The notes under the pieces are model-generated. The model did no database searches, had not been told where the DNA came from, and saw only the letters and a list, made by a program, of their open reading frames with translations. A stretch of DNA of 61,960 bases. Source: Anaerovorax odorimutans. GTDB lineage: Bacteria; Bacillota; Clostridia; Peptostreptococcales; JAAYPU01. A program made the translations under genes and the position numbers. The stretch lies in contig JAENZQ010000020.1 of NCBI GenBank assembly GCA_016841185.1, forward strand, positions 1 through 61,960, in the 5' to 3' direction. Position 1 is the first letter of the stretch, and each line of letters begins with the position of its first letter. Shown piece by piece: positions 1-61,960 of this stretch.

Positions 1-138
1 AATTTGGCATTTTTCAGATTGCCTCTGGTACCATTATTGCTTTCTTTAAGTTGTGCGGCACTATCGGGAGGGCTGGGAGGTATGATTGCCTATAATATTG
101 TAAAGAGATTTAAACACCTAAACATGACGGTTCAATAA
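1..138 (+). CDS. C-terminal end of a membrane protein, probable ECF S component (partial)
   Basis: An open frame runs from the window edge to TAA at 136-138, giving 45 residues. It holds a hydrophobic stretch, a glycine-rich turn (GGLGGM) and a basic tail (VKRFKHL), as expected for the last transmembrane helix of a multi-pass protein. The gene sits 13 bases before a phosphatase gene and in the same operon as two ECF ATPases and a T protein, so a substrate-binding S component is the natural candidate. That role is inferred from context only; the fragment is too short for family assignment. Confidence 0.5.
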   Translation, partial: NLAFFRLPLVPLLLSLSCAALSGGLGGMIAYNIVKRFKHLNMTVQ

Positions 139-151
139 AGAGAGGGATATG

Positions 152-1630
152 ATGATTTTTAAATCGAAGGCATTGATGCCATTGGTATTTATTTTTGGTT
201 TACTCATAGGGGCGTTTGTTTTCAGCATACTGGATACTAAGAACGACGGATACAGTTATTATTTTAAAGTGATGGGTGATGTGGAAAATCCTATTCATGT
301 AAGCGACATGGAAGATCATGAGACGGTTGAAATCACTTATGATGACCGGAAAACAGAGGCTATCCCTTTATCGGTATTGATAGAGGAAGTAAAACCTCTT
401 TCAGATCATGCTACAATTCTTTTTGTCGGTACAGACGGATTGACTTCCGAAGTCAATCTGGAAGGTATCGAAGAAAGTTATATCAATTTTTCAGAGGAAC
501 ATGGCTGGAATGTCATGAATTTCAGACATCCAATCAGCAGCAATATCAAGCACCTTAAAGAAATTGTAATTGCAGCATCAGATGAATACAATGAATTTGG
601 AATAAACCTGTTTACCGAATATGCGAATATAAAGAATATAACCTGCGGACAGCTTTATAAAAATGGTGTGTCCGGAATAAATTTTGAAGGAACATCAAAA
701 GTTGAAATAGAGAATACCGCTAATGATGTAACGGTTTATACTACTGAAAAACGGATGCCTTTGGATAATATTTTTTCTGAAAAGAATGAGAAGGATGTTT
801 TTGTGGTTTTTGGAAAAGATGGATGTCAGGTTATAGAAACCGGGACAGGCTATCTTAAAATGAATGAGAACACGATTTCTTATGTATCCGAATCAAAGAA
901 AGCAGAAGTGACGGATATTGCAGGCATTTACTGTGGAAGGTTATTACCGGGCATCACGGATACTTTCTATGATACTGATTACTATTTAAAAAATGGCAGG
1001 AAAGTGATGGTGTTTTTGCTGGATGGGCTAAGCTATGAGCAGTATAAATATGCAAAAGAGAAACAATACATGCCATATATGGGCTCTTTGGAGACGGTAA
1101 TTAAGGCTTTCAGCGCCTTTAAGCCTGTTACAAACACAGGATTCACAACTATGATTACGGGAAAAACTCCGGATGTTCATGGAATCCATGACAGGAGTAC
1201 CCGAGCTTATAATGCTGTAAGTATTTTTGGAAAGGCTTTGGAATATCAAAAAAAAGCTGTCCTCATTGAAGGGGATATTAAAATATTAAATACGGAAATT
1301 CAGCCTATTTTAAATATTGATGCCAATAAAGACGGAGATATCGATGATGAGGTTTTCAAAACTGCCCTTTCAAAAGCAAATGAATCAGATTTATGTTTTA
1401 TACATTTTCATGGCATTGATGACAGGGGGCACACTTTTGGGCCCATGTCGGATGAAGTACATCAATACATATCCCGGATAGACGGTTATGTGGAAACTCT
1501 GAGCAACAACTGGGAAGGTATTATCATTATTACGGCGGATCATGGCATGCATAGAACCGAGGAAGGAGGCAGCCATGGCGCTTGCAGGTATGAGGACATG
1601 ATTGTTCCTTATATTGTGATTCAAAAATAA
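152..1630 (+). CDS. Membrane-anchored alkaline-phosphatase-superfamily hydrolase with N-terminal oxidoreductase-fold-like region
   Basis: The 492-residue protein begins with a signal anchor (about residues 5-27), so the bulk should lie outside the membrane. The C-terminal 200 residues carry type I phosphodiesterase/nucleotide pyrophosphatase metal-site motifs in order: LLDG near 291, a VTNTGFTT nucleophile segment near 330, HFHGIDDRGH, ITADHGMH and GSHGA. The N-terminal third (YDDRKTEAIPLSVL, then VGTDG) resembles the pattern in the next gene's molybdopterin-oxidoreductase-like domain. ATG 152 is preferred to 149 because the purine-rich site at 141-147 is too close to 149. Likely role: removing a phosphate or nucleotide from an extracellular compound before uptake; the substrate is unknown. 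Confidence 0.75.
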   Translation: MIFKSKALMPLVFIFGLLIGAFVFSILDTKNDGYSYYFKVMGDVENPIHVSDMEDHETVEITYDDRKTEAIPLSVLIEEVKPLSDHATILFVGTDGLTSEVNLEGIEESYINFSEEHGWNVMNFRHPISSNIKHLKEIVIAASDEYNEFGINLFTEYANIKNITCGQLYKNGVSGINFEGTSKVEIENTANDVTVYTTEKRMPLDNIFSEKNEKDVFVVFGKDGCQVIETGTGYLKMNENTISYVSESKKAEVTDIAGIYCGRLLPGITDTFYDTDYYLKNGRKVMVFLLDGLSYEQYKYAKEKQYMPYMGSLETVIKAFSAFKPVTNTGFTTMITGKTPDVHGIHDRSTRAYNAVSIFGKALEYQKKAVLIEGDIKILNTEIQPILNIDANKDGDIDDEVFKTALSKANESDLCFIHFHGIDDRGHTFGPMSDEVHQYISRIDGYVETLSNNWEGIIIITADHGMHRTEEGGSHGACRYEDMIVPYIVIQK

Positions 1631-1643
1631 GGAGGTAAGCCCT

Positions 1644-2165
1644 ATGGATAAAATCACTAAGATTGTCATTTTTATTATCATTATACTGGGCGTTGTCGTA
1701 AGTATTACTTTATTCCTCAACAGAGAGGATACCGATCAAAGAAAGGAAATGCTGAGCAGTGCTGAGGTAAAATTGATGGTGTCAGGAGAGGAAATTGCAA
1801 CTTTATCCATGGAAGATATCCAAGCAGCAGGAGTGGAAGAATTTGAAGCGGTTTATGATACGTCAAAGACAGAACCGGTTATGTTAAACTATACAGGAGT
1901 TCAGCTTAAGAATATTCTGGAACAGAATGGCGTTGACCTTGATGGAAAGGAAACAGTGATTTTGAGTGCGGTAGACGGATATACTGTCGCTTATTCCATG
2001 GAGGAAGTGCTCATGGATAAAAATGTTTATCTTGCCTATGCAGAAGAAGGAGAGCTTTTGAAATCAAGAGAAGAGGGCGGCAGCGGCCCTTATGTAACCA
2101 TTGTGGTCAGCGATACTTTCAGTTCAAGAAGATGCAAATGGCTGACGATCATAGAGGTGCAGTAA
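1644..2165 (+). CDS. Membrane-anchored molybdopterin-oxidoreductase-fold (sulfite-oxidase-like) small protein
   Basis: The 173-residue protein has one N-terminal transmembrane segment (about 6-26) followed by a domain that reads like a short sulfite-oxidase-type molybdopterin-binding fold: TGVQLKNILEQNGV, then VILSAVDGYTVAYSMEEV, a GGSGPY loop, and a terminal SSRRCKWLTIIEV strand with a single Cys. It is far shorter than a true oxidoreductase and lacks a dimerisation domain, so binding rather than catalysis is plausible. It has a strong AAGGAGG site and lies between the phosphatase and the ECF ATPases, as an extracytoplasmic helper of the importer would. Family call is by pattern; ligand is inferred. 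Confidence 0.6.
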   Translation: MDKITKIVIFIIIILGVVVSITLFLNREDTDQRKEMLSSAEVKLMVSGEEIATLSMEDIQAAGVEEFEAVYDTSKTEPVMLNYTGVQLKNILEQNGVDLDGKETVILSAVDGYTVAYSMEEVLMDKNVYLAYAEEGELLKSREEGGSGPYVTIVVSDTFSSRRCKWLTIIEVQ

Positions 2166-2167
2166 GA

Positions 2168-2839
2168 ATGGAAGCAGTTGTGGTTAGCCATTTATCTTTC
2201 AGGTATCCCGGTAAAGAAAAGTATGTTCTGGAAGACATCAATCTTTTGCTTGAGGAAGGGGAAATTACTGCTTTAATGGGGATGAGCGGCAGCGGAAAGA
2301 GTACATTGTGCCGATGTATTTCCGGTATCATTCCCCATGTTTATAAAGGAGATATTAAAGGCATTGTGGAAATTTTTGGAAAAAACATACTTGAAATGAC
2401 ACTTCCGGAAATTGCAACAAAAGTCGGAAGTGTGTTTCAGAACCCGGAAACTCAGCTTTTTTCGCCTACGGTTGAAGATGAATTGGCTTTTGGACCTGAG
2501 AATTTATGCATTGAAAGGGAAGAAATAGGCAGACGCATTTCAGAAGCCCTCAGGCTTGTCAATATGGAAGATTATCGGTATTCCAATCCAAATCAGCTTT
2601 CAGGAGGTCAGAAGCAGTTAATCGCTATTGCTTCTGTTTTGACGCTGCAACCGCAGGTTTTGATTTGCGATGAAATCATGTCCCAAATCGATAAAGCAGG
2701 CAAGAAATTGCTTAAGAATGTTTTAAATTCTTTGAAACGGCAGGGAAAGACCATATTACTCATCGATCATGATCATAAGAATCTGGATATATCCGATAAA
2801 ACGTTGATACTTAAGGATAATAGAATATCTGAACATTAA
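2168..2839 (+). CDS. ECF transporter ATPase (EcfA-type), first of two
   Basis: A 223-residue ABC ATPase with Walker A GMSGSGKST, Q-loop VFQNPETQ, signature LSGGQKQ, Walker B VLICDEIMS and switch His in LLIDHDHKN. The QNPETQLFSPTVEDELAFG block is typical of energy-coupling-factor ATPases. The ATG at 2168 is chosen over the upstream in-frame extension because a GAGGTG site lies at 2154-2159 and homologues start at this point. It starts 3 bases after the preceding stop and pairs with the next ATPase to energise the T protein. Confidence 0.85.
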   Translation: MEAVVVSHLSFRYPGKEKYVLEDINLLLEEGEITALMGMSGSGKSTLCRCISGIIPHVYKGDIKGIVEIFGKNILEMTLPEIATKVGSVFQNPETQLFSPTVEDELAFGPENLCIEREEIGRRISEALRLVNMEDYRYSNPNQLSGGQKQLIAIASVLTLQPQVLICDEIMSQIDKAGKKLLKNVLNSLKRQGKTILLIDHDHKNLDISDKTLILKDNRISEH

Positions 2840-2861
2840 ATCCTAAACAGATGGTGCAATT

Positions 2862-3536
2862 ATGATAAGAGCAATAGAGTTAAACAAAATAAGTTTTTCA
2901 TACAAAGAAAACCAAAGGCTTTTTAAGGATCTGTCTTTGACTGTTTATGACGGTGAAATAACGGTGATTTCAGGCAGTAACGGCAGCGGAAAAACAACAT
3001 TGGGGAAGCTTATGATGGGAATCATTAAACCCGAAGAGGGCAGTATTACCTTATTTGGTAAGGAGTCGTCAAAGATGAATCTTGGTCAGAGGGGACAGCA
3101 GATTGGATATTTATTTCAGGACCCTGCACGTCAGTTGTTTGCTTCTACAGTATATAAAGAATTATCTTTTATCCTTGAGTTAAAAGGCTATGACGAAACC
3201 ATGATTCAAGAGCAAGTGTCTAAAATGCTGGATATTTTTCAGATCGGGTATCTTAAAGACATGTGTCCTTTTTATTTAAGCGGAGGGGAGAAACAGCGTC
3301 TTGCACTGGCAGCTGTTCTGATCAACCAGCCTAAATATTTGATATTGGATGAACCTACTACTTCATTGGATCCGAAAAGAAAACAAATACTGTCAGACAT
3401 ACTGAAACAATACCGTGAAGAAGGCAAAGGAATCATGTTGATTACCCATGATGAGCCCTTTGCTCTGGAACATGGCCAAAGGGTCATTGAAATAGAAGGA
3501 GGAATGATAACTTATGATTCCAAATTCGAAGCTTGA
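2862..3536 (+). CDS. ECF transporter ATPase (EcfA-type), second of two
   Basis: A 224-residue ABC ATPase: Walker A GSNGSGKTT, Q-loop LFQDPARQLFASTV, signature LSGGEKQR, Walker B YLILDEPTTSLDP, switch LITHDE. It differs enough from the upstream ATPase to be a paralogue, as in EcfA1/EcfA2 heterodimers. Its last 23 bases overlap the start of the T-component gene, which implies translational coupling and a shared complex. Confidence 0.87.
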   Translation: MIRAIELNKISFSYKENQRLFKDLSLTVYDGEITVISGSNGSGKTTLGKLMMGIIKPEEGSITLFGKESSKMNLGQRGQQIGYLFQDPARQLFASTVYKELSFILELKGYDETMIQEQVSKMLDIFQIGYLKDMCPFYLSGGEKQRLALAAVLINQPKYLILDEPTTSLDPKRKQILSDILKQYREEGKGIMLITHDEPFALEHGQRVIEIEGGMITYDSKFEA

Positions 3537-4251
3537 CCCACGCACTAAATTAGCTATGGTGATGAGTTTATCCAGTATGGGGATATTGATGAACGATATT
3601 GGAATAATGCTCGGAATTTTTTGTATAACCATTATTATCCTTAAATTATTAAAAGTAAGTTTGCTTAAGATTTTAATAAAACTTAAACGGATACTTTATA
3701 TGGTTGTGGTATTAGTCATTATTCAAAGCATATTTGTCAAAGGCGGAAACCCTATTTTGGAACTGGGTTCATTGACTGTTATTTCTGACCTGGGGCTGCA
3801 AAAATCTGCCGCATTTTTACTTCGCATAGGAATTGTTATCGCTTCTGCATCTATTTTGACAACTGCAAGCTACAGAGATATCGTTCAAGGGCTGGTTCAA
3901 TGGAAGATGCCTTATGAAATTGCATTTATGGTATCTGTAGCAATACGTTTCTTGCCAACTTTTATGGAGGAATTCAGGGATGCCTCTGTAGCCCTTCAAC
4001 TCAGAGGTGTTGATTTCGAAAAAATACCTTTTAGGAAGAAACTGACCGTGTATTCCTACTTGTTTTTTCCTGTGGTGTCAAATGCCATATTAAAAGCTCA
4101 GGAGTTATCAATCGCCATGGAAGCCAGAGCTTTCAGAGCTTATCCTTTTCGAACCAGTTATCTGGTTTTAAAAATGAAACCCCTGGACTATATTATTACA
4201 ACAGTCAGCTTTATTACAGCGGTCACCGGAATCACATGGTACTATATTTAA
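3514..4251 (+). CDS. ECF transporter transmembrane (T) component
   Basis: A 245-residue multi-pass protein starting DPRTKL, the usual opening of EcfT/CbiQ proteins, with several hydrophobic helices (roughly 12-40, 48-70, 95-115, 220-244). The cytoplasmic coupling helices are recognisable as ALQLRGVDF and AMEARAF, both matching the Ala-Arg-Gly type ECF T signatures that contact the ATPases. Its start lies inside the second ATPase gene behind AGGAGG at about 3497-3502. With the preceding genes it forms an ECF importer whose substrate the sequence does not state. Confidence 0.85.
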   Translation: MIPNSKLDPRTKLAMVMSLSSMGILMNDIGIMLGIFCITIIILKLLKVSLLKILIKLKRILYMVVVLVIIQSIFVKGGNPILELGSLTVISDLGLQKSAAFLLRIGIVIASASILTTASYRDIVQGLVQWKMPYEIAFMVSVAIRFLPTFMEEFRDASVALQLRGVDFEKIPFRKKLTVYSYLFFPVVSNAILKAQELSIAMEARAFRAYPFRTSYLVLKMKPLDYIITTVSFITAVTGITWYYI

Positions 4252-4268
4252 ATACTGGGGGAATAAGA

Positions 4269-5015
4269 ATGAAAGTATTTTCTGTATTTGGAATTACAAA
4301 GTCGGGAAAAACAACAACGATTGAAAACATTATACGGGAGCTTAGAAGAAGAAATTATTCCGTAGGATCTGTAAAGGAGATTCATTTTGAGGCTTTCAGA
4401 ATAGATCAGGAAGGAACCAATACCGACAGGCACAAAAAAGCCGGTTCTCAATTGGTTACGGCCAGAGGGGAATATGAAACAGATATCTTATATCAGAACA
4501 AGCTTTCCATGAATGAAATATTGAAAGCATATGATCATGATTTTGTTGTATTAGAAGGTGTTGAAGATATCAATGCACCTAAGATTATTACTGCTCATAA
4601 CATAGAGGAAATAGAAGCGCGTTTGGATGAAACGGTTATTGCTATTTCAGGGATTGTCTCCAATCATATGGATTCATATAAAGGGATTCCGGTAATGAAC
4701 AGCAAAACAGATATAGTAAAATTAGTTGATTATATAGAAGGTAAAGTATTTGAACGACTGCCTGATTTTCCTGAAGATTGTTGCAGTGTCTGTGGCTATT
4801 CATGTACTCAATTATGTGCAGAGATTATAAAGGGAAACGCCAAAAGAGAAGATTGTATAATTAACAGTCATAAAACCCGTTTAAAAATCAATGGAAAAGA
4901 TATTGATATGGTCCCTTTTGTAGAAAAAATATTATATAATGCGGTTATAGGAGTTGTTGGAGAGCTGGACGGTTTTAAAGATAATTCTAAAATTGAAATC
5001 ACTATTGGATTTTAA
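4269..5015 (+). CDS. MobB-like GTP-binding protein with C-terminal Cys-rich motif
   Basis: The 248-residue protein opens with a P-loop (GITKSGKTT, residues 8-17) and a MobB-type core (GSVKEIHF, then GTNTDRHKKAG, then VVLEGVED), the domain associated with GTP binding during molybdenum-cofactor nucleotide attachment. Residues about 172-198 add six closely spaced Cys in a CCxxCGYSCxxxC...DC pattern suited to a metal or Fe-S site, and a short C-terminal domain follows. ATG 4269 is preferred because a GGGGGAATAAG site precedes it; the longer frame would start in the upstream gene's end. Its presence in the ECF operon is the main clue that the cargo is molybdopterin-related. Confidence 0.7.
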   Translation: MKVFSVFGITKSGKTTTIENIIRELRRRNYSVGSVKEIHFEAFRIDQEGTNTDRHKKAGSQLVTARGEYETDILYQNKLSMNEILKAYDHDFVVLEGVEDINAPKIITAHNIEEIEARLDETVIAISGIVSNHMDSYKGIPVMNSKTDIVKLVDYIEGKVFERLPDFPEDCCSVCGYSCTQLCAEIIKGNAKREDCIINSHKTRLKINGKDIDMVPFVEKILYNAVIGVVGELDGFKDNSKIEITIGF

Positions 5016-5632
5016 TGATGAAGATAATAAAAATATTTAAAAGCAAAAAACATAATGTTTGCAAAGTGAGTATTGAAGAAAATATATATGTTTTGAAAGA
5101 ATATTCAAACAAACATTCTTTTATTAAAGAATATGATATCTTAAATTTTTTGGCTTCTAAGCATTTAAATGTACCAGAAATCTTAGCAAATGACGGAAAT
5201 CAGCTCTATTTGGATTATATTAAGGGTATGAATTTTCTGGATTACTTTACGGAACTTGAAATCAGACTGTCGGAGGGATATGAGGATTTCTTGAATCGCT
5301 TTGCGGATTTTCACAGAGTTTTATACCAGGCTCTGAGAGAATATAAGAAGGACACGATTTTAGGCGACATGAATTTCAGGAATTATATTATCATGGGGAA
5401 GAGAATTTCCAGAATCGATTTTGAAGATTGTACTGTAGGAGCCATTGAAACGGATATAGGAAAAATGGCGGCCTTTGCACTAACCTATGATCCTTCCTTT
5501 ACCATCTGGAAGAAAAAATTCAGCCGAAAATTGACAGATATTTTTTCAGATAAACTAAATCTCTCTAAGGAGAAAATCATAACTGCAATGGAAAAGGAAT
5601 TGGATGATATTAGAATAAGAAGAAAGTGGTGA
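5015..5632 (+). CDS. Small protein-kinase-like/aminoglycoside-phosphotransferase-fold kinase
   Basis: The 205-residue protein has an ATP-lobe Lys (YVLKEYSNKHSF), a hinge-like YLDYIKGM, a catalytic loop GDMNFRNYII where the canonical His-Gly-Asp has lost the His, and a metal-binding IDFED. It resembles small bacterial RIO/Bud32/APH-like kinases. The ATG overlaps the preceding TAA by one base, so it is translationally coupled to the MobB-like gene. A small-molecule kinase would logically restore a phosphate removed outside the cell, but protein phosphorylation cannot be excluded. Confidence 0.6.
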   Translation: MMKIIKIFKSKKHNVCKVSIEENIYVLKEYSNKHSFIKEYDILNFLASKHLNVPEILANDGNQLYLDYIKGMNFLDYFTELEIRLSEGYEDFLNRFADFHRVLYQALREYKKDTILGDMNFRNYIIMGKRISRIDFEDCTVGAIETDIGKMAAFALTYDPSFTIWKKKFSRKLTDIFSDKLNLSKEKIITAMEKELDDIRIRRKW

Positions 5633-5682
5633 TATTCCGGGCTTTCAAGAAGAATATTTTTAATAAATATAATCCAAACTAC

Positions 5683-5711
5683 TTGTTAAATAAAAAGGGT
5701 TGTGGTATATT
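5683..5711 (+). promoter_or_regulatory. Candidate sigma-A promoter for the zinc-ribbon gene
   Basis: TTGTTA (5683-5688) and TATATT (5706-5711) are separated by 17 bases, about 110 bases upstream of the ATG at 5824. The preceding operon ends at 5632 without an obvious terminator, so read-through is also possible. Confidence 0.4.
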
Positions 5712-5823
5712 AAAATCGTTAGTTAAAGTAACTCATGGATTGACTCTTGTGCCCTCCTTAATTTAGTTGGAGTGAAGTATTAAGAATGTCAAGGTCCAAG
5801 TTAAATTAGGAGGTAAAAAATTA

Positions 5824-6006
5824 ATGGCAGACAAAATAATTGTGTGCAAAGATTGTAACAGTGAATTCACTTTTACAGAAGGAGAGCAGGCTTTCTACAA
5901 AGAGAAAGGATTTGAAAACGAGCCACAAAGATGTCCTGAATGCAGAAGAGCGAGAAAACAACAAAGAAATAACAATAGAAATTATTCAAATAACAACAAG
6001 TGGTAA
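5824..6006 (+). CDS. Small zinc-ribbon protein
   Basis: A 60-residue protein with one complete zinc ribbon: VCKDCNSEF and RCPECRRARK spaced 30 residues apart, with the usual FTEGEQAFYKEKGF linker of the zinc-ribbon/trcl-like family. The tail is rich in Asn, Gln and Arg (NNNRNYSNNNKW), probably disordered and nucleic-acid friendly. A perfect TTAGGAGGT site precedes the start and a terminator follows, so it is monocistronic. The molecular role of this family is not established. Confidence 0.85.
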   Translation: MADKIIVCKDCNSEFTFTEGEQAFYKEKGFENEPQRCPECRRARKQQRNNNRNYSNNNKW

Positions 6007-6010
6007 AATC

Positions 6011-6038
6011 AAAGGAGAGTAAAGCTCTCCTTTTTTTT
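6011..6038 (+). terminator. Rho-independent terminator after the zinc-ribbon gene
   Basis: AAAGGAGAG (6011-6019) pairs perfectly with CTCTCCTTT (6025-6033) across a 5-base loop and runs into a T tract. Confidence 0.9.
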
Positions 6039-6168
6039 AAAGTTTTTGTTTATTATTTATTTTTTGTGGTAAATATTAATTGTGATTAAAAAAAGATATG
6101 TAAAAATACCCGGTGGGCTTTGCCGGTTAAATATATTAACCAATACTATTAAAAGGAGTGATAAAAGA

Positions 6169-6498
6169 ATGCTTTGGAAATGTACTGTTTGTGGCATGAC
6201 TGTCGAAGGAACGGATGCTCCGGAAAAATGTCCAAAATGCGGAGCGCCAAAGGAAAAATTTATTAAACTGTCTCAGGAGGAACAGGACAAAATATATACC
6301 TCTGAAAGAACCAATGATATACATATGGAAATGATTCATCTTTGCGATAAAATAGTAAGTCTATGCAAAGAAGGGATCGATTTGAAATTAGATCCTCCCT
6401 GTGTAGATGTTTTTACTAAAGCAAAAGATGAAGCGTATATCATCAAGCAAAGATCAAAAGCTGAAATTGCCGGACATATTGGCAAAGGAAAATGGTAA
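6169..6498 (+). CDS. Rubredoxin-like iron protein
   Basis: The 109-residue protein begins with a rubredoxin-type metal knuckle pair, WKCTVCGMTVEG and KCPKCGAPKEKF, spaced as in the C-terminal domain of rubrerythrins, followed by an alpha-helical region (HMEMIHLCDKIVSLCKEGID) with further Cys. ATG 6169 is chosen because AAAAGGAGTG lies just upstream; the frame is open further 5' but without a ribosome site. It lies 15 bases upstream of rubrerythrin and is probably its electron donor or an accessory in peroxide detoxification. Confidence 0.8.
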   Translation: MLWKCTVCGMTVEGTDAPEKCPKCGAPKEKFIKLSQEEQDKIYTSERTNDIHMEMIHLCDKIVSLCKEGIDLKLDPPCVDVFTKAKDEAYIIKQRSKAEIAGHIGKGKW

Positions 6499-6513
6499 AG
6501 GAGGAGAATGTTT

Positions 6514-7047
6514 ATGAATCTAAAGGGGACAAAAACTGAAAAAAATTTACAGGAAGCTTTTGCAGGAGAATCACAGGCAAGAAATAAATATACATATTTT
6601 GCTTCAAAAGCTAAAAAAGAAGGCTATGAGCAAATTGCTGCCTTTTTTCAGGAAACGGCAGATAACGAAAAAGAGCATGCAAAAATATGGTTTAAACTTT
6701 TAGACGGTATTTCTACAACTGAGGAAAATTTGGTTTCGGCTGCAGCCGGAGAGAATTATGAATGGACAGATATGTACAGCCGCTTTGCTTCTGAAGCACG
6801 GGAAGAAGGTTTTGAAGACATTGCAAGATTGTTCGATGGTGTTGCTGCCATTGAAAAACAGCATGAAGAGCGCTATAAGGCTCTATTGGAAAACGTTAAA
6901 AATAAAAAAGTTTTTGAAAAAAACCAGGAAGTTACTTTTAAATGCAGGAATTGTGGCCATACATTATTATCCGATAAAGCACCTAAAGCCTGCCCCGTAT
7001 GTAAGCATCCTATGGCATATTTTGAGATTGAATTGAAGAATTATTAA
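6514..7047 (+). CDS. rbr: Rubrerythrin
   Basis: A 177-residue classical rubrerythrin. The N-terminal ferritin-like four-helix domain has the paired diiron motifs ([30 protein letters not shown] with [16 protein letters not shown]) and the C-terminal rubredoxin domain has FKCRNCG and CPVCKHP. It reduces hydrogen peroxide to water in the cytosol of anaerobes. AAGGAGG at 6498-6504 is only 3 bases from the ATG at 6508 but 9 from that at 6514, so 6514 is the likely start. It is transcribed with the rubredoxin-like gene upstream. Confidence 0.93.
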
Positions 7048-7068
7048 GTATTTGGCATTTATTTTTAG

Positions 7069-7108
7069 AAACAGCAAAGGATGGCTTTCCTGCCGTCCTC
7101 TGTTTTTT
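7069..7108 (+). terminator. Terminator after rubrerythrin
   Basis: AAACAG and AGGATGGC (7069-7085) pair with GCCGTCCT and CTGTTT (7092-7105), with a three-base bulge and one G-T pair, followed by T residues. Confidence 0.7.
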
Positions 7109-7227
7109 GCTGTATTTCTTTTTTAAAATACAACCAAAGGAAAAGCCGCCTTAATTTACCTCGAATTACTTGAAAGAAGTAATGAAAAAATAATACTATA
7201 TATTAAAAATAAGAAGGTGGTAATCAA

Positions 7228-7461
7228 ATGTCAAGACAATCGGTTGATGCTAATGCCCGGGAGGCTTTAAACCAAATGAAAACTGAAATAGCAGAAGAAT
7301 TAGGGATGAATCATCTTGAAATACCTGTAGAAAAAGGGGAAATGACATCAAGAGAATATGGATTTTATGGAGGACCTGTTGGTGGAGAAATGACACGAAG
7401 GCTTGTGGCTATGGGAGAGAAGGAGCTTGTTGATAAACAGCAAGGGGAAGGTGACAGGTAA
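7228..7461 (+). CDS. Alpha/beta-type small acid-soluble spore protein
   Basis: The 77-residue protein has the two-helix DNA-binding SASP layout: ANAREALNQMKTEIAEELGM, which includes the EIA context cut by the germination protease, and GGPVGGEMTRRLVAMGEKEL. These proteins coat spore DNA and shift UV chemistry to spore photoproduct, which fits the SPL-family gene at 26875. It has an extended middle loop (GEMTSREYGFY). AAGAAGGTGG precedes the start. Expression by forespore sigma-G is expected, but I could not assign a firm promoter. Confidence 0.92.
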   Translation: MSRQSVDANAREALNQMKTEIAEELGMNHLEIPVEKGEMTSREYGFYGGPVGGEMTRRLVAMGEKELVDKQQGEGDR

Positions 7462-7525
7462 AGGTGACAGGTGACAGGGGATAGAGAGGAAGAGAGATAA
7501 GAGATAAAAAATAAGAGATAATGAG
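7462..7525 (+). repeat. Purine-rich decayed simple repeat between SASP genes
   Basis: GGTGACAGG recurs up to three times from 7450, followed by variants of AGAGATAA (GAGAGATAA, GAGATAAAA, GAGATAATG). It resembles the other simple-repeat spacers in this window. Confidence 0.6.
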
Positions 7526-7534
7526 GTAATTGAA

Positions 7535-7720
7535 ATGAATCTTGTGGATCCAAATGCAAGGCAGGCTTTAGAAAAAATGAAGTCGGAAATATCTAAAGAA
7601 ATAGCTTCACGAATATATAACGGGGGTACCATTGGAGGGAGAATGACTCAACGGCTTGTAGAGATGGGAGAACAGGAATTAATCAAAAGAACAAATAATT
7701 TTAAAGAAGGAAAGAGTTGA
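7535..7720 (+). CDS. Second alpha/beta-type small acid-soluble spore protein
   Basis: A 61-residue, compact SASP: DPNARQALEKMKSEISKEIA for helix 1 and NGGTIGGRMTQRLVEMGEQEL for helix 2. The protease-site context is EIS rather than EIA. It lacks the long loop of the upstream paralogue. TGAGGTAATTGAA provides a weak ribosome site. Probably co-expressed late in sporulation with its neighbours. Confidence 0.9.
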   Translation: MNLVDPNARQALEKMKSEISKEIASRIYNGGTIGGRMTQRLVEMGEQELIKRTNNFKEGKS

Positions 7721-7878
7721 TTTTACTAATGGAGCATAAGAATTATTCCAATATTAATAATCCCTCTGAAAAAAGGAGAAGAAAATTAGTTGAAGGTCAT
7801 GATTTTGGAGATATAAAATTTAGAGAGCTCATAGCAATGGGCGAAAAAGAGTTGATGGATAAAAGCCAAAAGAAATAA
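7717..7878 (+). CDS. Degenerate SASP-like protein (N-terminal domain replaced)
   Basis: This short frame encodes 53 residues from a TTG that overlaps the preceding TGA (7717) behind AAGG at 7707-7710, or 49 residues from ATG 7729, which lacks a ribosome site. The last third, FRELIAMGEKELMDKSQ, matches the end of the two SASPs upstream (RLVAMGEKELVDKQQ), but the first helix is missing and replaced by a basic stretch (SEKRRRKLVEGHDFG). No germination-protease site is visible. It could be a truncated paralogue or a specialised small spore protein. Confidence 0.65.
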   Translation: MILLMEHKNYSNINNPSEKRRRKLVEGHDFGDIKFRELIAMGEKELMDKSQKK

Positions 7879-8005
7879 ATAAAGCAGTATTTATAATCAA
7901 CCTTTTCAATATTATTAAGAGAAGTTCCTGACTATTAAAGCAACAGGGTCTTCTTTTGTTGTTATATTGTTATATAATAAAAGATTATAAGGAGGCAGCA
8001 AAAAA

Positions 8006-8254
8006 ATGGAAAAACATAAGATATTGGCATTAGCAGTTAATCATAGGAGTAAACAGATCGATCGGGTACAAGACCTCTTCACAAAATATGGTTGCAGTAT
8101 AAAAGCGAGAATAGGGCTCCATGAGGCAGGAGATGCTTGTTCGGAAGAAGGGCTCATCCTTCTTCAGCTTGTTCCCGGTGAAGAAAACCTGGCCTCTTTT
8201 ATGGATGAGCTTAATGTCATTGAAGGTGTTCGAACAAAATATATTGAATTATAA
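8006..8254 (+). CDS. Small ACT/NikR-C-like protein
   Basis: The 82-residue protein has a beta-alpha-beta-beta-alpha-beta rhythm: ILALAVNHRSKQIDRVQDLFTKYG, then IKARIGLHEAG, CSEEGLILLQLV and a C-terminal helix and strand ending VRTKYIEL. This is the pattern of ACT or NikR C-terminal-like small regulators, such as the putative regulator of iron-only hydrogenases. The RIGLH and CSEEG segments could bind a metal. It has a good AAGGAGGCAG site and stands alone. Exact family is uncertain. Confidence 0.55.
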   Translation: MEKHKILALAVNHRSKQIDRVQDLFTKYGCSIKARIGLHEAGDACSEEGLILLQLVPGEENLASFMDELNVIEGVRTKYIEL

Positions 8255-8255
8255 C

Positions 8256-8420
8256 TTAAGCGCTTGTATCTCCAATAATCTCAATTTCTTCCATGTCCTG
8301 ATTTCTTCTCACAACTTCAACTGCTACGATGAAAAAGATAACGGAACTGACCAGGCTCAAAAATGACGCAAAAAGAGCCAAACGGTCAGGGTTTATAGTG
8401 TTATCGTTTTTACCAGACAT
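8256..8420 (-). CDS. Small single-pass membrane protein
   Basis: A 54-residue protein with a central hydrophobic helix (ALFASFLSLVSSVIFFIVAVEVV), a short polar N-terminus (SGKNDNTINPDR) and an acidic tail (DMEEIEIIGDTSA). The start at 8420 has GAGAGGAGT at a good distance; the 14-codon upstream extension lacks a site. It ends one base after the convergent 8006-8254 gene. No family recognised. Confidence 0.7.
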   Translation of the reverse strand: MSGKNDNTINPDRLALFASFLSLVSSVIFFIVAVEVVRRNQDMEEIEIIGDTSA

Positions 8421-8594
8421 TTTTATACTCCTCTCAGGAATGATAGAAACTTTTATATACATTATATGTAGTAAGTATTTTTAGGTGCAATTTCTCAGAG
8501 AGATAAAAGAGGAATAAATTTCCTTGTTTTACTATATAATATAATCGTGGTACAATGAGTTAAAGGATTTTTTGTAATACAAGGGAGAAATGAG

Positions 8595-9797
8595 ATGCTT
8601 GATATTAAGGATATCTATAAAGCACAAGAAAATATTGAGGGCATTATCCATAAAACAACTATGGAGAAGTCCAATACTTTTTCAAAAATCTGCGGAGGAG
8701 AAGTTTTTTTAAAATATGAAAATCAGCAAAGAACCGGTTCTTTTAAAATAAGAGGAGCATATAATAAAATTGTTTCATTGGATGAACAGGAAAGAAAAAA
8801 AGGCGTTATTGCGGCAAGCGCAGGAAACCATGCTCAGGGAGTCGCTCTGGCGGCAGGGTTGGCAGGGATAAAAGCGGTAATCGTAATGCCACGAAATGCA
8901 CCGCTTTCTAAGATCAATGCTACAGAAGGATATGGCGCTCAAGTTGTCCTGCATGGTGATTGCTATGACGATGCTTATGGTAAAGCTTCAGAAATTCAGA
9001 AAGAAAAACAGATGACCTTTATCCATGCTTTTAATGATTATGACATTATGGCAGGGCAGGGTGTTATTGGCCTTGAAATTATTCATAATCTTCCGGAAGT
9101 GGACGTTATAATAGCGCCTATTGGAGGAGGAGGACTGCTTTCAGGAATATCTGTTGCAGTCAAGTCTTTAAAACCGGATGTTGTGATTATTGGTGTTGAA
9201 GCAGAAAATGCAGCAAGTTATAAAGCTTCTAAGAAAGAAGGAAAATGTATTATTTTGAAAAATGTATACACCATTGCCGACGGAATTGCCATTAAAAGCC
9301 CCGGAGATAAGAATTTTCCCATATTGAATCGATATGTAGATGATGTTGTTACTGTCAGTGATGAAGAAATCGCAAGCGCTATATTATTGCTTCTGGAAAG
9401 AGAGAAACAATTGGTAGAAGGTTCCGGAGCTGTTGGACTGGCTGCACTTCTAAATCATAAAATAGATGTAGCAGGCAGGAAAGCAGTGTGCTTATTGACC
9501 GGAGGAAATATCGACATGAATTTTATCAATAAGATTATTGAAAAAGGACTTATAAAGGCAGGAAGAAATATAAATATTCGTACAGTGGTACCGGATAGGC
9601 CGGGTATGCTGAATAAAATCACTGAAATAATTGCAGCAGAAGGCGGGAATATACTTAATATTTATCATGATCGATATGATAAAGATCTATCATTGGATAC
9701 GACTATTATTCATATAAGGCTGGAGACCAATAACGTTGCCCATGGAGAAAGGATTATTGATGTACTGAAGCAAAAGGGTTATAATATTCTTTTATAA
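8595..9797 (+). CDS. Threonine dehydratase (ammonia-lyase)
   Basis: The 400-residue PLP enzyme converts threonine to 2-oxobutanoate and ammonia. The PLP lysine is in RTGSFKIRGAYN, the glycine-rich phosphate loop in PIGGGGLLSG, and the C-terminal Ser/Gly block is LLTGGNIDMN. A C-terminal ACT domain (about 328-400, starting NIRTVVPDRPGMLNKI) marks the allosteric catabolic (TdcB-like) or short IlvA type. The single ACT domain and absence of ilv genes nearby favour a catabolic role, feeding the pyruvate formate-lyase region downstream, but I do not assign the symbol. Confidence 0.9.
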   Translation: MLDIKDIYKAQENIEGIIHKTTMEKSNTFSKICGGEVFLKYENQQRTGSFKIRGAYNKIVSLDEQERKKGVIAASAGNHAQGVALAAGLAGIKAVIVMPRNAPLSKINATEGYGAQVVLHGDCYDDAYGKASEIQKEKQMTFIHAFNDYDIMAGQGVIGLEIIHNLPEVDVIIAPIGGGGLLSGISVAVKSLKPDVVIIGVEAENAASYKASKKEGKCIILKNVYTIADGIAIKSPGDKNFPILNRYVDDVVTVSDEEIASAILLLLEREKQLVEGSGAVGLAALLNHKIDVAGRKAVCLLTGGNIDMNFINKIIEKGLIKAGRNINIRTVVPDRPGMLNKITEIIAAEGGNILNIYHDRYDKDLSLDTTIIHIRLETNNVAHGERIIDVLKQKGYNILL

Positions 9798-9806
9798 TAA
9801 AAGAAA

Positions 9807-9982
9807 GCACCTTTGGTGTGAGATTGTTGAAAAAGCCTACAATCTCCAGGCTTTTGAAAAATTCGAAGTTCAAGGCGCGCTGAGAGCGAGCAGCGGAGCT
9901 TACTTCAGGTAAGTGAGCATGTTCGCTTGAAAGTAGCAACGCAGAAATTCGGAGATTTTCAACAGCCTGGCACCTTTGGTGT
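9807..9982. repeat. Structured intergenic repeat, copy A, with 13-bp flanking direct repeats
   Basis: GCACCTTTGGTGT occurs at 9807-9819 and again at 9970-9982. Between them lies a 150-base unit with inverted ends TGTTGAAAA (9825-9833) and TTTTCAACA (9956-9964) and a GC-rich core beginning TTCAAGGCGCGCTGAGAG. The core aligns with copy B at 18381-18487 in inverse orientation. Each 13-mer is also a 5-bp hairpin and could act in threonine-dehydratase mRNA termination. No coding sequence is seen in it. Confidence 0.7.
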
Positions 9983-10170
9983 CATTGTCGAGGCATAATA
10001 TGAGTGAATAAGTGAGACTGTCCAATCTGTGAATTGATTGCAGTTGTCATTCGCTCTTTTTTATTTTTTGTTGAAAATAGTTGAATTATGTTATATATTA
10101 AAATGTATGTGTATTAAGTATACAATATGCAATCAATAATTCTTCATCAAATGAAAGGAGCACTTTTTTC

Positions 10171-10791
10171 ATGTCTGATATTTCATCTTCTAATGCAAAA
10201 ATTACAGTTATAACAGCAAATCCTTCTGCAATAGGTCTCTTCGGGCTTGCAATGGTAACGCTGGTTGCTTCATCTCAAAAGCTTGGATGGACGGAAGGCA
10301 CTGCACTTATCATTCCATGGGCTATTTTCTTGGGGGCGGCTGCGCAGCTTTATGCGTGCTTTAATGATGCGAAGCTCAATAATGTTTTCGGGGCGACCGC
10401 ATTCGGCGGGTATGCTTTTTTCTGGTTTGGCGTTGCAGCTACCTGGCTTATTCAAAATGGTGTGTTTGGAGAAACGATCATGCAAACTGCTGATATCAAA
10501 CAGCTTGGATTTGCTTTTATCGGATATCTGATATTTACAATATATATGACCATTGGTGCCATGGAGACAAGCAAGGTTTTATTTATTATATTTGTATTGA
10601 TTGACTGTCTGTTTCTCGGATTGTCATTAAGCACATTTGGGATATTGAAGGAATTTTTCCACGGGTTTGCAGCATATTCGGAATTCATTTTATCTTTAGT
10701 ATCATTCTATGGGTCTGCAGCTGCAGTGCTTAATGGGCATTTTGGGAAAGAATTTTTGCCGGTGGGAAAACCATTTGGTATCTTAAAATAG
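10171..10791 (+). CDS. satP: Acetate/succinate transporter of the GPR1/FUN34/SatP family
   Basis: The 206-residue, six-helix protein carries the family signature near its start (NPSAIGLFGLAMVTL) and the usual glycine/alanine-rich helices (FGATAFGGYAFFWFG). Family members move acetate or succinate across the cytoplasmic membrane, fitting an anaerobe with mixed-acid metabolism. It has a GAAAGGAGC ribosome site. The space upstream (9983-10170) is AT-rich and shows no other element. The C-terminal PVGKPFGILK is typical for the family. Confidence 0.9.
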   Translation: MSDISSSNAKITVITANPSAIGLFGLAMVTLVASSQKLGWTEGTALIIPWAIFLGAAAQLYACFNDAKLNNVFGATAFGGYAFFWFGVAATWLIQNGVFGETIMQTADIKQLGFAFIGYLIFTIYMTIGAMETSKVLFIIFVLIDCLFLGLSLSTFGILKEFFHGFAAYSEFILSLVSFYGSAAAVLNGHFGKEFLPVGKPFGILK

Positions 10792-10802
10792 ATTTGTATG
10801 TA

Positions 10803-10872
10803 TCTCATAGAGGGGCAGAGGATCAGAAGGATAGAGGTCAGAAGGACAGAGGGATAGATGGGCAAAGGGTCT
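10803..10872. repeat. Purine-rich simple repeat downstream of satP
   Basis: Imperfect tandem units of the type GGACAGAGG/GGTCAGAAGGATAGA cover this stretch. A similar run (GAGGTCAGAAGGATAGAAG) is found at 38370-38395. Confidence 0.6.
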
Positions 10873-10948
10873 TTAATAACAATGAGAAACACTCAGATGA
10901 ATACTATAAAATTAAAGAAAGAGTATCCAGATGTTTATATATCCGGTG

Positions 10949-10978
10949 TTGACATAAAAATAAAATCTGTTATATACT
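10949..10978 (+). promoter_or_regulatory. Sigma-A promoter for the riboswitch and CDF gene
   Basis: TTGACA (10949-10954) and TATACT (10973-10978) are 18 bases apart, about 20 bases before the folded leader. Confidence 0.8.
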
Positions 10979-10998
10979 GTTTTTAGTAAGATTTTGAT

Positions 10999-11086
10999 AA
11001 CGGAACAGGCGATGTGTGATGGCATATTGGCCGGGCTTTTAAGCAGCAGGTAGAACCTGTGGGACTGTATTCCTACAGGTTTTTTT
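10999..11086 (+). ncRNA. NiCo-type (czcD) riboswitch with expression-platform terminator
   Basis: The leader contains CGGAACAGGC, GGCCGGGC, AAGCAGCAGG and CCTGTGGGAC, in the order expected for the NiCo (czcD) aptamer, which senses nickel or cobalt. The end folds as a strong hairpin, CCTGTGGGA (11056-11064) with TCCTACAGG (11071-11079), followed by seven T residues, so the OFF state terminates transcription. It lies about 90 bases ahead of a cation diffusion facilitator gene, the classic location. I compare by memory of the consensus only. Confidence 0.65.
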
Positions 11087-11178
11087 ATCCGACAATATAG
11101 AGTCTGATCCTGAAATTTGGTTGGAAGGCAGTTAAAATGAGATTTAGGGATTATGTTTGATAATTAAGGGGGTATTGA

Positions 11179-12075
11179 ATGCAATCGATGGATTATAAAA
11201 AGGGAGAGACCATCACCCTTTTATGCTTGATTGGCAACATTGTATTGAGTATATTGAAGCTGATGGCTGGAATTTTAGGAAACAGTAAAGCCATGGTAGC
11301 GGATGCATTGCATTCGACATCAGATGTTATTGCTACTGTTGTTGTTTATATAGGGATTAGGATTGCTAAGAAACCCAGGGATAAAGGCCACCCGTATGGG
11401 CATGGGAAAGTAGAGCCTCTGGCTTCACTCTTTGTAGGGATATTACTGATTATTGCAGCATTTGCAGTGATACAAAGAATTGTTCTGTGTGTTTCGCAGC
11501 ACTCGTTTACCACACCTTCTTATATGGCTCTTGCAGCTGCACTTTTCTCAATTGTGGTGAAAGAGTTCATGTTTAGAATTACTTATGCAGAGGGGAAAAA
11601 AATAAATAGTGAATCCATTATGGCCAATGCTTGGGATCATCGGTCAGATGCGTATTCCTCCATAGGGACTTTTTTCGGTATTGGGGGAAGCATTATTGGC
11701 CAGAGATTCAATATCCATTGGTTGGAGTATATGGATCCTTTGGCAGGTGTGATTGTAGCGTGTATGATATTAAAGGTTGCTTATAATATTTTGAGGCAGT
11801 CGGTTAAGGGTTTGATGGATACTTCTCCGGAAATGAAGGTATTAGAACAGATAGAAGAAACCGTTTTTCAAATCCAGGATGTTTTGGGTATTCCGTGGAT
11901 AAAGGCACGTTATATTGGACAGTATTTGTTTATTGATTTGGCCCTGGAGGTAGATCATAGCATGACTGTTCATGAGGGTCATGAAATAGCCGTCAAGGCA
12001 GAGAAAGCAATAAAAAAGAATATACCTTATGCTTTTGAGATTATTGTCCATATTGAACCAGGTGAGATAGAATAG
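11179..12075 (+). CDS. Cation diffusion facilitator (heavy-metal exporter)
   Basis: A 298-residue CDF protein with six predicted helices and a C-terminal cytoplasmic ferredoxin-like domain. Metal-site motifs are VADALHSTSDV in helix 2 and AWDHRSDAYSS in helix 5; a His-rich HPYGHGK loop follows helix 2. The C-terminal domain contains HIEP near the end. It exports divalent metals in exchange for protons; the riboswitch upstream suggests Ni/Co (or Zn) detoxification. GGGGG just before the ATG gives the ribosome site. Confidence 0.9.
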   Translation: MQSMDYKKGETITLLCLIGNIVLSILKLMAGILGNSKAMVADALHSTSDVIATVVVYIGIRIAKKPRDKGHPYGHGKVEPLASLFVGILLIIAAFAVIQRIVLCVSQHSFTTPSYMALAAALFSIVVKEFMFRITYAEGKKINSESIMANAWDHRSDAYSSIGTFFGIGGSIIGQRFNIHWLEYMDPLAGVIVACMILKVAYNILRQSVKGLMDTSPEMKVLEQIEETVFQIQDVLGIPWIKARYIGQYLFIDLALEVDHSMTVHEGHEIAVKAEKAIKKNIPYAFEIIVHIEPGEIE

Positions 12076-12127
12076 TTTATGGAGTATGGAGTATGGAGTA
12101 TGGAGTATGGGTTAGAGATTAGAGGTT
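12076..12127. repeat. TATGGAG heptad repeat
   Basis: Four perfect GGAGTAT units follow the CDF stop, then GGGTTAGAGATTAGAGGTTAGTG. The same compound motif (TATGGAGTAT followed by a GGTTAGAG run) occurs at 45857-45890 and, inverted, at 38447-38490. Confidence 0.8.
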
Positions 12128-12160
12128 AGTGAATGAAAGATTTTGCTCCAAATCATAGTG

Positions 12161-12189
12161 TTGACATTTAAAAGCTGTTTTGATATGGT
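12161..12189 (+). promoter_or_regulatory. Sigma-A promoter for the pfl operon
   Basis: TTGACA (12161-12166), 17-base spacer, TATGGT (12184-12189), just upstream of the ZTP aptamer. Confidence 0.75.
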
Positions 12190-12202
12190 AGTATCAGAAT
12201 AA

Positions 12203-12298
12203 TGCATCACACGACTGGCGGATCAGTGGAAAAACCACATGGAGTGTGATGAATATGAAAGCCGACCGCCTGGGCATAATAAGTCCGGGCGGTTTTTA
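12203..12298 (+). ncRNA. ZTP riboswitch (pfl motif) with terminator
   Basis: ATCACACGACTGGCGG, a GTGG...CCAC hairpin, GTGTGAT closing the outer stem, and the highly conserved GCCGACCGCCTGGGC block (12261-12275) match the pfl/ZTP aptamer. CCGCCTGGG pairs with TCCGGGCGG (12284-12292) to form a terminator ending in TTTTT; ligand binding to the CCGCC block would compete with it. ZTP/ZMP signals shortage of 10-formyl-tetrahydrofolate, and pyruvate formate-lyase supplies formate for that pool. Confidence 0.92.
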
Positions 12299-12371
12299 TA
12301 TTGGAAATATACGGATGTTTGTTATATAAAAAACCTGTTATTACCCGGTGATATGTATAGGAGGTATTAAC

Positions 12372-14597
12372 ATGAGAAAAGAATGGAGAAATTTCAAAAA
12401 AGGAGAATGGGCATGTAATATTAATGTAAGAGATTTTATCCAGTCTAATTATATGCCTTATGAGGGAGATGGCAGTTTTCTTTCCGGGCCCACTGCGAAA
12501 ACTTTGAATGTTTTGAAAGCATATGAGAGATTACATAAAGAAGAGGTTGAAAAGGGTGTTTTGGATGTTGATACTCAAAATATTTCAGGAATCGATAATT
12601 TTAAGCCGGGGTACATTGATAAGGAAAATGAAGTAGTTTTTGGATTGCAGACAGAGGCACCCCTTAAAAGAATGATAAACCCTTATGGAGGTATACGCAT
12701 GATGAAAAGCTCTTTAGAGCAATACGGATACCCTGTAAAAGATAATATAGAGATGATTTTTACCCAATTTCGGAAAACACATAATCAGGGTGTTTTTGAT
12801 GCTTATACGGATGAAATGAAAAAAGCACGAAGTGTCGGATTACTTACCGGGCTGCCGGATGCCTATGGAAGAGGAAGGATTATAGGAGATTACAGAAGAA
12901 TACCTTTATATGGAGTTGACTATCTAATTGCTCAGAAGAAAAAAGATTTATCGAAGTTAGAAGGATATATGGATGATGAGAAAATAAGATTAAGAGAGGA
13001 AATAACAGAACAAATAAAAGCATTAGAGAAAATGAAGAAAATGACGTCGGTTTATGGTTTTGATATTTCCCAGCCGGCATCTACTGCTAAGGAAGCAGTG
13101 CAGTTCTTATACTTTGGTTATCTCTCGGCTGTGAAGGAAAGCAATGGAGCCGCTATGTCATTAGGAAGAACCAGCAGTTTTCTGGATATTTATATAGAGA
13201 GAGATTTAAAAGCAGGTATTATAAATGAAGAAGATGCACAGGAACTGATGGATCAGTTTGTTTTAAAGCTCAGAATGGTCCGGCATCTGAGGACTCATGA
13301 GTACAATGAGCTGTTTGCAGGTGATCCCAATTGGGTAACGGAATCCGTCGGCGGAATGGGGCTTGACGGGAGAACGCTGGTAACGCGTACATCCTATCGG
13401 TTTATTCATACATTATCTAACCTTTCGGCAGCACCTGAACCTAATATAACGGTATTGTGGGCCAGAGAACTGCCCAAATCCTTTAAAAAATTTTGCATGG
13501 AAATGTCAATAAATACTTCTTCTATTCAATATGAAAATGATGACATCATGAGGCCTATGTACGGTGATGACTACAGCATTGCCTGCTGTATATCCGCTAT
13601 GAGGACCGGGAAGGAAATGCAGCTGTTCGGTGCACGATGTAATTTGGCAAAATCCCTTTTATATGCTGTTAATGGAGGTATTGATGAGATAAAAAGGGAA
13701 AAGGTTATAGAGGGTATAGACAGATTGGATGATGACATTTTAAATTATGAGAAAGTCAGGAATAATTTGAATATGGTTCTGTCTAAAGTAGCGGATCTTT
13801 ATGTCAATACCATGAATATTATCCATTATATGCATGATAAGTATGCTTATGAAGCAGGGCAAATGGCACTCCATGACAGTTACGTCGGCAGATACATGGC
13901 TTTCGGTGTAGCGGGTCTGTCTATTGTGGCGGATTCTTTAAGTGCAATTAAATATGCCAGAGTAAGACCTGTTCGCGAAAATGGTATTGCTGTTGATTTT
14001 GAAATCGAAGGAGAATATCCCCAGTATGGGAATGACGACGACAGAGTAGATTTTATTGCATCGGAAATCCTGGAACAATTTATTTCAGAACTCAGGAAAA
14101 CATCTGCTTACAGAGGAGCAAAGCATACTTTGTCGGTATTGACCATTACTTCCAATATTGTATATGGAAAAAAGACAGGGTCTACACCGGACGGAAGAAA
14201 GATAGGGGAGCCTTTTGCTCCCGGAGCGAATCCTCTTCACGGAAGAGACAGAAACGGTGCTTTGGCTTCTTTAAATTCCGTTGCAAAAATCAGATATGAG
14301 GGTGTCTGCGAAGATGGCATCTCAAATACTTTTACCATAGTGCCCCATGCTTTGGGAAAACTTAGAAGACATCAGACAGAAAATCTTGTATCCATTTTAG
14401 ATGGCTATTTCACCCAGGGAGGGCATCATTTGAATGTCAATGTTTTGGATAGGGAGATGCTTTTGGATGCAATAGAAAACCCGGACAAGTACCCTTCCTT
14501 AACCATAAGAGTTTCAGGATATGCTGTGAATTTTAACCGCCTGACACGTGAACAGCAATTGGATGTTGTTCATAGATCTTTCCATGAAAAAATATAG
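12372..14597 (+). CDS. pflB: Pyruvate formate-lyase (glycyl radical enzyme)
   Basis: The 741-residue enzyme converts pyruvate and CoA to acetyl-CoA and formate. The active-site Cys pair is in SIACCISAM (about 405-406) and the glycyl radical site is in RVSGYAVNF (Gly about 716); the GNDDDRVD and GSTPDGRK blocks are typical. ATG 12372 is chosen because AGGAGG lies at 12360-12365, 6 bases before it. It is followed 11 bases later by its activating enzyme, and transcription is controlled by the ZTP riboswitch upstream. Confidence 0.95.
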
Positions 14598-14608
14598 GGA
14601 GTGAAAAA

Positions 14609-15322
14609 ATGGGAAAGATTCATTCTATTGAGACAATGGGAGCTCTGGATGGTCCGGGAATCAGAATGATTATATATTTTCAGGGGTGTCCGCTAAGGTG
14701 TTTGTACTGTCATAATCCGGATACATGGAATATGGCTCATGGGATTGAAATGTCAGCAGATGAGGTGGTAGAAAAAGCGAAAAGATATAAACCCTATTTT
14801 ACCCCGGGCAAAGGCGGCGTAACTTTTTCAGGCGGAGAGCCTTTGATGCAGCCTGAGTTTCTGATTCAATGCCTTAGAGGGTGTAAGAGGAAGGGCATTC
14901 ATACGGCTTTGGATACCTCAGGGGCCGGTATTGGAAAATACGAGGAGATATTGGAATTTACTGATTTAGTGATCCTGGACATAAAACACGAAGAAGCACA
15001 AATGTATGAAAAACTTACTGGAGCCAGCATAGAAGCATACCATAAATTCAAGAGAGCTGTTCTCAAAAAAAATAAGAAGGTTTGGCTGAAACATGTGGTA
15101 GTACCGGGGTTAACGGATGCTGAATGGCATCTGGAAAAATTAAAAAAGGAAATATACTCTTTTAATAATATTGAAAAGGTAGAATTATTGCCATATCATA
15201 CAATGGGCATCCATAAATATGAATGCCTGAATTTGCCGTATGCTCTTTCAGGGGTTGAGGCCATGGATAAAAAAAAGCTTGAAACTTTGCAAAGAAAGCT
15301 GCTTCAATGTCCGGTGAATTAA
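14609..15322 (+). CDS. pflA: Pyruvate formate-lyase activating enzyme (radical SAM)
   Basis: A 237-residue radical SAM protein with the iron-sulfur motif GCPLRCLYCHNPDTW and the SAM-binding GGVTFSGGEP; it places the glycyl radical on PflB. Length and order match PflA without extra ferredoxin domains, separating it from activases of other glycyl radical enzymes. GGGAGTG precedes the start and the gene belongs to the pflBA operon. Confidence 0.94.
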   Translation: MGKIHSIETMGALDGPGIRMIIYFQGCPLRCLYCHNPDTWNMAHGIEMSADEVVEKAKRYKPYFTPGKGGVTFSGGEPLMQPEFLIQCLRGCKRKGIHTALDTSGAGIGKYEEILEFTDLVILDIKHEEAQMYEKLTGASIEAYHKFKRAVLKKNKKVWLKHVVVPGLTDAEWHLEKLKKEIYSFNNIEKVELLPYHTMGIHKYECLNLPYALSGVEAMDKKKLETLQRKLLQCPVN

Positions 15323-15383
15323 TTAAAAAGGAAGGCATGATTTCGTTAGGTAAAATACTGTCCATATGATAGAAGAGGCAGAG

Positions 15384-15406
15384 AATCTATGGTTGCACCA
15401 TAGATT
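15384..15406 (+). terminator. Candidate weak terminator or hairpin after pflA
   Basis: AATCTATGG pairs with CCATAGATT across a 5-base loop, followed by GTTTCATTT, a poor T tract. The rest of 15323-15507 shows no gene. Confidence 0.45.
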
Positions 15407-15507
15407 GTTTCATTTGATTATCAATGTAAGACAGACTGAATTTTTTCTTTATATATGCGGGAAAATATGTTATTCTAGTATGGAATATTTGGTAAGGAGA
15501 CAATGTA

Positions 15508-16047
15508 ATGAAAATAATTGCCGTCAAATCAAGTCCCAGAAAAAATGGCAATACCAATACGATTATTGATAAGATAATTGAAGGTGCACGAGAGAATGGG
15601 CATCTTGTTCGGGTATATGATTTAAATGAAATGAATTACAAAGGCTGTCAAGCTTGCAGAGTATGTAAAGAGAAAGGCGTCTACTGTATTATCAACGATG
15701 ATTTGAAAGATTATTGGGATAAGTTAAGAACGGCGGATGTACTGGTTTTAGGATCTCCCAACTATATGGGTACTGTAAGCGGATTGTTCAAAAGCTTTAT
15801 TGACCGCCACTACTGCACAAAAGATATTAAGATGAATTCAAAATTGCCGCCGAATAAAAAAGCTATTCTTGTTTTTTCCCAGGGCGTTTCCGACAAGACG
15901 TATTATAAAAGTAATTATGATGTTATTGAAAAATACCTGAAGACCCATCAAATGGAAGTTCAAACCATTATTCACAGCGGACATGTTCATGCCAGAGAAG
16001 ATAAAGAGCTGATGGAAAAAGGATATCAATTGGGGAAAAGTTTATAG
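15508..16047 (+). CDS. Flavodoxin-fold NAD(P)H-dependent FMN reductase
   Basis: A 179-residue flavoprotein of the iron-sulfur-flavoprotein/NADPH-dependent FMN reductase group. The FMN phosphate loop is SSPRKNGNTNTI at the start; a CxxCxxC-like segment (CQACRVCKEKGVYC) and GSPNYMGTVSG follow. The Cys-rich loop is where ISF-type relatives bind a 4Fe-4S cluster, though the spacing here is not the full compact ISF motif. TAAGGAG precedes the start. Likely a redox enzyme protecting against oxygen or reducing quinones. Confidence 0.85.
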   Translation: MKIIAVKSSPRKNGNTNTIIDKIIEGARENGHLVRVYDLNEMNYKGCQACRVCKEKGVYCIINDDLKDYWDKLRTADVLVLGSPNYMGTVSGLFKSFIDRHYCTKDIKMNSKLPPNKKAILVFSQGVSDKTYYKSNYDVIEKYLKTHQMEVQTIIHSGHVHAREDKELMEKGYQLGKSL

Positions 16048-16078
16048 GTTTATGATTCTCAGACGGAGGTAAAGTTTA

Positions 16079-16621
16079 TTGAAAGTGTTAAACAGAATCC
16101 TGACTGCTTTATCAATGAATCGGAGTTATAAAGAATACATAAAAAGGTTTAGGATAAAAGGCAATGAAGCAATATTGGAATTTGGATGCGGAAAAGGAGA
16201 ATTATCTAAGCGTATCGTTAAAAAACTGAACAAGGGAGGATACCTGACTTGTTCCGATATATCAGATTTATCCCTGAAAGATTTGAAAATCATCCTTAGA
16301 AAATATGATAACATCAATTGCTTCCTTGGAGATATTCGAAAGATCAATATGGATGAAGATATTTATGATATGATTATTATAAATTCTAATTTAGATTATA
16401 TTTCCAAGGATGAAAGGCTTTCGTATCTCAACTTTTTATTAAGGTTGCTTAAACCTCACGGGAAAGTTTTTGTCAGACAGCCCATTTCCACTAAAGAGGG
16501 TATTTCTTCTACAGAGGTCCGACGGCTCATGAGAAAAGCTAAATTGAAGGAGATAGATTATCAATTTAATAAAGTAAAAAAGAAGCAATTAATTTATTTT
16601 GGAGAATTTAAAAGCACTTAA
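16079..16621 (+). CDS. Class I SAM-dependent methyltransferase
   Basis: The 180-residue protein has motif I ILEFGCGKGELSKRI, motif II LTCSDIS, and post-II MIIINSNLDYI with KPHGKVFVRQP, standard for small class I methyltransferases. The start is TTG at 16079 with GGAGGT at about 16065-16070. It follows the flavodoxin-fold gene by 31 bases and is probably in one transcript with it. Substrate unknown. Confidence 0.8.
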   Translation: MKVLNRILTALSMNRSYKEYIKRFRIKGNEAILEFGCGKGELSKRIVKKLNKGGYLTCSDISDLSLKDLKIILRKYDNINCFLGDIRKINMDEDIYDMIIINSNLDYISKDERLSYLNFLLRLLKPHGKVFVRQPISTKEGISSTEVRRLMRKAKLKEIDYQFNKVKKKQLIYFGEFKST

Positions 16622-16653
16622 TATTCTTATGTGGTTAGATTTATGATCTGTTT

Positions 16654-16917
16654 TTATATTTTATAAAGGATCCATTTGGAGTCTTCAATGATAAATTTAA
16701 GTTCATAGACTTTTTCGATACCGTTTACAATACTTTGACAGTGATATACATAAGATCGAATACCGGCAAGCTTTTCTTCCCGTGTTAGTAAAATTTTATG
16801 GACTTTTATAATTAAATGTGAATTATCCTCATTTTTAATTCTGAATCTTAATGGTTCAGGAATTTTTTTATCTTTAAACCATGCAATCATTTCAACAGGT
16901 TTTGAGACAATTTTCAT
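16654..16917 (-). CDS. Small conserved protein downstream of dinB
   Basis: The 87-residue protein has no signal or membrane segment; alternating strands (LRFRIKNE, LIIKVHKIL, SYVYHCQSIV, VYELKFIIEDSKWILYKI) suggest a small beta barrel, with one Cys. GGGGGTGG lies just before the start. I have seen similar short proteins next to Y-family polymerase genes in clostridia, which would fit a role in damage tolerance, but no function is known to me. Confidence 0.6.
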   Translation of the reverse strand: MKIVSKPVEMIAWFKDKKIPEPLRFRIKNEDNSHLIIKVHKILLTREEKLAGIRSYVYHCQSIVNGIEKVYELKFIIEDSKWILYKI

Positions 16918-17074
16918 ACAACCACCCCCAAAGATACAAGTGTTAATGAATAGTTAATAAATCAACTTTCCTACTTGAATAATATAGCTAAGTGTTTATA
17001 TTTCAGGGGAGACATTCAATCATATAATTACTTTTTATTATGGGAAAGCTGAATTAATATGAATAATTATGGTC

Positions 17075-17100
17075 AGAAATTTAGGTTAAGCTAAATTTCT
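17075..17100. repeat. Perfect 10-bp inverted repeat downstream of dinB
   Basis: AGAAATTTAG (17075-17084) and CTAAATTTCT (17091-17100) around a 6-base loop. It lies between dinB and the small 16654 gene and lacks a T tract on either strand, so it may be an mRNA-processing or attenuating hairpin. Confidence 0.5.
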
Positions 17101-17129
17101 ACCTTAATTGTTATCTATTATCTGGTTAT

Positions 17130-18368
17130 TTACAATAGGCTTGTCATCATAAGATAGTTACCTTCGTTGACTCCGCCTTGGACAGGAGAAATATTGCTGT
17201 GGATGAAGCAGCTCCTGACTAATGAGTGATCACCATATTTTTTCCGTATGATATCAATTGTTCGATCCAGATTTTGATCCTTTTCTGCGGAATCAAAAAA
17301 AGACAGCTGGTAAAAATCTTTTGAAATAAATTCCGATACTCTGACACCCAGATGACGAATCGGCTCATACTTCCACACTTCATTGAAAAGTGTTTTGACA
17401 GAGTTGAAGATGTCTGTTGTGGAGTTCGTGGGCGTATTAAGCTTCGCCTGATGTGAATATCGAAGGAAACTATCGGTTTTTATAGAAACAGAAACCAGAG
17501 AGCAGAGACAGTTAAAACTTCTCAATCTCATAGAGACACGTTCCGTTAAAGCTAAGAGGAATGCATGAGCTTCCTTTCTGTTTGTTATATCAAAGGGAAT
17601 GGTAGTACTGTTTCCCAGCCCTTTCTGTATAATTTCATCATTATTACGAACAGGAGAGTAATCGATACCATTGGCATAGTTCCATATAACAACACCATGG
17701 CTTTTCAATAGTGTCTTAAGATAGAGTACATGGGTATGTGCTAATTCACCAATGGTGTTTATGTTGATTCTTCTCAATTTTTCTGAAGTTGCCCGCCCTA
17801 CCATAAAAAGCTCTTCTATAGGAAGAGGCCAGAGCTTAGACGCAATCTCTTCAGGAAATAATGTATGGATTTTATCCGGCTTTTCAAACTCGGATGCCAT
17901 TTTAGCTAAAAGCTTATTGGTGGATATACCGATATTGACGGTAAAACCTAATTCGCTTTTGATCCTTTCTTTTATGGCTGATGCAGCATCTATCGGTTTT
18001 CCAAATATTTTTTCCGATTCTGTGTAGTCGAGGAAACATTCATCGATGGAATACCTCTGTACTTGCGAAGAATAAGAGCAAAGCAGCTCATACATGGCAT
18101 TACTGCATTTAAGATACAAGTCATAATTTGGAGGAACGACGGTCAAATCAGGACATTTTTGTCTGGCTTCATATAAAGTTTCTCCTGTTTTAACACCATA
18201 TTTTTTGGCCGGGACAGATTTTGCCAGTACGATACCGCTTCTTTTTTCAGGGTTGCCGCCTATAACGGAAGGAATATTGCGAAGATCTGTACGGGAACCC
18301 TGTTCAAGCCGCAAAGCAGCTTCCCAGCTTAGATATGCAGAGTTGACGTCTATATGGAATATTATCAT
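17130..18368 (-). CDS. dinB: DNA polymerase IV (Y-family)
   Basis: A 412-residue translesion polymerase. It opens IFHIDVNSAYLSWEA with the first catalytic Asp, has the second metal site in RYSIDECFLDY, a thumb with helix-hairpin-helix (IEELFMVGRATSEKLRRINI) and a little-finger domain after about 240. Length is slightly longer than DinB of enterics, typical for clostridia. Control by LexA is supported by a perfect SOS box in the promoter at 18532-18559. Its leader contains copy B of the structured repeat. Confidence 0.92.
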   Translation of the reverse strand: MIIFHIDVNSAYLSWEAALRLEQGSRTDLRNIPSVIGGNPEKRSGIVLAKSVPAKKYGVKTGETLYEARQKCPDLTVVPPNYDLYLKCSNAMYELLCSYSSQVQRYSIDECFLDYTESEKIFGKPIDAASAIKERIKSELGFTVNIGISTNKLLAKMASEFEKPDKIHTLFPEEIASKLWPLPIEELFMVGRATSEKLRRININTIGELAHTHVLYLKTLLKSHGVVIWNYANGIDYSPVRNNDEIIQKGLGNSTTIPFDITNRKEAHAFLLALTERVSMRLRSFNCLCSLVSVSIKTDSFLRYSHQAKLNTPTNSTTDIFNSVKTLFNEVWKYEPIRHLGVRVSEFISKDFYQLSFFDSAEKDQNLDRTIDIIRKKYGDHSLVRSCFIHSNISPVQGGVNEGNYLMMTSLL

Positions 18369-18380
18369 AATAGCAACCTC

Positions 18381-18487
18381 CCAGACCGCTGAAATTCCCC
18401 GAATCTCATCGTTGCAGCCTCAATTTCGCGTACTCATGTGCGGCAAAAGCACATTCCGCCGCTCAATCTCGGCGCGCCTTGACCTTC
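18381..18487 (-). repeat. Structured intergenic repeat, copy B
   Basis: Read on the minus strand this begins GGTCAAGGCGCGCCGAGATT and ends ATTCGGGGAATTTCAGCGGT. It aligns through most of its length with 9868-9968 (about two-thirds identity by eye), including a GCAACG...GATTCGG block. It occupies the dinB 5' leader between promoter and start codon. Confidence 0.65.
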
Positions 18488-18531
18488 TACCACTAACCTC
18501 TAACATCTAACCTCTAATATAGTATATTCAT

Positions 18532-18559
18532 ATTATCACGAACATATGTTCTTATTCAA
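18532..18559 (-). promoter_or_regulatory. dinB promoter with LexA (SOS) box
   Basis: On the minus strand TTGAAT (18554-18559), 16-base spacer, GATAAT (18532-18537). Inside the spacer lies CGAACATATGTTCT (18539-18552 region; GAACATATGTTC at 18540-18551), an almost perfect match to the Gram-positive LexA consensus CGAAC-N4-GTTCG. Binding here would block RNA polymerase directly. Confidence 0.88.
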
Positions 18560-18604
18560 CAGGTATTTTTATAAAATTCTGGGATAAAAAGGATTGAAAA
18601 GAGA

Positions 18605-18637
18605 AAAGAGATTTTGCCTTTTGGGCAAAATCTCTTT
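18605..18637 (-). terminator. Terminator of the aminopeptidase gene
   Basis: A 14-bp perfect stem, AAAGAGATTTTGCC (18605-18618) with GGCAAAATCTCTTT (18624-18637), 5-base loop; minus-strand product ends in a T-rich run. Confidence 0.88.
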
Positions 18638-18687
18638 GATGAAGATAATTATTTTTACAGGGCTTATTCATTTTAAACTTTTACATA

Positions 18688-19797
18688 TTATTTAAGATTC
18701 TCCGGATTCAGACCTTCCAGTTCGGAAATGACGAAACGACCGTCTTTTCTTATAAGGACATCATCAAAATATATTTCACCACCACCATGTTCAGGAGTCT
18801 GAATACAGACCAAGTCCCAATGGACAGCAGATTTATTACCATTAAAGGCATCTTTGTAAGAATTACCGGGCGTAAAATGAAAGCTTCCCATAATTTTTTC
18901 ATCGAACAAGGTATCTTTCATAGGTTTTAAGATATGAGGATTAACGCCGACAGCAAACTCACCGATATAACGAGCGCCTGCATCCGTATCCAAAAGCATA
19001 TTGATACGTTTCGTATCATTTGCTTCTGCTTTTACTATTTTTCCATTTTGAAATTCAAAACGGACCTTTTCATAAGTAAATCCCTGATATTCGGAAGGGG
19101 TATTATAAGAAAGAACTCCATTAACGGAATCCTTCACCGGAGCTGTATAAACTTCCCCATCAGGAATGTTTCTTTCTCCGTCGCATTTTATGACAGGAAT
19201 ATTTTTAATTGAAAAAGTTAAATCTGTTCCGGGACCGATAATATGAACTCTATCTGTTTTTTCCATATGGGATACAAGAGCATCCATTGCTTCTGACATT
19301 TTCGCATAATTTAAATTACAGACATTAAAATAAAAATTTTCAAAGGCTTCTAAACTCATGTGGGCCAATTGTGCCATGGCATTATTGGGATATCTTAAGA
19401 CTACCCATTTTGTATGATTAACTCTTTGTTCAAGTACCGGGTGCAGCATTTTATTATACAAGTTAACATTTTCTGAAGGGACATCAGAAAGCTCAGCAGT
19501 ATTGTCAGACGCACGAATTGCTATATAAGCATCCATACCTTTCATCTGAGCCATCTCGTATTCTTGTAAAAATTGAAGCTGAGCTTCATTGCAATCCATA
19601 ATCAGTTCACGTGAGATAGATGAGTCTTTGATATCATAATAAGGATAGCCGCCTGCAGCGTAAATCTCCTTAATAAGTTGGCGTACAAGATTTTTCGGAG
19701 CACTTCCGCTGGAAGAAACAAGAACCCTTTCTCCCTTTTTTACAGAACAGGAATAATTGACCAATGTATTTGCAAGCTTTTTTATTCGTGGATCCAT
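18688..19797 (-). CDS. M29-family aminopeptidase
   Basis: The 369-residue protein matches the AmpS/aminopeptidase T family: N-terminal KKGERVLVSSSG, a DxTFS metal-site segment (GPGTDLTFSIKN), CDGERNIPDGEVYTAP, EANDT, GARYIGEFAVGVNP and a terminal SAVHWDLVC. It removes N-terminal residues in the cytosol using two metal ions. The gene is followed by a strong terminator and lies 53 bases after DUF5317, so it may be the last gene of the peptide/HD-GYP operon or independent. Confidence 0.9.
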   Translation of the reverse strand: MDPRIKKLANTLVNYSCSVKKGERVLVSSSGSAPKNLVRQLIKEIYAAGGYPYYDIKDSSISRELIMDCNEAQLQFLQEYEMAQMKGMDAYIAIRASDNTAELSDVPSENVNLYNKMLHPVLEQRVNHTKWVVLRYPNNAMAQLAHMSLEAFENFYFNVCNLNYAKMSEAMDALVSHMEKTDRVHIIGPGTDLTFSIKNIPVIKCDGERNIPDGEVYTAPVKDSVNGVLSYNTPSEYQGFTYEKVRFEFQNGKIVKAEANDTKRINMLLDTDAGARYIGEFAVGVNPHILKPMKDTLFDEKIMGSFHFTPGNSYKDAFNGNKSAVHWDLVCIQTPEHGGGEIYFDDVLIRKDGRFVISELEGLNPENLK

Positions 19798-19850
19798 AAA
19801 GCATTCCTCCTTGAATTATTTATTATATATTATATACATTTCGCCGGCAG

Positions 19851-20387
19851 CTATGCCTTTGCGTTTTTCGGTTTCACGGCTTCCATGATAAACAGGAAGA
19901 CGCCTGCCATGATAAAAAAGTCTCCTATACTGAGCATTTGAGGAAAGGGATAAGGCTCAGGAATGGGGATGATATCCGATAAAAAGCTTAAGCGGGTAGA
20001 TTCTGTTATCAGGCAATGAAAAGTGTCTATTCTGGAAGATGTCAGAGATAATATATCGTAGCCGGCAAATTCAAGGCCCTCCAGAGAAACGGGCATCAAT
20101 CCGTTATTCAGGGCAATGGGCACAGAATTCATAAAAGTACCGATAAAAATAATGCGCATGGGGATACTTTTATAATTTAATCCCAAGCAGAATAGTATAG
20201 ATAGATAGGAAAGTATCACAACAGGATAAAAATGGCTTTTCAAAAAATCCATTTTTAATAATATCTGAAGAATTCCGGCTGCCAATAGGAAGTACCAACC
20301 TTTGATATAAATATTTTTAAGATTACTGATCCTGCCTTTTCTTAAAACCGATGCTATTAAAGAAGCACCTGCAGTTTCTATTAACAT
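19851..20387 (-). CDS. DUF5317 membrane protein
   Basis: A 178-residue protein with five or so hydrophobic helices and the conserved segments of DUF5317: ALNNGLMPVSLEGLE, HCLITESTRLSFLSDIIPIPEPYPFPQMLSIGD. The start overlaps the end of the HD-GYP gene by 7 bases, a strong sign of coupling. The family is widespread in Clostridia and often adjacent to HD-GYP genes, but its function is unknown. Confidence 0.8.
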   Translation of the reverse strand: MLIETAGASLIASVLRKGRISNLKNIYIKGWYFLLAAGILQILLKMDFLKSHFYPVVILSYLSILFCLGLNYKSIPMRIIFIGTFMNSVPIALNNGLMPVSLEGLEFAGYDILSLTSSRIDTFHCLITESTRLSFLSDIIPIPEPYPFPQMLSIGDFFIMAGVFLFIMEAVKPKNAKA

Positions 20388-21661
20388 GGGGTTTTCACAT
20401 CCTTGTTGTTAAGTTCTTCTTCCAACAGTTTTATAAAATGTTTTGCGTAAATAGGATGTAATTGAGTACCGGCATTTCTTTTTATTTCATCCAAAGCTTC
20501 TTCCTTCGATAATGCTTTTCTATAAGGCCTTTCGGAAGTCATGGCGTCATACACATCAGCAATGGCCAGAATAGCAGCTTCCGGACGTATTTCATTTTCC
20601 TTCAGGCCAAAAGGATAGCCTTTCCCGTCATAGCGTTCGTGGTGCTGCAGGATAATAGTGGAGATATCTTTAAGGAAATCTACACCTTCAATAATTTCTG
20701 CTCCAATTATGGCATGTCTTTTGATTTCTTCATATTCACTGGCAGAAAGAGAAAAAGGTTTTTTTAAAATATTATCACTGATCCCTACTTTTCCGATATC
20801 ATGAAGCAGGGCGGCGATTCGGATACTTTCAATTTTATCTTCCGAAAGGTTAACTGCTTGTGAAATCATTTCTGCATATTGCTGTACCCTTGAAGCATGG
20901 CCGCTGGTATAGGTGTCTTTTGCCTCGAGAAATTTATTGAAAGCCTGAATGGTTTCTAAATAAGTACTTCGCATATTAATATACAGTTTGAATGAAAATC
21001 TTGCCAGCAAAAGGGGGCCAAAAAATAATATGACAGCTCCCGGGCCATAGCTCATGTAAGCCAATGCCAGAATAACTCCAATCAGTCCGATTGTAAACAT
21101 ATTAAAGAAAATACCTTTGAAAATATTTATCCATGAAGAAAGTATACTTTTCTTATTATGAATTAAAGCCATAAGTTCTGATAGGAGCAGAGTATTTATA
21201 AGTGTATAAGAAAGAACGGAGAAAATCGTAGGGATAAGATTAAATTCTCCTATGGAACCACCTGAACCTAAATATATTAAACTTGATATTCCTGCAGCAA
21301 TAACACTTTGAGCAGTATTAAAAAGAGTTTTATAAAAAGGTGTATTAAATATATGTGAAAACTTATTCCTTTTTTTTATAATACAAAATACATATGAAGA
21401 AGCAGAAGCTATGATTGCTAAAAATGGGCCGCTTACTATTATACAAGCCAGATGTGTGGCAAAGCTCACAGAAAGGCCTACGCCATTAGGGAGAACGATT
21501 ACTAAAGACTCAGATATTGCTGCAAGGGTCATCCAAAATAATATAATAGAAATTTTTGGTAAGGGGTAGTGAGATGAAATGAAAAGCGTTAGAACAATTG
21601 CAATAACAGTGATGATAACTACGTAGTATAAAACTCTTTTAGGAATATTCATTTTTTTCAC
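20381..21661 (-). CDS. Membrane-bound HD-GYP phosphodiesterase
   Basis: The 426-residue protein has about seven N-terminal membrane helices (to about 225), a short linker and an HD-GYP domain: HASRVQQYAE, ALLHDIGKVGI, HAIIGAEII, HHERYDGKGYP and DVYDAMTSERPYR. All metal ligands appear intact, so it should hydrolyse cyclic di-GMP or a related dinucleotide. The membrane module suggests that it senses something in or across the membrane. It lies 30 bases downstream of a 25-residue peptide gene. Confidence 0.9.
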   Translation of the reverse strand: MKKMNIPKRVLYYVVIITVIAIVLTLFISSHYPLPKISIILFWMTLAAISESLVIVLPNGVGLSVSFATHLACIIVSGPFLAIIASASSYVFCIIKKRNKFSHIFNTPFYKTLFNTAQSVIAAGISSLIYLGSGGSIGEFNLIPTIFSVLSYTLINTLLLSELMALIHNKKSILSSWINIFKGIFFNMFTIGLIGVILALAYMSYGPGAVILFFGPLLLARFSFKLYINMRSTYLETIQAFNKFLEAKDTYTSGHASRVQQYAEMISQAVNLSEDKIESIRIAALLHDIGKVGISDNILKKPFSLSASEYEEIKRHAIIGAEIIEGVDFLKDISTIILQHHERYDGKGYPFGLKENEIRPEAAILAIADVYDAMTSERPYRKALSKEEALDEIKRNAGTQLHPIYAKHFIKLLEEELNNKDVKTPC

Positions 21662-21691
21662 CTCAATATATTTATCAGACCGGATATTGTA

Positions 21692-21769
21692 CTATCTCCA
21701 GCTAGCTCCAGCGCCTGCTGAAAGAATAAGAGAAATTAAACTCATTGCAACAATAAATAATCTCTTCAT
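21692..21769 (-). CDS. 25-residue signal-peptide-like peptide upstream of HD-GYP gene
   Basis: The frame starts ATG at 21769 behind AAAGGGGGCTATATTCG and stops TAG at 21692-21694. The product begins MKRLFIV, has a hydrophobic core (AMSLISLILSA) and ends GAGASWR. The layout is that of a signal peptide with a very short mature end, as in short peptide pheromones, and no Cys is present. A promoter (21822-21849) lies at the right distance. It could be an exported signal, a leader peptide, or a small membrane regulator of the HD-GYP protein. Confidence 0.6.
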   Translation of the reverse strand: MKRLFIVAMSLISLILSAGAGASWR

Positions 21770-21788
21770 TCGAATATAGCCCCCTTTA

Positions 21789-21800
21789 CAGAGTACTCTG
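21789..21800. promoter_or_regulatory. 12-bp palindrome in the peptide-gene leader
   Basis: CAGAGTACTCTG is a perfect palindrome between the promoter and the ribosome site of the peptide gene. It may be an operator. Confidence 0.45.
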
Positions 21801-21821
21801 CCTGTCCGCTAATTAAGGCAT

Positions 21822-21849
21822 GCTATATCCGCTTCGCTTTTGTTTTCAA
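21822..21849 (-). promoter_or_regulatory. Promoter for the peptide/HD-GYP/DUF5317 operon
   Basis: Minus-strand TTGAAA (21844-21849), 16-base spacer, TATAGC (21822-21827), 53 bases upstream of the peptide start codon. Confidence 0.6.
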
Positions 21850-21857
21850 GAAAAAGA

Positions 21858-22493
21858 TTATCCGGTCTGATAATCGCGAGATAATTTGACCAAAATTCTG
21901 TTGATTGCATCCAAAGCTGATTTTACGATCATTTCATCATTGCTTTTTCCATTGGCTGCCGATCCGGAAAGCAAGGTTTCTTTACCGCTTATGAAGGTGG
22001 TGATTAATGTTATAAAAGCTTCTTTGCCTGAAAGGATAACTTTGAGAACGTCTTCAATTATAAAGACGTTTTCCGAACCGAAAAAATTCTCTACAGCATT
22101 TATAACAGCCGCTGTTAATAGTTTGGGAATATTGCTTGAAGAATGGGGACCGGAACTTATCCCTATAAAATATTCACCATCTTTTTCCAAAACCACTTTT
22201 GCATTAAATATTTTTCCGTTGGTGGAATGCTCAATGGTAGCGAGCTTCAGTCTGAAATCTTCATTGAGACTACTTTCTTTTTCAATTTGTGCAACACTTA
22301 TGATTTTATAATCCACATCTATATTGAATTTGGAAATCAAAATAGATTGGATATCACGAGATAATTGTTTTGGATTTTTCTGCATATCGGAAACTACATG
22401 GATTTCTTTGATTTCCTCATTTTCCAAAACAATCCTGCTGCAAATAACAGAACTTATTTTATTTAGAAAATTTTCTATTTCTTTTATGTTCAT
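21858..22493 (-). CDS. Conserved hypothetical protein
   Basis: A 211-residue cytosolic protein. The N-terminal 90 residues (IKEIHVVSDMQKNPKQLSRDIQSILISKFNIDVDYKIISVAQI) form a pattern I have seen in proteins of unknown function across Clostridia and Actinobacteria; the second half (SSNIPKLLTAAVINAVENFFG...) looks like an alpha-beta domain. ATG 22493 is preferred because GGGTGAAG precedes it; the upstream extension has none. It may head the cyclic-dinucleotide cluster. I do not assign a function. Confidence 0.7.
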   Translation of the reverse strand: MNIKEIENFLNKISSVICSRIVLENEEIKEIHVVSDMQKNPKQLSRDIQSILISKFNIDVDYKIISVAQIEKESSLNEDFRLKLATIEHSTNGKIFNAKVVLEKDGEYFIGISSGPHSSSNIPKLLTAAVINAVENFFGSENVFIIEDVLKVILSGKEAFITLITTFISGKETLLSGSAANGKSNDEMIVKSALDAINRILVKLSRDYQTG

Positions 22494-22646
22494 TTCTTCA
22501 CCCATAATAAAGACAAGATTGTATTCTATTTTGATTATAAGCAAAAGCTGCGTGAACTTCAATAGAATAAGGTAAATTTAAACACAAGGATTCCCGTTAA
22601 ATGCAAGAAATGACAGTAAATATAACTATATGGCATATATTTATGT

Positions 22647-23900
22647 CTATAACGCTAATTTACGTGTATTAAAATTTAAATATCCATATTCTTTATAAGC
22701 TTGTTTTTGAGTTTCTGTATTTAAGGAATATAAATGGTCCATATGTTTAATTACCGTGGTATTAATTTTCCCGCATATTTTTTTCTGCAACGCCATGTTT
22801 TTTAAAATTTTAATGACGGCATCTTTTCTCATAGCCGGCCGATAAGGGCGATTTTCCGACAAAGCTGTAAATATATCGGCAATCATAAGAATCTTTTCTT
22901 CTGTAGATAAATTTCTTTCTGTTTTCCTGTTTGGATAGCCCGAACCGTCCATTCTTTCGTGATGTGAGCAGGCGATTTGAGCGATATGTTCGAAACCACC
23001 GATCATACTCAGAATCTTATGAGAATATAGAATATGAGATTTGATTGTTTCAAATTCTTCATCTGTAAGAGAAGAATTTTTTTCAAGGAGATCTTTATCA
23101 ACTGCCAGTTTCCCGATATCATGAACTAATCCGGCGATTTCAAGGTCTGAAATGGTAGTGTGTGCCAATCCATATAATTTGCCGATTTCGCGGGCAATTC
23201 TGGAAACACCAGTAGAATGGGCGGCTGTGAAAGAGCTCTTATAGTCTGTAATTTTCCCAAATAGAATAAGAAAATTTTTAATTTCTTCATGATCGGTGAT
23301 CTTCCGGTCATATTTAAAAGAAGCTTTTACTATATCTTTAGAAATACCATTTTTATAATTTGCCCAAAAGGAATTTTTTTCCAAAGCTCTCTCAAGAAAA
23401 GGAAAAAGTGCAGGATTAAATCTTTTCCCCATGTCATCGGAGACTTTATCCAGAATGTATTTTTTATGGAGAGCAATATCAGCAGGTGATTTGTCAATCA
23501 GAAAAGTAAGCCGGTCGGACAAAAATACAATCTGACTCGACAAGGGAACACAGGCGAATAAATTTTGATCATATCGATGGTGGTGGTATAAAATGGTTTC
23601 GGCAAAGTTACTGTAATAATGGATTTTGTTTAAAAGCGAATATCCGATTTTCGCATGGCGGCTTTCATCTTCGAAATCATAGTTTTTAAGCTGTCCATAC
23701 AGATTTTTTGAAAATACACCGACATCATGAATAACTGCAGCCGTAACAATTTCCTGAACCGATTCGTCTGATAGATCCATTTCATTTAGGATACTTAAAG
23801 CGATATAAGCGGTATCGTAATGGTGCGAACCAACGATGGATTCAACATAATCCAAACTCTCCGAAAAAGCAAAGAGGAGTTGATTTCTGGAAACTAACAT
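22647..23900 (-). CDS. Soluble tandem HD/HD-GYP phosphodiesterase
   Basis: The 417-residue protein has two HD-type regions and no membrane helices. The first (AAVIHDVGVFSKN near 75, YHHHRYDQN near 135) keeps HD and an HHxR motif. The second is a near-canonical HD-GYP: AGLVHDIGKLAV, HILYSHKIL, SHHERMDGSGYP, DIFTALSENRPYRPAM. Such tandem proteins degrade cyclic di-GMP or related signals. The N-terminal copy may be regulatory or degenerate. Confidence 0.85.
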   Translation of the reverse strand: MLVSRNQLLFAFSESLDYVESIVGSHHYDTAYIALSILNEMDLSDESVQEIVTAAVIHDVGVFSKNLYGQLKNYDFEDESRHAKIGYSLLNKIHYYSNFAETILYHHHRYDQNLFACVPLSSQIVFLSDRLTFLIDKSPADIALHKKYILDKVSDDMGKRFNPALFPFLERALEKNSFWANYKNGISKDIVKASFKYDRKITDHEEIKNFLILFGKITDYKSSFTAAHSTGVSRIAREIGKLYGLAHTTISDLEIAGLVHDIGKLAVDKDLLEKNSSLTDEEFETIKSHILYSHKILSMIGGFEHIAQIACSHHERMDGSGYPNRKTERNLSTEEKILMIADIFTALSENRPYRPAMRKDAVIKILKNMALQKKICGKINTTVIKHMDHLYSLNTETQKQAYKEYGYLNFNTRKLAL

Positions 23901-23945
23901 AAAGCTGCCCCACCTTGAATTTTATTTAACAGGTTCAGTATAGCA

Positions 23946-24842
23946 TTATTCGGATATGTTTTCCAGAACGAAAGACAAATTTTGATAAGATTCGGGAAGA
24001 TAGAGGCTATTGAAAAGGTCGCCTTTTCGTTCCAGACGTTTATGAATATTTAAAAGCGTAAAGTCTTCAGGGCGGCAGCCTTTTTCTAATTCCTTCCATG
24101 TGACAGGAGTTGATACTGCTGCGGTATTCGCTGCTCTCGGAGAATAAGGAGATATGATTGTCTTGTTGTACCACATTTGGAGGTAATCAAAATATATTTT
24201 TCCATTCCGTTTGTTTACAGTTCGTTCTATGGTAAAAAAATGGGGGTATTTAGAAGTAAAATAGGAGCCAAAGAAACCATTGATTTTTCTTGCTTGTTCA
24301 TAGGTATACCGGTGGCCGACAGGAATATAAATCTGGATACCTGAAGCCCCCGATGTTTTAGGAAAACTTTCAATTTGAAGAGAAGACAAAGTGTCTTTTA
24401 TCAATAAAGCTGCATGAACAACGTCTTCAAAGTGCTGCCCTTCGGAAGGATCTAAATCAAAAACAATGGATTCAGGATTATCAGGATATGATAGATGATT
24501 AAAAGTTGCATGAAATTCCAGAGCACCTTGATTACCAAGCCATGCAAGAACAGGCAAGGTATTGAGAATAATATATTTTTCTCCATCTTCTCCGATATGG
24601 TCCACCCATTTTGGAGAATAGTCAGGAAGATGCTTCTGATAAAAGAAATGCTCGTGTATTCCGTTGGGATACCGGATGACAGTCAATGGCCGATTACTGA
24701 TATGCTTTAACATGAAAGGTGCCAACTTAATTAAATGTTGGATGTAATCGATTTTTCTGATTTCAAGTTCAGGCCAGAGATATTTATCAGGGTGTGAGAC
24801 CTTTACCTCTTTATCTCCATAACGTAATATTACTGCCGGCAT
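23946..24842 (-). CDS. LigD-type polymerase/primase domain protein (end joining)
   Basis: A 298-residue stand-alone version of the LigD polymerase domain (primase-polymerase superfamily): VSHPDKYLWPE at the start, RPLTVIRYPNG, catalytic VFDLDPSEG, SGASGIQIYIPV and RAAN...VSTPVTWKE. It fills and extends DNA ends with a preference for ribonucleotides. ATG 24842 is chosen because GGGGAGG lies just before it. It overlaps the ligase gene by 13 bases. In most bacteria the domain is fused to the ligase; here it is separate. Confidence 0.88.
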   Translation of the reverse strand: MPAVILRYGDKEVKVSHPDKYLWPELEIRKIDYIQHLIKLAPFMLKHISNRPLTVIRYPNGIHEHFFYQKHLPDYSPKWVDHIGEDGEKYIILNTLPVLAWLGNQGALEFHATFNHLSYPDNPESIVFDLDPSEGQHFEDVVHAALLIKDTLSSLQIESFPKTSGASGIQIYIPVGHRYTYEQARKINGFFGSYFTSKYPHFFTIERTVNKRNGKIYFDYLQMWYNKTIISPYSPRAANTAAVSTPVTWKELEKGCRPEDFTLLNIHKRLERKGDLFNSLYLPESYQNLSFVLENISE

Positions 24843-25780
24843 ATTATTTCCTCCCCGCATGCTTCATCTGGTTTTTCATCTGAAAAGCCTATTATTTCAG
24901 GATGCCTTAGATGGCCATGACTGTTTCTCTCCAGATAACTGACATAACAAGTCAAAGCAGGTTTAAGCCATAAAGTATCGGGAGCTTTAATGTGATTTGT
25001 GAAAGGGCTGGCGTCACTTTTTAAAAGAGGCATATGTGCTTTTAAAAGATATAAATCATTTTGTTTCAATCCGGAGGAAGCGTTTCCGATATATAAAAGG
25101 TCATTCTGGTGATATATGCCAAGAAGTAATGAAACAGGCAGATTGTCTTTTAATTTAAATCCGCCAATGACCGCTAACATTTTTCTTTTTATTTTTGTTT
25201 TGAACCATTGATCGTGTTTTTTACCGGAGATATATTTGCTGCTTATATTTTTTGAAACGATGCCTTCCATTTTTTTTTCCTTCATAAGGTTAAAAAGAGA
25301 ATCTCCGTCTGAAAAATCATCGGTAATCGCAGTAAAGCCTCCATTCAGATAATGTTCCTGTAAGGCTGCTTTTCTTTCAGAGTATTCTAATTGCCTCAAA
25401 TCCTGATCATTAAGATATAGTATATCAAATACGATGTAGGAGACAGGATCGTTTTTCATTAGATGATTAATTTTACAGTCGGATTTCAGCATATGCCGGG
25501 AGAGTATTTTTTGAAAATCAGGCCTGTTTTTATCATCAAAAGCAACGATTTCTCCGTCTAAGATACCGTTACGTCCTTTAAAATTTTCTTTTAATCTTTG
25601 AAGTTCAGGATATTTGGAAGTAATATCCATATTTTTTCTTGTCACGATTTTTACTCTGGAATTTTCCATATAGAGAATGCCTCGAATGCCATCCCATTTT
25701 ATTTGATGGATAAAATCAGAATGATGTGTAATAATGCTTTTAAGTATCGGTTCCATGGGGTTGAAAAACTCTTTGATCAT
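24830..25780 (-). CDS. LigD-type ATP-dependent DNA ligase (end joining)
   Basis: The 316-residue ligase has the adenylation Lys in IKWDGIRG, then DGEIVAFD, VFDILYLN, EGIVSK and WFKTKIKR (motifs I-V), plus an OB-fold C-terminus. It seals double-strand breaks brought together by Ku. There is no fused polymerase or nuclease domain. The ATG shares one base with the Ku stop (TAATG), so all three proteins are produced together. Confidence 0.9.
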   Translation of the reverse strand: MIKEFFNPMEPILKSIITHHSDFIHQIKWDGIRGILYMENSRVKIVTRKNMDITSKYPELQRLKENFKGRNGILDGEIVAFDDKNRPDFQKILSRHMLKSDCKINHLMKNDPVSYIVFDILYLNDQDLRQLEYSERKAALQEHYLNGGFTAITDDFSDGDSLFNLMKEKKMEGIVSKNISSKYISGKKHDQWFKTKIKRKMLAVIGGFKLKDNLPVSLLLGIYHQNDLLYIGNASSGLKQNDLYLLKAHMPLLKSDASPFTNHIKAPDTLWLKPALTCYVSYLERNSHGHLRHPEIIGFSDEKPDEACGEEIICRQ

Positions 25781-26601
25781 TATCCGGCACTCTTTCGTTC
25801 GGAAGTCTTTTTCTTTTTCTTTGCAGGTGCTTTTTTAGTTTCTTTGACACTTGCTTTTAATGCTTCCATAAGATCAATGACATTTCTTTCAGGTGCTTCC
25901 GGAGCTGTTTGGATTTCTTTGCCTTCGATTTTTTTGTTAATAAGATTTCTTAAAGCTTCCCGGTAATCATCCGTATATTTTGCAGGATCAAAGGTTTCTG
26001 TAAGATTGTCCACAAGCTTTGTGGCAATATCCAGTTCTTTTTCATTTACCTCTGATTCTTCCGGGATGCCTGGAACAAGGCTGACCGATCGTATTTCATC
26101 CGGATAAAAAATGGTTTCCATAAGGAGAACATTGTTGTAAATTCTCAAGGCGGCCAAAGATTGTCTGTTCCTAATGGTTACCTTGGCAATAGCGATTTTT
26201 TTAGTATCCATCATGACTTTTCGTAGAAGGCTGTATGCATTACCTCCGTTATCCTGTGGTGTCAGGAAATAAGATTTTTCAAAGTAAATTGGATCTATTT
26301 CATCAAGGCTGACAAAGTCCAGGATTTCTATGGATTTGGAATTCACAGAAGTTTTAAGAGAATCAAAATCCGATTTGTCTACGATAATAAATTGGCCGGG
26401 TTCGTATTCAAATCCACGGACAATATCTCCTTCGCCAATTTTTTTATTACAGGTAGGGCATACTTTTTCATATTTAATTGGCGTATTACAGTCCTTATGC
26501 AAATATTTGAACCGGATATCTTTTTCTTCTGTTGCGGTAAACATTTTTATAGGAATATTAACCAACCCAAAACTTATTGAACCTTTCCATAAAGTATGCA
26601 A
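25780..26601 (-). CDS. ku: Ku protein (non-homologous end joining)
   Basis: The 273-residue bacterial Ku has the usual opening HTLWKGSISFGLVNIPIKMF, CPTCNKKIGEGDIVRGFEYE with Cys knuckle, and a lysine-rich C-terminal tail (KETKKAPAKKKKKTSERK) that contacts DNA and ligase. The start is taken as TTG at 26601: AAGGTGGTG lies 6 bases upstream and homologues begin with Met-His-Thr-Leu/Met-Trp-Lys-Gly; an upstream GTG-GTG would sit inside the ribosome site. Confidence 0.92.
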   Translation of the reverse strand: MHTLWKGSISFGLVNIPIKMFTATEEKDIRFKYLHKDCNTPIKYEKVCPTCNKKIGEGDIVRGFEYEPGQFIIVDKSDFDSLKTSVNSKSIEILDFVSLDEIDPIYFEKSYFLTPQDNGGNAYSLLRKVMMDTKKIAIAKVTIRNRQSLAALRIYNNVLLMETIFYPDEIRSVSLVPGIPEESEVNEKELDIATKLVDNLTETFDPAKYTDDYREALRNLINKKIEGKEIQTAPEAPERNVIDLMEALKASVKETKKAPAKKKKKTSERKSAG

Positions 26602-26874
26602 AAGAATCACCACCTTAAGAAATTGAGATTTAAGATTGAAAAAAGTTTTATAAACAAAATTTCAGATTGTAGGTAAAGTAACTTGACAAATTTTATCCAA
26701 ACAGATAACGAAAGGAATATTTATTATACTATTATTTGTTTTTAAGTGACGGGTTATTCAAAGGATTTGATGTCCCTTAAAACATGTGGGTATATTTTTT
26801 GATCATGAAAAGAATTTTGTAAAAATCGGACAAATATTTGATAGAATAGGAATTGAGTTTAGGAGGGTGAAGCA

Positions 26875-27756
26875 ATGATTGAAGAGATGCAGGCAAAATC
26901 CATATTAAACCGCATGAAGCAGCCATCTGCGTGGTTCGGAGTGAATTACGGAATGAATATCTACAGAGGGTGCCAGCATCACTGCATTTATTGTGATTCG
27001 AGAAGTGAGTGCTACAGGATAGAAAATTTTGATGATATTCTGGTAAAAACCAATGCACCGGAGCTACTTAGAAAAGAACTTTCCCAAAAAAGAAAAAGAG
27101 GTGTCATCGGAACAGGGGCTATGAGCGACCCGTATATTCCTCTGGAAAAAGAGTACAACCTTACGGGCAGGTGCCTGGAAATTATTTCAGAATACAGATT
27201 CCCTGTACATATTTGCACCAAAAGCAATTTAATCCTCAGAGATATGGATGTCCTTGAAAGGATCAATAAAGTTTATGCCTGCATCGCCTTTACATTAACA
27301 ACCGTGGATGACGATCTTGCAAGAAAGATAGAGCCGGAGGCGCCTTTGCCGTCGGAACGGCTTAAAGCCATGGGTGTCCTTTCTGCGATTGGAATCAAGA
27401 CAGGCGTTTTGATGATGCCCATACTTCCCTTTATTGAGGACAATGAGGAGAATATTGCCGATATTGTCAATCAATCATCCGTTTACGGAGCATCCTATAT
27501 CGTCCCTGCCTTTGGTATGACTTTAAGGGACAGGCAGCGGATTTATTATTACGAAAAGCTGGAATTGCTGTTTCCAGGATTGCGTGAAAAGTATGAGAAA
27601 CGATTTGGACAACGCTATTCCTGCGGCGTGAATCACTATAAAAAATTAAAAGGGCTGTTTGAAAAGCTTTGTAAGGAAAAAAATATCTCCACCCAAATGC
27701 CTTCTTACAGCAGGGAAGTGAGTAACTGCCAGATGGACTTTTTTAACAGGATATAA
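26875..27756 (+). CDS. Radical SAM protein, spore photoproduct lyase family
   Basis: The 293-residue protein has the cluster motif YRGCQHHCIYCDSRS and SPL-like downstream blocks (GTGAMSDPYIPLEKEY, LCTKSN-like HICTKSNLI, GVLMMPILPFI), matching the SPL/Rv2578c-type radical SAM group rather than true SplB, which is longer and has the C-terminal catalytic Cys in another context. Divergent from ku by 270 bases. A DNA-repair role is plausible from the neighbours but not shown. Confidence 0.8.
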   Translation: MIEEMQAKSILNRMKQPSAWFGVNYGMNIYRGCQHHCIYCDSRSECYRIENFDDILVKTNAPELLRKELSQKRKRGVIGTGAMSDPYIPLEKEYNLTGRCLEIISEYRFPVHICTKSNLILRDMDVLERINKVYACIAFTLTTVDDDLARKIEPEAPLPSERLKAMGVLSAIGIKTGVLMMPILPFIEDNEENIADIVNQSSVYGASYIVPAFGMTLRDRQRIYYYEKLELLFPGLREKYEKRFGQRYSCGVNHYKKLKGLFEKLCKEKNISTQMPSYSREVSNCQMDFFNRI

Positions 27757-27767
27757 TCAGGGTGCAG

Positions 27768-29603
27768 TTACATGGTTTTATTTTTCAGATATCCTTTATA
27801 AAGGTACATATTCTTATCGGCAACTTCAATGAGTTTGTCATAATTTGTTCCATGGTAAGGAAATTCGGCGATACCATAACTGAAGCTGCAAACGATGGCA
27901 ATGTTTTCATAATGAATAGGATTGTTTTCGAAAGCCAATCTGAGATTTTCTAAATCATCGGAGAGCCGGCTGATATTGGAATTGAAGATAAGAGAAATGA
28001 ATTCATCACCGCCGTATCTTGCCAGAATATCCGAATCCTTGATCCATGTTTTCAATGTAGTTGCAAAATGCAAAATCAATTTATCACCTGCTAAATGGCC
28101 ATATGTATCATTGACATGCTTTAGTCCGTTGAGATCAAATAATATAACTGAAAAAGGCTCGTTGTTTTTCAATGCATGATTTCTGACAGTGCTAAACAAT
28201 TTTTCAAAGTGTCCTCTGTTGTATAAACCGGTATTCACATCATGTTCGGAAAGATAAGTGATATTTTCATATAGCTTAAATTGGTTGATAGCAAAAACCA
28301 ACTGCCCCCTCAAATATTCCATCATGGCAAAGTCTGCTTCATCAAATACGTTATTTCTGCTGCTGTCAATATTTAACAAGCCGTATATTTTTCCGTCTAT
28401 TATGATGGGTGCACTGATAAAGGATTTGATTTTTAATCCGGCTTTGTTTTTGAGGAAAATGATATCTTCATGTTTTTCCAAATCATTTATAACTACGGTT
28501 TCCTTTATATTTCCGTTGGTTATTCGCCATTGAATAGAATCTTCTATGCTGAGTTTAAAGCGTTCTACTTCTTCTTCCAGATAGCCTATAGAAGCTTTTA
28601 TGGTGAAACAATCATCATCTTCCAATAGCAATATGCAGCCTAAATCAGCATGATCCATAGATGTTAGGACTTTTTTGAGGATAAAATCAAAAAGTTTACC
28701 TAAATTCTTTATATTCATAACAGAATTATTGATCTCTAAAACAGCATCTTTTAATTTGATGAGCCGTTTGACTTCTTTTTCTTTTTCCACCTGTTCCGTG
28801 ATGTCATTAATAACGCCTACAATTCCCTTGAGAGTTCCGTCTGGACCAAGGACTACGGCCTTGTTGAAAACCACATGATGAACGGTTCCTTCTTTGTTGG
28901 TGATTTCCAGTTGATATGAAAGGGACCCTTTGGAGGACATCAACTGAAGATCCTTCTGGTGTATCACTTTTGCCAGTTCTTCAGATCTTATTTCAAAGAT
29001 ATTATGATCGATGATCTGGTCCATTTCCCGGTCCAGATATTTGCAGAAAGAATCATTGCAATATTTATATACAAGATTGCTGTCTTTATAAAAAATGGGG
29101 TTTGGAATGGTAGCCATCACCGTACTGCCAAAATTCAATCTTTCTGCAAGAGAGATTTCTCTGTTTTTCCATTTGGTGGCATCGTAAAGGATACCAATTA
29201 TTTTAGTATTATCATTTTCAGAAAAATCACACTTTACTATGCGAACATACCTTTTGGTATGATCAGGGAGAAGTATGCAGAACTCTATGGAATTTTTTGT
29301 TTTACTTTTTTCTAAGTTGTTGAAATAAGCCTTTACCTGTATGACATCATCCGGATTGACATACTTATCGATGGAGGCGTTAAGGTCTTTAATGGCTATT
29401 ATTATGGTCTTTTTTATAAAATCACAAGACCCGGGGGAAAAAACAATATTTTGAGAGATATCGTCAAACTCCCAAAAACAAAAAGGAACCACTTTGCCAA
29501 CTAGTTTGAGTTTGGATTGCAGTTCTTCTCCGTATAAAGCTAAATTTCCAATTAAATCATTCATATTTGATAAAATATGCCCATTTAAGCTCATTATCAT
29601 CAA
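27768..29603 (-). CDS. Sensor diguanylate cyclase (PAS-GAF-GGDEF)
   Basis: The 611-residue soluble protein has two PAS-like regions (about 45-140 and 150-280), a GAF domain (about 300-440, with LGCILLLEDDDCF and PLLNIDSSR-like KIYGLLNIDS) and a C-terminal GGDEF domain with FDLNGLKHVND and RYGGDEFISLI, an intact active site for making cyclic di-GMP. The start may be TTG 29603 or ATG 29594; AAAGG gives better spacing to 29594. It complements the HD-GYP enzymes of the region. Confidence 0.88.
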   Translation of the reverse strand: MMIMSLNGHILSNMNDLIGNLALYGEELQSKLKLVGKVVPFCFWEFDDISQNIVFSPGSCDFIKKTIIIAIKDLNASIDKYVNPDDVIQVKAYFNNLEKSKTKNSIEFCILLPDHTKRYVRIVKCDFSENDNTKIIGILYDATKWKNREISLAERLNFGSTVMATIPNPIFYKDSNLVYKYCNDSFCKYLDREMDQIIDHNIFEIRSEELAKVIHQKDLQLMSSKGSLSYQLEITNKEGTVHHVVFNKAVVLGPDGTLKGIVGVINDITEQVEKEKEVKRLIKLKDAVLEINNSVMNIKNLGKLFDFILKKVLTSMDHADLGCILLLEDDDCFTIKASIGYLEEEVERFKLSIEDSIQWRITNGNIKETVVINDLEKHEDIIFLKNKAGLKIKSFISAPIIIDGKIYGLLNIDSSRNNVFDEADFAMMEYLRGQLVFAINQFKLYENITYLSEHDVNTGLYNRGHFEKLFSTVRNHALKNNEPFSVILFDLNGLKHVNDTYGHLAGDKLILHFATTLKTWIKDSDILARYGGDEFISLIFNSNISRLSDDLENLRLAFENNPIHYENIAIVCSFSYGIAEFPYHGTNYDKLIEVADKNMYLYKGYLKNKTM

Positions 29604-29850
29604 CCTTTATTGAATACTATAGTAAAATTATAGTATATTTTACCGAAATAAAAAAGTATTTTTGTTGGAAAAAGATGTAAAGAAAAACTTGGAAAAATAG
29701 GATAATAAGAATTGATATGGTATAATCATATACAAATATATGGATTTGAAGCATTAGGATATCTCAATTAAAAAATTGAAATAAAAAAATATTCGAATTC
29801 ATTTTATGTTGCTAAAAAAATAGCTGAACATAATGGAGGGAATCTGATAA

Positions 29851-30119
29851 TTGACAAATTTTAAGACAAATGCCATTAGGATCCTTGATAAAGCAGAAAT
29901 CTCATATGATGTACACACCTACGATTACAGGGATGGTTTGATTGACGGTGTGTCCGTTGCGAAAAAAAGAAATATAAAACAGTCATAGATGATTCGATAA
30001 AAATGTCCGATACATTAATTGTAAGTGCCGGAAAACCGGGATATCAGGTCGAGTTAAAATCTGAAGACCTCATTAAACTTATTCAGTGCGGCATTGTAAG
30101 TATTTCTGTAAAAAAATAA
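29851..30119 (+). pseudogene. ybaK: Cys-tRNA(Pro) deacylase (ybaK/ebsC) pseudogene with internal deletion
   Basis: The first 41 codons from TTG 29851 read KTNAIRILDKAEISYDVHTY and DGVSVAKK, the start of YbaK. A second frame from about 29964 reads KTVIDDSIKMSDTLIVSAGKPGYQVELK and SEDLIKLI, the C-terminus. The central part (roughly 65 codons, with the active site) is absent and the frame changes at the A-rich junction near 29960-29975, with stops in frame 1. YbaK hydrolyses Cys mischarged on tRNA(Pro). Function must be lost unless another copy exists. Confidence 0.88.
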
Positions 30120-30282
30120 TTTGACAGCATTGAAGAAAAAATGATTATGTGACAGGTTTATAAAACAAGACATAATAAAAGGTTACTCTTTACCTTGCTT
30201 GACAGAACCATATGAAGAGAGTAAAATCTAATATTGTTATCTGATGAGAATAAAAGCTTATTTGTTTTCCTTTATTTTATCT

Positions 30283-30371
30283 GGAGAAGTGTCAGAGTGG
30301 CCGATTGAGCCGGTCTCGAAAACCGGTGCACGGTATCCGTGCCGGGGGTTCGAATCCCCCCTTCTCCGCCA
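30283..30371 (+). tRNA. tRNA-Ser (CGA)
   Basis: The acceptor stem GGAGAAG (30283-30289) pairs with CTTCTCC (30361-30367), discriminator G, encoded CCA (30369-30371). The anticodon stem CCGGT/ACCGG encloses the loop CTCGAAA, giving anticodon CGA (serine UCG). A long variable arm (GCACGGTATCCGTGC) and GGTTCGAATCC T-arm complete a class II tRNA of 89 bases. Confidence 0.95.
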
Positions 30372-30419
30372 GAGCAGAGTTCATGAAAAGATGAGCTCTG
30401 CTTTTTAAATTGAGGGGAT
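30370..30419. repeat. 50-bp direct repeat, copy 1 (with tRNA terminator)
   Basis: Identical to 31540-31589 over 50 bases. It contains the hairpin AGCAGAGTTCAT/ATGAGCTCTGCT with a T tract, which is the tRNA-Ser terminator, plus TTAAATTGAGGGGAT. Confidence 0.93.
30373..30406 (+). terminator. tRNA-Ser terminator
   Basis: A 12-bp stem (30373-30384 with 30391-30402, one G-T pair), GAAAAG loop, TTTTT. Confidence 0.9.
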
Positions 30420-30564
30420 TCGAACCCGAGAGGGCGCGAGCGTAAAGCAAAATGACCTAAACGGTGATTTTGTAGCGAGCGTAGGAGTCCGGTACCAGAG
30501 CGGAGCGAGTGGTGGACGACGTTAATAGCATGTGAAACAGGCGGGAATCCCCCCTTCTCCGCCA
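30411..30564. other. tRNA-derived scar between tRNA-Ser and the acetyltransferase
   Basis: GAATCCCCCCTTCTCCGCCA at 30545-30564 exactly repeats the 3' end of tRNA-Ser (30352-30371). At 30413-30428 GAGGGGATTCGAACCC is the complement of a T-arm. The 120 bases between are GC-rich with GCGAGCGTA twice, unlike the flanks. It looks like a collapsed second tRNA or an attachment-site scar. The rest of 30565-30789 is AT-rich and holds no gene. Confidence 0.6.
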
Positions 30565-30789
30565 TTCAAAAATGAAGTAAAAGGACTTAAACCCTTGTGG
30601 TTTAAATCCTTTCGCTTTTACATTATTTATGATATTCTTAATACATATTATTTATATAATTATGGACAGAAGGTAAAATAGATATGCTTTATATAAAATA
30701 TCCGTGTTAATTCTTAATATCTATAATCATTCGAGGTCCTCCAATAATGGTTTTTGCCTATTTAGACTAAAATTTTGGAGAAAACGTAT

Positions 30790-31263
30790 ATGGATTTATT
30801 GAAAATTAGAGTATTTGAAGATAGCGATATATTTTTAATGAAAACGTGGTTAAATAAAGAGCATGTCATGAAATGGTATGAAGACCCTAATGATTGGTTG
30901 ACTGAGATTTACGGACGCTTTGATAAATTTAGTTTTATAAATCATTTTATTGCTCTTTATAACGATAAGCCAATAGGTTTCTGCCAACATTATACTTGTG
31001 CAGATGCTAATGAAGATTGGTACGGAGATATTCCTCTTTCTGGAAGCTATAGCATTGATTATTTGATTGGAGAAGAAAACTATTTAGGCAAAGGATTAGG
31101 AAAAGCTATCATTGATTTACTTGTAAAAAAAGTATTTTCATTAAATGAGGCCCAGAGAATTATAGTATTGCCTGAAATAGAAAATACAGCTTCCTGTAAA
31201 TCTCTTTTAGCAAATGGCTTTATCTTTGATGAAAAGAATAAGTTGTATTGCAGAACAAAATAG
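30790..31263 (+). CDS. GNAT acetyltransferase (AAC(6')-like)
   Basis: The 157-residue protein matches the GNAT fold of the AAC(6')-Ib/RimJ-like branch: FEDSDIFLMKTWLNKEHVMKWYEDP at the start, then IDYLIGEENYLGKGLGKAII with the acetyl-CoA loop, and IENTASCKSLLANGFIF. ATG 30790 has GGAG 9 bases upstream, whereas the longer frame from TTG 30775 has no site. It is flanked by 50-bp direct repeats and is more AT-rich than its neighbours, so it may have been acquired. Substrate unknown; aminoglycosides are one option only. Confidence 0.75.
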   Translation: MDLLKIRVFEDSDIFLMKTWLNKEHVMKWYEDPNDWLTEIYGRFDKFSFINHFIALYNDKPIGFCQHYTCADANEDWYGDIPLSGSYSIDYLIGEENYLGKGLGKAIIDLLVKKVFSLNEAQRIIVLPEIENTASCKSLLANGFIFDEKNKLYCRTK

Positions 31264-31286
31264 TAACTACGCAAATGCAAATTATA

Positions 31287-31324
31287 GAAAACAGCGGGCA
31301 TGTAGATCGCTGTTTTCTTTTTTG
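31287..31324 (+). terminator. Terminator after the acetyltransferase
   Basis: GAAAACAGCG pairs with CGCTGTTTTC (31309-31318), followed by TTTTTT. Confidence 0.85.
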
Positions 31325-31539
31325 CATATTGTCCATTTAGTTGTTGTTTCCTTTGTCTACCAATATATCTAAAGACAGGACAATTTAATCCTACTGCCAA
31401 ATTGGCTCTGATCCTTTGTATTGCATTAGATAAAAAATTTGAGGAACTATTTTACTTTGATTGACAAATTCCAATTTGTCGGTGAGATTATATTTATTAT
31501 AAAAAGCTGAGTGCCGGCATCTTTTATTACCTAACTTCA

Positions 31540-31589
31540 CAGAGCAGAGTTCATGAAAAGATGAGCTCTGCTTTTTAAATTGAGGGGAT
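31540..31589. repeat. 50-bp direct repeat, copy 2
   Basis: Exact duplicate of 30370-30419, including the tRNA terminator hairpin, but here preceded by CTAACTTCA instead of a tRNA. The 1.1 kb between the copies contains the acetyltransferase gene. Confidence 0.93.
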
Positions 31590-31885
31590 GATATAGCCAG
31601 TTTGGCAGAGAAGAATGTTGGACTGGTTATTGATTTGGTTAAGGAAATAAAGTTTGTCAATTTGTCAAGCCTGACCCCATGACATTCATGACATTTGACC
31701 CCATGACATTCTTTTTTATTTTACATAAGCATTGGTTCAGGCAATCGTAACTGTGGTGTTGTTAGTTCAGGTGGTAAATGAGAGAGAAGTCTTGTCATTT
31801 GACGAATTATTTTTGCCATATGAGTGAATATCGCCGTAGAGCGAATATTGAGCAGTGGAAGATGGAAATAGGGGAGTAAAATCCC
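31590..31885. other. Gene-poor repeat-rich spacer
   Basis: TGACCCCATGACATTC occurs at 31672-31687 and 31696-31711. Upstream, one frame (31590-31683) reads IASLAEKNVGLVIDLVKEI and stops, possibly the end of a lost gene. A 37-bp repeat at 31796-31832 recurs at 32724-32760. A 9-bp hairpin AATAGGGGA/TCCCCTATT (31867-31890) ends the minus-strand gene. I see no intact gene. Confidence 0.6.
31796..31832. repeat. 37-bp direct repeat, copy 1
   Basis: CATTTGACGAATTATTTTTG continuing to GAATATC; matches 32724-32760 with a single difference. It lies beyond the 3' end of the stalk-domain gene. Confidence 0.88.
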
Positions 31886-32395
31886 CTATTCAAATAAACT
31901 TTTGTTTAAGCATGTATATAGCTGTATGCCATTGGTATCATCGTCCACACGTACAATTATGACTTCCTGTTTATCATTTCTGTTGATTGTTATCTTGGAA
32001 TCCGAGCTGGTTAAAACAAAAGCTTCTGCAGTGATTTCAACTTCATAACTGTAGTGTTCCAAAGCATCTTCGGCGACTAAATATATCTCTTCGTCGTATT
32101 CGAAAGCCTTCATGTCATTGTAAGTTGTTTCAACATATTCCCCTTTGTCCGCAGTTGGGATTATGCCCACATAAATGGTATTATCCTGAAAATCAACATC
32201 TTTTCCGATAATCTCACCCATTTGCCGTAAAGGTAGATAGGTACTATTATCAATCAAATAACCTATTTGTCCTTTATCATTGCCGTCAACAATGACTTTA
32301 AACGGATTAGGAACTACATTATAACTTGAAGCAAATACCGCAAAAGTTGTGGTAATCAATATACCCACAATTAACCCTGAAATAAATTTTTTCAT
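31886..32395 (-). CDS. Secreted copper-amine-oxidase-N-like (stalk domain) protein
   Basis: The 169-residue protein has a signal peptide (MKKFISGLIVGILITTTFAVFA, cleaved near residue 25) and one domain of the copper amine oxidase N-terminal type: NPFKVIVDGNDKG, NSTYLPLRQMGEIIGKDVDF and a final DNTIYVGI. In Clostridia this module is a cell-surface or spore-surface scaffold domain, not an oxidase. AAAGGAGGGTCG precedes ATG 32395; the longer upstream frame is not used. A hairpin overlaps the stop. Confidence 0.82.
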   Translation of the reverse strand: MKKFISGLIVGILITTTFAVFASSYNVVPNPFKVIVDGNDKGQIGYLIDNSTYLPLRQMGEIIGKDVDFQDNTIYVGIIPTADKGEYVETTYNDMKAFEYDEEIYLVAEDALEHYSYEVEITAEAFVLTSSDSKITINRNDKQEVIIVRVDDDTNGIQLYTCLNKSLFE

Positions 32396-32420
32396 AATCA
32401 ATCGACCCTCCTTTGGAGTT

Positions 32421-32450
32421 ATTATATAACATTTTTGAAAAGATATGCAA
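32421..32450 (-). promoter_or_regulatory. Promoter of the stalk-domain gene
   Basis: Minus-strand TTGCAT (32445-32450), 18 bases, TATAAT (32421-32426). The remaining spacer up to 32723 holds no gene or clear element. Confidence 0.6.
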
Positions 32451-32723
32451 CTAAGCTGAGCGTGGTTTCCAAAAGCATTTTGCTTGCATCCATAAGAATA
32501 TTTGATACTATAATATAAGAAATTGTATTGCAGTGAACAGTGAATACGAAATAATAAATAATTAATTAATAACACGGAATAGCTATTATAGAAAATGATT
32601 GAGGGTAACAATGTGTTTATGAATAGAGAGCCGCCGTTTATGCAATAAATTGAATATGGAAGAAGTATCGAAGTGATCAATTATTAAGGATTAATGTAGA
32701 TTAATTTGTTTATATACTATGTT

Positions 32724-32760
32724 CATTTGGCGAATTATTTTTGCCATATGAGTGAATATC
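32724..32760. repeat. 37-bp direct repeat, copy 2
   Basis: Matches 31796-31832 with one mismatch (G for A in CATTTGGCG). It overlaps the last codons of the methyltransferase gene on the minus strand. Confidence 0.88.
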
Positions 32761-33403
32761 TCCAAAAAAGTTTGCGTTTAACTTTCACTGTTGGTATGTG
32801 CTTTTGAACCAATAATTTTATCTCCTCCATTGTCATATACGTATCATGCTTACAATGCCTTTCCCAAACTGCTTTTGAATGGGCATCATCTTTATGCAAT
32901 CTGCCGTTTTTTATTAGATTCATTGCAATATTAGGGATAAAAGCACTTCCCCATATAATATAATCTGTTAAAGACTTCGCTTTTGCAAGGTCTAATATAA
33001 TAAGTTTCCCGCCCTTTTTGAGTTTTTCTTTTGAAAAACATAAAAGCCACTCATATGGTAAGTGATGTGCTGTAGCAGTTGTTATAATAACATCAAGGCT
33101 ACCACTTTCAAATTTCATGTCGAGAATATTTCCGCAAACATATTTGATATTCTTGTTTGGATGTAATACTTTTGCCTTTTCAATCATCTTATCGGCGAGG
33201 TCAACAGCGATCACATTTTGGGATTTTTTTGATAACATATATGAGAGTTCACCTTTACCACAGCCGATGTCAAGGCAAGTTTCAACATTATCTGGTATAA
33301 GTTTCATGAGTTGCTTAAAATAACAGTTATTATGAGTCCATTTTGGTTCATCAAGTTCTGAAATTTCATTAAAATCAATTTTTACAATATTGTAATCTTC
33401 CAT
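32735..33403 (-). CDS. Class I SAM-dependent methyltransferase
   Basis: The 222-residue protein has motif I CLDIGCGKGELSYML, motif II IAVDLADKMIEKA, VCGNILDM, and LKKGGKLIILDLA; it belongs to the UbiE/small-molecule methyltransferase class. ATG 33403 has CGGGGA upstream. The last nine codons lie within the 37-bp repeat. Substrate unknown. Confidence 0.8.
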   Translation of the reverse strand: MEDYNIVKIDFNEISELDEPKWTHNNCYFKQLMKLIPDNVETCLDIGCGKGELSYMLSKKSQNVIAVDLADKMIEKAKVLHPNKNIKYVCGNILDMKFESGSLDVIITTATAHHLPYEWLLCFSKEKLKKGGKLIILDLAKAKSLTDYIIWGSAFIPNIAMNLIKNGRLHKDDAHSKAVWERHCKHDTYMTMEEIKLLVQKHIPTVKVKRKLFWRYSLIWQK

Positions 33404-33519
33404 ATATATTCCCCGATTAATATAAATAATCATATTCGCAATATTAAACAACTGCGTCAAACTCAATTATACTATTGAAGTAATAAAATGTATATATCAT
33501 ATTTGAGGAGGTATATCTA

Positions 33520-33558
33520 CAAGCCATATTCCATACTCCATAATCTATACTCCAATAT
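33520..33558. repeat. Heptad simple repeat (inverse TATGGAG type)
   Basis: CCATATTCCATACTCCATAA then TCTATACTCCAATATTGG: the inverse of the GGAGTATAG/TATGGAG repeat seen at 12076 and 45857. Confidence 0.65.
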
Positions 33559-33618
33559 TGGTACCCGTCTGGGCCCACCTTCATATACTGAGAGTAAAAA
33601 GTAGAAGGTGTGATTATC

Positions 33619-34899
33619 TTGATTATACATGTTGTGAAACCGGGGGATAATATATATACTATTGCCCGGCAGTATGGAGTGCCTATGACAGATATAATCG
33701 AAGCCAATGAATTGCAGAACCCTGACCAATTAGTTGTGGGGCAGGCGCTGGTAGTTCCCGGCGGAATCCGCAGGCATACGGTCCAAAGAGGAGACACTCT
33801 TTATTTAATAGCGAGGCAATACGGGGTGAGTCTTAATGCTTTGTTGAGGGCGAATCCTCAAATAGAACAAGGCGGATTGATTTATCCCGGGCAGGTCATC
33901 AATATTCCTGCTCCTGTTTCTAAAATCGGGTCTATGGAAGTAAACGGATATGCTTTTCCCAGTATCAATATGGAAACATTAAGAAAAACACTTCCGTATC
34001 TGACATATTTAAGTATATTCAGCTATGAAGTACGCCCTGACGGAAGTTTAAGCAATGTTAATGCTCAGCCATTGATTCAGGCTGCAAGAAATGCAAATGT
34101 AGCCCCGCTTATGGTCATTACCAATATTGAAGAAGGCGGAAGCTTCAGCAGCGATCTTGCCCGTACTGTCCTTACCAACGAACAGATTCAGGAAACCCTT
34201 TTGGACAATATCGTTGAAATATTACAAACCGAGAACTATTACGGTCTGGATATTGATTTCGAGTATATATATCCTGAGGACAGAGAAGCCTATAACGACT
34301 TTCTAAGAAACGTAAGGCAAAGACTTGAACCTCTGGGATATACCGTTACCACGGCTCTCGCTCCCAAAATTTCAGCAACTCAACAGGGACTTCTCTATGA
34401 AGCACATGATTACCCTGTTCATGGTGAACTCGTGGATCATGTTATTTTAATGACCTATGAATGGGGGTACACATACGGGCCGCCTTTGGCCGTAGCGCCC
34501 ATTAATGAGGTTCGTAAAGTGCTTGATTATGCAGTAACTGCCATACCAAGCCAGAAAATACTTATGGGTATACCCAATTACGGATATGACTGGACACTGC
34601 CTTATGAACCGGGGACTGCAGCAGAGGCCATATCCAATACGGCGGCAGTCATCAGAGCCGGTCAGGTAGGGGCTGCCATACAGTATGATCAGACTGCCCA
34701 GTCTCCATATTATAACTATTACGATAACAATGGCAGGCGGCATATCGTATGGTTTGAGGATGCAAGAAGTATTGAGGCGAAGTTGAGGCTTGTAGACGAA
34801 TATGATTTGGGCGGCGTGAGTTACTGGACTATAGGAAGATACTTCCCGCAAAACTGGCAGGTTTTAAGTGCCATGTATGATGTTGAGAAAGTATTGTAG
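33619..34899 (+). CDS. LysM-GH18 spore peptidoglycan hydrolase
   Basis: The 426-residue protein has two LysM domains (VVKPGDNIYTIARQYGV and HTVQRGDTLYLIARQYGV) and a GH18 catalytic domain with the catalytic YYGLDIDFEYIYPEDR motif (acid Glu) and a YGYDWTLPYEPG loop. It is close in layout to YaaH/SleL-type cortical-fragment N-acetylglucosaminidases that act in spore germination. TTG 33619 is preferred: AGAAGGTG lies 8 bases upstream and relatives begin Met-Ile-Ile-His-Val-Val. No signal peptide, as in spore-coat-located relatives. Confidence 0.88.
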   Translation: MIIHVVKPGDNIYTIARQYGVPMTDIIEANELQNPDQLVVGQALVVPGGIRRHTVQRGDTLYLIARQYGVSLNALLRANPQIEQGGLIYPGQVINIPAPVSKIGSMEVNGYAFPSINMETLRKTLPYLTYLSIFSYEVRPDGSLSNVNAQPLIQAARNANVAPLMVITNIEEGGSFSSDLARTVLTNEQIQETLLDNIVEILQTENYYGLDIDFEYIYPEDREAYNDFLRNVRQRLEPLGYTVTTALAPKISATQQGLLYEAHDYPVHGELVDHVILMTYEWGYTYGPPLAVAPINEVRKVLDYAVTAIPSQKILMGIPNYGYDWTLPYEPGTAAEAISNTAAVIRAGQVGAAIQYDQTAQSPYYNYYDNNGRRHIVWFEDARSIEAKLRLVDEYDLGGVSYWTIGRYFPQNWQVLSAMYDVEKVL

Positions 34900-34912
34900 A
34901 TAAAAAGCAAAC

Positions 34913-34957
34913 AAAAGATACCTTATTGTGATTAACGCAACAAGGTATCTTTTTTGC
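34913..34957. terminator. Bidirectional terminator
   Basis: AAAAGATACCTT (34913-34924) pairs with AAGGTATCTTTT (34942-34953), with A and T runs on both sides, between convergent genes. Confidence 0.88.
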
Positions 34958-34992
34958 TATTAAGTACAAGCGTCATTAAGGTTCTGGGTGAA

Positions 34993-36999
34993 TTATCTAA
35001 AGTATTCTATTATAAACTGCGGTGCGGAATCGCTCTTATAAAAGCCGGTTTCCATTTGCCCGTTATTGAAGACCATGGTTACCATGTAACCTTTACCGGC
35101 ATGATAATAGCGGTTTTCATATGTATCAAGTATTTTTTGTACGCTACTTTCATCTGTTATGACCATTAAGTCAGGCGAGGATTCAGGCACGGTCAGTCTG
35201 TTCGGGCTGACAGTGTCTTTTTCAATGAAGTATTCATTTTCATCCTTTCTGTGAATCGAAATGTATTTGATATCCTCTGAATAGACGGATATGCTATCTA
35301 TATAACCTTTGAATTCAAGCCAGTTCAAAGTGTTTTTATAGGATTTTTTAAGTGAGGGTGCATGATAATATTTCTCCTGTAGTTCACTATTCTCTTTCCA
35401 GAAGAAATCGATTCTGGCCATAGGTGCTTTTTTGGATGTCATTTCTTCAAAACGCTCATTTAAAAGATCTTCTCTCAGGGCCTGACATAATTCCTTTATT
35501 TCCATAGGGTCAATAATCTGCACGGTCCTATCCCTCAGCAGGTAGGAATCCAGAGAAATGTTTTTTAAATCTTTTTCGTCAACATCAAAGATAGGGTTGG
35601 TGGCCCGTATGTATTCATCGGATTCATATACTTTTTTGACGTATGGATTATGCTCGAAAAATTCATAAGGCAAAGCATATTGCCGGGTAAAAATCTTTCC
35701 GTTTTCCATGAAATAATTTAATGTGATATGGTAGATTTCACTTTCATGGTCTTTTTCAAGCCATTTTTTATTATCTATTATGGATTGATGAAATTCAAAA
35801 GAAGATTCAATGTTATTGGCGCTTGAAAGCATATGAAGGTCTTTCCATTCTTTTTTGTCCGAGGGAAGGCCGCCATAATAGATGCTTTCTATTTTATCAA
35901 ATGCCGGAAGTCTTCTTTCATATCCCAATATGTCTGTTTGGATCAACACTGCAAAAAGTGCTGCCATGAGCAGAAAAATGAAGTAACCTTTTAAATGCCT
36001 GAAAACCCATATGGTTTTTTCTACAATCATCTCTGCAATGATATATGCAACCAAAGATCCTATAATAAAACCTGCATACATGCCAAATATTCTATTTTCG
36101 CCTAATGCCATGAGATACATGCCTAATATGGTCATTCCACAAAATGCAACACTGTATTTAAACAATGGTTTAAGAAAGTTAAAAGCAATAGAATCTGTTG
36201 ATCGTTCCAGTTTACGGTGCATATAGAGGATGTAAGAAATAATAAGAAGAAAGATGGTTAAAACAATGTACCATGTGATATTACCTGATGAAAAGTCATT
36301 GCCATCCAGTTTTGAGGTAATGGGTGATAAATTTACCACAAATTCATTGATCCTCCAATTTGAGCTGAAACCGAAAATAAATTCATCCAAATAAAGCAGC
36401 ACCAGCATACCGATACCGGGAAGCAAGAACAAAAAACCAAAACCGAATATGGTATGCAACAGGGAAGTTCCGGTGATAATACCTGCAAAAACAGCAATAG
36501 AAAAACCTGACAAGGTTATCAACAGATTTTGACCTGTCCATTTCATTATAGCTGCTGTGGTGAATATATCTGCCGGCACGGTTGCATGGTCGTACACGGG
36601 TTTTTTAATAAGAAGTAATATACCGCTGGTTATGATAATCGGCAATATAGTTAAAAGAGTGCCGCAGATACAATGAGTGACATATAATTCTTTTCTTGTG
36701 AAAGGAAATGCATGCATAACCGCTGTGGAGTTGGTCTGCTGCAGATATCTGAAAATCAGTACGGCAACAGCCAGTGGAGCAGTTGTTATAAATAAAAAAG
36801 AAAAAAATGTATCGTTGGTAAGGAGCCGGTTCACCAGATAATAACCATTTTTCGTTAATGTATTGTAGGCCATTAAGATAGGTGAAATGTTTGTAAGAAA
36901 CAAAATCAGAGTATATAAAACAGGCACTGCCCACAGGCGTTTCAAGTCTTCTATAAATATGTTTTTATTAAAATTAAAATAAGATGTCTTTGATTTCAT
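34993..36999 (-). CDS. Large ABC transporter permease
   Basis: The 668-residue protein has about ten membrane helices in two groups (about 20-300 and 315-370) and a long C-terminal extracytoplasmic domain (about 390-668) rich in Tyr and Glu, with no catalytic motif. It matches the YtrC/DUF6449-like permeases that go with YtrA/GntR and a YtrB-type ATPase. ATG 36999 has GGGGGTG upstream. It overlaps the ATPase gene by 26 bases. Likely role: export of, or resistance to, an envelope-active compound. Confidence 0.8.
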   Translation of the reverse strand: MKSKTSYFNFNKNIFIEDLKRLWAVPVLYTLILFLTNISPILMAYNTLTKNGYYLVNRLLTNDTFFSFLFITTAPLAVAVLIFRYLQQTNSTAVMHAFPFTRKELYVTHCICGTLLTILPIIITSGILLLIKKPVYDHATVPADIFTTAAIMKWTGQNLLITLSGFSIAVFAGIITGTSLLHTIFGFGFLFLLPGIGMLVLLYLDEFIFGFSSNWRINEFVVNLSPITSKLDGNDFSSGNITWYIVLTIFLLIISYILYMHRKLERSTDSIAFNFLKPLFKYSVAFCGMTILGMYLMALGENRIFGMYAGFIIGSLVAYIIAEMIVEKTIWVFRHLKGYFIFLLMAALFAVLIQTDILGYERRLPAFDKIESIYYGGLPSDKKEWKDLHMLSSANNIESSFEFHQSIIDNKKWLEKDHESEIYHITLNYFMENGKIFTRQYALPYEFFEHNPYVKKVYESDEYIRATNPIFDVDEKDLKNISLDSYLLRDRTVQIIDPMEIKELCQALREDLLNERFEEMTSKKAPMARIDFFWKENSELQEKYYHAPSLKKSYKNTLNWLEFKGYIDSISVYSEDIKYISIHRKDENEYFIEKDTVSPNRLTVPESSPDLMVITDESSVQKILDTYENRYYHAGKGYMVTMVFNNGQMETGFYKSDSAPQFIIEYFR

Positions 37000-37873
37000 G
37001 GCCGTCACCCCCAAGTTCATAAATAAAGATTTCTTCTAAAGTAAGAGGCAGTACGTCTAATATTAAAGGATTTTCTTTTTGAAGCATTTCAATAATATTA
37101 TTTCTGTTTCCTTTGACGATAAATAAATCGATGCTTCCTCTTCTTTCATGGTGAAGCACATTTAACTTTTCCTGCAGCTCTTTTGGTACTCCAAGATTGT
37201 AGGCAACCTGGATTTTGGAAATGTCTGATTTTAAGTCATCTAATTCTCTTTCAATAACCATTCGACCGTTATTAAGGATACCGATGGAATCACATATGCC
37301 TTCAAGCTCTTTAAGATTATGTGAAGAAACAAGTACGCTCATTTCTCTTTCGGAGACATCTTCAATGATTATTTTCCATACGCGTTTTCTTACCAAAGGA
37401 TCAAGCCCGTCGATAGGTTCGTCAAGAACCAGTATTTCCGGCATACAGGACATGGTCAGTATAAAAGCAGCCTGCTTTTGCATGCCCTTAGAGAATTTGC
37501 TGATTCTTTTACTCTCATCCAGCTTAAAAAGTTTCAGCATAAATTTGTATCTCTCCTGATTCCAATTGGGGTATATTTTTTTATAAAACGCCGACATATT
37601 TTTTAAATTATACATAGAGAAGAAAAATAAGTCGTCAGCTATGTAACCGATGCTTGATTTTAAAGAAACATCCTCAAAAATGGGACTGCCTTTTATCAAT
37701 ATGTTGCCGCTGTCCTGCTTATAAGCACCGACAATGTGCTTGATCAATGTGGTTTTTCCGGCGCCATTGGCACCTACGAGACCATAGATGGAACCTTTTT
37801 GGACTTTCAGATTTAAATCTGAAAGAACGGGATATCCGTTAAAGGATTTATGTAAGTTTTTTACTTCAATCAT
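36974..37873 (-). CDS. ABC transporter ATPase (YtrB-like)
   Basis: The 299-residue ATPase has Walker A GANGAGKTT, signature FSKGMQKQ (LSGGQ replaced), Walker B ILVLDEPIDGLDP and switch VLVSSHNLKE. The C-terminal extension (230-299) is typical of the CcmA/YtrB type. Overlaps with the regulator (8 bases) and permease (26 bases) show one operon. Confidence 0.88.
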   Translation of the reverse strand: MIEVKNLHKSFNGYPVLSDLNLKVQKGSIYGLVGANGAGKTTLIKHIVGAYKQDSGNILIKGSPIFEDVSLKSSIGYIADDLFFFSMYNLKNMSAFYKKIYPNWNQERYKFMLKLFKLDESKRISKFSKGMQKQAAFILTMSCMPEILVLDEPIDGLDPLVRKRVWKIIIEDVSEREMSVLVSSHNLKELEGICDSIGILNNGRMVIERELDDLKSDISKIQVAYNLGVPKELQEKLNVLHHERRGSIDLFIVKGNRNNIIEMLQKENPLILDVLPLTLEEIFIYELGGDGHEIKDILF

Positions 37874-38255
37874 TGTGTTTTCCCCCTTTCCATGCTGAGA
37901 AAATGTTTTTGATATGCCCTTCCATCTCTTCCGGTTTTATGCCCATATATAGCAATTCGCATATGTTATTATGGATCTGTTTTTTTAGATATTCAACTTT
38001 ATTAAGATCCATGATCTGATCAGGACGGGAGATGAAACTGCCCAGTCCTTGTACGGAATAAATGTATCCCTGATATTCCAATTCACGATAGGCTTTTTGT
38101 ATGGTGTTGGGATTTATGGTCAGCTGTTTTGCCAAGTCCCGGACAGAAGGAATTTTCTCATCAGGCTTTAAAATACCACTGATAATAAGCTCTTTAAATT
38201 TATCTACTATTTGTTCATAAATAGGTTTTCCGGTTTTCAGATTTAGCTGAAACAT
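37866..38255 (-). CDS. GntR-family transcriptional regulator (YtrA subfamily)
   Basis: A 129-residue short GntR protein: winged helix (PIYEQIVDKFKELIISG, EKIPSVRDLAKQLTINPNTIQKAYRELEYQGYIYSVQGLGSFIS) followed by a roughly 55-residue helical dimerisation tail, the YtrA arrangement. ATG 38255 has AAGGAGGTG. It probably represses its own operon through the perfect palindrome at 38295-38315. Confidence 0.9.
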   Translation of the reverse strand: MFQLNLKTGKPIYEQIVDKFKELIISGILKPDEKIPSVRDLAKQLTINPNTIQKAYRELEYQGYIYSVQGLGSFISRPDQIMDLNKVEYLKKQIHNNICELLYMGIKPEEMEGHIKNIFSAWKGGKHND

Positions 38256-38294
38256 GGTGCACCTCCTTCCACGATCATTGCACACTATACGCAA

Positions 38295-38315
38295 TGTACT
38301 ATAACTATTAGTACA
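38295..38315. promoter_or_regulatory. GntR/YtrA operator
   Basis: TGTACTA-TAACTAT-TAGTACA: 7-bp perfect arms and a 7-base spacer, overlapping the expected start site of the operon's transcript. Confidence 0.82.
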
Positions 38316-38320
38316 GTTAT

Positions 38321-38349
38321 AACATACAATAATTAAATACAGGTGTCAA
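38321..38349 (-). promoter_or_regulatory. Promoter of the GntR/ABC operon
   Basis: Minus-strand TTGACA (38344-38349), 17 bases, TATGTT (38321-38326); transcription would begin at about 38314, inside the operator. Confidence 0.75.
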
Positions 38350-38369
38350 TAGAGAGAATAAAGAAAAAG

Positions 38370-38495
38370 AAAAGAGGTCAGAAGGATAGAAGATTAGAGG
38401 GGCAGAGCTTTTTCAAGGTGAAAAATGATGAGATGAAAATCCTCTAACCCCTATTTCCCATAATCCATATTCTATACTCCATACTCCATAAACAT
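38370..38495. repeat. Compound simple repeat upstream of the MATE gene
   Basis: GAGGTCAGAAGGATAGAAG then GGGGCAGAGC, followed by the inverse of the GGTTAGAG/TATGGAG repeat (CCTCTAACCCC ... ATACTCCATACTCCATAA). Matches the types at 10803 and 12076. Confidence 0.7.
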
Positions 38496-38624
38496 ATATA
38501 TTTATAATAGTTAGAGGAGAGAATAAACTTGAATTAAAACCTTAAAAATAAAAAAATATTTGACAATAAAATGTTTTCAATTTAAAATAATTAAAATTAC
38601 TTTTATTAATGATGAGGTTTATCA

Positions 38625-39992
38625 ATGAAAGACTTAACACAAGGAAACGAAGCTAAAATAATTTTTGTATTTGCATTGCCCATGCTGATTGGCAATGTGC
38701 TTCAACAACTTTATAATACGGTGGATGGAATTATAGTAGGACGGTTTTTAGGGGAAACTGCGCTGGCAGCAGTTGGTGTAAGTTTTCCCATCATATTTCT
38801 GATTGTTGCGCTTCTGATGGGGATCGGCATGGGTTCCAGTATCCTTATATCACAATTTTATGGGGCAAAAGATTATAATAATGTGATAAAGACAATGGAT
38901 ACAGGTTTGGTGGCCAATTACATCGTTGTCATATTTCTGACCATTGTAGGGCTGTTGATCACAAGACCGCTATTAGTCTGGCTGAAGACACCTCCGGAAA
39001 TTATTGCTGAAGCAGCGGCCTATTTAAAAGTCATATTTCTGGGTATGATTGGAATAGTGGGGTACAATTATATCAGTGCTATTCTCAGAGGGTTGGGCGA
39101 TTCAAAAACACCCTTGTATTTTCTGATTATTGCAACGATCTTGAATATTATACTTGACGTAGTGTTTATCATGATCTTTCATTTAGGTGTAGCGGGAGCA
39201 GCTTGGGCAACTATTATTTCTCAATTGTTTTCTTTTATTTTTGGAGTTATTTATCTGAACCGGACACATTCACTGGTTAAAATTACATTTAAGAAGTTGC
39301 AGTTTGACAGAAAGATATTGATGGAGACTTTGAGAATAGGTCTTCCTACAGGCGTGCAGCAAATGCTGGTATCCGTAAGCTTTGTAGTTCTTCAGGGTAT
39401 CATCAACTCATTTGGTACAGTGGTCATTGCGGCATATACAGCAGGGTCCCGCATTCAGGCCTTTGGGATCATGCCGGCAATGAACATCAGTATGGCGGTT
39501 TCGGCCTTTGTTGCCCAAAATTTAGGCGCCCGAAAAGAGGAACGCGTGAAGAACGGCTTTAAGGCAGGCCTTAAGATATCGGGATTGATTTCGGTGATTA
39601 CCATAGCAGCTATTCTGCTTTTTGGTAAATATATGGTCATGCTTTTTAATACAAATCCTGAGGTTCTTGAAAAGGGATATATATATCTTATGATTGTAAG
39701 CCCCTTCTTTATCATTGCTTCTGTTATGTTTATTACTACAGGCGTTTTAAGAGGTGCAGGCGATACCTTGAGCGCTTTGATCATATCCGTATCAGCCTTA
39801 TGGGGAGTTCGTCTTCCTGTTGCGAAAATACTTTCGGGGATCATCGGATATACGGGTATTTTCTGGTCAGTGGGAGCTGATTGGACGGTGGCAGCTTTGG
39901 CAGCGGTCATATACTATTTCACAGGACGATGGAAAAATAAAGTGAATGTATCGAAGTTTGAAAAAGGGGGTGAAGGAAAAAATGACGGATGA
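38625..39992 (+). CDS. MATE-family efflux transporter
   Basis: A 455-residue, 12-helix protein: N-terminal ALPMLIGNVLQQLYNTVDGIIVGRFLG, ILRGLGDSKTPLY, and a second half (VGVQQMLVS...VVIAAYTAGSRI) showing the internal repeat typical of MATE carriers. Exports drugs or metabolites with Na+ or H+. A MarR gene overlaps its end, so it is likely drug-induced. Weak GATGAGG ribosome site. Confidence 0.9.
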   Translation: MKDLTQGNEAKIIFVFALPMLIGNVLQQLYNTVDGIIVGRFLGETALAAVGVSFPIIFLIVALLMGIGMGSSILISQFYGAKDYNNVIKTMDTGLVANYIVVIFLTIVGLLITRPLLVWLKTPPEIIAEAAAYLKVIFLGMIGIVGYNYISAILRGLGDSKTPLYFLIIATILNIILDVVFIMIFHLGVAGAAWATIISQLFSFIFGVIYLNRTHSLVKITFKKLQFDRKILMETLRIGLPTGVQQMLVSVSFVVLQGIINSFGTVVIAAYTAGSRIQAFGIMPAMNISMAVSAFVAQNLGARKEERVKNGFKAGLKISGLISVITIAAILLFGKYMVMLFNTNPEVLEKGYIYLMIVSPFFIIASVMFITTGVLRGAGDTLSALIISVSALWGVRLPVAKILSGIIGYTGIFWSVGADWTVAALAAVIYYFTGRWKNKVNVSKFEKGGEGKNDG

Positions 39993-40428
39993 CCGAAAGA
40001 CTGCAGAAGAATTGCACCAAATGATGATTAGGCTTAAAAAGGTAATTAAGGCTAATTTAAAGGAAAATGAAGATTTAAAGGCGACAGAGGAGCAGTTCAG
40101 GACTCTGATTGCATTGAAAGAAGAAAGCGAGATTTACCTCAAAGATTTAAGTACAAAAACCGGTGTGTCTACATCCAGCTTGTGTATCATGCTAAACAAA
40201 CTTTGTGACGAAGGTATCGTAAATAGGAAAACTGATGCCAACGATAGAAGGAATACGATGTATTTTCTTACAGATGAAGGAAAAGAAGTTTTTGAAAGGG
40301 AAAAAGAGAGCAGGATATTAGCCATGGTTGAGCTGTTGAACCATCTCAGCAGTGCAGAAAAGGAAGCTTTTTATCATCATATGCAAAATGTCAATAAGAT
40401 ATTAAACAAGCTAATGATATCAGTATAA
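39982..40428 (+). CDS. MarR-family transcriptional regulator
   Basis: A 148-residue winged-helix protein with TGVSTSSLCIMLNKLCDEGIVNRKTDANDRRNTMYFLTDEG, the MarR recognition helix and wing. ATG 39982 has GGGGGTGAAGG, inside the MATE end (11-base overlap). Presumably a ligand-responsive repressor of the MATE operon. Confidence 0.85.
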   Translation: MTDDRKTAEELHQMMIRLKKVIKANLKENEDLKATEEQFRTLIALKEESEIYLKDLSTKTGVSTSSLCIMLNKLCDEGIVNRKTDANDRRNTMYFLTDEGKEVFEREKESRILAMVELLNHLSSAEKEAFYHHMQNVNKILNKLMISV

Positions 40429-40441
40429 GGAGGATATAATT

Positions 40442-41575
40442 ATGGAAATGAATTTTGAGCTTGGCCCTATAAGACCTCCCAGTGAGTCCGACAGCTTGTT
40501 ATTAAGAGTGACAAGAAATTGCCCCTGGAACAGATGCAAATTCTGTACCCTTTATAAAGGAACAAAGTTTTCGGCAAGGGCCGTTGAAGAGATAAAGAAT
40601 GATATTGATATGATGGACCGTTACAAGAAAATGATTCTATCCTTAGGAGAAAAACCTGAAGTTGAAAAATTTAAAAAGCAGGTTGAGCCTTTAAGTGAAT
40701 CAGAACGGCATTGCTATTATATGGTTTATAATTTTATTCGCAACGGGCAGCAGTCAGCCTTCCTGCAGGATGCAAATTCTGTTGTTATGAAATCTGAAAG
40801 TATGGCAGAGGTTGTCGGTTATCTTAAGGAAAAATTTCCTGAAATACAGAGAGTGACGACGTATGCAAGAGCAGATACCCTTTCCAGATTGTCATTAGAA
40901 AATTTGATATTGCTGAGAAAGTCCGGAATCAACAGAATCCATTCCGGTTATGAATCAGGTTCGGATAATGTTCTTGGTTTGATTCACAAAGGCATTACCA
41001 AGCACCAGCAAATAGATGCCGGTAGAAAAGTCAAAGGAGCGGGAATAGAGCTATCTGTTTATTTTATGCCGGGCTTAGGCGGCAAAGAATTATCAGAAGA
41101 AAATGCATCGGAAACTTCTGATGTAATGAATCAGATTAATCCGGATTTTATCCGGATAAGAACATTTGTAGTGAAAAAGGAATCTGAAATATGGTATAAT
41201 ATTGTAAATAATCAATATTCAGAGTGTTCTGACCTGGAAAAATTACAGGAAATCAAATTATTGATTACAGGGCTTAATGGAATCGACAGCGTTATTAAAA
41301 GCGATCATATCGTTAATCTTCTTGAAAGCATAAAGGGAAAATTACCAGAAGATAAAGAAAAAATGCTGAAAATCATAAGCGAGTTCGAAGCGCTTTTACC
41401 TGATGAAAAGAAACTTTTTCAGTTAATCAGGCGTATGGGCAAGATCAGGACCGTGAAGGAGTTTGTCGGATTATCGGAACCTGAAAAGGGACGTTTTGAA
41501 CAAATATTGAAACAGATTCAGACAGAAGAGGAATTTGAAGATATACTTGGTGAATTACTGAACCGGTATATCTGA
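40442..41575 (+). CDS. Radical SAM protein
   Basis: A 377-residue protein with CPWNRCKFC (CxxxxCxxC form, close to the standard CxxxCxxC) near residue 27 and TTYARADTLSRLS and SGYESGSDNVLG, as in B12-independent HemN/YgiQ-like proteins. A helical insert (AVEEIKNDIDMMDRYKK...) separates the two halves. It follows MarR by 13 bases and may be in the same transcript. Reaction unknown. Confidence 0.75.
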   Translation: MEMNFELGPIRPPSESDSLLLRVTRNCPWNRCKFCTLYKGTKFSARAVEEIKNDIDMMDRYKKMILSLGEKPEVEKFKKQVEPLSESERHCYYMVYNFIRNGQQSAFLQDANSVVMKSESMAEVVGYLKEKFPEIQRVTTYARADTLSRLSLENLILLRKSGINRIHSGYESGSDNVLGLIHKGITKHQQIDAGRKVKGAGIELSVYFMPGLGGKELSEENASETSDVMNQINPDFIRIRTFVVKKESEIWYNIVNNQYSECSDLEKLQEIKLLITGLNGIDSVIKSDHIVNLLESIKGKLPEDKEKMLKIISEFEALLPDEKKLFQLIRRMGKIRTVKEFVGLSEPEKGRFEQILKQIQTEEEFEDILGELLNRYI

Positions 41576-41605
41576 GATAATATAATTTCAAAAGGAGAGG
41601 ATAAA

Positions 41606-42307
41606 ATGGCGACCGTACATATAGGAGCGAGTAAAGGAGATATAGCGGAAACAGTTTTACTTCCGGGAGACCCTCTGCGTGCAAAGTTCATTTCAGAAAA
41701 GTTCTTGGAAAATCCGGTATGTTATAATCAGGTCAGAGGTATGTTAGGATATACCGGAACCTATAAAGGAAAAAAAGTATCTGTACAGGGCTCGGGGATG
41801 GGAATGCCGTCCATTGGTATTTATTCACATGAACTGATCCGGGAATTTGGTGTCAAAAACCTCGTAAGAATCGGGTCCTGCGGTTCTATACAAAAAGATG
41901 TAAAAATTCGTGATGTTATTCTGGCTGTAAGCGCTTCTACAAATTCACAATATGTTCATACTTTCGAGCTGCCTGGTGATTTTGCCCCTACTGCCAGTTT
42001 TGAACTGCTGATGAAAGCAAAAGAAATCGCAGACAGAAAGGGAATACCGGTAAAGGCCGGAAACATATTGTCCAGCGATGTTTTTTATGATGACAATCCG
42101 GATTCATGGAAAAAATGGGCGAAGATGGGCGTGCTTGCCGTAGAAATGGAAGCAGCAGCACTTTACATGAATGCAGCAAGGCTTGGAGCAAACGCCTTGA
42201 CATTGCTGACCGTAAGCGACAGTCTTGTAACCCATGAATTAACCAGTTCTGAAGAACGTGAAAAAACATTTACGGATATGATGGAAATTGCACTTGAATT
42301 AGCTTAA
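41606..42307 (+). CDS. deoD: Purine nucleoside phosphorylase (DeoD)
   Basis: The 233-residue enzyme has [14 protein letters not shown] at the start, [34 protein letters not shown] and the SDSLVTHE catalytic Asp loop, all diagnostic of hexameric DeoD. It phosphorolyses purine nucleosides for salvage. AAAGGAGAGG precedes ATG. It lies 15 bases before uridine kinase, so nucleoside salvage genes are co-transcribed. Confidence 0.94.
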
Positions 42308-42322
42308 TTATGAGGTGCTGTT

Positions 42323-42940
42323 ATGGACAAACATATCATAATCGGAGTTGCCGGCGGGACAGGATCAGGGAAAACAACTCTTATAAATCATATTAAGGAT
42401 ATATTCGGTAATGAAATCATTACACTATGTCACGATTATTATTATAAGTCTAATGATCATCTGCCTTTTTCCGAAAGAGTCAAGTTGAATTATGATCATC
42501 CCAATTCCTTTGAGACTGATTTAATGATCAAGCATCTGAGGAATTTGAAAAACGGTGAACCGATTCAAAGACCCGTTTACAATTTTGTTGAGCATACAAG
42601 AATGAAAGAGACCATTACCGTGGAACCTGCAAAGGTTATCATTGTTGAAGGAATCCTGATATTTGAAAACAAGGAACTTCTGGATATGTTTGATATTAAA
42701 GTTTTTGTAGATACAGATGCAGATGTAAGGCTTATCAGGAGGATTTTGAGAGATGTACAAGAAAGAGGCAGGAGCATGGATTCTGTTATAAATCAGTATT
42801 TAACAACTGTTAAGCTGATGCATGAACAGTTTGTTGAGCCAAGCAAAAAAAATGCCGATATCATTGTTCCTGAAGGAGGCTTTAATACGGTTGCGCTTTC
42901 AATGCTGGAGGATAGAATAAGTACATTGCTAAAAAAGTAA
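42323..42940 (+). CDS. udk: Uridine kinase
   Basis: A 205-residue kinase with P-loop GVAGGTGSGKTT, LCHDYYYK, NYDHPNSFETDL, RPVYNFVEHTR, VIIVEGILIF and RRILRDVQERGR. It phosphorylates uridine and cytidine with ATP or GTP. Operonic with deoD. Confidence 0.94.
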   Translation: MDKHIIIGVAGGTGSGKTTLINHIKDIFGNEIITLCHDYYYKSNDHLPFSERVKLNYDHPNSFETDLMIKHLRNLKNGEPIQRPVYNFVEHTRMKETITVEPAKVIIVEGILIFENKELLDMFDIKVFVDTDADVRLIRRILRDVQERGRSMDSVINQYLTTVKLMHEQFVEPSKKNADIIVPEGGFNTVALSMLEDRISTLLKK

Positions 42941-42993
42941 GGCAAATGTTTTGCTTTCTTTATAAAGATAAACTGATAACTAAAAGTTAAGGG

Positions 42994-43102
42994 GGAGATT
43001 TTTGCACAGATTTAATAAAGATGCAAAATCTCCACCATCACTAATTACTAACCACTAACAACTAACCACCTAACACCTAACCACTAACACTAACCACTAA
43101 CC
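42994..43102. repeat. Hairpin and ACTAACC-type repeat after udk
   Basis: GGAGATTTTTGCA (42994-43006) pairs with TGCAAAATCTCC (43022-43033). It is followed by about 60 bases of CTAACCACTAAC-type heptad/hexad repeat. Same family as 18485-18515 (inverse GGTTAGAG). Confidence 0.65.
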
Positions 43103-43106
43103 CTTG

Positions 43107-43721
43107 CTAATAGAATGTCATCATCCTTCTCAGTATACTGTCATCACCTACAATATTCCGGATACTATAGAGAGATATAGGAAATGCAGGAAAGCCCTGA
43201 GCATATGGGGAAAGCTGATATAACTGAAAAAATATAACCAGAGATTTATCAGCTATATAATAATCCTGCTCCGGAAATATTTCATTAAAACCTCCGAGAA
43301 TAAACATATCTCTTTCTTCAATTTGTTGTTGGATTATTTCTGACAATTCTTTTTTATAAGGGATGTCTTTTTTAAAAAGATCTTTGAGGGAAACTAACTT
43401 TCCTGTAGTCATATCAAAGGTAAGGCCTTTTATAATGGTAAAACCATGTGCTCCTCCGGAGTACGCGTAGCTGATCAATATAAGGCTGAGAATATTCCTT
43501 TCATTGGTTTTTATTTCATATGATCCCATTATTTCAATATTGGGATTTTGGGTATGGTTTTGCTGTGAAAGGAGGTTATTAACGGTTTTAATGATTTCAT
43601 TATTGACTTTGGTTTCTATCCTTTTATCTGTTAATTCTATTACCATAGGATATCGTATTTTTAGATGAGGTTTTCTCATGGATAATGTATGGATCTGCAC
43701 AGGCAGAGGAATCATATTCAA
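43107..43721 (-). CDS. DUF4163/DUF3298 protein (RsiV-C-like)
   Basis: The 204-residue protein has the two-domain layout of DUF4163-DUF3298 proteins: LKIRYPMVIELTDKRIETKVNNEI and SYEIKTNERNILSLILISYAYSGGAHG, then TGKLVSLKDLFK and LSPYAQGFPAFPISL. It lacks a signal peptide or membrane helix, unlike anti-sigma RsiV, of whose lysozyme-binding C-terminus it is a relative. The TTG at 43721 fits GGAGCC spacing; ATG 43715 is an alternative. Confidence 0.78.
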   Translation of the reverse strand: MNMIPLPVQIHTLSMRKPHLKIRYPMVIELTDKRIETKVNNEIIKTVNNLLSQQNHTQNPNIEIMGSYEIKTNERNILSLILISYAYSGGAHGFTIIKGLTFDMTTGKLVSLKDLFKKDIPYKKELSEIIQQQIEERDMFILGGFNEIFPEQDYYIADKSLVIFFQLYQLSPYAQGFPAFPISLYSIRNIVGDDSILRRMMTFY

Positions 43722-43846
43722 TTTGAACGGCTCCTTTAAAAGAGAATTTTACCTAATTCAGTATATTTAAGTTTTTAATTTTTTGTTAAGGCAGGTTTCT
43801 CTCAAACACTATAATGTTTCGAATGCTTATTGAAGGAGTGATTTAA

Positions 43847-44380
43847 GTGCGCGTATTTTATGCCATCGAATTTGAAGGCGGTATAAAAGAATATATTTAT
43901 GAGAAACTCTTAATTGTAAAAAATAAAAGTATAAACGGAAGTTTTTCCAGAAAAGAAAATATCCATCTCACACTGAAGTTTATAGGAGAAGTCAATAATA
44001 ATGAAATAAAGACACTTTCTCTTGCTCTGGACCAGATTGCTGCAGGGAAAGATTCTTTTGATCTGTTTATGAACAGGATTGGTACATTTAACAGAGGAAA
44101 TAAAAGTATTATCTGGATTGGAACCGAAAAGAACCGGAAACTCATTTGGCTTTATGAGAATTTGGAAGAAATTCTTTTCCAGTCGGGATACTCAAAAGAT
44201 ACAAGAGGCTTTTCTCCCCATATTACTTTAGGGCGACAGGTAAAGCTCAAGCCGGATGAAGATTTATCGGACATATCTATTGCGAGGAATGCAAGGATCA
44301 ATAAAATATCTCTTATGGAAAGCACAAGGGTAAAAGGTGTACTGACTTACATTCCGGTTTATACAAAAGAACTGGTTTGA
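43847..44380 (+). CDS. thpR: RNA 2',3'-cyclic phosphodiesterase (2H family)
   Basis: A 177-residue 2H-phosphoesterase with the two catalytic motifs IHLTLKFIG (about 44) and PHITLGRQV (about 125). GTG start behind GGAGTG. It opens or ligates 2',5' or 2',3'-cyclic ends of RNA. Stands alone. Confidence 0.9.
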   Translation: MRVFYAIEFEGGIKEYIYEKLLIVKNKSINGSFSRKENIHLTLKFIGEVNNNEIKTLSLALDQIAAGKDSFDLFMNRIGTFNRGNKSIIWIGTEKNRKLIWLYENLEEILFQSGYSKDTRGFSPHITLGRQVKLKPDEDLSDISIARNARINKISLMESTRVKGVLTYIPVYTKELV

Positions 44381-44382
44381 TT

Positions 44383-44515
44383 TAAGATCTATGATCTAAG
44401 GTTTATGATGAGATCTATGATGTAAGATTTATGATGTAAGATTTATGATGTAAGGTCTATGATGTAAGATTTATTGATGAGAGGTCTATGATATAGGATC
44501 CATGATGTAAGTTGA
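44383..44515. repeat. TATGATGTAAGATT minisatellite
   Basis: About eight degenerate copies of a 14-15-base unit (GATTTATGATGTAA, GGTCTATGATGTAA and variants) fill the spacer downstream of thpR. Confidence 0.85.
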
Positions 44516-44602
44516 TCTCAGGTCTCAGGTGTAGGATTTCAGGTTTCAAGCCCGATGCTCAATCGTTCATTGACCATCGCTGTTCGCTGATAGGAGGTAA
44601 AC

Positions 44603-45019
44603 ATGAAAAGTTATAAAAAAGAACTTTGGTTTGATATTAAATCTCGGAGAGCATTTATTAATATCACAAAGAAAGTGGAAAATTGCTTAAAGGAAAGTGG
44701 TATAAAAGAAGGATTTCTTCTTTGTAATGCTATGCATATTACGGCAAGTGTCTTTATTAATGATGATGAAGCCGGCTTACATAGAGATTTCGAAAGCTTT
44801 CTTGAAAAGCTGGCACCGGAAAAACCCTACAGCCAATATGAACATAACGGGTTTGAGGACAATGGCGATGCACATCTCAAGAGAACCATAATGGGCAGAG
44901 AAGTTGTAGTTGCCGTGACAGAAGGGAAACTGGATTTTGGTCCCTGGGAACAGATTTTTTACGGTGAATTTGACGGAAATAGAAAGAAGAGGGTATTGGT
45001 CAAGATCATAGGAGAGTAA
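44603..45019 (+). CDS. yjbQ: YjbQ-family (UPF0047) protein
   Basis: The 138-residue protein has the UPF0047 signature: [43 protein letters not shown] and VLVKIIGE. Members show weak thiamine-phosphate synthase activity and a conserved His/Asp/Asn cavity. AGGAGGTAAAC precedes the start. Confidence 0.88.
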
Positions 45020-45110
45020 AGAGTTTAACTTAGAACTATTGCTCTGCATATTTTATATTAAAGGATACTTTTACAAAGTGTTTATTTAATATAAAGGATG
45101 TGGATAGATT

Positions 45111-45776
45111 ATGGCAGATATGCAAGATGTTGAAAGGACTTGTTTACCTCAATTAGGGTCAAAGGCACCTGATTTTACAGCAGACACTACCTTCGGGCCT
45201 ATCAGACTGTCGGATTACAAAGGGCAATGGGTTGTGCTTTTTTCTCACCCGGGTGATTTTACTCCGGTCTGTACAACGGAGTTTATTGCTTTTTCCAGGT
45301 ATTTTCCTAAATTCAAAGAGAGAAATACCCAGCTGATCGGACTCAGCGTAGATGGGCAGTATTCCCATTTAGCCTGGGTATACAACATTTATAGAACAAC
45401 CGGTATACAGATTCCTTTCCCGTTGATTGACGATTCACACAGGAAGGTTGCAAAACTTTATGGAATGATATCGGATGCCATGAGTGTTACTGTAACGGTC
45501 CGGTCTGTTTTTATTATTGACCCGGAGCAGATTGTCAGATGTATTTTATACTACCCGTTGACCACAGGAAGAATGATACCGGAAATATTAAGAGTCATAG
45601 ACGGATTACAGACATCTGATAAATATAAGACACCGACACCGGCCAATTGGCTGCCTGGAATGCCGGTGATCGTACCACCCCCAAAAACATATGACGAGCT
45701 CCTCCAAAGAGTTCAAGAAGGCCAAACCGGCAAATACAGTTGTACCGATTGGTACTTGTGTTTTAAACGTGTGTAA
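45111..45776 (+). CDS. Peroxiredoxin (Prx6-like)
   Basis: A 221-residue peroxiredoxin with peroxidatic Cys in GDFTPVCTTEF and a C-terminal domain (TPANWLPGMPVIVPPPKTYDEL) typical of the 1-Cys/archaeal Prx6 group. Extra Cys in the last 15 residues (SCTDWYLCF) could act as resolving Cys. Removes peroxides; complements rubrerythrin. Confidence 0.92.
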   Translation: MADMQDVERTCLPQLGSKAPDFTADTTFGPIRLSDYKGQWVVLFSHPGDFTPVCTTEFIAFSRYFPKFKERNTQLIGLSVDGQYSHLAWVYNIYRTTGIQIPFPLIDDSHRKVAKLYGMISDAMSVTVTVRSVFIIDPEQIVRCILYYPLTTGRMIPEILRVIDGLQTSDKYKTPTPANWLPGMPVIVPPPKTYDELLQRVQEGQTGKYSCTDWYLCFKRV

Positions 45777-45856
45777 TATAGAAAAATCCAATTGAAGTCA
45801 ATCCGAAGGGGTTGACTGAAACATAGTATATGAGTATAATTGAATATAGTAATATA

Positions 45857-45968
45857 ATGGAGTATGGAGTATAGAATATAGAGGTTAGTGATTCCGCAGT
45901 TTGGAGTCCGGAATGTTTGAAAAGTAAAGTGTAAGTAAAAGTGTAAGTAAAAGTGAAAGTGAAAGTTT
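45857..45968. repeat. Two simple repeats downstream of the peroxiredoxin
   Basis: 45857-45890 is the TATGGAGTAT/GAGGTTAGTG type. 45921-45966 is a separate run of GTAAGTAAAAGT and GTGAAAGT. ATTCCG (45891) and CGGAAT (45909) also form an inverted pair. No gene between 45777 and 46066. Confidence 0.75.
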
Positions 45969-46066
45969 GTAGAGACAGTCCTTGCGGCTGCCCGAGTTAA
46001 GTACAAAGAAGGTTCTGATCTTAAATTATTTCTGTTGCATTGTAATCTGACAGGAGATGATAAGAA

Positions 46067-46435
46067 ATGAAATTAGTAAAAATATTAAAAGCTTTGGGAG
46101 ATGAGACAAGGCTTCGGATTTTGAATGTGTTAAAGAATACCGAACTTTGTGTATGTGAAATTCAGTATAGTCTTGAAATTACCCAATCTAACACTTCCAG
46201 ACATTTAAAAACTTTAAGTGATGCAGGTTTAGTAGTATCCAGCAAAAAAGCCCAATGGGTTTCTTATAAAATAAATGATGCTATATTTGCCGAATATCCG
46301 TTTGTCAGAGAAATATTCAATGGGGAAATGGATAAACTCGAATTTAAAGAGAAAGATTTGGAGAAGCTTTCCGAATGTCTGGAAAAAGGGATTCCTTGTG
46401 AATGGCCTGAAAAAAGAATGAAAGGGAGTGAATAG
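46067..46435 (+). CDS. ArsR-family metalloregulator
   Basis: The 122-residue repressor has the DNA-binding helix QSNTSRHLKTLSDAGLV and the alpha-3 ELCVCEIQ motif that binds arsenite or antimonite in ArsR; a third Cys pair (SECLEKGIPCEWP) is in the C-terminus. It heads a three-gene operon that lacks an arsenic transporter. CAGGAG precedes ATG. Confidence 0.88.
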   Translation: MKLVKILKALGDETRLRILNVLKNTELCVCEIQYSLEITQSNTSRHLKTLSDAGLVVSSKKAQWVSYKINDAIFAEYPFVREIFNGEMDKLEFKEKDLEKLSECLEKGIPCEWPEKRMKGSE

Positions 46436-46437
46436 TC

Positions 46438-46668
46438 ATGGAAGTGAAAATTTTAGGGCAGGGATGTGCCAAATGTAAAAAAATGTATGAACATGTAATG
46501 AAAGCAAAAGAAGCCCTTGACGTAGATGCAGATGTGATAAAAGTCGAAAATTTAAGCGAGATTGTAAAATATGGCGTAATGATGACACCGGCTTTGGTCA
46601 TAAACGGCGAAGTTAAAGTAGTCGGTAAAGTACCGACAGTTGATGAAATCAAAAATTTAATCAAGTAA
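46438..46668 (+). CDS. Small thioredoxin-like protein
   Basis: A 76-residue protein of the MTH895/TM0996 redox-active disulfide family: GQGCAKCKKM with CxxC and a cis-Pro loop MMTPALVING. Two bases after the ArsR stop. Likely a thiol-disulfide partner. Confidence 0.88.
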   Translation: MEVKILGQGCAKCKKMYEHVMKAKEALDVDADVIKVENLSEIVKYGVMMTPALVINGEVKVVGKVPTVDEIKNLIK

Positions 46669-46685
46669 TTGAAGGAGAGTTTATT

Positions 46686-47009
46686 ATGAGGATGCTTGAA
46701 GAATTTTTCCCTGAATTTACAGAAAAGTTGGATGAAATTGATCGGCTGTATCAGGAAAAACGGATGATCGATGAAAAAACCTATCAGTTTATTTGCTTTG
46801 CATTATCCATCAAAGGCCGTTCAAAACCATGTGTACTTAAGCATTTTAAAGGGGCACTGGAAGCAGGCGCCACTGTTAAGGAATTGTCTTATATTTTTGC
46901 GCTTGTTATGCGGGAAGCTGCGGGAGCGGATGACTGCTGGACCCATGATGTGTTAGGAGATTGGCAGGAGATACTGGAAGGCAATGTAAACTGTGACTGT
47001 AAAAAATAA
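46686..47009 (+). CDS. Carboxymuconolactone-decarboxylase-like (AhpD fold) protein
   Basis: A 107-residue protein of the AhpD/CMD fold: FALSIKGRSKPCVLKHFKGALEAGATVKELSYIFALVMREAAG with one Cys before the His. The classical AhpD CxxC is not present, but PCVLKH retains Cys and His. Ends in a Cys-rich NCDCKK. Together with the thioredoxin-like gene it suggests thiol-linked peroxide or organoarsenical handling. Confidence 0.82.
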   Translation: MRMLEEFFPEFTEKLDEIDRLYQEKRMIDEKTYQFICFALSIKGRSKPCVLKHFKGALEAGATVKELSYIFALVMREAAGADDCWTHDVLGDWQEILEGNVNCDCKK

Positions 47010-47044
47010 AATAATATTCTTTAATACGTTTTTCAATAGCTCTG

Positions 47045-47072
47045 GGAAGATTCGTAAAGAATCTTCCTTTTT
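47045..47072 (+). terminator. Terminator of the ArsR operon
   Basis: GGAAGATTC (47045-47053) pairs with GAATCTTCC (47059-47067) then TTTTT. Confidence 0.9.
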
Positions 47073-47099
47073 AACGTTATATAAAAACTGCATTGCCAA

Positions 47100-47440
47100 T
47101 AAATAGCGGATTAGTGCCTGACAGGCAAATGCTATTGAAGTTTTTTAAATAGTTTAGTAGACTCTAAGTGACATATAAATACAATACTCGTCTTATTAGA
47201 AACCCTATTTGTCAAAAGGGTTTTAGGGATTAAACACAAGTCTCCACGGTATTAGAGATATAGGATTTTTATAAGACTATATCTCTTTTGCTCTGCATTA
47301 TTAAATTACAATAATAATCAATTATTCCAATATACTACAAAAAAGTGCCTGATAGACAAATTAATTAATTTTGATAAAAAAAAGAAAATAATATGATAAA
47401 ATATTGCATATTATTACAGCAGTTTTCACAGGAGGGTTGT
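47100..47440 (+). promoter_or_regulatory. Control region upstream of the Agr-like locus
   Basis: TGCCTGACAGGCA (47115-47127) is a perfect palindrome around a central A; TGCCTGATAGACA recurs at 47346-47358. Two hairpins lie between: AAACCCT/AGGGTTT near 47200-47223 and AGAGATATAG/CTATATCTCT (about 47253-47285) with a short T run. A likely promoter, TTGATA-17-TGATAA, lies in 47372-47398. No gene is seen before 47441. Confidence 0.55.
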
Positions 47441-47947
47441 ATGGGGGATTTCAACGATGCAGTGTTGATTGCAATATTCATTTCTTTTCCGGAAGCCATA
47501 ATGATGCTTATGATGGGATTCAGTTTGTGCAATATAAGGATCCGTATCTTGAGGATCGTATTAATAGGAGGAATCCAGAGCGTTATTGCTTTTATTGTGA
47601 TTATTTTTCGTTTTAATAATATGGGAGTACATACCATCTTACAAATATTGAGTCTTTGGGTTCTTGTTTCCTTTCTCTACAAAATGAAGTTTCATGAAGC
47701 AATTATACCGGTGCTCTTCGGTTTTTTTACAGACGGAATCCTACAGGGGATATACTTTCCTTTAGCGGAACAGAATTTTGGAACTAACTTGGACAAAGTG
47801 GGTGCAAATTTTCAATATACTTTTATTACTTCCCTTCCGGTTTATATTATTTATTTTTTATTATTAATAATTGTTATAAACAGAAAAATAACATTGTGTC
47901 ATATTACTATGGAAAATGAACACATGGATAAAGAAAAAATGGTATAA
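47441..47947 (+). CDS. AgrC-sensor-like multi-pass membrane protein, paralogue 1
   Basis: A 168-residue protein with five or so helices: FNDAVLIAIFISFPEAIMMLMMGFSL near the N-terminus, then a basic IRIRILR turn and repeated hydrophobic segments. It lacks a kinase domain. The pattern resembles the N-terminal membrane sensor of AgrC-like kinases and is clearly related to the next gene (FPEAI, HTI, ...QYTF/KYTF). ATG 47441 is chosen because AGGAGG lies at 47430-47435. Likely role: peptide sensing or modulation; inferred. Confidence 0.72.
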   Translation: MGDFNDAVLIAIFISFPEAIMMLMMGFSLCNIRIRILRIVLIGGIQSVIAFIVIIFRFNNMGVHTILQILSLWVLVSFLYKMKFHEAIIPVLFGFFTDGILQGIYFPLAEQNFGTNLDKVGANFQYTFITSLPVYIIYFLLLIIVINRKITLCHITMENEHMDKEKMV

Positions 47948-47994
47948 GTTGCTTGATTCCTTTGCTTTAATCAAAAGGTATATTAATCACAAAC

Positions 47995-48007
47995 AGTCTG
48001 ATAGACA
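47995..48007. promoter_or_regulatory. Third copy of the TGCCTGATAGACA-type palindrome
   Basis: AGTCTGATAGACA, 125 bases upstream of the second sensor-like gene. It matches 47346-47358 at 11 of 13 bases. Confidence 0.5.
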
Positions 48008-48119
48008 TTAAAATGTGCCAGTTGAACATCCTTTGTAATATTTAAAGATTCTTTTTGCAAAAAAATGTGGTAAAATGTAAAAAAACGTTTTCAACATTTT
48101 ATTGTCGGAGGGCACATTT

Positions 48120-48611
48120 ATGATTGATTCGATACTCATATCTATTTTTCTATCATTTCCGGAGGCTATATTAGTACTTTTAGTAGGCTTCATGCTTAGC
48201 AATATCAAAGTAAAATTAAAAAAAATCATACTAATCGCCTGTTTACAGGCGGGTATTGCATTTACAATAAGGGTATTAAATATAAGCTTTGGTGCTCATA
48301 CAATTATTCAAGTTATGACATTTTGTATCCTAACTACATTTATTCTTAAAGTTAAACTTCACAGAGTTGTTGTGCCTGTATTGATTGGTATATTTGCTGA
48401 TAGCGTTATACAAGAACTAATTATTTCAGTGGCTAACTTATTGATTACTATTGATTTTACAAGATTAGGTATTGAGTTTAAATATACATTTATGACGTAT
48501 GGTGTATTTGTATACATAGTATTTTTATCTGTAGTATTCATTATAAAAAGACTACGTTTTACAATTTGTGACCTAAGTGTAGAAGGTGAATTTAGTGGAG
48601 AATCGAAATAG
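48120..48611 (+). CDS. AgrC-sensor-like multi-pass membrane protein, paralogue 2
   Basis: A 163-residue protein with five or six helices (FLSFPEAILVLLVGFMLSN, KLKKIILIACLQAGIAF, VVVPVLIGIFADSV...). It aligns throughout with 47441-47947. ATG 48120 has GGAGGG 7 bases upstream. Its last 17 bases overlap the kinase gene, so the membrane module and the kinase are made as separate but coupled polypeptides. Confidence 0.75.
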   Translation: MIDSILISIFLSFPEAILVLLVGFMLSNIKVKLKKIILIACLQAGIAFTIRVLNISFGAHTIIQVMTFCILTTFILKVKLHRVVVPVLIGIFADSVIQELIISVANLLITIDFTRLGIEFKYTFMTYGVFVYIVFLSVVFIIKRLRFTICDLSVEGEFSGESK

Positions 48612-49458
48612 ATATATTATTTTAATCACTATGCTTATTCAAGCTTCATTATTGATTATTATAGATTTTACTATTATCAATACATCTTCTTTGGATATGC
48701 TGAAAAACAGTATTCCGGTATTTAATATCGTTATTTTGATTACGACTGTTTTGATGCTGGTTTCACTTAAAAAAGCAAATACATTCATTAAAAAGGAAAC
48801 AGAGCTGGAGCTGTTGAAAAGCAATATGAAGAACACTGAAGATTTATTGAATCTCCTCCGGACCCAGAGACATGATTACTTGTCTCATATCCAGGCCATC
48901 GAATCACTGGTCATTTTAAATGAACAGGAGGAGCTGGCGGAGTATATAAAAGGGATTTCAAAAGAGTATCGGATCACCAATGAGATGATCCGGCTGGGGA
49001 ATCCGATTCTAACGGCTGTTATCAACACTAAGAAAGAAATAGCTGAAAAAAAAGGCATCTTATTTCATGTGAAATGCAAGAATAAAGTTTCCTTGCACGG
49101 GATCAACTCATGGGAGTTATCCAGTATTATTTCAAATCTTATTGAAAATGCTATAGAAGAAGCCTCTGTAGTGGAAAATGAAAAGTGGATCAAAATCACT
49201 ATTACTCATATTCATGGTAATTTTATATTTAGAATAGAGAATACAGGGAAATTAAATGATAAAGTACGAGACAGCATTTTCGAGCCTGGTGTATCTTCTA
49301 AAAGTGCAGCCGGAAGAGGATACGGTCTCTTTATCGTGAAAAATATAGTTGAAAAATATAATGGCAGTATTGAATGTAATACTGGAGAGGGTAATTCTAT
49401 TTATTTTCAGGTAACATTACCAAGTGAGGAGGATGAGTATGGTAAAAAGGCTGTCTGA
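48595..49458 (+). CDS. AgrC-like sensor histidine kinase (GHKL) with a reduced membrane domain
   Basis: The 287-residue protein has only two N-terminal helices (about 6-28 and 35-60), a coiled segment, an H-box TQRHDYLSHIQAIESL, N-box IISNLIENAIEEA, and G-boxes EPGVSSKSAAGRGYGLFIV. This is the AgrC/NatK/Spo0B-like kinase core (RHDY motif), but AgrC usually has six helices. GTG 48595 is preferred (AAGGTG at 48583-48588). Overlaps AgrB by 20 bases. Confidence 0.82.
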   Translation: MENRNRYIILITMLIQASLLIIIDFTIINTSSLDMLKNSIPVFNIVILITTVLMLVSLKKANTFIKKETELELLKSNMKNTEDLLNLLRTQRHDYLSHIQAIESLVILNEQEELAEYIKGISKEYRITNEMIRLGNPILTAVINTKKEIAEKKGILFHVKCKNKVSLHGINSWELSSIISNLIENAIEEASVVENEKWIKITITHIHGNFIFRIENTGKLNDKVRDSIFEPGVSSKSAAGRGYGLFIVKNIVEKYNGSIECNTGEGNSIYFQVTLPSEEDEYGKKAV

Positions 49459-50050
49459 TAATATTGCATCCTATCTAAGCTATGAATTGCATTGTGACCA
49501 TGATAAAAGAGAGGTACTGTCCTATGGTTTGCAGATTGTTTTAGGAGGCTTTTTAAAAGTAAGCACATTGCTTGTTCTTTCGTTGATTTTAGGTATTTTT
49601 AGTTATACTATGATTGGCATGTTTTCTTTTTCCGCATTTAGAACAATCATCGGAGGTGCTCATAAAGATACTTATGGTAAATGCTTTATAACTAGTATTG
49701 TTTTACTGCTTGTTATAGGAACCATGGGAAAGTTATTTGGTAGCTTAATGACAAACCATATGTGGCTTTCTTTTATTACCTTTGCATATGCTATGGTTGT
49801 TATCTTGATATGGGTACCTGCAGGAACAGAGAAGAAGGAAATCAAAAATCGTAAATTAAGGATTAAAATGAAAATAAAGGCGGGTATCTTATTGACCCTA
49901 TGGTTGATTTTAGTATTATTAAGCCCAATATATAATTATCATCAATATATGTTTTCCAGTATTTTAGGCGTTTTTTCAACATTTTTCTTCGTCACGCCAC
50001 CGGCCTACAAGCTAATGAAAATCAAATTTAAATTAAAGGGGGTAATATGA
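49439..50050 (+). CDS. agrB: AgrB-like autoinducer peptide-processing protease
   Basis: A 203-residue membrane protein with the AgrB pattern: FGxSFR-like FSFSAFRTIIGGAHKDTYGKCF carrying catalytic His in GGAHKDTYGKC and a Cys about 7 residues further (GKCF), then several helices. It cleaves the AgrD precursor and forms the ring. ATG 49439 fits AGGAGG at 49427-49432. The end overlaps the AgrD start. Confidence 0.9.
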   Translation: MVKRLSDNIASYLSYELHCDHDKREVLSYGLQIVLGGFLKVSTLLVLSLILGIFSYTMIGMFSFSAFRTIIGGAHKDTYGKCFITSIVLLLVIGTMGKLFGSLMTNHMWLSFITFAYAMVVILIWVPAGTEKKEIKNRKLRIKMKIKAGILLTLWLILVLLSPIYNYHQYMFSSILGVFSTFFFVTPPAYKLMKIKFKLKGVI

Positions 50051-50181
50051 TGTTTAAAAAATCATTATTATCAGCAGCTGCTTTTATGCTTACTGTTGTT
50101 GCAGCTACAGGAGTAGGTATTTATTCACTACATTGGATGTATGAACCAGATGCTCCGGATTGCTTAAAGAAAGAACTGTAG
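50047..50181 (+). CDS. agrD: AgrD-like autoinducing peptide precursor (Ser-ring)
   Basis: A 44-residue peptide. It has an amphipathic hydrophobic N-terminus (KKSLLSAAAFMLTVVAATGVG), a core IYSLHWMYEP and an acidic tail DAPDCLKKEL. In clostridial AgrD the core is C-L-W-F-I-Y-Q-P; here Ser29-equivalent (YSLHWMYEP) replaces the ring Cys, predicting a lactone instead of a thiolactone. The start (ATG 50047 or 50050) overlaps the AgrB stop. A tail Cys at position 39 is outside the usual ring position. Confidence 0.82.
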   Translation: MMFKKSLLSAAAFMLTVVAATGVGIYSLHWMYEPDAPDCLKKEL

Positions 50182-50187
50182 AGATTT

Positions 50188-50913
50188 ATGAATGTTTTGA
50201 TATGTGATGATGATAATTATGTAAGAAAAATGTTGGAAAAAGTAGTTTCCGAAAATGTTAATGTGAGCAAAGTATTTATGGCTGGTGACGGACTGGATGC
50301 TGTCAGGGTTGCAGGGAGCAACCATATAGATGTGGCATTGTTGGACATTGACATGCCGAATCTGGATGGTCTGGAATCTGCAAAGATCATCAAAAAAGCA
50401 GCACCCAATACTGAATTTATTTTCATCACAGGTTATATGGAGTATGCGATAGATTCCTTTTGCGTACATCCCTATGACTATATCCTTAAACCTATTGATA
50501 TCGACAGACTTAATGAGGTCCTTGATGAAATAGGTGAGATTCGCAAAACACAGAAAGAGAAAGAGGCAAAAGAAGTTAAGAAATTCAGTGTAAAAAAAGG
50601 GCAGGAAATGGTCCTCATTCCCCTGGATGAAATATTGTTTTTTGAAAGAGCAAACAGGGAAGTGTTGCTGAATACCCGTGATGAAGCCTATAGGGTGAAT
50701 AAATCACTGATGGATATTGAAAATGATTTGCCAAGCAATATCTTCTTGAGAACACATAAATCTTTTATTGTGAATAAGAACAAGATAAAGAAAATTAATG
50801 TGGTAGGAAACAAATCATTTCAGATCCAATTCTTTTACTCCGATAAGGATGCAGTTTTAAACAGGCATAAGTATGATGATGTCATCAAGTATCTTTCTGT
50901 GAATGTCGGATGA
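50188..50913 (+). CDS. LytTR response regulator (AgrA-like)
   Basis: The 241-residue protein has a receiver domain (MNVLICDDDNYVRKML, VALLDIDMPNLDG with phospho-Asp about 53, Thr in FIFITGY, Lys in YILKPID) and a C-terminal LytTR DNA-binding domain (EILFFERANREVLLN, LRTHKSFIVNKNKIKKI). It is the natural partner of the kinase and probably binds the upstream repeats at 47115 and 47346. Seven bases after AgrD. Confidence 0.93.
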   Translation: MNVLICDDDNYVRKMLEKVVSENVNVSKVFMAGDGLDAVRVAGSNHIDVALLDIDMPNLDGLESAKIIKKAAPNTEFIFITGYMEYAIDSFCVHPYDYILKPIDIDRLNEVLDEIGEIRKTQKEKEAKEVKKFSVKKGQEMVLIPLDEILFFERANREVLLNTRDEAYRVNKSLMDIENDLPSNIFLRTHKSFIVNKNKIKKINVVGNKSFQIQFFYSDKDAVLNRHKYDDVIKYLSVNVG

Positions 50914-50924
50914 AACAAAAAAGC

Positions 50925-50955
50925 AGCAGCCGCTAAGGCTGCTTCGCTTTTTTTT
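50925..50955 (+). terminator. Terminator of the Agr-like operon
   Basis: AGCAGCC (50925-50931) pairs with GGCTGCT (50937-50943), then TCGC and eight T. Confidence 0.85.
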
Positions 50956-51022
50956 GTTTGATTATTTTTAAATTTATCATATACTTAGATTAGCAAAAAG
51001 ATTAAAGGAGTATGATAGATCA

Positions 51023-51451
51023 ATGATACGTGAGACGCAAAACTATGATGCACTGGTGGAGTTATTTATTGAGAATGGACTTGAATTTTCAGAAGATGAG
51101 CCTGTGCAGGCTACGGACATTATAAAGTGCTGGGAAGCGGTAAAGGGAGATGAACTTATCGGAGGATGTGTTCTGGCGATGCGGCAGAAAAAATACATCA
51201 TAGACGGAATCGCCGTAAAACCTGAATTCAGAAAAGAAAATATCGGATCCGGACTGTTGAATCAAGCCATTGATTATCTCAAGAAGAAAAAGGCTTCAGA
51301 GTTGTATCTGGTGGCCAGAGCGCCGGGTTTTTTTAAGACTCAGGGATTTAAGTCCATAACCAGAGAGGATGCTCCGGAATTTTTTGAATGTTTTCGTTGT
51401 GATCAGTACCAAAAGACGTGCTTTCCGGAAGTTATGGTACTGAATATTTAA
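51023..51451 (+). CDS. GNAT acetyltransferase
   Basis: A 142-residue GNAT protein resembling the acetyltransferase domain of ArgA-like proteins: GGCVLAMRQKKYIIDGIAVKPEFRKENIGSGLLNQAIDYLK with the acetyl-CoA loop and YLVARAPGFFKTQGFK. AAAGGAG precedes ATG. Substrate unknown. Confidence 0.82.
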   Translation: MIRETQNYDALVELFIENGLEFSEDEPVQATDIIKCWEAVKGDELIGGCVLAMRQKKYIIDGIAVKPEFRKENIGSGLLNQAIDYLKKKKASELYLVARAPGFFKTQGFKSITREDAPEFFECFRCDQYQKTCFPEVMVLNI

Positions 51452-51729
51452 TCATAATTTTGTAGCTTTATAATTTAAAAGATAAAATACAATAACATTA
51501 GGGAATTTTGTCTGCTTTAATTATAAGACCTCTTTCTCCAAATTCGGTACTTTATACATGTTTATTCAAAAGAAGATTATATATTTAACTTTTTCAATAT
51601 TCAGAGCGAAAGCTCTTTTTCTTTTTAAAAATATAAATATTTTGCATAAAGTTATTGACATATACCCATAATAAATATATAATAAAATCAAACAAAAGGG
51701 TATATGCCCAAAACGAAAGGAGTGATAAA

Positions 51730-51972
51730 ATGCCAGGAAGAGATGGAACAGGTCCAATGGGTATAGGGCCATTGACAGGAAGAGGTATGGGATTTTGCCG
51801 CGTTTCAAGACCCATAGGTAGATTAGGACTGGGATTAGGCTTCAGGAGAGGTTTTGGAAATAATTTTTATGCGGGCACTTCCAACAGAAAACAAGCTCTT
51901 GAAGAGCAAAAAGAAATACTTAAAGATCAGCTTGATTGGATTAATCAGGAATTAGACCGAAATGAAGATTAA
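51730..51972 (+). CDS. DUF5320-family small protein
   Basis: An 80-residue protein with glycine-rich MPGRDGTGPMGIGPLTGRGMGFC and a C-terminal coiled coil (SNRKQALEEQKEILKDQLDWINQELD), as in DUF5320 proteins that commonly sit with DUF134 and iron-molybdenum-cofactor-like genes. ATG 51730 has AAAGGAGTG. The preceding spacer (51452-51729) is AT-rich and shows no other gene. Confidence 0.82.
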   Translation: MPGRDGTGPMGIGPLTGRGMGFCRVSRPIGRLGLGLGFRRGFGNNFYAGTSNRKQALEEQKEILKDQLDWINQELDRNED

Positions 51973-52078
51973 GATTTAAAATGAGGGTATTATGCCCTCG
52001 TTTTAACTTTCATCAAAGAAAATATTGAGTTTGCTGCATAAATGAAATATGATAATATACAAGAGAGGTGCTTGAAAA

Positions 52079-52429
52079 ATGGTAAGACCCAGAAAATCAA
52101 GAAAAGTATGCTGTTTGCCCCAAAACAACATTTATGGTCCTTTAAACACGTCCCAAGGATCAAATGAGTCCATTATAATGACAGTGGAAGAGTATGAAGC
52201 CATCAGGCTAATGGATATGGAGGGCCTGAACCAGGAAGAAAGTGCAGAGATGATGGGAGTTGCCCGTTCAACCATACAGCGGATATACGAACAAGCAAGA
52301 AAAAAAATGGCACAAAGTTTAGTAGAAGGTAAAGTAATGAGGATTGAAGGCGGCAATTTTGAGCTATGCAAATCAGAGCAGATATGCGGCAGCGGTTTTT
52401 GCCACAGGCACCGACACGGAAGAAAATGA
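52079..52429 (+). CDS. DUF134-family DNA-binding protein
   Basis: A 116-residue protein with the DUF134 opening MVRPRKSRKVC, and a sigma-region-4-like helix-turn-helix (MTVEEYEAIRLMDMEGLNQEESAEMMGVARSTIQRIYEQARKKMAQSLVEGK). The tail has Cys and His (CGSGFCHRHRHGRK), suited to metal binding. It follows DUF5320 by 106 bases and is likely its regulator. Confidence 0.87.
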   Translation: MVRPRKSRKVCCLPQNNIYGPLNTSQGSNESIIMTVEEYEAIRLMDMEGLNQEESAEMMGVARSTIQRIYEQARKKMAQSLVEGKVMRIEGGNFELCKSEQICGSGFCHRHRHGRK

Positions 52430-52483
52430 AGTGATAATAAGAAATATCATAACAGAATACCATAAGCAGTATTATAAAGTTAA

Positions 52484-52515
52484 CCGCTGGATGTTTAAAT
52501 TCAGCGGCATTTTTA
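52484..52515 (+). terminator. Probable terminator after DUF134
   Basis: CCGCTG (52484-52489) pairs with CAGCGG (52502-52507), followed by CATTTTTAATAATTTT. Confidence 0.55.
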
Positions 52516-52565
52516 ATAATTTTAAAGGAATTTATTTCAAATTTTGTAAAAATTATAAAAAACTA

Positions 52566-52594
52566 TTGAAAAGCACACAGAAAAATTGTAGAAT
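52566..52594 (+). promoter_or_regulatory. Promoter of the Tad operon
   Basis: TTGAAA (52566-52571), 17 bases, TAGAAT (52589-52594), 55 bases before the TTG start. Confidence 0.6.
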
Positions 52595-52648
52595 ATATAT
52601 GTAAAATATTGTAAAACAATTAAATAATTTACATTAAGGTGTGGTATA

Positions 52649-53704
52649 TTGGAAAAACTTCTTTTGGTTTTGTGCGATAGAGATACAAATTATTTAAACG
52701 CTTTAAGTGAATATATTGTAAATTATGAGCCAATGTTTAAAATAGCGGCTTTTTCGGATGACCGTCAATTAAATGCATATCTTAAAGAAAGAAAGAATTT
52801 TCATATTATATTAATAAGTGAAGATATTGCCGATACAGTTCAGGACAGCAGGCATATTTCCATCATACTTTCTGAAACCGGTCAATCGGAAGAAACAAAG
52901 GAAAACAACAGGTATAGAATTTGTAAGTATATGCCTGTCAGTAAAATCATTGAAGAGGTCAAATATATCTATGGAGAAGCATCGAGAGAAATTTTACCGG
53001 TATCTATAGGAAAAGGGGCAAGATTGATTAGCTTTTTTTCACCTTCAGGCGGAGCGGGAACATCCTCAATTGCTGTTGCAGTATCCAGATTTTTAAGCAT
53101 AAGAGATAAAAAAGTATTATATTTTAACCTGGAAAGTATCCCTTCAAGTGAAGCATTTTTCAACTGCAGTCCTGAAAAAGGAAAAAATCTTTCTGATTTT
53201 TTGTACTATCTCTTTATCAAAGAAGAACCCAATATGGCTTCTTTGATAAAACGCTTTATTTTTACGGATAAATGGCATGTGGATTGTTTTTATCCGCAAA
53301 GTAACTATAAGGATTTATTGCAGCTCAACCGTGAAGAAATCATTTATCTTTTAGAGATGCTTTCGGAAAAGACGGACTATGAATATATATGTATTGACTT
53401 TTCAAGCAGCATACTTGAAAAAGAGTTTATATTTTCGCTATGTTCAAAGAACTTTATGGTTATTTCAGATTCCGTTTCCAACTGGCTGAAATATAAAATT
53501 TATCATCAATCCAATACTGAGAGCAGCGCTTCAGTTGATTCCATCCTAATATTAAACCGATGTACGGATGAAGAAAAGGCTGGCCTTATAATAGCAAACG
53601 ACCCTGACAGCTTTAATGAAAAAGAAGGTTATTTACAGATTTCTTTAGAGGGAGAGTTTGGAAAAAGCGCAAAGAGGGTAGCGGATCATATCTTGTGTGG
53701 TTGA
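52649..53704 (+). CDS. tadZ: TadZ/CpaE-like ATPase
   Basis: The 351-residue protein has an N-terminal receiver-like domain without clear acidic pocket (VLCDRDTNYLNALSEYI) and a C-terminal MinD/ParA-like ATPase with deviant Walker A FSPSGGAGTSSIA and IDFSSS. These proteins position the Tad pilus machine. TTG start behind AAGGTG. First gene of the Tad operon. Confidence 0.85.
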   Translation: MEKLLLVLCDRDTNYLNALSEYIVNYEPMFKIAAFSDDRQLNAYLKERKNFHIILISEDIADTVQDSRHISIILSETGQSEETKENNRYRICKYMPVSKIIEEVKYIYGEASREILPVSIGKGARLISFFSPSGGAGTSSIAVAVSRFLSIRDKKVLYFNLESIPSSEAFFNCSPEKGKNLSDFLYYLFIKEEPNMASLIKRFIFTDKWHVDCFYPQSNYKDLLQLNREEIIYLLEMLSEKTDYEYICIDFSSSILEKEFIFSLCSKNFMVISDSVSNWLKYKIYHQSNTESSASVDSILILNRCTDEEKAGLIIANDPDSFNEKEGYLQISLEGEFGKSAKRVADHILCG

Positions 53705-53743
53705 GTGGTTGAGATGTTTAGTACAAATAAAAAGGGTGAGACT

Positions 53744-54970
53744 ATGAAAGATGTATTAACGAAGTCTTGTATTGAGAAAACAAGAAATGTGATTAAAATA
53801 TCTGATGAGAAGTATTCGGACGAGTCCGTAAAAGAAATGATCGAAGGCATCGTTTTAGAGATAACAAGAGCATCAGGCCTGAGTTACAAAGATAAAAAAG
53901 AAATCATAGATATTGTTTTTAATTCCACACGAAAGGACTTGGATATCCTGCAGCCTTATGCAGAAGATGAAGATGTAACTGAAATAATGGTGAATGGACC
54001 TGAGAATATTTTTATTGAGAAGAGTGGAAATATATACCGGATAAAGGATAAGTTTTCAGACAGGGAACAATTGGAGGAAGTAATCAGAAGAGTTGCCGCT
54101 AAGGTACACAGGGAGATTAATGATATGAATCCTATTGTAGATGTCAGATTGGAAGACGGCTCAAGGGTAAATGCCGTTTATAAGAATATCGCTTTAAACG
54201 GTCCTATTCTTACCATAAGAAAATTTCCTAAAAAAAGCATTAAAATGGAAGATTTGATACGTTTTCAGACCATAACCCCTGAAGCGGCTGAAATGCTTGA
54301 AAAAATGGTGAAAGGGAAATTTAACATATTTATATCCGGTGGAACCAGTTCAGGAAAAACCACTTTTTTAAATGCTCTTTCAGATTATATCCCTAAAGAA
54401 GAAAGAATCATCACCATTGAGGATTCGGCCGAATTAAAAATCGAAAATATTGAAAACCTGGTAACGATGGAAACGAAAAATGCCAATGTACAGGGAAAAG
54501 GAGAAGTCACGATAAGACAGCTTATTAAGACATCTTTAAGAATGAGACCGGACAGGATTATTGTAGGAGAGGTCCGAGGGGCGGAGGCCTTGGATATGCT
54601 TCAAGCCATGAATACAGGTCATGAAGGATCGCTTTCAACAGGTCATGCAAATTCGCCTGAAGGAATGGTCAGCAGATTGGAAGCCATGGTCCTTTCAGCC
54701 GCCGAATTGCCTTTAGATGCCATAAGGAAACAAATTGCTTCGGCTATTGATATCATTGTACATTTAGGACGTTTAAATGATAAAACCAGGCGAGTTTTGA
54801 AAATTACGGAGATAATCGGACTCAAAGACGGCGAAATCATCTTAAATCCCTTGTTTGAATATAAAAGAACAGATAAGGAAAAAGGTGGTTATGTGGAAAG
54901 TTTAGAAGCTACCGGAAATCATCTTTACAAGGCAGATAAGTTTCAGATAACGGGGATCCGGTGGGAATAG
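53744..54970 (+). CDS. tadA: TadA/CpaF pilus assembly ATPase
   Basis: The 408-residue secretion ATPase has Walker A SGGTSSGKTT, the Asp box IITIEDSAEL, Walker B DRIIVGEVRGAEALDMLQAMNTGHEGSLSTGHAN and an N-terminal domain (PYAEDEDVTEIMVNGPENIFIE). ATG 53744 has AAGGGTGAG. It powers polymerisation of Flp-type pili. Confidence 0.93.
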   Translation: MKDVLTKSCIEKTRNVIKISDEKYSDESVKEMIEGIVLEITRASGLSYKDKKEIIDIVFNSTRKDLDILQPYAEDEDVTEIMVNGPENIFIEKSGNIYRIKDKFSDREQLEEVIRRVAAKVHREINDMNPIVDVRLEDGSRVNAVYKNIALNGPILTIRKFPKKSIKMEDLIRFQTITPEAAEMLEKMVKGKFNIFISGGTSSGKTTFLNALSDYIPKEERIITIEDSAELKIENIENLVTMETKNANVQGKGEVTIRQLIKTSLRMRPDRIIVGEVRGAEALDMLQAMNTGHEGSLSTGHANSPEGMVSRLEAMVLSAAELPLDAIRKQIASAIDIIVHLGRLNDKTRRVLKITEIIGLKDGEIILNPLFEYKRTDKEKGGYVESLEATGNHLYKADKFQITGIRWE

Positions 54971-54979
54971 GTGAAGAAT

Positions 54980-55906
54980 ATGGCTGATATGAAACTACAG
55001 TGGGGTATATTCGCAATTTTTTTTGTGATAATAGCGGGTATCACATTCTATCTCATGTACGGCAGTAAGCTTGAGAAAGTAGAAAGCCGGGCCGTATCCG
55101 CAAGGGCTTTTATAAAGTTAAAGAAAAATTCCCAAAAGACACTTAGAGAAGAAAACGGGCTGCCGGAGCATTATGGGATTTATAAGTTGAATAAAAAAGA
55201 AAAAATAAAGATATTCATGCAAACTGCTGTTATTTTATTTTTTGCAGCTTATATCTTTTATCAGAACATTACGTTGTCCATATTGTTTTCAGGTTTATCT
55301 TTTTTTTCGGATAAGATATTTCAGGAGAGTATGAAAAGAAAGCGAAAATCGGATTTGAATGAGCAATTCAAGGATGCGCTCTATTCAATTTCTTCTTCCA
55401 TATCTGCAGGCAGGCAAATGCCTTATGCCATTAAAGATGCCATAATAAATCTGGAATTGTTATATTCGCAGGATGCATACATCTTAAAAGAATTCGAGTT
55501 TATGATGAAACGCTTTGAAGAGACCCATGAGAGCATGGAAGATATTTTTATGGATTTTGCTATAAGGACAGAAGTTGAAGATATTATCAATTTTACAGAT
55601 ATTTATGTAATTAGCAGGGCGACAGGAGGAGATCTTGAGGCGATTATTCGTAAAACTTCGGAGATGATTATTGAAAAGATAAATGTCAAAAGAGAAATAT
55701 ATACGATAATCGCTCAAAAAAAGTATGAAGCACGTATCCTGACAGCAATGCCTTTTGTTGTAATATTGTTTTTGACTCTGGTATCACCGGGATACCTGGA
55801 TGAAATGTATACGACAGTTTCGGGGAGAGTTATTATGACCATAGGTTTATTTGCCATTGGCCTGGCTTATAAATGGAGTTCAAGGATAACAGATATTGAG
55901 GTGTAG
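54980..55906 (+). CDS. tadB: TadB-like inner-membrane platform protein
   Basis: A 308-residue protein with a type II secretion F-like domain (FKDALYSISSSISAGRQMPYAIKDA...) between helices near 7-27, 75-110 and 255-300. Forms the pilus platform with TadC. ATG 54980 has TAGGTGA. Three bases before TadC. Confidence 0.85.
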   Translation: MADMKLQWGIFAIFFVIIAGITFYLMYGSKLEKVESRAVSARAFIKLKKNSQKTLREENGLPEHYGIYKLNKKEKIKIFMQTAVILFFAAYIFYQNITLSILFSGLSFFSDKIFQESMKRKRKSDLNEQFKDALYSISSSISAGRQMPYAIKDAIINLELLYSQDAYILKEFEFMMKRFEETHESMEDIFMDFAIRTEVEDIINFTDIYVISRATGGDLEAIIRKTSEMIIEKINVKREIYTIIAQKKYEARILTAMPFVVILFLTLVSPGYLDEMYTTVSGRVIMTIGLFAIGLAYKWSSRITDIEV

Positions 55907-55908
55907 CG

Positions 55909-57366
55909 ATGTTGATACCTTTCCTTTTATTAATCTTTATTCTTTTAACAGTGGTTTTTTTGTGCGGAAAGAAGAAATATGGCTTTTCAGAAAGCCGGAT
56001 ACCCGAAAAAATTGTGGAATTATTATATCCTGCATCCATGACATTAATTAAAATTTTCCCCGAAAGAGTATTTGGTTCAGAAAAACTTCTGAAGGATAAA
56101 TATCTTGAACTTTATGGCGAAAAGGATTATATCCCCAGGCTGGAATTGGACAAGATCCGGACAGCAGCTTATTTATATCTTATAATTGTTATTTTCTGCA
56201 CTCTCCTGATGATAGCGGCAATACAGGAACAATTCAGCAGCAGGGAAATTTCAGAAATAAAAAGGCCCTTATGGGAAGAAGGAGATAAGCTTTATGAAAT
56301 GCAGGCGCTTACGGATTATAAAAATAATGAATACCAGGAAAACAGGACCATCAGGGTAAGAAGAAAAATTCTTTCAGATGAGGAGATAGGACAAAGATTT
56401 AACAAAACAATAGAAAAATTCTATTTGAAAATATCAGGGGAGAATACCGATCTGCAACATGTGTACAAACCCCTGAACCTTTATTCAAAGGATGATTCAA
56501 CTTCTGTGACCGTCAAATGGATGTCGAGTAATCCCAATTTAGTAGATGAAAGAGGAAATGTACATTCAAATGATATAGAATCAGCTCAAAACGTCGTTTT
56601 GTATGCAGAGCTTAAACTTCAGGATAAGACAGAAATATTTCCGGTTGAAGTAACCATAGTTCCTTTTAAAACTCAGGCTGCTCCTCAGGAAATCATAAAA
56701 GCACGTCTTGACGACGTGGTGGAGTTGTTAAGTAAAGAAAATCAGGGTGAATACCTCCGGCTTCCGGAGGAATATGAGAATATATCTATCCAATGGCTTA
56801 CAAAAAGAACAAAATATGTACAGCCTTTGATTATGATTATGTTTTTAACATTGATCATACTTTTTTACGGAAGTCGCAGTAAGATCAATAAGCGCATAAA
56901 AATAAAGCGAATGCAAATCGAAAAAGATTTTCCTGAATTTATAATCAAATTGATTTTGCTAATAAATGCGGGGCTGATTGTTCAAAGTGCTCTGGAAAAA
57001 ATTGTTGAAGACTATCAAAAACACAACAGGGAAAATGTACGAAGACCTCTTTACGAGGAATTATCCACAGCAATAAAAAATGTTGAAGAAAGCGGCACAT
57101 CATTAATATATGAACTCAAGGCTTTTTCCAACAGATGCCGTGTAAAAGAAGTAATACGATTTGTTTCCATTGTAAATGATAACATTCATTTGGGGAGTAC
57201 ATTGTCAGAGAAGCTTCAATCGGAAGCGGATCTTGTCTGGAACAACCGGAAAAGCAGGGCAGAAGAAATGGGAAGACTTGCAGAAACGAAACTAACATTT
57301 CCACTAGTGATCCTTTTGATGGTACTGATTATCATCATCATAACACCAGTATTAATGGAAATGTAA
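55909..57366 (+). CDS. tadC: TadC-like platform protein with inserted Ig-like domain
   Basis: The 485-residue protein is longer than usual TadC (about 300). After the first helices (to about 105) there is an insert (about 150-250) that reads like a bacterial Ig-like fold (NLYSKDDSTSVTVKWMSSNPNLVDERGNVHSND, then YAELKLQDKTEIFPVEVTIVP), flanked by a helix near 305. The TadC secretion domain follows (DFPEFIIKLILLINAGLIVQSALEKI). The insert should lie on the outer face. End of intact Tad genes. Confidence 0.85.
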   Translation: MLIPFLLLIFILLTVVFLCGKKKYGFSESRIPEKIVELLYPASMTLIKIFPERVFGSEKLLKDKYLELYGEKDYIPRLELDKIRTAAYLYLIIVIFCTLLMIAAIQEQFSSREISEIKRPLWEEGDKLYEMQALTDYKNNEYQENRTIRVRRKILSDEEIGQRFNKTIEKFYLKISGENTDLQHVYKPLNLYSKDDSTSVTVKWMSSNPNLVDERGNVHSNDIESAQNVVLYAELKLQDKTEIFPVEVTIVPFKTQAAPQEIIKARLDDVVELLSKENQGEYLRLPEEYENISIQWLTKRTKYVQPLIMIMFLTLIILFYGSRSKINKRIKIKRMQIEKDFPEFIIKLILLINAGLIVQSALEKIVEDYQKHNRENVRRPLYEELSTAIKNVEESGTSLIYELKAFSNRCRVKEVIRFVSIVNDNIHLGSTLSEKLQSEADLVWNNRKSRAEEMGRLAETKLTFPLVILLMVLIIIIITPVLMEM

Positions 57367-57497
57367 GAAGGTAACAGAAGACAGGAGACAGGAAACGGAA
57401 AAATTAAGATTTGATTGAATGAGGATTTTATCTATCATCCGTTATCTGACTCTAAACCTTTAACTTCTAATTTAATCTATAAAGGGGGAAAGAACCG

Positions 57498-57650
57498 ATG
57501 ATTAAAAGAATAAAGGACCTATTAAAGAATCAAAAGGGGATGGAGATGGTCCAAGTATCTATTGAGACTTATTTTTCAACTTTTTCATTATCTTTTATCA
57601 CAAAATTATCAAACAGATTATCTATAGTTTCTACTGCTTTTATTTTATGA
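57498..57650 (+). pseudogene. Flp1-like pilin gene truncated by the integrative element
   Basis: The frame starts ATG at 57498 behind AAAGGGGG and reads MIKRIKDLLKNQKGMEMVQ, the prepilin-like leader with KGMEMVQ, then changes to SIETYFSTFSLSFITKLSN, which has none of the expected hydrophobic helix. The break falls near codon 19-20, close to the start of the integrase gene's 3' end. I infer that the element integrated here and that the rest of the pilin lies beyond its far end. Confidence 0.75.
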
Positions 57651-58732
57651 TCCATTTCTACATGAGTATATCTAAGTGTTGTTTCTAATTTAGAATGCCC
57701 GGCAAGTTCTTTAACAGTGGCTATATTTGCATTAGGTGCTTGTGCAAGTTTCGTAATATAAGTATGTCTCAATGAATGAAATGTTTTATAGGGCACTTCT
57801 GCTTTTACAGTAATATTATACCATTCTTTTTGAATTTGTGCTACTTGACATCTAAGCCCTGTAGGAGAAAGAAAAATATAATCGTTTTCTGACAATTTTC
57901 CTTTGCCTTGTTCTTTTTTTTCTTTAATGCATAATTTTTTGTGTTCAACGTATTCTTCTAATAAAAATTTGGGTAGCGGTATATGTCTGTAGCTCGCTTT
58001 GGTCTTAGGGTCGCCGTCTATAATCTGATATTCTATTGGCTCTCCTTGTCTAACTATTCTTTTTGTCTTTTGAGTTTTATATACATACAGAGGGTTTTTA
58101 AAGTCGGAATGTTTAAGTGCAAGCAGTTCCCCTTCTCTCATACCAGTTCCGAGTGCTAACAAAACTAAAAATCTAATCCTATTTCCTTTGGTTGCTTTTG
58201 TAATTTTTTGTACTTCGTCATTAGAATATACTTCAATCTCTTTAGGTTTTGGAGGCTTAGGGGTTTTCACTCTTAGGCAAGGATTTTTTATAATATATCC
58301 TTCATTATAAACATATTTAAAGAACATGCCAAGAATTTTCATAACAGATAAAATTTTGCTTGTGGGTATTTTTATTTCTACCATTTTATCTATTTCATTT
58401 TGCACATGAACTGTTTTTACATCAAACAACTTCATATTCATTAAATTTAAATCTTTTACTTGATTTCTGTATACGCCCTCGTATGTGGGATATGTGTTTT
58501 CTGCATACTGGTGGTTACTTGGCAAAACGTCATACACCCATACACTTATAGCCTGTCCAACAGTTGACTTATTATCGATTATTCCTAAGTTGGCTAATTT
58601 TTTGGCTTCATCTATTTTTTTTAAACAATCTTTTTCACAATCTCCGTAAAACATTTTTCTTTTGCCGTTGATTGTGGCATATTTTCTAAAATAAGGTACG
58701 CCATTAATAACGCAGTTCGTTTTCTTAGCCAT
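57569..58732 (-). CDS. int: Tyrosine recombinase/phage integrase
   Basis: A 387-residue integrase with an arm-binding N-terminus (PYFRKYATINGKRKMFYG), a SAM-like core-binding domain, and catalytic residues in GTGMREGELLALK (Arg), SLRHTYITKLA (His-x-x-Arg), and LAGHSKLETTLRYTHVEMD (His and nucleophilic Tyr). It ends inside the disrupted pilin, as expected next to an attachment site. Confidence 0.95.
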   Translation of the reverse strand: MAKKTNCVINGVPYFRKYATINGKRKMFYGDCEKDCLKKIDEAKKLANLGIIDNKSTVGQAISVWVYDVLPSNHQYAENTYPTYEGVYRNQVKDLNLMNMKLFDVKTVHVQNEIDKMVEIKIPTSKILSVMKILGMFFKYVYNEGYIIKNPCLRVKTPKPPKPKEIEVYSNDEVQKITKATKGNRIRFLVLLALGTGMREGELLALKHSDFKNPLYVYKTQKTKRIVRQGEPIEYQIIDGDPKTKASYRHIPLPKFLLEEYVEHKKLCIKEKKEQGKGKLSENDYIFLSPTGLRCQVAQIQKEWYNITVKAEVPYKTFHSLRHTYITKLAQAPNANIATVKELAGHSKLETTLRYTHVEMDHKIKAVETIDNLFDNFVIKDNEKVEK

Positions 58733-58931
58733 TCAAATTCTTCCTTTCGAGAAGTCTTTTAAATAATTCTTCCGGGCTTACATGAAACACTTTTGATAAT
58801 TTAATAATTTTATTGACTGTCAATCCGTCTATGTCACCTCTTTCAATCTTTGATATATAAACTTGACTTACTCCAATCCGTAATCCCAATTGCTTTTGAG
58901 TTAATCTCATGGCAATTCGAAGCTTTTTCAT
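58725..58931 (-). CDS. Cro/CI-type helix-turn-helix regulator
   Basis: A 68-residue protein (from ATG 58931) with MKKLRIAMRLTQKQLGLRIGVSQVYISKIERGDIDG, a complete helix-turn-helix. Overlaps the integrase start by 8 bases. The frame is open upstream; a GTG about 36 bases before is an alternative start with a weak GGAA site. Likely regulates integrase or the lysogeny switch. Confidence 0.75.
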   Translation of the reverse strand: MKKLRIAMRLTQKQLGLRIGVSQVYISKIERGDIDGLTVNKIIKLSKVFHVSPEELFKRLLERKNLNG

Positions 58932-59056
58932 ATTTTTATTATGTCGAATTTTGTCAAAACATTCCACAGGAAAAATATTCCATTGTCGAAAATATAACTG
59001 CCAGTTATAAAAAAGCTGATAAAATTTAATTATAATCTTCAAAGGGGGAAGATATA

Positions 59057-59146
59057 ATGAATTGGGTTTACCAGTATATTAAACTTTTAAATCATTTATC
59101 AAAAGAAGAACTGGAAGAACTATTCGACATTATTACTTCTTCATAG
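59057..59146 (+). CDS. 29-residue small protein
   Basis: ATG 59057 has a strong AAAGGGGGAAG site. The frame gives MNWVYQYIKLLNHLSKEELE and ends TSS (TAG 59144-59146), an amphipathic helix. It lies between two minus-strand repressors and overlaps the end of one by 14 bases in convergent orientation. No family recognised; could be a small regulator. Confidence 0.45.
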   Translation: MNWVYQYIKLLNHLSKEELEELFDIITSS

Positions 59147-59495
59147 TTTTTTGTACTTCAAGAGCGACTTTGAAAGTATTATACAAGCGTTCGCCCTCTT
59201 CATCTGTTAAATTCTCAAAATCTACTATATTATTCTCTTGAAGTTTTTTAAAAAATTTAATCAACTCTGGATTAGCTCCCTCAAAGGGGGCTTCTTCTTT
59301 TCCTGTTAAAAGATATGATTTTGACACGCCTAAAAATTCTGCTATTTTCGGTATGTACTCTGATGGTATGTCTGAACCTCTTGTTTTCCATTTGTTAATA
59401 GTGCTATCGCTTATTCCAATATAATCAGCCAATTCTTTTTGAGAGCCACGCTTGCCTCCTAATAGTTTAAATAATCTTTGATTAACAGTTTCCAT
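59133..59495 (-). CDS. Phage-type CI-like repressor
   Basis: A 120-residue protein with helix-turn-helix GSQKELADYIGISDSTINKWKTRGSDIPSEYIPKIAEFLGVSKSYLL and an acidic C-terminus without a protease domain. AGAGGTGTAAAAC precedes ATG. Most likely the lysogeny repressor that binds the palindrome at 59571-59588. Confidence 0.87.
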   Translation of the reverse strand: METVNQRLFKLLGGKRGSQKELADYIGISDSTINKWKTRGSDIPSEYIPKIAEFLGVSKSYLLTGKEEAPFEGANPELIKFFKKLQENNIVDFENLTDEEGERLYNTFKVALEVQKTMKK

Positions 59496-59517
59496 GTTTT
59501 ACACCTCTCTTAATATT

Positions 59518-59546
59518 AGTATGCAAAACAATATAAAAAAATTCAA
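59518..59546 (-). promoter_or_regulatory. Leftward repressor promoter
   Basis: Minus-strand TTGAAT (59541-59546), 17 bases, CATACT (59518-59523), just upstream of the repressor gene. Confidence 0.65.
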
Positions 59547-59564
59547 CAAATTTCAATTTAGTAC

Positions 59565-59593
59565 TTTACAAATGGACAATTGTCCATTATACT
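59565..59593 (+). promoter_or_regulatory. Rightward early promoter with operator filling the spacer
   Basis: TTTACA (59565-59570), 17-base spacer, TATACT (59588-59593). The spacer is AATGGACAATTGTCCAT, most of an 18-bp perfect palindrome (59571-59588). A repressor bound here would cover the whole promoter. Confidence 0.85.
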
Positions 59594-59652
59594 AAAACTA
59601 CAGACAAAGAATTTTGACAACAAAAAGCCGGAACCTCTTGAAAAGTAAAGGC

Positions 59653-59713
59653 TTGTAGATTTTTCAAATATTGTTTCGCTTAAATACCAAAATAATATAA
59701 CAAAAATCTACAA
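59653..59713. repeat. 12-bp inverted repeat in the early leader
   Basis: TTGTAGATTTTT (59653-59664) and AAAAATCTACAA (59702-59713) around 37 bases of AT-rich sequence. It may be a second operator region or an integrase/excisionase site. Confidence 0.55.
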
Positions 59714-59763
59714 TTGTCAACTATTAAGTCTGAATAATCCACAAATGAGGAAGGAGGAAGCAA

Positions 59764-59931
59764 ATGGAACTATTAACACTATACGAGGTATGCGACATTC
59801 TAAGGGTTAAAAGATGGACAATTTATAAGTTAGTTGAAAGTGGAAAACTAAAAGGCTACAAGATGGACAAAGAATACAGATTCAAAAAAGAAGATGTTAA
59901 TGCTTATATTGAAAGCACTCTTATCAAATAG
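59764..59931 (+). CDS. Excisionase/MerR-like small DNA-binding protein
   Basis: A 55-residue protein of the helix-turn-helix 17 type: LTLYEVCDILRVKRWTIYKL then GKLKGYKMDKEYRFKKEDVNAYI, the pattern of excisionases and recombination directionality factors. GAAGGAGG precedes ATG 59764. First gene of the rightward operon. Confidence 0.88.
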   Translation: MELLTLYEVCDILRVKRWTIYKLVESGKLKGYKMDKEYRFKKEDVNAYIESTLIK

Positions 59932-59958
59932 GAGGTACAAAAGAAAGGAGAGTAAAAC

Positions 59959-60081
59959 GTGAACAACATACCAAACGAAGATAAGATTAAATTATTATCA
60001 CTTTTAAAGGAATACGAAAAGAGAAAAAAGGGCGGTATATTTTACAAATTATTTAAAAAGTTCAGGAGATTCTTTAAATAA
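59959..60081 (+). CDS. 40-residue basic small protein
   Basis: GTG 59959 has AAAGGAGAG. The product is basic: IKLLSLLKEYEKRKKGGIFYKLFKKFRRFFK, an amphipathic helix, possibly nucleic-acid or membrane binding. Overlaps the convergent 60049-60282 gene by 33 bases. No family recognised. Confidence 0.5.
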   Translation: MNNIPNEDKIKLLSLLKEYEKRKKGGIFYKLFKKFRRFFK

Positions 60082-60282
60082 TTCTTTCAAAACTTCTGGA
60101 TAACGACTAACAAGTTCTTTGATTTTTTCAGACAATTCTTCATTGCTTAATTCTTTATCTGGGCTTTCTCTAAGCAAAGAAATAGCTGTTTTATATTTTT
60201 CGCAGGCATTTTCTATATTAGTTATCACACCTGCACCAATCAGTTTTTCTATAAAATTTTTAGCAATTAATTTTTCATCCAT
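60049..60282 (-). CDS. Hypothetical phage protein
   Basis: A 77-residue, helical, acidic protein (KNFIEKLIGAGVITNIENACEKYKTAISLL; SNEELSEKIKELVSRYPEVLKELFKES). GGGGTG precedes the start. It runs against the early operon. No function recognised. Confidence 0.6.
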   Translation of the reverse strand: MDEKLIAKNFIEKLIGAGVITNIENACEKYKTAISLLRESPDKELSNEELSEKIKELVSRYPEVLKELFKESPELFK

Positions 60283-60358
60283 AGTTACACCCCATCAAAT
60301 TACCACCCTTTTCATCATTCTACCAGAAGAGGGGAATTATCACAAGAAGGAGGTACAT

Positions 60359-61105
60359 ATGAACGAATTACAGATAACGAATCATCACGGCAGATATGTA
60401 ATTGACAGTAGAGATGTGGCAGAAATGGTGGACAAGCAACACAAGCATCTGCTTAGAGATATTGAGGGATATACAGAAATTCTTAGCCAGTCCAATTTTG
60501 GGCTCACCGATTTTTTTATTCCTCATACATATACAGATTCTCAAAACAAACCAAGACCATGTTTTCTTATAACCCGAAAGGGTTGCGATATGGTGGCAAA
60601 CAAAATGACAGGAGAAAAAGGCGTATTATTTACCGCAGCTTATGTGACAAAGTTTGAAGAAATGGAACAAAAGCAAAAACCATCGTGCATAGAAGACCTG
60701 ATTATAATGCAAGCCCAAGCATTAAAAGATGTAAGAACCGAAGTGACCAATTTAACAACAACTACTCAACAAATAACAGGCACAATCCAAACCATCAAAG
60801 AATCTATATTGGACAAGCCAAAAGAAGAATGGCGAGATTGGGTAAATGACAGCGTACGAAAAGTATGTGGAATACTTAACAGAGGTTATCAGGAAATGTG
60901 GGACATACTTTATAAGCAGCTTGAAGCTGATGCGAGATGTAATCTTAACAGGAGAGTTATAAACGCCAAGCAAAGAATGGCAGAAGAAGGAGTAACCAAA
61001 AGTAAAAGGCGTAAATACTGCAAATTATCTGCCATTGAGGATGATGCAAAGCTAAAGAGAATCTTTACCAATATTATTGAGCGAATACTCATAAAAGCCA
61101 GTTAG
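60359..61105 (+). CDS. Rha-family phage regulatory protein with ORF6C domain
   Basis: A 248-residue protein: N-terminal Rha domain (ITNHHGRYVIDSRDVAEMVDKQHKHLLRDI, FIPHTYTDSQNKPRPCFLITRKGCDMVANKMTGEKGVLFTAAYVTKFEEME), coiled-coil linker and an ORF6C-like C-terminus (WVNDSVRKVCGILNRGYQEMW...). Such antirepressors counter lysogeny repressors. ATG 60359 has AGAAGGAGG; the longer frame upstream is not used. Confidence 0.92.
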   Translation: MNELQITNHHGRYVIDSRDVAEMVDKQHKHLLRDIEGYTEILSQSNFGLTDFFIPHTYTDSQNKPRPCFLITRKGCDMVANKMTGEKGVLFTAAYVTKFEEMEQKQKPSCIEDLIIMQAQALKDVRTEVTNLTTTTQQITGTIQTIKESILDKPKEEWRDWVNDSVRKVCGILNRGYQEMWDILYKQLEADARCNLNRRVINAKQRMAEEGVTKSKRRKYCKLSAIEDDAKLKRIFTNIIERILIKAS

Positions 61106-61116
61106 GGGGAAATGAA

Positions 61117-61278
61117 ATGTACTGGGTAACAGAAATAAACGGCTGCCGAAGTTATCCTATAAGAAACCGATTCAAAGCATTGGACAAGTTTAACAGCATC
61201 ACATGTAAAGGCAGAATAAGACTTTTATATTTTGATGATATCTCAGCGATCGTTGAGAAGATTAGGAGGGTTAAGTAA
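61117..61278 (+). CDS. 53-residue hypothetical phage protein
   Basis: ATG 61117 follows TTAGGGGGA. The product is small and basic (YWVTEINGCRSYPIRNRFKALDKF ... IRRVK). It ends one base before the next ATG. Not recognised. Confidence 0.6.
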   Translation: MYWVTEINGCRSYPIRNRFKALDKFNSITCKGRIRLLYFDDISAIVEKIRRVK

Positions 61279-61512
61279 ATGAAAGTAAATGAATTAGTTG
61301 GGAAGTTAGCGATAAGAACAGCGCCTACAGAAAGAGGAGACCATTCATATATGGAAACTCCAATATTAATCGAGAAGGTTACAGACAATCATATTTTCTA
61401 TCAACATTTAGAGTTTATTGCAGGCGGTCATATATCAGTCAATAAGACACCAAAAGTTACAGGCAAAGGACAAGCATATTTTATTAATAAGTTTTTAGAA
61501 GAAGTAAGTTAA
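61279..61512 (+). CDS. 77-residue hypothetical phage protein
   Basis: ATG 61279 directly follows the preceding stop, with AGGAGGG at 61264-61270. The product is a beta-rich small protein (LVGKLAIRTAPT, MET PILIEKVTDNHIFYQHL). Not recognised. Confidence 0.65.
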   Translation: MKVNELVGKLAIRTAPTERGDHSYMETPILIEKVTDNHIFYQHLEFIAGGHISVNKTPKVTGKGQAYFINKFLEEVS

Positions 61513-61527
61513 AGGGAGGAATTAAGA

Positions 61528-61960
61528 ATGATAAAAGGCTATAAAGGATTTGACAAGGACTTAAAGTGCAGAGACTTCAAATATGAAGTAGGTAAGGAAT
61601 ACGAACACGAAGGAAACGTGCAAACTTGTCGAAGTGGATTCCACTTTTGCGAAAATCCATTAGATGTATTTGGCTACTACCCACCATCTGATAGCAGATA
61701 TTGCGAAGTAGAAGGGGATGGGGAAATTGTAAAAAATAGCGACGGCAGTAAAGTTGCTGTTTCAAAATTAAGAATCGGCGTAGAAATTGGCATCATGGGT
61801 TTGGTAAATGCAGGCGTTAAATTCATATTAGATAAGGTTGACTGGGAGCATGCAAAGGAATCCAATACAGGCTACTATAGTGCAGCAACCAATACAGGCT
61901 ACTATAGTGCAGCAACCAATACAGGCTACCAAAGTGCAGCAACCAATACAGGCGACCAAA
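61528..61960 (+). CDS. DUF7666-like phage protein with SAATNTGYQ repeats (partial)
   Basis: From ATG 61528 (GGGAGGA upstream) the frame reads GYKGFDKDLKCRDFKYEVGK, GFHFCENPLDVFGYYPPSDSRYC, then about residue 108 onward nine-residue repeats S-A-A-T-N-T-G-Y-Y/Q. The first part matches DUF7666; the repeats suggest a beta-solenoid. The gene runs past the window end. Confidence 0.8.
   Translation, partial: MIKGYKGFDKDLKCRDFKYEVGKEYEHEGNVQTCRSGFHFCENPLDVFGYYPPSDSRYCEVEGDGEIVKNSDGSKVAVSKLRIGVEIGIMGLVNAGVKFILDKVDWEHAKESNTGYYSAATNTGYYSAATNTGYQSAATNTGDQ
61864..61960 (+). repeat. 27-bp in-frame tandem repeats
   Basis: Units of AATACAGGCTACYAWAGTGC followed by AGCAACC at 61864-61890, 61891-61917, 61918-61944 and a partial copy to the edge. 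Near-identical at the nucleotide level, so recent expansion or recombination is likely. Confidence 0.93.

Follow-up and report, generated by a model that had tools for sequence, protein, structure and literature searches.

A probable two-protein AgrC-type receptor with a duplicated sensor module in an agr locus of Anaerovorax odorimutans

Introduction

The textbook agr receptor is a single chain, and AgrC-type kinases are dimeric. Other kinases are known to sense through a separate membrane protein, as BceS does with BceAB and UhpB with UhpC.

In Clostridium perfringens, agrB and agrD are described as sharing a transcript with two genes further upstream that encode hypothetical proteins, and an agrB mutant was complemented by one of three plasmids, the one that also carried both upstream genes (PMC2706048). 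In that report the complementation is presented as evidence for one operon, and it may therefore reflect the promoter. VirS, which is encoded apart from agrBD, is reported to be a receptor on its own (PMC2706048, PMC7492741). The Agr1 system of C. difficile is described as having agrB and agrD but no kinase gene (PMC8534292, PMC10602386), and one of these accounts calls the AgrD1 receptor elusive (PMC10602386).

Here we analyzed an agr-like locus in 61,960 nucleotides of A. odorimutans DNA (contig JAENZQ010000020.1), referred to below as the window. Searches of open-licence papers yielded no account of an AgrC divided in this way or of the modules presented here.

Results

Gene content and layout of the locus

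The locus contains the six genes listed in an earlier note on this DNA, all on the forward strand: two paralogous modules, a two-helix GHKL kinase, AgrB, AgrD and a LytTR regulator. Sensor module 1 (MOD1, 47441..47947, 168 aa) is matched by the module family HMM. Sensor module 2 (MOD2, 48120..48611, 163 aa) has helices at residues 2-26, 33-53, 59-76, 80-108 and 120-145. The GHKL histidine kinase (48586..49458, 290 aa) has two N-terminal helices and carries H96, in RHDY, and H101. It is followed by AgrB (49439..50050; PF04647, E 2.6e-35), AgrD (50047..50181; TIGR04223, 31.1 bits, with the cut-off at 19, homologues compared) and an AgrA-like LytTR response regulator (50188..50913; receiver PF00072 and PF04397). 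A terminator-like hairpin lies 3' of the regulator gene on the same strand (50925..50950); between 46900 and 51100, seven such hairpins were counted on both strands, against 1.5 expected.

The genes had also been described as overlapping. This is true of module 2 and kinase (26 nt, given a kinase start at the GTG at 48586), of kinase and AgrB (20 nt) and of AgrB and AgrD (4 nt), but neither of the module 1 gene, which is separated from module 2 by 172 nt, nor of AgrD and the regulator, which lie 6 nt apart.

Three hallmarks of an agr system were found, namely an AgrB peptidase, an AgrD precursor adjoining AgrB, and a regulator combining receiver and LytTR domains. The predicted AgrD ring is Ser-Leu-His-Trp-Met; since a Ser occupies the ring position, it would be a lactone. 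Genome-wide, there is a single AgrB and a single kinase of this subfamily. The gene order, including both modules, is common to 3/3 available genomes of the family (this one included; three genera) and is therefore not due to chance.

The kinase half of the receptor

Besides SPOB_a and HATPase_c_5 domains, the kinase has hydrophobic segments at residues 11-29 and 43-61. Its structure model was poor (pLDDT 61.5) and served for the helix count only. The GHKL ATPase and the SPOB_a-type dimerisation helix with conserved histidine, both expected of AgrC, are present. The polytopic sensor expected in the same chain is not, as the kinase has two helices and the modules are separate. On NF046015, the staphylococcal AgrC profile of 414 positions, the kinase aligned at 137-396 and scored 35.2 bits, far below the curated cut-off of 500. 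The modules alone gave no match to this profile. When five module-kinase fusions were tested against it, the alignments extended from positions 3-8 to 393-399.

Fold and divergence of the modules

MOD1 and MOD2 share 35% identity over 162 columns (E 3e-39), confirming that the two variants of the sensor module are paralogues. AlphaFold modelled MOD2 as five helices (pLDDT 88.4, pTM 0.82). The earlier note gave six helices for the usual AgrC sensor; here the module alone has five predicted helices, so that module and kinase together have seven rather than six. Structural searches of the PDB with the module gave no relative, the best E being 4.3 with Foldseek and the best Z 4.7, to a rhodopsin, with VIA-align; both were read as uninformative.

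Neither Pfam nor NCBIfam has a model that matches the window's modules, so that a split receptor of this kind escapes annotation, although the family is widespread. The modules diverge at about the same pace as AgrB and as the kinase's own helices, all faster than the kinase core. Viral contigs and plasmids scanned with P0002 contained zero modules. With AgrB as query, two weak matches were obtained in phages.

Natural fusions between module and kinase

An HMM built solely from separate modules recognised ten kinases of 436-459 aa by their N-termini (E 1.8e-28 to 9e-7). In L068, L148 and L150-L152, the fused gene is followed by agrB, agrD and a regulator gene. Moreover, L163 has a full-length kinase adjoining agrB, agrD and regulator that is collinear with the module profile (E 2e-4, against 0.059 to 0.73 for seven controls). 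Direct profile similarity of the modules to an ordinary AgrC N-terminus was weak (22% probability, a rough value obtained with an alignment against single sequences). Through the fused intermediates, the module is nevertheless homologous to the sensor half of AgrC.

These fusions, the collinearity with AgrC and the adjacency of module and kinase in kinase-led searches (see below) give good support to the proposal of a separately encoded sensor module. On these three lines, the module has a well-supported claim to be the absent N-terminal half of an AgrC-type receptor.

Association of modules with kinases

Among 40 loci fetched via the kinase alone, a separate module was located upstream in 20, a fused one in 9 and none in 11. 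The closest 16 of them comprised 15 with a separate module, 0 fused and 1 without. For the 34 closest kinases, 18 of which were found through the module, the figures were 32 separate, 1 fused and 1 none. These counts are from the A3 profile, the first kinase HMM having drifted to other histidine kinases on iteration; genome contigs were scanned with the kinase alignment. The A3 profile assigned L169 to the split form.

The eleven module-less loci could indicate that the kinase is an ordinary two-helix sensor working without modules, to which it would be adjacent only incidentally. Indeed, in the kinase tree two of them, L142 and L149, fall within the split group of the window's kinase. However, eight of the eleven occupy two branches of their own, the kinase of L156, the one of these that was checked, has a third helix, and L163 belongs to the eleven with its full-length kinase. 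Given also the 32 separate modules beside the 34 closest kinases, this explanation is highly improbable. The module and kinase trees were drawn with a midpoint root only and give no direction, whether fission or fusion.

The split form is common in the order, as it was observed at 32 of 128 AgrB genes in 138 genomes; at 49 of the 128, no module and no listed kinase lay close by. In a phylum set of 14 hand-picked loci with 15 single modules, the gene directly after the module was an intact kinase for 12 modules and a broken kinase for 2; for 1, a kinase ORF lay 1593 nt away. A LytTR-only protein is found in L037. Such a regulator in all of L036, L037 and L038 was ruled out, L036 and L038 having a HATPase_c_2 protein.

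Modules without a kinase

In 29 of 109 module rows, the module stands directly before agrB without a kinase. This arrangement would suit AgrB accessory proteins, acting in peptide processing, export or stability outside the receptor. Against such a role, the partner of the module is a kinase in each of the ten fusions observed and AgrB in none, and modules occur beside a kinase or GGDEF/HD gene with no agrB nearby (L112, L132, L147, L104, L201). Moreover, a signalling enzyme gene, encoding a GGDEF/HD protein, lies just downstream of 28 of the 29 kinase-less modules. We therefore consider the accessory role very unlikely.

The neighbourhoods of the kinase-less modules suggest a kinase-free, c-di-GMP output. 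They also lend weight to the earlier idea of exchangeable modules, the partner being either a kinase or a GGDEF/HD enzyme. The module might thus be a general peptide-sensing plug, used with a two-helix kinase in one branch and, in another that has no linked kinase, with a membrane GGDEF/HD enzyme, where an Agr peptide would act directly on cyclic-di-GMP. We put this forward tentatively, as a reading with slightly less than an even chance; if true, it would provide receptors for some agrBD loci thought to be without any.

The earlier note had named homologues without kinase or agrBD neighbours as evidence against a sensor role. They do occur: in the module tree (midpoint root), 28 modules without agr neighbours form a clade of their own. 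The family is therefore broader than AgrC sensing, and its fold is not limited to Agr use.

The second module and operator-like sites

Both modules are retained in 3/3 available genomes of the family, which represent three genera, and an operator-like site precedes each of them. In the window, these sites are GCCTGATAGAC (47347..47357, forward strand) upstream of module 1 and GCCAGTTGAAC (48017..48027, forward strand) upstream of module 2, the latter with a related half-site, GTCTGATAGAC, 21 bp upstream. The motif GCCWGNNNNAC, read off the same alignment in which it was counted, is present 94-125 nt before the module starts in 6/6 modules and 3/3 genera. A noncoding stretch further upstream (47093..47295, forward strand) aligned across the three genera and is conserved although the upstream gene differs in one of them. 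At 47115-47127 it has an operator-like repeat, TGCCTGACAGGCA; it also has a hairpin, AGAGATATAG...CTATATCTCT, followed by TTTTGCT. The stretch had no match in Rfam at E<=1; it is possibly a small RNA or a leader.

The earlier note supposed that the two variants might serve self and non-self or two signals; what is observed is that the pair persists in three genera, evolves quickly and has operator-like sites in common. MOD1 might be a decoy or antagonist that binds kinase or peptide without activating, thereby setting a threshold or blocking foreign peptides. Its retention in all three available family genomes with its own operator-like site and its fast evolution (35-59% identity) are compatible with this, but they fit a second active sensor alike. 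In addition, tandem modules also occur without a kinase (L180-L184), where a kinase decoy would be senseless. A decoy role is thus rather unlikely.

Tandem pairs in five other loci of the phylum, together with the dimeric nature of AgrC-type kinases, could instead point to a mixed dimer, in which the two modules would form a working sensor only together. This is doubtful to a similar degree, as a single module suffices in most loci seen and MOD1, which lies 172 nt from MOD2, has an upstream region to itself.

Discussion

Altogether, this is probably an agr system in which two proteins make up the AgrC-type receptor, a membrane assembly of module and kinase in which module 2 is the main partner and module 1 an extra subunit. 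This reading builds on the genes observed, on the module's homology to the AgrC part that the kinase lacks, on adjacency and co-conservation, and on the predicted module fold; the assembly, peptide binding, regulation and role of module 1 are what we infer.

By family membership, AgrB and AgrD would produce a cyclic peptide. Helices 1-5 of AgrC would have their counterpart in the five-helix module, which would hold the peptide-binding part or give it its shape. The kinase would retain the two final helices, the ATPase and the dimerisation helix that carries the phosphorylated histidine. Once module and kinase have assembled in the membrane, the peptide signal would pass to the kinase, which would phosphorylate the LytTR regulator. 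The latter may then activate the locus via the putative operators that precede the two modules. Module 2, encoded by the gene that overlaps the kinase gene, would be the main partner of the kinase. Module 1, an additional co-regulated subunit, would pair with either the kinase or module 2 and alter specificity or sensitivity.

Receptors that appear to be divided into a sensor and a kinase recur in clostridia and in Firmicutes related to them. Such a split could allow several sensors for one kinase, and bears on the evolution of peptide specificity. The kinase-less branch makes peptide sensing testable in clostridia with agrB and agrD only, with a candidate gene beside agrB and c-di-GMP as candidate output. 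The modules may also be natural parts for building exchangeable peptide sensors.

Compared with AgrC of Staphylococcus aureus (NF046015, an HPK10-type receptor kinase), the kinase half aligns and agrB, agrD and a LytTR regulator are likewise co-encoded, but the receptor of the window would consist of two polypeptides with the sensor half duplicated. The agr-like operon of C. perfringens, as far as its published description goes, similarly has two genes upstream of agrBD. C. difficile Agr1, as it is described in print, shares the lack of a kinase gene with the kinase-less loci of this analysis, in which a module is present and, in most cases, a GGDEF/HD gene. Finally, as in BceS with BceAB and UhpB with UhpC, a kinase with a minimal membrane part would delegate sensing to another protein. 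However, the partner of BceS or UhpB is a transporter or a relative of one, whereas here it would be the receptor's own detached front half.

Organization and conservation of the agr-like locus

An earlier note described six genes at 47441-50913, and all are present at these positions: module 1 (168 aa, 47441..47947, forward strand), module 2 (163 aa, 48120..48611, forward strand), a 290-aa GHKL kinase (48586..49458, forward strand), AgrB, AgrD and a LytTR regulator. The modules are indeed paralogous (35% identity over 162 columns, E 3e-39), and neither had a Pfam or NCBIfam match at E<=1 (nor an NCBIfam match at E<=10). Module 2 was modelled by AlphaFold from an 11-sequence alignment as five helices (mean pLDDT 88.4, pTM 0.82). 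The kinase was correctly described as having two helices: two hydrophobic segments precede its SPOB_a and GHKL domains. By eye, the loop between these helices is short and lacks an extracellular domain able to sense alone.

The order module-module-kinase-agrB-agrD-regulator was found in 3/3 family genomes compared (its own and two others, from three genera), so that the observation is real and extends to the pair of modules. Among these genomes, identities were 35-59% for module 1, 49-56% for module 2, 72-79% for the kinase, 57-65% for AgrB, 65-70% for AgrD and 73-85% for the regulator; in every pairwise comparison of the genomes, the kinase, AgrB, AgrD and the regulator were all better conserved than either module. 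Divergence was also compared between 32 loci with separate module and kinase genes (split loci), using the 124 of 496 pairs with kinase cores more than 60% identical. Median identity was 0.47 for modules and 0.46 for both AgrB and the helices of the kinase, against 0.66 in the kinase core.

Just downstream of the locus, the region 52649-54970 encodes a T2SSE-type ATPase (PF00437), preceded by a 351-aa protein without Pfam match. These genes may mark the beginning of a Tad-type pilus locus.

The module as the probable sensor half of an AgrC-type receptor

An HMM built exclusively from separate modules matched ten longer kinases (436-459 aa) at their N-termini (E 1.8e-28 to 9e-7), the best matches spanning about residues 1-160. 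In five loci (L068, L148, L150, L151, L152), agrB, agrD and a LytTR-type regulator gene come after such a fusion. Aligned to the 414-position profile of staphylococcal AgrC, the window kinase covered 137-396, and six long kinases (five module fusions and L163) ran from 3-14 to 393-399. The comparison with AgrC N-termini therefore holds through the fused kinases, which align nearly throughout, but not for modules alone, which did not match this profile. L163, an ordinary full-length kinase adjoining agrB, agrD and a regulator, was collinear with the module profile over residues 1-161 (E 2e-4, with a probability of only 22%); seven controls gave E values of 0.059 to 0.73. Structure searches returned no solved AgrC sensor for comparison.

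The fusions, the AgrC-profile coverage and the collinearity of L163 thus indicate that the module represents the front part of an AgrC-type receptor, formed here by two polypeptides. We infer that the window receptor works like AgrC. By the single-chain definition it is not an AgrC member, but a split, modular variant.

Loci found through the kinase

The kinase profile was searched against 297 genomes, and 40 of the listed places, none previously found through modules, were fetched. They comprised most of the strongest and then selected weaker ones, with the omission of two strong places starting at a contig edge (G102). In this survey of neighbours, as proposed in the earlier note, 20 loci had a separate module upstream, 9 were fused and 11 had no module. 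Among the closest 16 (L132-L147), 15 were split and one lacked a module. In the kinase tree, 9 split kinases, the window's among them, form a supported group; a second, distant group is also split, mostly ordered agrB-agrD-module-kinase. Eight of the eleven module-less kinases form two branches of their own, L163 has a long branch, and L142 and L149 lie among split kinases. Groups in the module tree, which was built without the rows from 13 loci (for the most part near-copies of kinase-less ones), correspond to those of the kinase tree.

The window's own genome has a single AgrB (E<=0.01). No second kinase close to the window kinase's subfamily was found there; the 23 other matches were far weaker (E 8.5e-21 or worse, versus 6.6e-122).

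Four loci (L156, L158, L160, L166) lack a module but encode a short GHKL kinase (about 310 aa) and, after it, a LytTR-type regulator. Some of the genomes concerned also hold a kinase-less module-agrBD locus (G155, G123), with which these kinases could conceivably pair in trans. In three split kinases (L036, 6884-7765; L037, 8597-9478; L038, 6079-6963), the RHD histidine is replaced by Y, L and S, respectively, and the next histidine is retained. Immediately behind agrD, these loci showed no receiver-type regulator; the gene there encodes a LytTR-only protein in L037 and an HATPase_c_2 (RsbW-like) protein in L036 and L038. Signalling without phosphotransfer is possible in these cases.

Extent of the module family

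Searching with module 2 gave matches in 65/297 genomes of the order, and the iterated module HMM converged on 80 proteins in 80 fetched loci and the window. Of the 109 module rows obtained with kinase-led loci included, 37 stood immediately upstream of a kinase and 10 were fused to one; 3 preceded another module, 29 preceded agrB in the absence of a kinase, and 30 lay elsewhere. Among 138 genomes of the order, modules occurred in 48 and AgrB in 65. AgrB was present in 44/48 module genomes versus 21/90 others (counted by eye; p 2e-15, kinship ignored).

The neighbourhoods of 128 agrB genes were classified, four rows with several internal stops having been dropped. A separate module and short kinase were found in 32, a module without listed kinase in 20, a fused kinase in 6, a long kinase without module hit in 18, a short kinase without module in 3 (2 at contig edges) and neither in 49; the classes without kinase are upper bounds, because kinases were counted among the matches listed, to E of about 1e-42.

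In a phylum-wide draw, 149/398 genomes had a module (E<=1e-6). Of twenty of these loci, chosen non-randomly from the upper list, five had tandem module pairs and one a fusion; the other 14 contained 15 single modules. Twelve of these modules are immediately followed by an intact kinase (gap -41 to +49 nt) and 2 by a broken one, and 1 has a kinase ORF at a distance of 1593 nt. The split variant is thus widespread and, at least for the modules of the window, not annotated. In one phylum locus (L188, genome G533), the module-adjacent kinase gene is interrupted: a 564-aa ORF on the other strand separates the two parts and may represent a mobile insertion.

Modules without a kinase or without agr genes

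Genes resembling that of the 560-aa GGDEF/HD protein in L072 (E<=1e-20) were sought up to 2 kb downstream on the same strand. Such a gene was found behind 28/29 modules preceding agrB without a kinase and behind 1/30 modules located elsewhere (L104), and was absent within 2 kb downstream of all 40 kinase-linked and 10 fused modules. Pfam GGDEF and HD_5 domains were detected in L072, L180, L181 and L184; in L182, where the sequence is cut off, GGDEF was detected. We read HD_5 here as HD-GYP type. In the reverse search of 138 genomes, 18 matches started from the enzyme's N-terminus (E<=1.3e-118). By coordinate comparison, 17 of these adjoin a module, the exception being L200, without module; the remaining matches begin at residue 83 or later and none adjoins a module. 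In L201, a module lies 39 nt before the enzyme and neither agrB nor agrD was found in the 8 kb; L104 (G120) is alike. The module therefore accompanies an output protein even without AgrB, as expected of a sensor. Tandem loci L180-L183 are ordered module-module-agrB-agrD; the first three continue into the GGDEF gene and L183 stops at the contig end. L184 reads module-module-agrD-GGDEF, with agrB inverted further on. A kinase-free signalling branch of the family is possible, in which the peptide would control c-di-GMP.

The reading of modules as separate sensors, proposed in the earlier note, is supported by the fusions, the AgrC-profile coverage and the kinase-led loci, but 28 modules form their own clade without agr neighbours. 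As AgrB is also missing from 4/48 module genomes, not every module can be taken to be a peptide sensor. Modules of this clade (L044, L055 and similar) typically adjoin a gene some 200 codons long, which in L055, the single case examined, encodes an ECF transporter S component (PF12822). By eye, Tex-like genes lie upstream and TsaE/TsaB/RimI-like genes downstream.

Module duplication and upstream sites

The six family modules form one supported clade in the module tree, indicating that the duplication took place in this lineage. The upstream copy in G001, another family genome, has a long branch and unsure placement. The motif GCCWGNNNNAC occurs 94-125 nt before each module start (6/6, three genera), a count not independent of discovery since the pattern was taken from the same alignment; the whole window has 13 matches on both strands. 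LytTR repeats are spaced by 21 bp. A related half-site lies 21 bp upstream in module 2 copies, clear in the window and G001 and weaker in G002, the third family genome. The shared motif suggests that the LytTR regulator may control both modules. Second specificity, mixed dimer and decoy are candidate roles for module 1.

A further motif copy precedes a conserved noncoding stretch with a hairpin (47093-47295), upstream of module 1. This stretch is kept in three genera, with a different upstream gene in one, and is possibly a small RNA (compare RNAIII) or a leader.

Comparison with known systems

In the parts of the open-licence literature covered by our search, no account of a split AgrC was found. 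Published articles describe an operon of agrB and agrD only in several pathogenic clostridia (PMC8534292), and a still elusive receptor for C. difficile AgrD1 (PMC10602386). In C. perfringens, agrBD are co-transcribed with two upstream hypothetical-protein genes, and an agrB mutant was complemented only by a plasmid also carrying these two genes, which its authors read as evidence for one operon (PMC2706048). Finally, a lactone-ring AgrD pentapeptide is reported for C. thermocellum (PMC5322536), and the same form is predicted for the window AgrD.
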